From Archangium sp. (lineage in GTDB: Bacteria; Myxococcota; Myxococcia; Myxococcales; Myxococcaceae): DNA of 21,945 bases. The notes beneath the pieces were generated by a model, which was not told the origin of the DNA, ran no database searches, and saw only the letters and a program-made list of their open reading frames with translations. A program made the translations under genes and the position numbers. The stretch spans positions 1 through 21,945 of the forward strand of contig JAEUJR010000340.1 of NCBI GenBank assembly GCA_016793585.1. Direction: 5' to 3'. Shown one piece after another: positions 1 through 21,945 of this stretch. Numbering within the stretch: the stretch's first letter is position 1; each line of letters begins with the position of its first letter.

Positions 1-551
1 TGAACACGCTGGTCGAGACGCAGGCGATTCAGGGCAAGTGGTTCGAGTCGCACTACCCCGACGCGGGCTACGTCGTGCCCCTCGGCCAGGGCACCGACCT
101 GCTGGCCGTCTTCACCTCGACGGCCGACGGCCTCTTCCTGCTCGGCACCGCGTCGCCGACCGACGGCGCCTTGTCGACCCGCCTCAACTACACGCCGCCG
201 GTGAAGATCCTGCAGTTCCCCCTGCGGGCTGGCGACACGTGGACGACGGCGGCCGCGGTGACGGGCGTGGTGAACCTGCTGCCCATCTCGGGCACCACCG
301 ACACGTACACCTCGACCGTCGACCGCTCGGGTGAAGCGCTCACGCCGTACGCCAATGCGCGCTTCCCCGTGCTGCGCGTGCGAACGACGATGGAGCGCAA
401 CGTTCCGCTCAACCCGTTCGCGAACACCAGCTTCCGCCAGTTCCAGTACGTGACCGAGTGCTTCGGCACCGTCGCCTCGATTCGGTCGCGTGACCTCGAG
501 ACGAGCACCGAGTTCACGACCTCGAAAGAAGTGCGGAGGTTGTCGCAGTGA
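1..551 (+). CDS. C-terminal part of a lipoprotein-like hypothetical protein (5' end outside window)
   Basis: The frame is open from base 3 and ends with TGA at 549-551, giving about 182 residues of C-terminal sequence; the start lies outside the window. I recognise no named domain. It is clearly paralogous to the lipoprotein at 3027-3863. Both share a 'GKWF/Y' segment near the visible start, a 'LFLLG' segment, a 'FPL..G..W' segment, a 'RVRTT' strand, a 'ECFG.VA' motif and a final 'E.RRL'. The paralog has a lipobox, so this protein is probably also an envelope lipoprotein; that is inference. Its stop overlaps the GTG start of the next gene (GTGA), which indicates translational coupling. The function is unknown. 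Confidence 0.75.
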   Translation, partial: NTLVETQAIQGKWFESHYPDAGYVVPLGQGTDLLAVFTSTADGLFLLGTASPTDGALSTRLNYTPPVKILQFPLRAGDTWTTAAAVTGVVNLLPISGTTDTYTSTVDRSGEALTPYANARFPVLRVRTTMERNVPLNPFANTSFRQFQYVTECFGTVASIRSRDLETSTEFTTSKEVRRLSQ

Positions 552-1465
552 GTCTGTCGGGGGCCCTCAGCCAGGCCGGTCGCTGGGCGCTCCCTGCCCT
601 GCTGTGCGTGTGCAGCACGGGCTGCCTCTCGCACCACCAGGGCACCATGGCGGGTGAGCCCGTCGGCGCCACCTTCCTCACGGTCGAGGGCACCCGCGTG
701 CGGTACCTCGACGTCGGAGAAGGCCCGCCGGTCGTCCTGCTCCATGGCTTCGCCTCGAGCATCGAGAACTGGGTCGCGGTCATTCCCGAGCTCAAGAAGA
801 AGCACCGCGTGCTGGCCATCGATCTGAAGGGCTTCGGGTGGACGGACCGGCCCGTCGGCGACTACTCGCCCACCGCGCAGGCCTCGATGCTGAAGGCGTT
901 GATGAAGGAGCGCGGCATCGACAAAGCAGCGATCGTCGCGCACTCGTGGGGCAGCTCGGTCGCGCTGGCCTTCGCCATCGCCTACCCCGACTCGGTCGAG
1001 CGCATCGCGCTCTACGACGCCTGGGTCTACGAGCAGCAGCTGCCCTCGATGTTCCAGCTCGCGCGCGCCAAGGGCGTTGGTGAGTTCCTCTTCGCGGCCT
1101 TCTATTCGGAGCGCGGCGAAGAGCGCCTCGCCAACGGGTTCTACGACCCCGAGATCATTCCCGAGAAGCTGGTGGAAGACGTCGAGCGCGCCATGGAGCG
1201 CCCGGGCACCCGCGCTGCTGCCCTCGAGGCCGTGCGTGGCATGACGTTCAACGACCTCGAGCCGAAGTACGGAACGATCGCGAAGCCGACGCTGCTCTTG
1301 TGGGGCCGCGAAGACATCGTCACGCCGCCGTCGATCGGTGAGCGCCTGCTCCGCCAGCTGCCCAACGCGCGCATGGTCGTCTACCCGCGCTGCGGTCACT
1401 TCCCGATGATCGAGGCGATCTCGGAGTCGAACCGCGAGCTGGTCGCGTTCCTGGAGGGCATGTGA
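548..1465 (+). CDS. alpha/beta-hydrolase fold lipoprotein (putative esterase/lipase)
   Basis: A 305-residue protein with a hydrophobic N-terminus (about 13-25) ending in a possible lipobox S-T-G-C (Cys26), so it is probably a membrane-anchored lipoprotein. The alpha/beta hydrolase core is complete. It has an HGFASS oxyanion-hole segment (66-71), nucleophile Ser133 in A-H-S-W-G, a probable acid Asp256 in 'WGREDIVTP' and a catalytic His284 in 'CGHFP'. The first residue of the nucleophile elbow is Ala rather than Gly, which is tolerated in this superfamily. The substrate cannot be read from the sequence; an ester or acyl substrate would suit the acyl-CoA synthetase and PHA synthase downstream. 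The GTG start overlaps the preceding stop, and the stop (TGA 1463-1465) overlaps the next start. The lipobox is atypical at position -3 (Ser, usually Leu). Confidence 0.88.
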   Translation: MSLSGALSQAGRWALPALLCVCSTGCLSHHQGTMAGEPVGATFLTVEGTRVRYLDVGEGPPVVLLHGFASSIENWVAVIPELKKKHRVLAIDLKGFGWTDRPVGDYSPTAQASMLKALMKERGIDKAAIVAHSWGSSVALAFAIAYPDSVERIALYDAWVYEQQLPSMFQLARAKGVGEFLFAAFYSERGEERLANGFYDPEIIPEKLVEDVERAMERPGTRAAALEAVRGMTFNDLEPKYGTIAKPTLLLWGREDIVTPPSIGERLLRQLPNARMVVYPRCGHFPMIEAISESNRELVAFLEGM

Positions 1466-3030
1466 TCGGCGCCCTCCTCTCGCTCGTCGTCGCGACGTCT
1501 CCGTCTGGCCTCGGTGCGCACGGTGAAGATCTGCTGGTGCGCGAGAAGGCCGAGGTGAAGGTCAGCGGCTTCTTCCGCGTTCGCGGCGATCTGCTGCACA
1601 ACCTCGACCTCGATCGCGGCACGACGCCCAGCGGGCTGCCCCTGTTCTCGGTGCCCCTGTCTGACCCCCTCGGGCAAGACCTCGCGCTGGCCGACATGCG
1701 CCTGCGCACCGATCTCGCGATCTACGCGCCGTTCGCAGCCGCAGCAGTGAAGGTGCGCGCCGATCTGATCGACAACCTCGTGCTTGGCTCGACGCCCGTC
1801 CTCTCGCCTGGAACCGGCAACGCGCCGACGCCCGCCGCCTCGCCTGGTCAGCTGCCCTCCTCGCTCTTCCGCATCAAGCGCGCGTACGGCGAGGTGCTCA
1901 CGCCCATCGGCTACTTCGCGGCGGGCCGCATGGGCAACCAGTGGGGCCTCGGCATGCTCTCGAATGGCGGCGACTGCCTCGACTGCAACCACGGCGACGC
2001 CGCCGATCGCCTCGCCTTCGTCACCGCGCTGGGGGGGCACCTCTGGGCCGTCGCGTACGATTTCTCTGCCGTCGGCCCCACGCCGTACCGCCGCGACAAC
2101 CAGCGCCAGCTCGTGCTCGACAACGCGCTCGACGTGAAGAGTGTCACCTTCGCGTGGATGAACGTTCGCGACGACGTCTCGCGCCGCCGCCGCACGAAAG
2201 CCGGGAAGATGACCTTCGAGTACGGCGCCTTCCTCTCGCACCGCTGGCAGGACTTCGACGCGCCCGAGACGTACCTGCCCGTGCTCAACCCGCGGCCGCT
2301 CACGCCCGCGTCGGTCATGCGTCGTGGCTACCGCGCGCTCGCGGCCGATGCGTGGGCGCGGCTGACGGCGCCGTCGTTTCGCGTCGAACTCGAAGGCGCG
2401 ATGCTGTTCGCCGAGTCGGAGCAGGCCTCGCTGCTGCCCGGCGTGTTGCTGCGCGACAAGGTGCAGTCGGCCCAGTTCGGCGCGGCGCTCGAGACGCAGT
2501 TCGGTGCGAACGACTCCGTCATCGTCGGTGGCCTGAACGCCGGCTACGCGAGCGGAGATCCTGCGCCGGGCTTCGGTGCGTTCCCCACGGGCAACAAGCC
2601 CGCGACGGCCGGCGAGCTCGACGGGGCGCAGGTCAACGTTCCGCGCGACAACCGCGTCGACAACTTCCGCTTCAACCCCGACTACCGCGTCGATCGCATT
2701 CTGTGGGCCGAGATCATCGGCACCGTCACCGACTCGCTCTACGTGCGCCCCTGGGGCCGGCTGCGCCTGCTCGACTTCACCAGCACGCAGCTGAACCTCA
2801 AGGCCTCGGGCACGCTGTCGCGCTCCATCTACGCCCAGTCGACGCCCAACAACGACGCCCTGCTCGGCTTCGAGCTGCACGGCGCGCTCGCGTGGGAATC
2901 GAAAGACGGCTTCGACGTGCTCGCCGAATACGCCGTGCTGTTCCCCTTCGGCGCCTTCAACAACCCCTCGCAGAACCTCACCGCGACGCCCGCCCAGCTC
3001 GGCCGCGTTCGCCTGGCCTGGAAGGTCTGA
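1462..3030 (+). CDS. putative outer-membrane beta-barrel protein (TIGR04551-like)
   Basis: A 522-residue protein starting at GTG, coupled to the preceding gene by a GTGA overlap. The N-terminus has a short hydrophobic signal peptide (about 1-19). Most of the rest is alternating polar/hydrophobic stretches rich in Tyr, Trp, Arg and Asp, with recurring amphipathic strands such as 'MRLRTDLAIYAP', 'KVRADLIDNL' and 'LYVRPWGRLRLLDF', as expected for an outer-membrane barrel. A Cys-rich acidic loop 'GGDCLDCNHGDAAD' (Cys172, Cys175) follows a 'GRMGNQWGLGML' segment. The overall look recalls the TIGR04551 family of myxobacterial proteins; this is from memory and is not verified. The last residues are 'RLAWKV', without the usual terminal Phe. 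Solute or substrate is unknown. The hydrolase and acyl-CoA synthetase context suggests hydrophobic or ester substrates (inference). Confidence 0.8.
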   Translation: MIGALLSLVVATSPSGLGAHGEDLLVREKAEVKVSGFFRVRGDLLHNLDLDRGTTPSGLPLFSVPLSDPLGQDLALADMRLRTDLAIYAPFAAAAVKVRADLIDNLVLGSTPVLSPGTGNAPTPAASPGQLPSSLFRIKRAYGEVLTPIGYFAAGRMGNQWGLGMLSNGGDCLDCNHGDAADRLAFVTALGGHLWAVAYDFSAVGPTPYRRDNQRQLVLDNALDVKSVTFAWMNVRDDVSRRRRTKAGKMTFEYGAFLSHRWQDFDAPETYLPVLNPRPLTPASVMRRGYRALAADAWARLTAPSFRVELEGAMLFAESEQASLLPGVLLRDKVQSAQFGAALETQFGANDSVIVGGLNAGYASGDPAPGFGAFPTGNKPATAGELDGAQVNVPRDNRVDNFRFNPDYRVDRILWAEIIGTVTDSLYVRPWGRLRLLDFTSTQLNLKASGTLSRSIYAQSTPNNDALLGFELHGALAWESKDGFDVLAEYAVLFPFGAFNNPSQNLTATPAQLGRVRLAWKV

Positions 3031-3863
3031 CCAGGACCATCCGCGCGCGGCCCATTCTGCTGCTGATCGTCGCCTGCGACCCGAACCGCACGGTGCCCGA
3101 GCGCAACGCCTACGTGCCGCAGGCCGTGGCACCGCTCGAGTGCGTGCCCAACCTCGATGGGAAGATCGAGGCCAGCGAGATCAAGACGGCCTTCGGCGTT
3201 CCCGTGCGCTACCTGGTGAACCCGGCTGGCACACGCCGGCCCGTCGACCTCGCCGGAGTCACCGACGGCGCCGGCCGCCGCATCTGGCAGATGGCGACCG
3301 ACTACGCCGACGATCAGATCGCCACGCTCACCGCGGCCAACCTCGACGGGAAGTGGTACCGCGCCAGCTTTCCCACCGCGCAGTTCACCGCGCCGCTCGA
3401 TCTCGCCGGCAGCATCGAAGGCGTCTACCTGAACGACGGCGCCACGCTCTTCCTGCTCGGGTACGCGTCGAAAGAAGAGGCTCCCGCGCTGGGCAAGACG
3501 CTGGTCGTCTACGCGACGCCAATCGCGACGTTCCGCTTCCCTCTCGAGCCCGGCAAGCAGTGGGTGTCGTCGAGCGAGGTGCGCAACGCCACCGTGCGCG
3601 GGCTGCCCTACGCGGGTCGTGACACCTACCAGCTGCGCGTCGACGCCGCGGGCACCCTCGAGCTGCCCGACGTGGCCTTCACCCAGGCCATGCGCGTTCG
3701 CACGACGCTCACCATCGAGCCCGCGGTCGGCGCCTCGCTCACCCGCCGGCAGGTCGGCTTCGTCTTCGAGTGCTTCGGCGAAGTGGCCCGCGCCGTCAGC
3801 GCCGACAACGAGCCCAACGACGACTTCACCCAAACCACCGAGCTGCGACGGCTCGGTTTCTAG
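3027..3863 (+). CDS. lipoprotein paralogous to the one at the window start
   Basis: No ATG, GTG or TTG gives a sensible N-terminus. A CTG at 3027-3029, overlapping the upstream TGA (CTGA), starts a 278-residue protein with an ideal lipoprotein signal: basic n-region (R3, R6, R8), hydrophobic core I10-A16, and lipobox I-V-A-C with Cys17. The neighbouring genes use the same 4-base overlap (GTGA), which supports this start. The next in-frame GTG, at 3093, would remove the signal. The mature part is paralogous to the first gene, sharing 'LFLLGYA', 'FPLEPGKQW', 'MRVRTTL', 'FECFGEVA' and 'ELRRL'. An acidic 'NEPNDDF' stretch lies near the C-terminus. No known enzyme motif is visible. It is probably an envelope accessory of the barrel or hydrolase (inference). 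Confidence 0.8.
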   Translation: MTRTIRARPILLLIVACDPNRTVPERNAYVPQAVAPLECVPNLDGKIEASEIKTAFGVPVRYLVNPAGTRRPVDLAGVTDGAGRRIWQMATDYADDQIATLTAANLDGKWYRASFPTAQFTAPLDLAGSIEGVYLNDGATLFLLGYASKEEAPALGKTLVVYATPIATFRFPLEPGKQWVSSSEVRNATVRGLPYAGRDTYQLRVDAAGTLELPDVAFTQAMRVRTTLTIEPAVGASLTRRQVGFVFECFGEVARAVSADNEPNDDFTQTTELRRLGF

Positions 3864-3880
3864 ACGCAGCACCAACCCGA

Positions 3881-3885
3881 AAGGA
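3881..3885 (+). promoter_or_regulatory. ribosome binding site (AAGGA)
   Basis: AAGGA lies 7 bases upstream of the ATG at 3893. It decides the start of the small PHA-associated protein, because the same frame stays open further upstream inside the previous gene. The same GAAAGGACGAC context precedes the ATG at 13186 on the other strand. Confidence 0.75.
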
Positions 3886-3892
3886 CGACACG

Positions 3893-4186
3893 ATGATCTG
3901 GGAAACCTGGAAGAAGGGCTTCGACACCTGGGAGCAGAAGACGGCCGAGATGATGGAGTCGGTGCTCAAGAGCCCCGCCGTGCTGACGCCCATGGGCGGC
4001 ATGCTGACGACGACGATGAAGATGAAGGCCGCGACCGACAAGGCCGTCGCCCAGTGGTGGGGAATGATGGGGCTGCCCACGCGCCGCGATCAGGAGAAGA
4101 CGCTGCACGCGCTCAACCAGCTGCAGAGCCGCCTGATCGATCTCGAAGAGAAGCTCGCCGACCTCAACAAGACGCAGAAGAACTAA
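3893..4186 (+). CDS. small PhaE/PhaR-like PHA synthase subunit or phasin-like protein
   Basis: A 97-residue, mostly helical protein. Start ATG 3893 is chosen from the ribosome binding site just upstream. The N-terminus is Trp/Lys/Met-rich ('MIWETWKKGFDTWEQK'). The C-terminal third (61-93) begins with 'GLPTRRDQEKTLHAL' and continues as a Leu/Glu/Lys heptad coiled coil ('LIDLEEKLADLNK'). This pattern resembles the 'LPTR-x-E-x-x-x-LH' plus coiled-coil end of PhaE and PhaR subunits, which activate class III and class IV PHA synthases. Genuine PhaE is about 350 residues and PhaR about 200, so this would be a minimal version. The gene lies two genes upstream of phaC, and 36 bases separate it from the acyl-CoA synthetase. 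A granule-bound phasin is the main alternative. Confidence 0.7.
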   Translation: MIWETWKKGFDTWEQKTAEMMESVLKSPAVLTPMGGMLTTTMKMKAATDKAVAQWWGMMGLPTRRDQEKTLHALNQLQSRLIDLEEKLADLNKTQKN

Positions 4187-4222
4187 AGGGCGCCCACACG
4201 CTCGACACCCCGGGGGTTCACC

Positions 4223-5965
4223 ATGGACATCACGCCGTATCTCGATCTGAAGCCGGCGCCGCGCGCGATCTTCGACAACCTCGAACAGAGGCGCTCGAGG
4301 CCGCGGTTCATGCTCCCGACCCCCGAGGGTGACTGGAAGGCGGTGACCTGGGGCGCGTACGCGAAGGGCATTCGTCACGCGACGCTCTTCCTCGCCTCGA
4401 ATGGCATTCAGCCCGGCGATCGCGCCGCGATCTACGCGCCCAACTCGGTGGAGTGGATCTCGGCCGCCATGGCCATTCAGGCCGCTGGTGGCGTGATGGT
4501 GCCCGTGTACCCGGCGAACACGGCGCCGCAGGCCGCGTACGTCGTCAAACACTCCGACACCAAGCTCGTCTTCGTCGACACGCCCGCGCTGCTCTCTCGC
4601 ATCTTCGAGGCGTGGAGCGACTACGAGCACGTCGCGCGCATCGTCACGCTCGGCCCCACCGCGATGGACGCGGGCCCGATCATCGAGAGGCTGCGCAACG
4701 AGGGCAAGCCGGTGCCGCCCATCGCCGAGGTCGAGCGCAAGCTCGTCACCTGGGCACGCGTGCAGGCCATGGGGCAGGCGCGCGATCAAGAAGCGCCGCA
4801 GGAGTTCGAGCGGCTGCTCGCCTCGGTCTCGCTCGATCAGGTCGGGCAGATGCTCTACACGAGCGGCACCTCGGGCAACCCCAAGGGCGTGCCGCTCACG
4901 CACCGCAACGTCGGCGTCAACGGCCAGGACTGGCTCAAGTGCAACGGCCCGCTGCTGCAGGACTCGGGCGACGTCGATCTGCTCTGGCTGCCGATGAGCC
5001 ACATCTTCGGGTTCGGCGAGGCGTGTCTCGGCAACTCCTTCGGGTGGCTCACGTACATGTCCGACCCGGCGAAGGTGATGCCGCACCTCACCGAGGTGAA
5101 GCCCACCGTCTTCATGAGCGTGCCCGCCGTCTGGGAAAAGCTGGCGATGGCGGCGATGCCCGAGAGCGACCCGTCGAAGCGCCGCGCCGCGCTGCTGAAG
5201 GCCACCGGCGGCAACCTGCGCTTCTGTCTCTCGGGCGGCGCCGGCCTCAAGCGCGAGGTCAAAGAGCTCTTCTTCGCGAACAACCTGCTCATCACCGAGG
5301 GCTACGGGCTGACGGAGTCGTCTCCGACGCTCACGCTCAACCGGCCCGACGCCTTCCGCTTCGACTCGGTCGGCAAGCCGCTGCCGTCGGTGCAGCTGAA
5401 GCTCGCTGAAGACGGCGAGATTCTCGCGAAGGGCGCCAACGTGTTCGCCGGGTACCACAAGGATCCCGCGGCCACGAGGGAGGCCTTCACCGACGATGGC
5501 TGGCTCAAGACGGGCGACGTCGGCCGGTGGACCGAAGATGGCTTTCTGCAGATCGTCGATCGCAAGAAAGACATCCTCGTCACGGCGGGCGGCAAGAACG
5601 TCGCACCTGCGAACATCGAGATTCGTTTCAAGGACGACCCCTTCATCGCGCACGTCGTCGTCTTCGGAGACGCGCAGCGCTACCTCGTCGCCGGCGTCTG
5701 GCTGAACGACGCCGCGGTGAACGCGCACCTCGATCAGAACGGCGTCGCGCCCGGTGCCCGCCCCGAGGCCCGACGGGCGCTGGTGCAGAAGCGCGTCGAC
5801 CAGGTGAACGCCGAGCTCGCCAGCTACGAGACGATCAAGAAGTTCGCGATTCTCGACGAGCCGCTCACCATCGACGCGGGCTATCTGACCTCGACGCTGA
5901 AGGTGCGGCGCAAGCAGGTCACCCAGAAGTTCGGCAAGACGATCGACGCGCTCTACGAGGGCTGA
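4223..5965 (+). CDS. AMP-dependent long-chain acyl-CoA synthetase (FadD-like)
   Basis: A 580-residue ANL-superfamily adenylating enzyme that activates a fatty acid with ATP and then forms the CoA thioester. All core motifs are present: the Ser/Thr/Gly loop TSGTSGNPKG (213-222), the A5 motif YGLTES (361-366), TGD with Asp432, hinge 'DRKKD' (Asp446-Arg447), and 'AGGKNVAP'. The C-terminal 'TLKVRRK' carries a probable catalytic lysine, Lys560. Length and the 'GKNVAPANIE' signature fit long-chain acyl-CoA synthetases better than acetyl-CoA synthetases; chain length cannot be set by eye. Start ATG 4223 follows a weak GGGGG purine stretch at 4211-4215. The gene ends 3 bases before phaC, so the two are very likely co-transcribed. 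It may supply 3-hydroxyacyl-CoA precursors or recycle fatty acids (inference). Confidence 0.93.
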   Translation: MDITPYLDLKPAPRAIFDNLEQRRSRPRFMLPTPEGDWKAVTWGAYAKGIRHATLFLASNGIQPGDRAAIYAPNSVEWISAAMAIQAAGGVMVPVYPANTAPQAAYVVKHSDTKLVFVDTPALLSRIFEAWSDYEHVARIVTLGPTAMDAGPIIERLRNEGKPVPPIAEVERKLVTWARVQAMGQARDQEAPQEFERLLASVSLDQVGQMLYTSGTSGNPKGVPLTHRNVGVNGQDWLKCNGPLLQDSGDVDLLWLPMSHIFGFGEACLGNSFGWLTYMSDPAKVMPHLTEVKPTVFMSVPAVWEKLAMAAMPESDPSKRRAALLKATGGNLRFCLSGGAGLKREVKELFFANNLLITEGYGLTESSPTLTLNRPDAFRFDSVGKPLPSVQLKLAEDGEILAKGANVFAGYHKDPAATREAFTDDGWLKTGDVGRWTEDGFLQIVDRKKDILVTAGGKNVAPANIEIRFKDDPFIAHVVVFGDAQRYLVAGVWLNDAAVNAHLDQNGVAPGARPEARRALVQKRVDQVNAELASYETIKKFAILDEPLTIDAGYLTSTLKVRRKQVTQKFGKTIDALYEG

Positions 5966-5968
5966 ACC

Positions 5969-7198
5969 ATGCAGCTGAAAAGCCTCACCAACCTGTTGTC
6001 ACTGCCGACGCGCACGAAGCCGCAGGTCGGCGCCACGCCCGCAGACGTCGTGTGGGAAGAGAACAAGTGGAAGCTGCTGCGCTACCGCGCGCGCCCCGAA
6101 GGCCTCGCGTACCAGACGCCGATGCTGCTGGTGCCGTCGCTCATCAACCGCCACTACGTGCTCGATCTCATGCCCGGCAAGTCGTTCGCCGAGTTCATGG
6201 TGAAGCGCGGCTTCGACGTCTACTGCATCGACTGGGGCACGCCGGGCGACGAAGACCGCTTCGTCACCTTCGACGACGTGGTCGATCGCTGGCTCGGGCG
6301 CGCGATTCGGGTGGTGGCGAAGACGGTGCCGCACGAGAAGGTGCACCTGCTCGGCTACTGCATGGGCGGCACGCTCACGGCCATTCACGGCGCCGTTCAC
6401 CCCGAGCACATCGGCTCGATGGTGGCCCTCGCCGCGCCGGTGCGCTTCAACGACGGCAGCCTGCTGTCGAAGTGGACGAACTCGCGTGGCTTCGACGTCG
6501 ACGCGCTCGTGAACGCGGTGGGCACCGTGCCGTGGCAGCTGTTGCAGTCGGCGTTTCACATGCTGCGGCCGACGCTCTCGCTCTCGAAGGCCGTCTCGCT
6601 GCTCGATCGCGCGTGGAACGACGAGTTCCTCGACGGGTTCCTCGCGCTCGAGACGTGGGGCAACGACAACGTGTCGCTGCCGGGTCAGTTCTACCGGCGC
6701 TACATCAAGGCGCTGTACCAGGAAGACGGGTTGCTCGAAGGGCGCTTCTCGCTGTCGGGCAAGAAGGTCGACCTGAAGAACATCACCTTCCCCACGCTGG
6801 CCGTCAGCTTCGAGCACGACAACATCGTTCCCGGCCCCAGCGCCGCGGCGTTGATCGACGCGATCGGCTCGAAGGTGAAGCAACACCTGCACCTGCCGGG
6901 CGGGCACGTCGGCGCGGTCGTCTCGAAGCACGCCGCGAAGACGCTCTGGCCACAGCTCGAGGCGTTCTACGCAGCGCACGACGCCGCGCCGGTGAAGGCG
7001 CAGCCGGTGCCCGAGGTCGTGATTCCGGCGGTGAGCGAGATCGCGCCGGTGGTGGCGAAGGTGGTCGAACTGAAGCCCGAGCAGAAGGCCAAACCCCAGC
7101 CACCGAAGCCTCCGCAGAAGGCGGCGAAGAGCGCTGAGGTGAAGCGGCTGCCGATCAAGAAGGCGCCGTCGAAGCAGTCACCGCGCATCGCCCGGTGA
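5969..7198 (+). CDS. phaC: poly(R)-hydroxyalkanoate synthase, class III/IV-type PhaC subunit, with Lys/Pro-rich tail
   Basis: A 409-residue protein that polymerises (R)-3-hydroxyacyl-CoA into polyester granules in the cytoplasm. The lipase-like box is G-Y-C-M-G with catalytic Cys131, and Asp284 ('EHDNIVPG') and His313 ('GGHVGAVVS') complete the triad. The three residues sit 18 positions before Cys149, Asp302 and His331 of Allochromatium vinosum PhaC, i.e. identical spacing, which supports a class III/IV synthase. 'VYCIDWGTPGDED' (84-96) is also typical. Such enzymes are normally about 355 residues and end near residue 336 here. The extra ~70 residues are low-complexity Lys/Pro/Ala/Val. Class III/IV synthases need a PhaE or PhaR partner; the 97-residue protein at 3893 is the only candidate in view. 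The 3' end overlaps the convergent TldD-like gene by 21 bases. Confidence 0.93.
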   Translation: MQLKSLTNLLSLPTRTKPQVGATPADVVWEENKWKLLRYRARPEGLAYQTPMLLVPSLINRHYVLDLMPGKSFAEFMVKRGFDVYCIDWGTPGDEDRFVTFDDVVDRWLGRAIRVVAKTVPHEKVHLLGYCMGGTLTAIHGAVHPEHIGSMVALAAPVRFNDGSLLSKWTNSRGFDVDALVNAVGTVPWQLLQSAFHMLRPTLSLSKAVSLLDRAWNDEFLDGFLALETWGNDNVSLPGQFYRRYIKALYQEDGLLEGRFSLSGKKVDLKNITFPTLAVSFEHDNIVPGPSAAALIDAIGSKVKQHLHLPGGHVGAVVSKHAAKTLWPQLEAFYAAHDAAPVKAQPVPEVVIPAVSEIAPVVAKVVELKPEQKAKPQPPKPPQKAAKSAEVKRLPIKKAPSKQSPRIAR

Positions 7199-8872
7199 CG
7201 AGAACGGGCTGGGCAGCAGCGGCGGTCGATCTTTCCCCTCCATCGACCGCTGCAGCTCGATCTCCTGCAGCAGCACCGCAGGCGCGACCGTCGACACCGG
7301 CACCATGCCGCTCTCGGCGCCGCAGAAGCCGTTGAAGACGCCCTCCTTCTTGCCGGTCGCGAGCACCTTGTTGATCGACGACAGCGGCGTGCCGACGATC
7401 TCGACGCCTCGCACGAGCGTCTCTTTGCCGTCGCGCACGTCGACCCGCACCACCATGCGCGGCGTGCCCTTGAAGGCCTGATAGCCGTACGAGGTGGTGT
7501 TCGTGTTGCCGCCCGTGATGTCGCGAATGATCAGCGCGTACGGTTTGCCCTGCCGCTTCGCCTCGGTGAGCAGCGCCTTCTTCAGCTCGACCTCGCTCAG
7601 ACGCTTCTTCGACTCGACGATCAGGTTCGCCATGCGCGCCACCGGCTTGCGGTTGCTCTGCGCGCGCCCGTGCCCGTTCGACCTCGTGAACCCCTCCGTC
7701 GGCCGCCGCGAGAGCAGGAAGCTCTTCAGCACGCCGTCTTGTACGAGGGTGACCCGCTGCCCGGCCACGCCCTCTTCATCGAAGGCGTAGTGGCCGTTGA
7801 GCGCCCGGCCAGCACGCTCCGCCAGGGTCGGGTCGTCGAAGACGCTCAAGAACGAGGGCAACACCGGCTTGCCCACCTGGCCGCGAAACGTCTTCCCCTC
7901 GGCATCGTTGTCCTGCCGCTCGCCCTCGAGGCGATGGCCGACCGCCTCGTGAAAGAGCACGCCAGCCGCGTCGGGCTCGAAGAGCGCCGGCCCGGTGTAG
8001 GGGTCGATCGTAGGCGCCGCCTTGAGCGCGAGCAGATCGGCCATCATCTTCGCGGTCTCCTTCGTGATCTCGTCGTCGCTCGGCAGCTGAGCTTCTCGCG
8101 GCGCGTACCAGTCACGGGAGTTCTCGAGCAGCTGCCCGTCGTCGGCCCGGGTGACGGCCGAGACGCGAACGCTGAACAACGTGTCCTCCGTCACGATGCG
8201 GGTGCCTTCACTCGACACGAACAGCCGCAACACCCTGTCGCCCGCGACGCGCACCTCGGAGTCGAAGAACGCCTTCTCGGACGCGAGCTTCAGCGACAGC
8301 GCCCTCGACAACGCGACCCAGCGATCTCTCGAGAACGAATACGCCGCGCGCGGGCCCACGAAGACCTCTGGCTCCTGCCTCGTGAACGACTGAGACCTGC
8401 CGGGCATGTCTACGGTGTAGACATCGTCGCCCTTCTTCTTGAGGAAGTTGAAGAGGGCGCTCTTGTACTTCTCGTCGATCACGAGCCAGAGCGCGGTGCG
8501 CAGGGCGGCCGGGTCGTCTTCGATCGGCCCCTGCTTGGGCGCGAAGAAGCTGGTGCCCTTCGTCGAGAACGTCAGATCGAGTTCGTCTCCGACGCTGCTG
8601 TCGAACTCGTAGGAACCGACCCGAACGTCGGCGGCGAGCTTGCGTTCGCGATCGGCCGAGTCGGTGACCAGGGCTCCGTACTTCGCGCCGAGCTCGTGGT
8701 GCAGGTAGTCCTTCACCTGCGCGCTCACGAAATAGGGCGGCGGGTTCTCCTTGAGCGTCAGCGACTGACGGCTGCGATCGACCTCGGCCACCATGGCCTC
8801 GAGCAGCTCGAGGCGGGCATCGGGTGGCGGCTTGGCGGCGACGGCGAGGGTGACGAGCAGGCTGAGCGTCAT
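7178..8872 (-). CDS. exported TldD/PmbA-family metallopeptidase homologue
   Basis: A 564-residue TldD-like protein. The zinc site H-E-A-V-G-H (308-313, HExxxH as in TldD) is followed by 'RLEGERQDNDAEGKTF'. A late Cys517 in 'FCGAESG' matches the third zinc ligand position of TldD. TldD normally works as a TldD-TldE heterodimer that degrades unfolded peptides in the cytosol and trims some RiPP precursors. Here the N-terminus begins 'MTLSLLVTLAVAAKPP', a short but plausible signal peptide, so the protein is probably exported (inference). At 564 residues it is about 80-100 longer than Escherichia coli TldD, mostly N-terminal. No TldE partner is in the window. Start ATG 8872 lacks a strong Shine-Dalgarno sequence. 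Confidence 0.87.
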   Translation of the reverse strand: MTLSLLVTLAVAAKPPPDARLELLEAMVAEVDRSRQSLTLKENPPPYFVSAQVKDYLHHELGAKYGALVTDSADRERKLAADVRVGSYEFDSSVGDELDLTFSTKGTSFFAPKQGPIEDDPAALRTALWLVIDEKYKSALFNFLKKKGDDVYTVDMPGRSQSFTRQEPEVFVGPRAAYSFSRDRWVALSRALSLKLASEKAFFDSEVRVAGDRVLRLFVSSEGTRIVTEDTLFSVRVSAVTRADDGQLLENSRDWYAPREAQLPSDDEITKETAKMMADLLALKAAPTIDPYTGPALFEPDAAGVLFHEAVGHRLEGERQDNDAEGKTFRGQVGKPVLPSFLSVFDDPTLAERAGRALNGHYAFDEEGVAGQRVTLVQDGVLKSFLLSRRPTEGFTRSNGHGRAQSNRKPVARMANLIVESKKRLSEVELKKALLTEAKRQGKPYALIIRDITGGNTNTTSYGYQAFKGTPRMVVRVDVRDGKETLVRGVEIVGTPLSSINKVLATGKKEGVFNGFCGAESGMVPVSTVAPAVLLQEIELQRSMEGKDRPPLLPSPFSSPGDAR

Positions 8873-8975
8873 GGGCTGCGAACGCTACAGGCTCGCGCGT
8901 CTCGACGCTCGATCGTGAGATGCACGAACCCGGCCGCGACGCCCTGCCCGTCACCTTCGTCATGCGACGCACGTG

Positions 8976-9503
8976 TCAGAACGTCGCGACCTCGACGCCG
9001 TACTCCTCCCGCGCAGCCCAACGTTTCGCGAAAGCCGCGACGACCGGCGTGGCGAGCACCAGCCCCGACGCGAGCGCGATCGCAGGAAGGAGCGGCACGA
9101 AGCCCGCGAGCGCCCCCAACACCAGCCCCACGCCAGCGAGAAAGACCGAGACGACGATGGGCAAGGCCACCAGCAGATCCGCCTTCGGCGTCGCGCTGCC
9201 GATCACGCACCCGGCGAGTGAGCCGAACGCGCCGACGACGATCGCGCCGACGATCATGAAGGCCTGCGGATTCCAGAATGAACCGGTCAGGGCCGCCACG
9301 AGCCAGCCGGCGACGGCTCCAACGCCAGCGCCCACGCCGACTGCGACTGGAGCGCCAGCCACCCTCGCCACCAACACGGCCGCGGATGGCAGTTCGACGT
9401 CGGCCGGAAGGAAGTGCCCGACAGGCCTGTCAGCCTCGAGCCTGACACCGATGCCAGCGTTGGGCTGCGTCTGCGAGAGGACGATGAGGAGCAGCGAGAG
9501 CAC
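8976..9503 (-). CDS. hypothetical membrane protein
   Basis: A 175-residue protein beginning at GTG 9503, 29 bases after the HAD hydrolase stop. The N-terminus has a short hydrophobic segment (1-10) that may be a signal peptide. It is followed by a non-membrane part (11-45) and three to four Gly/Ala/Val-rich hydrophobic segments at about 46-72, 83-105, 108-128 and 131-152. The last 20 residues are charged. No family was recognised. The opposite strand is also open here but reads as a Ser/Thr/Ala/Pro-rich chain with no recognisable pattern, so the - strand frame is preferred. It probably follows the HAD gene in one transcript. Confidence 0.6.
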   Translation of the reverse strand: MLSLLLIVLSQTQPNAGIGVRLEADRPVGHFLPADVELPSAAVLVARVAGAPVAVGVGAGVGAVAGWLVAALTGSFWNPQAFMIVGAIVVGAFGSLAGCVIGSATPKADLLVALPIVVSVFLAGVGLVLGALAGFVPLLPAIALASGLVLATPVVAAFAKRWAAREEYGVEVATF

Positions 9504-9532
9504 GAGCCGCCACTCTTCAAGACGTGCGCCAG

Positions 9533-10207
9533 TCAGGCCACGCGGGCGACCGGCTCTCCCCAGTCGACGATCTTCCAGCCCCGCTTCTGGGCGTGCCGAC
9601 GCAGCCGCTGATCGGGGTTCACCGCGACCGGCGTCTGCACGACCTCCATCACCGGCAGGTCGCTGAAGCTGTCGGTGTAGAACGCCGCCTCGCGCACCGA
9701 AGCGCCCACCCGCCCCGCCTCGGCCGTCGCGTGCACGAGCTTGCCCTCGCCGAAGCAGACCCGCCCTTCGATCAAGCCAGTGTGGTTGCCATCGGCGCCG
9801 ACCTGGAGCCGGTTCGAGAGCACCGCGTCGAACTTGAGCTCGGCGGCGGCCATCTCGGCGAGCAGGTGCGACGACGAGGTCAGCATCACCAGCCGATCGC
9901 CCGCCTTGCGGTGCTGCTCGAGCATCTCGAGCGCTCCCGGCCGGTAGGTGCGGCGAACTTCGGTCTCGTAGAACGTCGCCGTGCGCTGCAGCAGGGCCTT
10001 CGCCGAGACACCGCTGATGTGCGTGACCGCCTCGGCCACCATGTCTTCACCCGACGCGAAGCCCAGCTCGTACCGAACCAGCCACCACATCGCGCGCATG
10101 GCCTGTCGCTTCTTGATGTTGCCGAGCGCGAGCTCGCGACGCACCCACAGCTCGCCCGAGTTCACGGAGAGCAGCGTGCGATCGAGATCGAAGAAGGCGA
10201 GGCGCAT
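9533..10207 (-). CDS. HAD-IB family hydrolase (SerB/CicA-like phosphatase)
   Basis: A 224-residue phosphatase-fold protein with all four HAD motifs. Motif I is 'FFDLDRTLL' (nucleophile Asp7, acid/base Asp9), motif II 'LTSSS' (about 109-113), the motif III lysine is Lys156 in 'GEGK', and motif IV is 'YTDSFSDLP' (Asp179, Asp183). The TDS-x-SDLP form and the helical cap between motifs I and II fit subfamily IB, which includes phosphoserine phosphatase-like enzymes. The true substrate is not evident. An upstream in-frame GTG at 10228 would add 7 residues; ATG 10207 is preferred because motif I normally begins within a few residues of the start. It lies downstream of the DAG-linker lipoprotein and upstream of a small membrane protein. 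Confidence 0.88.
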   Translation of the reverse strand: MRLAFFDLDRTLLSVNSGELWVRRELALGNIKKRQAMRAMWWLVRYELGFASGEDMVAEAVTHISGVSAKALLQRTATFYETEVRRTYRPGALEMLEQHRKAGDRLVMLTSSSHLLAEMAAAELKFDAVLSNRLQVGADGNHTGLIEGRVCFGEGKLVHATAEAGRVGASVREAAFYTDSFSDLPVMEVVQTPVAVNPDQRLRRHAQKRGWKIVDWGEPVARVA

Positions 10208-10261
10208 CGGCGACAGGGGTAACGGCACGATCGCTCAGCCGCACGCGAGAGGCCAGTCCCG

Positions 10262-11248
10262 TCAGCCTCCGTCGCGCGCCGAGCCGGCCCCCGGGCGAGC
10301 CGCGGCTCCCCAGAAGGCCCGGCCGGGCGAGGTGGCGAGCGGGCGTGCGGCGACGCCCCCGTCGGCCAGCAGATCGAGCAGCACCGCGTCACCCTGGTTC
10401 GTGAAGCCGTAGAGCTTGTTGTCGAACGTCGCGAGCCCCCAGACCGAGGTGACGCCGATGGGGCCGTAACGCTCGACGACGGCGCCCGTCTGCGGGTTGA
10501 TGCGCACGAGGCAGTCGGCGCACACCGTGCCGCCGTTCGCGTCCTTCACGGTGAGGAACGCCCCGCCGTCTTCGAGCGCCGTGAGATCGCCGCTGGGGAT
10601 CTGGTTGAAGCCGAGATCGCTCGAGCCCAGGGCCATCGCCATGCCGGTCGCAGGCTCGAACTCCCAGTACGACATGGGGCCGTAGCCGACGAGCCCTTCG
10701 GCGGTCGGGTCGACGACGCCCGCGGGCAGGAACTGGAGCGTCAGCAGCAGCTCCGGCAGCGTCGCCAGCGGCGTGCACACTCCAGTGCTGAGGTTGAGCC
10801 GATAGAGCGTGAAGCCGGCGATCATGAAGGCGCGGCCTGCCTGATCGATCGCGAGATCGGTCGGGCGGTTGCACGTGATGGTCGCGATGCGCGTGAAGCT
10901 GTTGGTGCGCGGCAGGTAGCCGTACAGCGCGGCCGAGTCGTGCAGATAGATGATGTCGTCGGCCGCGAGCCCGGGCCCGGCGTCGAAGCCCGCGTCGACC
11001 CCGGCGTCGACTCGGCCCGCATCAGGACGGACACCAGCGTCGAAGCCAGCATCTGGACGACCTGCATCGATGCCAGCATCCGGTCGGCCTGCGTCGATGC
11101 CGGCATCACGAAGTCCCGCATCGCGAACACCCGCGTCGATTCCCGCGTCGCGCCCTGCATCGACCGGTGGCGGCATCGGCTGATCGTACGTGACGAGTTC
11201 GGTGCGCCCGCACGCGACCAGCAGGATCAGGAGAAGACAACGGGGCAT
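10262..11248 (-). CDS. lipoprotein with Asp-Ala-Gly linker and C-terminal propeller-like domain
   Basis: A 328-residue lipoprotein. ATG 11248 is chosen over an upstream TTG (11284) because it gives a clean signal 'MPRCLLLILLVAC' with lipobox L-V-A-C (Cys13). Residues 29-91 are an extended Asp-Ala-Gly repeat with Arg, Pro, Ile, Val or Phe spacers, a linker type common in myxobacterial lipoproteins. The remainder (about 95-328) has repeated short beta patterns such as 'IIYLHDSAALYGYLP', 'LYRLNLSTG', 'LVRINPQTGAV' and 'NKLYGFTN'. These resemble a beta-propeller or streptogramin-lyase-like repeat domain (inference from pattern only). No catalytic residues are recognised. The frame ends in a Gly/Ala/Arg-rich tail. 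Confidence 0.78.
   Translation of the reverse strand: MPRCLLLILLVACGRTELVTYDQPMPPPVDAGRDAGIDAGVRDAGLRDAGIDAGRPDAGIDAGRPDAGFDAGVRPDAGRVDAGVDAGFDAGPGLAADDIIYLHDSAALYGYLPRTNSFTRIATITCNRPTDLAIDQAGRAFMIAGFTLYRLNLSTGVCTPLATLPELLLTLQFLPAGVVDPTAEGLVGYGPMSYWEFEPATGMAMALGSSDLGFNQIPSGDLTALEDGGAFLTVKDANGGTVCADCLVRINPQTGAVVERYGPIGVTSVWGLATFDNKLYGFTNQGDAVLLDLLADGGVAARPLATSPGRAFWGAAARPGAGSARDGG
10976..11164 (-). repeat. DAG-codon repeat tract encoding the lipoprotein linker
   Basis: About 190 bases of degenerate short repeats encode Asp-Ala-Gly units, often Ile-Asp-Ala-Gly or Arg-Pro-Asp-Ala-Gly. Codons vary at third positions, which argues for selection on the peptide rather than recent DNA-level expansion. 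It lies inside the lipoprotein gene. Confidence 0.85.
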
Positions 11249-11322
11249 AAAGCTCGGGGCGTTGGGGAGGCCCTGCACTACCAACTTCCCGACGAGACCA
11301 CCCTCGCGAAGTGGCTTGAGCG

Positions 11323-12324
11323 TCAGCCGCGCACGAGCTCGAGCTCGATTCGCCCGTCGAGCTTCAATGCCAACAACACTCCGGTGATCTGCTCGGCCTC
11401 GGTCTTCGTCAGCAGATTGCGAAAGCCATCACCATCAGCCAGCTCGGCCTCCATCACGGGCCCGCGCTCGAGCCAACGCAGGAACCCGAGCGGCGTCAGC
11501 ATCGGCAACATGCCCTTGATCGGCCACAGCGTCGGGCGCTCCTCGAGCAGCTTGCGCAGCTGCGGGGCCTTCGGCCGAACGTCGCTCACACCTTCGTCGG
11601 CGTAGAGCACCGGTGGCGCCAGCGTTGCCTCGTCCGTCGAGTCATCGAAGAGCGCGCCGTACCTCGTCGGCACGCGCCCGCTCGTCACGAACGTCAACGT
11701 CACCGCCGTGTCGGGCGAGGGCCGGCGCAGGTGCAGAATGCGTCGCTCGTTCGGCAATACGCGCACCATCAGCTCGAGTGACGGTTTCGCGAGCTCGGCC
11801 TGCCGCGCGACTCGAGCCCGCAGCTCCGAGACGACGCGCGTGATCGCCTCGTTGAGCGCCGCTTCAGCCTGCTGCGCCCGCGCTTCGAGATCTTCCTGCG
11901 CGGCCTTCAGGCCACGCTTCGCCTCGGCCGCCAGCGCGTTGAGCTCGCTGCGCTTCGCCAGCACTTCCCCACCCGCCGCAGGGACGACGGTCTGCACTGC
12001 ACCGAGGAGCAACGCCCCCTGCTGCTCGAGGCGCTCCCGCTCCGACGCAAAGCTCGCCTTCACGGTGCGCAGCTCGGCCCGCAGCTCGTCCCACGCATCG
12101 TAGGCGGCTTCGACCGTCTCTGGGCGGGTCGCGAGCGCGGAGGAGGCGTCGCCCACTCCGACTGGTGCGGGCGGCTCGATCAGCGCACGCGGCGCCACCA
12201 CCACCGCGCGCGTCTCGACTGGCGTGTCACGCGGCAACGCTCGCGGCGGCGTCGCGCGGAGCGGATCTCTCCGCACCGGCCTTCGTTTCGGCTTCGCGCT
12301 CGGCCGCTTCTTCTTCGCTGCCAT
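11323..12324 (-). CDS. basic-tailed coiled-coil hypothetical protein
   Basis: A 333-residue protein of unknown function, last gene of a six-gene - strand operon; 9 bases separate it from the YtxH-like gene. Three parts can be seen. Residues 1-50 are very basic and Pro-rich ('MAAKKKRPSAKPKRRPVRR'), like a nucleic-acid-binding or surface-binding tail. Residues about 70-180 are Ala/Glu/Arg/Leu-rich with heptad character (coiled coil). Residues about 185-333 form a mixed domain with 'LPNERRILHLRRP', 'GFLRWLERGPV' and an ending 'LLALKLDGRIELELVRG', reminiscent of a winged-helix end (inference). No signal peptide or membrane segment is visible, so it is probably cytoplasmic or bound to the inner face of the membrane. 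Confidence 0.7.
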   Translation of the reverse strand: MAAKKKRPSAKPKRRPVRRDPLRATPPRALPRDTPVETRAVVVAPRALIEPPAPVGVGDASSALATRPETVEAAYDAWDELRAELRTVKASFASERERLEQQGALLLGAVQTVVPAAGGEVLAKRSELNALAAEAKRGLKAAQEDLEARAQQAEAALNEAITRVVSELRARVARQAELAKPSLELMVRVLPNERRILHLRRPSPDTAVTLTFVTSGRVPTRYGALFDDSTDEATLAPPVLYADEGVSDVRPKAPQLRKLLEERPTLWPIKGMLPMLTPLGFLRWLERGPVMEAELADGDGFRNLLTKTEAEQITGVLLALKLDGRIELELVRG

Positions 12325-12333
12325 TGAGCGACG

Positions 12334-12621
12334 TCAGACCTTCGCAGTCGCCGCAGCCGGCTGACCGTTCGTCTCGGGCGCCGTGGTGCCCTTGTTCAGC
12401 TTGGCCTTCACGTCTTCACGCAGCTCCTTGCCGGGCTTGGGCGCGAGCATGAGGCCCAGGCCGACGCCGACGAGCACTCCGGCTCCGAACAACGCGAGCG
12501 CCGGCACCAGCTTGTCCGACGCGGTCCGCCGCTCCTCGAGGCCGACGAGATCGAGCACGTCATCTTTGTCGACGTCGGCCAGCTTCTTCAGGTTCTTCAG
12601 CAACATCGCGGTCGCACTCAT
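12334..12621 (-). CDS. YtxH-like small membrane protein
   Basis: A 95-residue protein with one membrane segment at about 40-59 followed directly by 'LAPKPGKELREDVKAKL' (59-75). That is the glycine-rich helix plus 'APxxGxExRxDV' arrangement of the YtxH family of general-stress proteins. The N-terminal 35 residues are charged and helical; the tail is low-complexity Ala/Thr/Pro. The ATG (12621) overlaps the stop of the upstream gene (ATGA), so translation is probably coupled. Function in this family is poorly known beyond association with stress. Confidence 0.75.
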   Translation of the reverse strand: MSATAMLLKNLKKLADVDKDDVLDLVGLEERRTASDKLVPALALFGAGVLVGVGLGLMLAPKPGKELREDVKAKLNKGTTAPETNGQPAAATAKV

Positions 12622-12971
12622 GGTGACTCCTCTTTCTTCTGCGAAGACAAGATGCCGTCGACTGCCGACTCGGCCACGTCGAGCAGACGATCACGAACCG
12701 CGGGAATCGAGGCCAGCTTCATGCCGATGCGCAGCACCCGAAACGTGGTCGGCGTGAACAGGCCGCCGCCGAGCACGTAGCCGACGCCCAGCGCCGCCGC
12801 GACCATGCCGTACGGAGACTGCTCGACCTTCTCGGTGATGCCGACCGCGTCGGCGACGCCGTTGAGCGCCGAGTTCGCGTTCTGCAGCACCTCGGTCACC
12901 TGCTCACCGATCTCCTTCGCGGCGATCGGCGCGGCCCCTTCGAGCACCTGCTTCGTCGAGGGCTCGCTCAT
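12618..12971 (-). CDS. small membrane-associated hypothetical protein
   Basis: A 117-residue protein. ATG 12971 is chosen because it overlaps the upstream stop as ATGA, matching the other junctions of this operon; an ATG five codons upstream (12986) is possible. It has a helical N-terminus (1-50), a Gly-rich hydrophobic segment 'GMVAAALGVGYVLGGGLF' (55-72), then an amphipathic helical half with Arg/Lys and an acidic end. I recognise no family. The Gly-rich YVLGGGLF segment is similar in style to those of its neighbours. Confidence 0.68.
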   Translation of the reverse strand: MSEPSTKQVLEGAAPIAAKEIGEQVTEVLQNANSALNGVADAVGITEKVEQSPYGMVAAALGVGYVLGGGLFTPTTFRVLRIGMKLASIPAVRDRLLDVAESAVDGILSSQKKEESP

Positions 12972-13186
12972 CGGCGCGACGCCCATCGGCCCACGAGAAA
13001 GCCCAACGCCGCGGCGCCGATCAGCACCGTGCCCGGGTTCTTCTTGATGAACGTCTTCACCTGCTCGTTCACCTCGGTCACCTGCTCCATCGCCTGCTCG
13101 AGCTGGGGCGCGAAACGCTCCTGCAGCTCTTTGAGTTGTTCAGGCAGCTCGGGCATCGCCGGAGCCTTGCCAGCCTCGTTCGCCAT
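12968..13186 (-). CDS. DUF883/ElaB-YqjD-like small membrane-anchored protein
   Basis: A 72-residue protein. ATG 13186 is preferred because AAAGGA at 13195-13200 sits 8 bases upstream; an ATG at 13213 overlapping the previous stop would add 9 residues. Residues 1-48 are an acidic/Gln/Lys amphipathic helix. Residues 49-72 read 'KNPGTVLIGAAALGFLVGRW' followed by A-S-R-R, the C-terminal tail-anchor with twin-Arg end found in DUF883 proteins (ElaB, YqjD, YgaM). In Escherichia coli this group attaches to the inner membrane and can bind ribosomes. The same role here is only a possibility. Confidence 0.75.
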   Translation of the reverse strand: MANEAGKAPAMPELPEQLKELQERFAPQLEQAMEQVTEVNEQVKTFIKKNPGTVLIGAAALGFLVGRWASRR

Positions 13187-13194
13187 GGTCGTCG

Positions 13195-13200
13195 TCCTTT
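13195..13200 (-). promoter_or_regulatory. ribosome binding site deciding start at 13186
   Basis: Read on the - strand, AAAGGA with following CGACGACC lies 8 bases before the ATG at 13186. It is the best Shine-Dalgarno match in this operon and favours that ATG over the overlapping ATG at 13213. Confidence 0.6.
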
Positions 13201-13209
13201 CGGTGGAGT

Positions 13210-13452
13210 TCATCGCCGCCCCCACCAACGGCCAAGCAGGTACCCGGCGACGAACAGCCCGCCGATGGTCAGCACAGGGTGTTTGCGCACCGTCTCGCGC
13301 CACTTCCCGACCGCCCCGAGATCGTGCTCGAGCGTCTCGAGCTGCCCCTTGAGGCGCTCCCGCACCGCATGCAGCTTCGCCTTCACCTCGTCGGGCGTCT
13401 GCGTGCGCGCGAGGGACGAAGGCGGTCGAACCGTGATGGCCGAGTCGCTCAC
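13210..13452 (-). CDS. DUF3618/DUF883-like small membrane-anchored protein
   Basis: An 80-residue protein starting at GTG 13452, which overlaps the upstream stop (GTGA). Residues 18-55 form a charged helix ('TPDEVKAKLHAVRERLKGQL'). Residues 57-80 read 'KHPVLTIGGLFVAGYLLGRW' followed by W-G-R-R, a single C-terminal membrane helix with an Arg end. The layout matches DUF3618 or DUF883 small membrane proteins. It is close in design to the next gene product, suggesting an old duplication or shared complex (inference). Confidence 0.72.
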   Translation of the reverse strand: MSDSAITVRPPSSLARTQTPDEVKAKLHAVRERLKGQLETLEHDLGAVGKWRETVRKHPVLTIGGLFVAGYLLGRWWGRR

Positions 13453-13841
13453 TTCGCGTCTCCTTCCTGGCGGAGCACGATCGACGAGGTGTCTTCGAGC
13501 TCGGTCAGCGTCTCGTGCATCACCTTCTTCTCGTTCAGCTGCTTCGCCGCCACCGCGATGCCCGCCACGCCACCGATCAGGTTCACGAGGCCGACCAGCA
13601 GAAACGCGAGATCGGCCGGCATCACCCGGCGCAAGACCAGCGCCAGGGCGACGCAGAGAAAGCCGTAGCCGACGAGAATCAGGGGAGCCAACGCCGCGAT
13701 CACGCCCACACGAACGCCGATGAAGCGTGCGTCTTGCGCGAGCTCGAGGCGAGCCAGTCGAATGTGCTGCGCCGTCAGCTCGCTGAAGCCGTCTACGACG
13801 TCACGCAGCTGGGTGCCGAGCGCCATCAGGGCGGGCACCAT
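13449..13841 (-). CDS. holin-X (phage holin superfamily III)-like membrane protein
   Basis: A 130-residue protein, first of the six-gene operon. It has an amphipathic N-terminal helix (8-40), two membrane helices (about 45-70 and 77-99) and a charged C-terminal helix. This is the architecture of the 'putative Actinobacterial Holin-X' / phage_holin_3_6 family, which despite its name is widespread on chromosomes away from phages. No lysis genes are nearby, so a phage role is unlikely. The start is ambiguous: GGGAGG at 13843-13848 (- strand) is only 1 base from ATG 13841 and 4 bases from GTG 13838, and a further ATG lies at 13826. Confidence 0.75.
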   Translation of the reverse strand: MVPALMALGTQLRDVVDGFSELTAQHIRLARLELAQDARFIGVRVGVIAALAPLILVGYGFLCVALALVLRRVMPADLAFLLVGLVNLIGGVAGIAVAAKQLNEKKVMHETLTELEDTSSIVLRQEGDAK

Positions 13842-13933
13842 ACCTCCCGGCGAATTCGGGTGATCTCAATTCGTGGGCGTCTCGCGCCACGCGATGAATG
13901 CGGCCGTGGGTCGATTGTCATACAAGCCGCGCC
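13842..13933. promoter_or_regulatory. divergent intergenic region between the holin-X operon and the M1 gene
   Basis: The 92-base gap must carry the promoters for both the leftward six-gene operon and the rightward M1-family gene. An imperfect operator-like inverted repeat CGAATT-N11-AATTCG lies at about 13851-13873. I cannot assign -35/-10 boxes with confidence. Confidence 0.4.
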
Positions 13934-16510
13934 ATGACGACCTCCCTCCTGCTGGCTTGCGTGCTCGCTGCTGGAAACCCGGCGGCGTTCCTGCCGAAGA
14001 ACCGCCCCTACGACGCTCAGAGCTACCGCATCGAGATGACGCTCGCCGACGACGGCTCGTTCAAGAACAAGCTCATCGCGAAGGTGAAGACGACGAAGGC
14101 CACCGGCGAGCTCGAGTTCGACGCCTATGATCTCAACGTCGAGTTCGCGCTGGTCGACGGCAAGCCCGCGACGCCGTCTCCCAAGTACGACCCCGAGACG
14201 CGCACCGGCACGTTGACGCTCAAGACGCCAGGCCTCGCGGCGAACAAAGAGGTCACCGTCGAGATCTCGTACACGGGCAAGGCCGGCACGAACCACGAAG
14301 GCTTCTTCAAGGTGACCGACGCCGAGAACGACAAGCTGCTGCCGTACTACTTCACGCACTTTCAGCCGCACTTCGCGCAGCGCTTCTTCCCCAACAACGA
14401 TCAGCCCAGCGACAAGGCGTCGGTCGAGGTCTACGCCATCGTCGACAGCCGCTACACGGTGTTGAGCAACGGCGTGAAGTCGAAGGACGAGGTCTTTCAG
14501 GAGCAGGGCAAGAACCTGCGCCGCGTGGAGTGGAAGCAGGAGAAGCCGCACGCCACGTACCAGACGGCCATCGCCATCGGTCAGTTCGAGGCCGTCTCGG
14601 TGAACGAAGATCTGCCCAGCACCATCTGGGTCGCTCCCGGCCGCAAGGATCGTGCGTGGGTCGTCGTCAACGAGCTCAAGAGCCTGTGGAACTTCCAGGT
14701 CGGCTACACGGGCACGAAGTACGGCTGGCCCAAGCTCGACATCGCCGCCCTGCCCCGCTTCTTCTGGAGCGGCATGGAGAACACCGGCCTCATCTTCCTC
14801 CGCGAGTCGAAGGTGAGCGTCGAGGTGAAGAACGATCAGCTCGCGCGCCCCGTCGTGATGAGCCTGCTGTCGAACGAGATGGCGCACCAGTGGTTCGGCA
14901 ACCTCGTCACCAGCAAGTGGTGGGACGACGTGTGGCTCGACGAAGGCCTCACGACGTACCTCGGTGAAGCCACCTTCGACGACTCCAACGGCAACGAGCA
15001 GGTCGAGGTCGAGCGCACCGTCGCCATCGTCGAAGACTACTTCCGCCAGGAAGACGGGCCCCGCGCCCACGCGCTGGTGACGAAGGGCGCCACCGCGGCC
15101 GAGTCGTCCGACTCCGTCACCAACCGCAAGGGCGCCTCGGTCGCCCGCATGCTCGAGCTCTGGCTCGGTCAGAAGGAGTTCAAGGCCGGCCTCAAGGCGT
15201 ACCTCGACAAGTACGCGTACCAGAGCGCCACCACTGACGACTTCTTCAAGGCCGTGCTCGAGGCGAACAAGAAGGAGAAGGACAAAGACCTGAAGGCCTT
15301 CAAGGACGCGTGGGTCAGCAAGAAGGGGTACCCGGTGATCTTCCCCGAGTTCAGCTTCGGCGGTTCACAGGTGACGATCACGATTCGCCAGCAGAACTCG
15401 AACCCGTCAGAGAAGGGCCCCTTCGTCTTCAAGCTGCCCATCGTCATTCACCGCGACAACGAGCCTGCGTACACGGTGAAGCAGACGATTCTCGTCGACA
15501 AGCCCGAGGTGAAGGTCAGCTTCGACGTCGCCGCCGCTCCGCAGTGGATCAACTGGAACGAGAACTTCGGCGCGCTGGTGCGGGTGAACAAGACGACGGT
15601 GCCCGAGGACCAGTGGGTCGACGCCGCCCGGAACGACCCCGACCCGACCTGGCGCCTCATCGCCGCGTGGAACCTGCTCGGCGAGCTCGGCAACCCGAAC
15701 ATGGAGTCCGAAGCGCGCCCCACCGACGCCGCCCTGAACGCGGTGCTCGACGTGCTCGCAAAGGATCCCTCGCCCTACGTGCGTGAAGCGGTGATGAAGC
15801 GCCTCACCGACTCGCGCTTCAAGCGCCTGCCGAAAGACTTCGCCGCCATCGGCCTCAAGCTCGCCAAGAAGCCCGAGAACCTCAACGACGACCCGCTCGG
15901 CTACATTCGCGTGCGCTGCGCCGCGCTCGAGATGCTCGGCAAGACCGACGCGCCCGAGGGCCACGCGTACATTCTCGAGCAGCTCGGCAAGCGCGAGATC
16001 GACATCAACTACCTCGGCGCCTTCGCCGGTGGCGCCGCCCGCATCAACACCGCCGCCGCCCTCGCGACGCTGAAGTCGGCCATGGTCACGCAGAAGGGCC
16101 GCGGCTACCCGTTCTTCCGCCGCACCGCCGAGGCGCTCGGCTCGATGGAGGGCCCCGAGGTGATCGCGTCGATCAAGGAGCTGCTCACCCAGAACGCGAA
16201 CAACCCCGAGCTCACCCGCCAGCTCTTCAACCGCCTCGCCGACAACAAGGCGCTGCGTGAGAACCCCGACTTCGCGCCGATGATCGCCGTGCTCGTCACC
16301 GATGACGCCTTCAGCGGCGACGACATTCGCGAGCTCATGCTGGCCTCCCTCGACGACGTGAAGACGCCCGTCGCCAAGGAGTCGCTGCTCGACATCGTCA
16401 AGAACTCGAAGAGCGAGCAGCTGAAGTCGAGCGCCAAGCTGGTGCTCGACGCCAACTTCCCTGCTCCGCCGCCCGCCGCCCCCGCGAAGGACCCCAAGAA
16501 GAAGAAGTGA
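13934..16510 (+). CDS. exported M1-family aminopeptidase homologue with altered active site
   Basis: An 858-residue protein from ATG 13934 (an upstream ATG at 13898 gives no signal peptide). Signal peptide is about 1-14. Order: N-terminal beta domain, thermolysin-like domain with G-M-E-N (280-283) and 'NEMAHQWFGN' (314-323), Glu337 in 'WLDEGLTTYLGE', beta-sandwich (about 470-555), helical HEAT-like domain (about 570-845) and a Pro/Lys tail. M1 enzymes use HExxH-x18-E for zinc and a Tyr before 'KGA'. Here Glu315, His318 and Glu337 are kept with correct spacing, but the first His is Asn314 and the Tyr position (two before Lys in 'KGAS') is Asn397. It may have weak, changed or no peptidase activity. 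It is the first gene of a three-gene + strand run; the next gene begins 3 bases after its stop. Confidence 0.9.
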   Translation: MTTSLLLACVLAAGNPAAFLPKNRPYDAQSYRIEMTLADDGSFKNKLIAKVKTTKATGELEFDAYDLNVEFALVDGKPATPSPKYDPETRTGTLTLKTPGLAANKEVTVEISYTGKAGTNHEGFFKVTDAENDKLLPYYFTHFQPHFAQRFFPNNDQPSDKASVEVYAIVDSRYTVLSNGVKSKDEVFQEQGKNLRRVEWKQEKPHATYQTAIAIGQFEAVSVNEDLPSTIWVAPGRKDRAWVVVNELKSLWNFQVGYTGTKYGWPKLDIAALPRFFWSGMENTGLIFLRESKVSVEVKNDQLARPVVMSLLSNEMAHQWFGNLVTSKWWDDVWLDEGLTTYLGEATFDDSNGNEQVEVERTVAIVEDYFRQEDGPRAHALVTKGATAAESSDSVTNRKGASVARMLELWLGQKEFKAGLKAYLDKYAYQSATTDDFFKAVLEANKKEKDKDLKAFKDAWVSKKGYPVIFPEFSFGGSQVTITIRQQNSNPSEKGPFVFKLPIVIHRDNEPAYTVKQTILVDKPEVKVSFDVAAAPQWINWNENFGALVRVNKTTVPEDQWVDAARNDPDPTWRLIAAWNLLGELGNPNMESEARPTDAALNAVLDVLAKDPSPYVREAVMKRLTDSRFKRLPKDFAAIGLKLAKKPENLNDDPLGYIRVRCAALEMLGKTDAPEGHAYILEQLGKREIDINYLGAFAGGAARINTAAALATLKSAMVTQKGRGYPFFRRTAEALGSMEGPEVIASIKELLTQNANNPELTRQLFNRLADNKALRENPDFAPMIAVLVTDDAFSGDDIRELMLASLDDVKTPVAKESLLDIVKNSKSEQLKSSAKLVLDANFPAPPPAAPAKDPKKKK

Positions 16511-16513
16511 TCG

Positions 16514-17275
16514 ATGCTCGCCTTCGTCGTGCTGGTCGGGCTGCAGGCGGCGCCCGTGAAGCTGGTGGCACCGCCCTGGTCGGTGGTGCGGGTCGACGCC
16601 GACGTCGCCGGCTACTTCGCAGAACACTTCGAACAGGAGCTGCGCGGGCGCGGCTTCGAGGTCGTGACGCCCAGAGACATCGCGTCGATTCTCGGGCTCG
16701 AGCGGCAGAAGCAGCTGCTGGGCTGTGCGGATGACGGCTGCGCCGTCGAGCTGGGCAACGCGCTCGGCGCCGCAGCGCTCGTCAACGCCAGCGTCGCCCA
16801 CCTCGGCGGCGGGTTTCGCGCCACGTTCAGGGTGATCGCGTCGACCGATGGCCACGCACTCGCCCAGGCATCGGCGGAAGGTGAGGACGAAGCGACCTTC
16901 TTGAAGAGCCTCACGCTGGCGGCGGGCTCGATCGCGCGTGAGTTCGGCTACGCCCCACCCGCCAGTGCGCTGTTGTGGTTGTCGGCGGGGGCGGCGGTCG
17001 TGCTGGTAGCTGGCAGCGCGGTGGCCTTCGTCGCCGCGAAGCTCCAGCTCGATGCCCTCGAGCGCGAGCTCGCTGCCTCTCGGCTGGTCACCACGAAGGC
17101 CGAGAACCTGGCGCTCGGAGGGAAGGCGGCAGAGATCGTCGGGTGGACCTCGGGCGGCCTGGCCCTCGGGGCTGGCGTGACGGCCATCGTCGCCGTCCTC
17201 TCGGGGCGCTCGCCAGCCATCGCCTTCACGCCAACCGCGAACGGCGCCGTTCTTTCGTTCGGTGGCTCATGGTGA
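16514..17275 (+). CDS. exported hypothetical protein with two membrane helices
   Basis: A 253-residue protein starting 3 bases after the M1 gene. A signal peptide (1-13) is followed by a mixed alpha/beta domain (15-145) with 'ELRGRGFEVVTPRDIASILG' and a Cys pair at 71 and 76 ('GCADDGCAVELGNALGA'). Such domains occur in TolB-N-terminal or CsgG-like proteins of myxobacteria (resemblance only). Two hydrophobic segments follow, at about 152-176 and 208-231, separated by a charged loop. The end 'AVLSFGGSW' is aromatic. Function is unknown. Its stop overlaps the start of the next gene, so the two are translationally coupled. Confidence 0.7.
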   Translation: MLAFVVLVGLQAAPVKLVAPPWSVVRVDADVAGYFAEHFEQELRGRGFEVVTPRDIASILGLERQKQLLGCADDGCAVELGNALGAAALVNASVAHLGGGFRATFRVIASTDGHALAQASAEGEDEATFLKSLTLAAGSIAREFGYAPPASALLWLSAGAAVVLVAGSAVAFVAAKLQLDALERELAASRLVTTKAENLALGGKAAEIVGWTSGGLALGAGVTAIVAVLSGRSPAIAFTPTANGAVLSFGGSW

Positions 17276-17862
17276 AGCGCCACTTCGTCGTCGCGACGTT
17301 CGCCCTCGTCGCTTGGTCGTGCTTCGGCTTCGACGAGCGGCTCGCGGCCTGCCGGCGGCAGGAAGGGGTCTGTGGAGTCCTGGACGGCGGGGAAGCCGAC
17401 GCAGGCTGCGCCCCCGTCACCAAAGACCTGCTCTTCAACGGCTCCTTCGAGCGAACGACCGATGCCGGCATTCCAGGCTGGAGCTCGACGGCACCGGTGA
17501 TTCACCACCCGACAGGCGGCGCGCACTGCCAGGCCTGGGTGGAGCAATCGACGGCCAACACCGAGATGCTGGAGCTCGACGGCGACTTCGATCTCAGCGC
17601 TGCCGCCCCTGCAGGCACCCGCTTCCGCGTCTCGGGGTGGGTCAAATCACTCGACCAGAACCCGATGCCGATCACCGTTCAGCTGCGCGTGCGCTCGGGT
17701 GGCTATCGGCCAGCCCGCACGCAGCGCATCGACCCCACGTGGACCTTCGTCTCGCTCGAGCTCGACCTGATCGAGATGGGCGAACGGCTCGCGGTCGAGA
17801 TCGTCACCGACGGGCCGCGCGCCATCGGCCTCGACGGCTTCAGCGTCGTGCAGCTGCCCTGA
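17269..17862 (+). CDS. small lipoprotein with carbohydrate-binding-module-like beta-sandwich
   Basis: A 197-residue protein. ATG 17269 is used; GTG 17272, which overlaps the upstream TGA as GTGA, is equally likely. The hydrophobic N-terminus ends A-W-S-C (Cys18), a weak lipobox, then 'FGFDERLAAC', a Cys-rich spacer (Cys28, Cys35, Cys47) common at the start of mature myxobacterial lipoproteins. Residues about 54-195 read like a CBM/galactose-binding jelly roll: 'LLFNGSFER...IPGWSS' at the start, 'FRVSGWVKSL' in the middle and 'AIGLDGFSVVQL' at the end. Ligand is unknown. Its stop directly abuts the stop of the convergent cytochrome gene. Confidence 0.7.
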   Translation: MVKRHFVVATFALVAWSCFGFDERLAACRRQEGVCGVLDGGEADAGCAPVTKDLLFNGSFERTTDAGIPGWSSTAPVIHHPTGGAHCQAWVEQSTANTEMLELDGDFDLSAAAPAGTRFRVSGWVKSLDQNPMPITVQLRVRSGGYRPARTQRIDPTWTFVSLELDLIEMGERLAVEIVTDGPRAIGLDGFSVVQLP

Positions 17863-18285
17863 TCACTTCGCGCCCGAGCAGATCCAGTCCTTGATGATCT
17901 TGCGCGAGGCCTCGGGGAGCATTCCGCCCGGAGGCATCACGCCGCCCGAGTTCTCACCGTTGGGGCCCTTCGTGGCGTTCAGCTTGAGCCACATCGCGCT
18001 CTTGCCCAGGTCGTTGGGCTCGACACGCTTGAGCGTGTACTTCGACGCCTTCGACACCGAGTCGGCCGTTCGCGAGGCGTCGCTGAAGTCGCCGTTGGTC
18101 GCGTCGAAGGAGTTGTGGCAGCTCTTGCACTGCTTGTCGAAGAGGTCGGCCTGCACGCTGCCAGCGAGGGTGAGCGCGGGCGCCGACGGGTCGCAGAGGA
18201 AGAGCGGGTTTCCAGCGTCGGGCGTCGTCATCTGCTGACCACACGCCGAGAGCACGAGCACGCACGAGACGAAGAGGAGTCGCAT
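17863..18285 (-). CDS. lipoprotein c-type cytochrome
   Basis: A 140-residue lipoprotein with signal 'MRLLFVSCVLVLSAC' and lipobox L-S-A-C (Cys15). A single heme-binding motif C-K-S-C-H (53-57) follows, and a 'VMPPGG' segment (Met117) provides a probable sixth heme ligand. Cys31 and Cys136 could form a disulfide. The arrangement fits a small class I-like cytochrome domain anchored to the membrane and facing the periplasm or cell surface. No redox partner is encoded nearby. It is convergent with the preceding + strand operon. Confidence 0.85.
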   Translation of the reverse strand: MRLLFVSCVLVLSACGQQMTTPDAGNPLFLCDPSAPALTLAGSVQADLFDKQCKSCHNSFDATNGDFSDASRTADSVSKASKYTLKRVEPNDLGKSAMWLKLNATKGPNGENSGGVMPPGGMLPEASRKIIKDWICSGAK

Positions 18286-18331
18286 GGGGCGCCTTCGTAC
18301 ACACGAGGCCCACGACGCGCACCTGCTTCCA

Positions 18332-18374
18332 GAAAAGACGAAGCCCCGATGACTCGCGAAGGAGCCACCGGGGC
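18332..18374 (-). terminator. intrinsic terminator of groEL
   Basis: Read on the - strand, a 13-base-pair stem with a 6-base loop (18374 down to 18343) is perfectly paired except for two G-T wobbles. It is followed by a T-rich tract at 18342-18333 (TTCGTCTTTT). It lies 24 bases after the groEL stop. Confidence 0.85.
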
Positions 18375-18397
18375 CGTGAATTCACGTCAGCCGTGAA

Positions 18398-20041
<1,644 letters not shown>

Positions 20042-20049
20042 CGAACCAA

Positions 20050-20055
20050 CCTCCT
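20050..20055 (-). promoter_or_regulatory. strong groEL ribosome binding site
   Basis: AGGAGG on the - strand lies 8 bases before the groEL ATG. It is the best Shine-Dalgarno match in the window, in line with high expression. Confidence 0.85.
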
Positions 20056-20093
20056 GAAAAGACGTGAGTTTCAGTGCTTCGAATCACGCGCGG

Positions 20094-20120
20094 TTAGCAC
20101 TCGCGCATGGCGAGCGCCAA
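20094..20120 (-). promoter_or_regulatory. CIRCE operator (HrcA binding site)
   Basis: TTAGCACTC, a 9-base spacer, then GAGCGCCAA. The consensus is TTAGCACTC-N9-GAGTGCTAA: the first arm matches 9 of 9 and the second 7 of 9. It lies just downstream of the -10 box of groEL, where HrcA would block transcription. Confidence 0.9.
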
Positions 20121-20146
20121 ATTAAGGAGCCGCGCTCCAAAGTCAA
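20119..20146 (-). promoter_or_regulatory. sigma-70-like groEL promoter
   Basis: On the - strand, TTGACT (20146-20141) is separated by 16 bases from TAATTT (20124-20119). The -35 box matches TTGACA in 5 of 6; the -10 box is weaker (3 of 6). The -10 overlaps the end of CIRCE, which fits repression by HrcA. Confidence 0.6.
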
Positions 20147-20161
20147 CCCGCAGGGCTGCTT

Positions 20162-20554
20162 TCAGTGGGTCGCGAAGCCGACGAGGTCGAGCAGCTTGGA
20201 GAGCTCGAGGGGCTTCGAGAGCGTCATGGCGACGCCTTTGCGCATGCCCTGATCGTTGAGCGTGTCGTTGCCGTACGCGGTGATCATGATGACGGGCACG
20301 TGGGCGTGGTTCGGCAGCTGGTGAATCTGCTGGGTGAACGAGATGCCATCGACGTGCGGCATCATGAGATCGGTGATGACGAGGTGCACGGTCTCGGTCT
20401 GGAGCAGCTCGAGCGCGCGAATCGGGTTCGTCGCGGTGATGGTGCGGTAGCCGTGACGCCGCAGGAAGGTTCCCAGCATCTGCAGCGTCGACTCGTCATC
20501 GTCGACGACGAGAATGCTGCGGTTCATGTCTGGGGGGCCGGCCGGCTCCGACAT
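20162..20554 (-). CDS. single-domain response regulator (CheY-like receiver)
   Basis: A 130-residue receiver domain with no output domain. Acidic pocket Asp19-Asp20 ('VVDDDES'), phospho-acceptor Asp62 ('VITDLMMP'), Thr92 ('MITAYG') and Lys114 ('LSKPLE') are all present, so it should be phosphorylatable. ATG 20554 or ATG 20527 may be the start; the second gives 'MNRSILVVDDDE', a more typical beginning. No cognate histidine kinase is nearby. It is upstream of groEL on the same strand and diverges from the TPR-zincin gene, 60 bases away. No terminator is visible before the groEL promoter, so read-through is possible. Confidence 0.93.
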   Translation of the reverse strand: MSEPAGPPDMNRSILVVDDDESTLQMLGTFLRRHGYRTITATNPIRALELLQTETVHLVITDLMMPHVDGISFTQQIHQLPNHAHVPVIMITAYGNDTLNDQGMRKGVAMTLSKPLELSKLLDLVGFATH

Positions 20555-20614
20555 AGGGCGCGTGCCATAGCACCGGCGATTGACTTTCGGTAGCGCCGCC
20601 CTGACAACCCCTCC

Positions 20615-21646
20615 GTGCCCAATCCCCGGTTTGCGCAGCTGATCGAACGCGCCGAAGACGCCCTCGAAGCGGGCAACGCCGACGACGCGCTGAAGATCGC
20701 CCAGGAGATGCTGCGCGAGGAGCCGGACGACATCGACGCGCTCGACTTGATGGCGGTCGCGCACCGCACGGCGGGCGATCTCGAAGACGCGGTCGAGGCC
20801 TACGAGCGCTTGCGGGTGATCGAGCCGAAGAACCCGGCGTGGGTGATCGCCGAGGCCGATCTGCTGATTCGCGAGGCGGAAGACGATCGGGAGCTGATCG
20901 AGCAGGGCCTCGAGCTGCTGGAAGATGGCGAAGGCCTGATTCGCGGCGACGACGAGCTGCTGTTCGAGTCAGAGCTGCTGCGCGCCACCGCGCTCAATCA
21001 GCTGGGTGACTTCACCGAGGCGCTGGCGAGCATTCGGGTGGCGCTCGACGTCGACGCAGAGCACCCCGAAGCGAGGCTCGAGCAGGGGCAGGCCTTGTTC
21101 GAGCTCGGCCGATTCGATGAAGCGCGGCGCGTGTACCAGTCGCTCGTGAAGGACTACCCCGACGAGGCGTGGGCGCATCACTACCTCGGGTTGCTGGCCG
21201 AGCGACGCGGCGAGGCCCCCGAGCCGTTCTTCCAGAAGGCGCAGTCACTTTCGCCAGAGGACTTTCCGCCGCCCGTTCACCTGAGCGCGGAGGAGTTCGA
21301 CGCCACCGTACAGCAGGCGATCGCAGCGCTGCCCGATCACGCCAAGCCGCACCTCGACAACTGCGTGATCGACGTGCAGCCGATTCCCTCGGACGAGGAC
21401 CTGAAGGAGGGCGGCATCTCTCCGCTGATCCTCGGCGTGTTTCGCGGCCTCGCCATCGACGAGCGCAGCCCCATCGAGGCCAGCCACCACGAGACCGCCC
21501 GCATCACGCTCTACCAGCACAACCTCGAGCGTTTCGCCCGCACACGTGACGAGCTGCTCGAAGAGATTCGCATCACCGTGCTGCACGAGGTCGGGCACCT
21601 GCTCGGCCTCGATGAAGACGAGCTCTACGAACGCGGCCTCGACTGA
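20615..21646 (+). CDS. TPR protein with C-terminal zincin-like metallopeptidase domain
   Basis: A 343-residue protein starting at GTG 20615. The N-terminal two thirds are TPR-like helical repeats, for example 'AEDALEAGNADDALKIAQEM' (13-32), 'MAVAHRTAGDLEDAVEAYER' and 'LFELGRFDEARRVYQSLVKD'. The C-terminal third (about 225-343) looks like a zincin_1 (PF06262-type) minimal metallopeptidase domain. It contains 'PLILGVFRG', 'ITLYQHNLERFAR' and the zinc motif H-E-V-G-H (324-328) followed by 'LLGLDEDEL'. In stand-alone members the domain is about 110-130 residues. Fusion to TPRs suggests protein-protein recruitment of the peptidase. Substrate is unknown. It is probably cytoplasmic, as there is no signal peptide. 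Confidence 0.85.
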   Translation: MPNPRFAQLIERAEDALEAGNADDALKIAQEMLREEPDDIDALDLMAVAHRTAGDLEDAVEAYERLRVIEPKNPAWVIAEADLLIREAEDDRELIEQGLELLEDGEGLIRGDDELLFESELLRATALNQLGDFTEALASIRVALDVDAEHPEARLEQGQALFELGRFDEARRVYQSLVKDYPDEAWAHHYLGLLAERRGEAPEPFFQKAQSLSPEDFPPPVHLSAEEFDATVQQAIAALPDHAKPHLDNCVIDVQPIPSDEDLKEGGISPLILGVFRGLAIDERSPIEASHHETARITLYQHNLERFARTRDELLEEIRITVLHEVGHLLGLDEDELYERGLD

Positions 21647-21664
21647 GCGGGTGCTGCTGCTGTT

Positions 21665-21759
21665 CGGCGGAGCATGGGAATCGAACCCACCAGCCGACGC
21701 TCGCGCGCCAACTCAACGGTTTTGAAGACCGCACCGTTCACCAGACCGGAAGCTCCGCC
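21665..21759 (-). tRNA. selC: tRNA-Sec (anticodon TCA)
   Basis: Read on the - strand, an 8-base-pair acceptor stem (GGCGGAGC with GCTCCGCC) and discriminator G enclose a D stem of 6 pairs (one G-A mismatch) with a 4-base loop. The anticodon stem has loop CTTCAAA (anticodon TCA at 21725-21723), followed by a long variable arm (about 22 bases) and a T arm with GGTTCGATTCC. The long acceptor, small D loop, large variable arm and TCA anticodon are hallmarks of bacterial tRNA-Sec. CCA is not encoded (AAC follows the discriminator), so it must be added enzymatically. The organism should therefore carry SelA, SelB and SelD. Confidence 0.95.
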
Positions 21760-21945
21760 GCGGCCAGAAGTACCATCGTTCGACCCCGTCAGCCGATTTC
21801 GAAAACACCCACCTGGTCGCACATGGCCGAAATCGCGAGTAAAATCATCGAGTTTTGCTGTTTTCGGTCGACGACTCAGAACAAACCGAGTACAAGGCCG
21901 CCCTGTGAAAGAGCGGTTTCAGTCAATCGAAGACAAGACGCGGCA
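21760..21945. other. lower-GC flank of tRNA-Sec, possible start of another gene at 21905
   Basis: G+C falls to about 47% in 21841-21900, against about two thirds elsewhere. An 8-base inverted repeat (CGATTTCG at 21794-21801, CGAAATCG at 21828-21835) is present. A GTG at 21905 opens a frame that runs to the window end ('VKERFQSIEDKTR'), but there is no good ribosome binding site, so a coding call is only tentative. Confidence 0.35.

Follow-up and report, generated by a model that had tools for sequence, protein, structure and literature searches.

A probable M1-family pseudo-aminopeptidase of Myxococcia whose catalytic centre was altered in place

The stretch of DNA analyzed here (the window, 21,945 nucleotides of contig JAEUJR010000340.1 from Archangium sp.) encodes an M1-family protein in which the first zinc ligand and the transition-state Tyr have been replaced, and which belongs to a clade that has lost the zinc His at this position throughout. 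We consider it probable that this is an exported pseudo-aminopeptidase of M1 fold, whose M1 cleft serves not to hydrolyze peptides but to capture or scaffold peptides or proteins. A second M1 pseudoenzyme was found at the same locus in a related genome and appears to represent a separate loss. Coordinates are collected in Table 1.

Table 1. Features of the M1 gene, its neighbor block and the second M1 pseudoenzyme (window positions unless a contig is given)
Feature	Position	Strand	Basis or remark
M1-family pseudo-aminopeptidase (probable), 858 aa	13934..16510	+	M1_N, M1 catalytic-like, third beta and HEAT-like C-terminal domains
Probable export signal, a short hydrophobic stretch at about residues 1-18	13934..13987	+	sequence, ortholog N-termini
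Gln144, aligned with the substrate-amine Glu (PSA Glu180)	14363..14365	+	18/18 clade; also 9/86 catalytic-type relatives
His146, possible replacement ligand (speculative)	14369..14371	+	18/18 clade; 2/86 catalytic-type relatives
GMEN exopeptidase motif, residues 280-283, retained	14771..14782	+	identical in 18/18 clade members
NExxH, residues 314-318, replacing HExxH	14873..14887	+	lacks the first zinc His but has Glu315 and His318
Asp336 (replacing Asn) and kept third-ligand position Glu337	14939..14944	+	
Ser392 replacing conserved Phe (PSA/ERAP1 Phe433 position, substrate contact)	15107..15109	+	
Asn397 in place of the transition-state Tyr (PSA/ERAP1 Tyr438)	15122..15124	+	codon AAC
Divergent neighbor block, marks the locus	11323..13841	-	common to loci of catalytic-type orthologs
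Members of the block	13449-13841 (PF07332 protein), 12968-13303, 12618-12986, 11323-12324	-	
P0122 (L060), second M1 pseudoenzyme, more degenerate, 843 aa	G059:C426:17026-19521	-	frame open

The reading frame of this gene matched the Pfam models Peptidase_M1 (155 bits; cut-off 27.7), Peptidase_M1_N (74.6 bits; cut-off 25.8) and HEAT_2 (39.1 bits). Structure modelling, which had been proposed as a check, gave an AF2 model with a pLDDT of 92.8, in which the M1 fold spans the full length and residues 1–15 lie under 50. Domains, structure and the GxMEN motif all place the protein in family M1, and the original prediction of an M1 homolog with NExxH-x18-E, GMEN and Asn at the catalytic Tyr position was confirmed. 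By sequence, the closest PDB entries were glutamyl, puromycin-sensitive (PSA) and leucyl-cystinyl aminopeptidases; scores stayed below the cut-offs of the NCBIfam aminopeptidase N/LTA4H equivalogs (TIGR02412, 194 vs 591; TIGR02414, 107 vs 718; TIGR02411, 140 vs 762). TAF2, a TFIID subunit of eukaryotes, is a non-catalytic M1 relative; it was not among the fold matches listed, which speaks neither for nor against kinship. An alternative in-frame ATG at 13898 would lengthen the reading frame by 12 residues, and ortholog sequences start at or near the Met of 13934. Export of the protein is probable, given its short hydrophobic N-terminus. Third-position GC of the gene is 94%, and two antisense open frames over it (13826-15070, minus strand, 414 aa; 15407-16855, minus strand, 482 aa) are probably a by-product of this high value. 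A codon-bias scan found no promoters or terminators near the gene.

Codon 314, at 14873, is AAC, and the motif reads N314-E-M-A-H318 with E337 18 residues past H318, i.e., the NExxH-x18-E spacing. N397 directly precedes R-K-G-A. In the HMMER alignment to PSA, N397 was matched to the Tyr in ISYSKG, S392 to the Phe five residues upstream and Q144 to the Glu of TQFE; these PSA residues are taken to be Tyr438, Phe433 and Glu180 (numbering of PMC10343166). Previous work on PSA found that Tyr438Phe lowered kcat 1000-fold and Phe433Ala weakened peptide binding 3.6–5.9-fold, and that Glu180 and the GAMEN Glu probably hold the substrate amine (PMC10343166). Tyr438 of ERAP1 is expected to stabilize the oxyanion (PMC8421391). 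In aminopeptidase B, 18 mutants of the HEXXHX18E motif lost activity, changes of the first His to Y, A or F each gave 0% activity, and any change of a zinc ligand or of the general base is described as abolishing it (PMC2241622); Asn at the first ligand is not among the mutants in the passages of that paper used here. Compared with E. coli PepN, ERAP1, IRAP and PSA (16–21% identity in Foldseek alignments), the window protein carries other residues at the first zinc ligand, the transition-state Tyr and the substrate-contact Phe. It has neither HExxH-x18-E nor the transition-state Tyr, both marks of an active M1 zinc aminopeptidase, and from its sequence we infer that it cannot be a normal zinc aminopeptidase.

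A search at E ≤ 1e-20 gave 585 homologs, of which 120, including the window protein, were listed, examined and aligned. The clade comprises 18 full-length rows (P0002, the window protein, to P0019; 81–100% identity); the clade counts exclude P0020, a partial row in which only position 397 (Asn) is covered. In this alignment of 120 listed rows, position 314 is Asn in 17 clade members and Leu in one, and position 397 is Asn in 15, Thr in two and Tyr in one, whereas His314 and Tyr397 occur together in all of the next 86 rows (P0021–P0106) and in all of the last 15 (P0107–P0121). Those 86 catalytic-type relatives keep HExxH-x18-E, Phe and Tyr without exception. Glu315, His318, Glu337 and GMEN are kept in every clade member. 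Asp336 is found in 17/18 and in 0/86 catalytic-type relatives, and a single clade member has Leu314 and Val336. The lone Tyr397 belongs to P0015 (L005 in the DNA), which branches from within rows that have Asn or Thr. Replacement of the amine-anchor Glu by Gln144 was also considered as a hallmark of the clade, but this was weakened by nine of the 86 catalytic-type relatives that carry Gln as well.

The idea of a full-length pseudo-peptidase survives this comparison of orthologs (Asn or Leu at 314 in 18/18 vs His in 86/86). With regard to the two positions singled out in the original prediction, 314 is nearly fixed, but 397 is less uniform than was implied (N/T/Y, 15/2/1). Orthologs with both His and Tyr, named in advance as evidence to the contrary, are indeed found among the more distant relatives (86/86 listed) and not within the clade; therefore, the loss is placed on the clade stem and the pseudo-peptidase reading is not refuted. 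Each change needs a single base, which left room for a sequencing or assembly artefact. Clade DNA came from seven metagenome-assembled Myxococcia genomes (L001–L007), and codon 314 is AAC in 8/8 assemblies (these and the window); Asn is present in 17/18 clade proteins, and loss of His314 is agreed by 17 further protein clusters. An artefact is excluded by these orthologs, and its probability is negligible. A scan of 195 genomes of the phylum for ExxHQWFG preceded by a residue other than His recovered six of the seven clade genomes and one site in G149, whose surroundings are unlike an M1 protein. The seventh, G002, was missed because it reads HHWFG, and the scan is not a census, since it is blind to codons beginning with C and to proteins of the P0122 type.

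In a quick LG+G4 tree of 79 of the 120 rows, with four active-site columns removed and a program warning of long branches among outgroup rows, the 18 rows formed one clade (SH-aLRT 100) nested among catalytic-type rows, with a stem of 0.31 and an inner length of 0.91 changes per column. Between residues 30 and 850, 181 sites reach 90% conservation or more among the 86 catalytic-type rows, and 11 of them are changed in the clade: V244, G264, N314, D336, L339, T340, S392, N397, A404, T434 and V461. All lie in the catalytic domain (11/73 vs 0/108 elsewhere; Fisher p=2.8e-5). The changes at 314 and 397, which had been regarded as independent losses, are not: both belong to this set of 11 common to the clade. 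At the 97% level, eight of 123 near-invariant sites are changed, again all in the catalytic domain, and a control of 24 other listed clades (those with the longest stems, 0.05–0.40) showed 0–3 such changes. Thus, the changes in the clade are more numerous and more concentrated than divergence alone would give.

No in-frame stop is present in any of the seven genome copies of the clade gene. Whole-gene NG86 dN/dS was 0.043–0.28 over 28 pairs (about 0.2), with 0.17–0.28 by domain and 0.25 in the active-site core, and was no higher in the clade than in the six closest catalytic pairs listed (0.25–0.39), all of these values being rough because NG86 ignores codon bias (third-position GC 94%). The C/N ratio was 0.80 in the pseudo clade (interval 0.61–1.07) vs 0.96–1.43 in ten catalytic sets; stronger C-terminal constraint in the clade is only suggested, as the intervals overlap. 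By sequence, the window protein answers to what is understood by a pseudopeptidase, namely a homologous fold that lacks catalytic residues and persists in a lineage under selection.

In the family of G001 (96 genomes), a match at E ≤ 1e-100 was present in 24 genomes, seven of window type and 17 others. Each of the 24 has a single copy (that of G055 spans two contigs), and HExxH is present in 16 of the 17 others, the exception being G059. Duplication with loss in one copy was rejected; 0/24 genomes hold catalytic-type and pseudo copies together. Extra flanking DNA was fetched around 14 of the 17 (L063–L076). A PF07332-type neighbor was present on the divergent side in 14/14 of these loci, with a gap of roughly 1.5–1.8 kb in L069, L071 and L074, and the next neighbor gene was also present in 12, the other two running off the contig. 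The same type of neighbor occurs at the window locus and at 4/7 pseudo loci; in L002, L003 and L007 it is found elsewhere in the genome. In the window, as in many relatives, three small proteins (12618-13841, minus strand), the first of them the PF07332 protein, are divergent from the M1 gene. We take this PF07332 protein to be YqjE-like. The synteny is one-sided, since window genes downstream of the M1 gene had no match in L063–L076. Judged by these neighborhoods, the window gene is the positional ortholog of the zinc-motif-bearing M1 gene of related Myxococcia. Such catalytic-type orthologs (e.g., P0022 and P0032) are 55–57% identical to the window protein, have the same length and domains and share its divergent neighbor; the AF2 fold of P0022 matches that of the window protein, and the P0022 type keeps HExxH-x18-E, Phe and Tyr.

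No conserved operon partner of the M1 gene was found in the neighborhoods of L001–L007. A functional link to the next gene (16514-17275) was rejected, as it has a match in L001 and none in L002–L007. Elsewhere in the window, a protein with TPR repeats and a Zincin_1 domain (20615-21646, plus strand; HEVGH intact) is metallopeptidase-like, and a 564 aa protein (7178-8872, minus strand; HEAVGH intact) is a TldD/PmbA-like metallopeptidase. ARAGORN detected a selenocysteine tRNA with anticodon tca at 21665-21759 (minus strand); therefore, the organism may use selenocysteine.

The exception in G059, P0122, is one protein cluster with two member sequences on three contigs, and it occupies the same locus as the orthologs of the window gene (its neighborhood is L074). 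It reads RALAD in place of HExxH and GAEG in place of GMEN and lacks the Tyr segment, with the third-ligand Glu kept; HExxH and Tyr are intact in all 20 proteins listed alongside it (35–49% identical). A quick tree of 65 rows, with eight active-site columns removed, placed P0122 apart from the window's clade, and the starred branches force two changes. Holding P0122 and the clade together cost 180.8 log units (AU p=8.3e-6). The different nature of the P0122 changes points the same way. The case for a separate loss is strong but not final, since the grouping was chosen with the tree already in view, the tree is quick, and P0122 is long (branch 0.78) and of odd composition. It is this lineage, not the second change in the window protein, that appears to be the separate second loss. 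Identity between P0122 and P0123 is 0.50 in the N domain, 0.44 in the catalytic, 0.65 in the third and 0.50 in the C-terminal domain, compared with 0.56, 0.61, 0.57 and 0.51 between P0123 and P0096, and on this basis the loss in P0122 is concentrated in the catalytic domain. No third loss appeared among the 20 proteins listed with P0122 or in a further homolog search, whose seven new distant homologs all keep HExxH. One in-frame TAG was observed in L138 (G156:C5:171743-174268, minus strand), a distant relative with HExxH intact.

The drift at position 397 and the long P0122 branch might suggest a decaying gene, in which catalysis was lost under relaxed selection and the protein is disappearing. 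However, the frame is open in 7/7 genome copies, dN/dS is low both by domain (0.17–0.28) and in the active-site core (0.25), the AF2 fold is confident, and P0122 itself diverged most in the catalytic domain (0.44 vs 0.61) and not in the third and C-terminal domains. We regard decay as very improbable.

Every one of the seven pseudo genomes encodes further M1 proteins, at least two of them with HExxH-x18-E and Tyr intact and 24–28% identical to the window protein. These could be the targets if the window protein regulated or inhibited another M1 of its own cell, as a dominant subunit or substrate trap in the manner of M16 alpha/beta; in M16, active peptidases with inactive partners are known, also from prokaryotes (PMC11266112). 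Such a partnership is quite unlikely: the other M1 genes lie on different contigs in 7/7 genomes (although some contigs are short), and other M1s also occur in genomes that have the catalytic-type gene, so that no link between the loss and a partner is evident. Compensation by an additional M1 is likewise not supported, other M1s being present in pseudo and catalytic-type genomes alike. MPP-alpha and the prokaryotic M16B partners resemble the window protein as pseudo-metallopeptidases with prokaryotic examples, but they belong to family M16 with an HXXEH motif, and the prokaryotic M16B pair is a two-gene operon, whereas the window gene has no adjoining active M1 partner gene (PMC11266112).

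The retained residues also bear on whether a metal site was rebuilt, with Asn314, His318 and Glu337 plus Asp336 or His146 binding zinc or another metal for different chemistry or substrates. In a subtree of 0.91 changes per column, all 18 members have Glu315, His318, Glu337 and GMEN unchanged, Asp336 (17/18 vs 0/86) and His146 (18/18 vs 2/86) mark the clade, and Tyr397 is present in 1/18. Nevertheless, Tyr397 is lost or drifting in the other members, one member has Leu314 and Val336, and every aminopeptidase B first-His mutant tested was dead (PMC2241622). A rebuilt metal site is therefore unlikely.

In the reading that we favor, a pseudo-aminopeptidase, a zinc-motif-bearing M1 gene of Myxococcia was changed in place at the same locus. 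The sequences show that the catalytic centre of this clade has been dismantled by replacement of the zinc His with Asn or Leu, of Tyr with Asn or Thr (17/18) and of Phe with Ser, together with neighboring changes; the window protein would have lost the ability to hydrolyze peptides. What purifying selection has kept is the fold along with the GMEN edge, Glu315, His318, Glu337 and the HEAT-like domain at the C-terminus. Peptides or proteins may be held in the M1 cleft, which lies between the catalytic-like and HEAT-like domains. A cleft that still binds would fit the retention, under constraint, of the GMEN edge, of two metal-ligand positions, of the general-base Glu and of the C-terminal domain. 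The nearest functional model for such a binding role is yeast Tma108, an M1 pseudopeptidase thought to hold nascent chains via its substrate pocket (PMC11266112). By analogy, the M1 fold would be used for binding rather than cutting, with the difference that the zinc His and Tyr are gone in the window protein, and according to the same review Tma108 may still be active (PMC11266112). It should be noted that the invariance of Glu315, His318, Glu337 and GMEN is not obviously needed by a purely structural protein, and that one clade member has Tyr397 (P0015; L005); both count against this explanation, as does the failure to find a conserved operon partner. More tentatively, and with some doubt on our part, the exported M1/HEAT lineage may have a conserved non-enzymatic job (e.g., as a periplasmic capture scaffold), so that hydrolysis was dispensable and catalysis was discarded at least twice at the same locus, and in the window's clade the cleft was remodelled through Ser392, Asn397, Asp336 and His146 to give a new site for a ligand or metal.

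Known pseudoenzymes already include one M1 example as well as inactive subunits of M16 that have prokaryotic homologs (PMC11266112); the section of that review on other pseudo-metallopeptidases has Tma108 as its one M1 case, and its prokaryotic cases are only M16B homologs. A bacterial M1 pseudoenzyme was not found among the literature matches listed, a scope that left out most subscription journals. The same holds for a bacterial clade of probable M1 pseudo-aminopeptidases, changed in place, and a second, apparently separate loss at the same locus. The source names of clade members include 'M1 family aminopeptidase' (P0013), and domain matches alone are an unsafe basis for naming such proteins aminopeptidases. 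A bacterial M1 catalytic centre lost in place, together with the second loss, would provide a natural comparative system for the non-cutting roles of M1 proteins.
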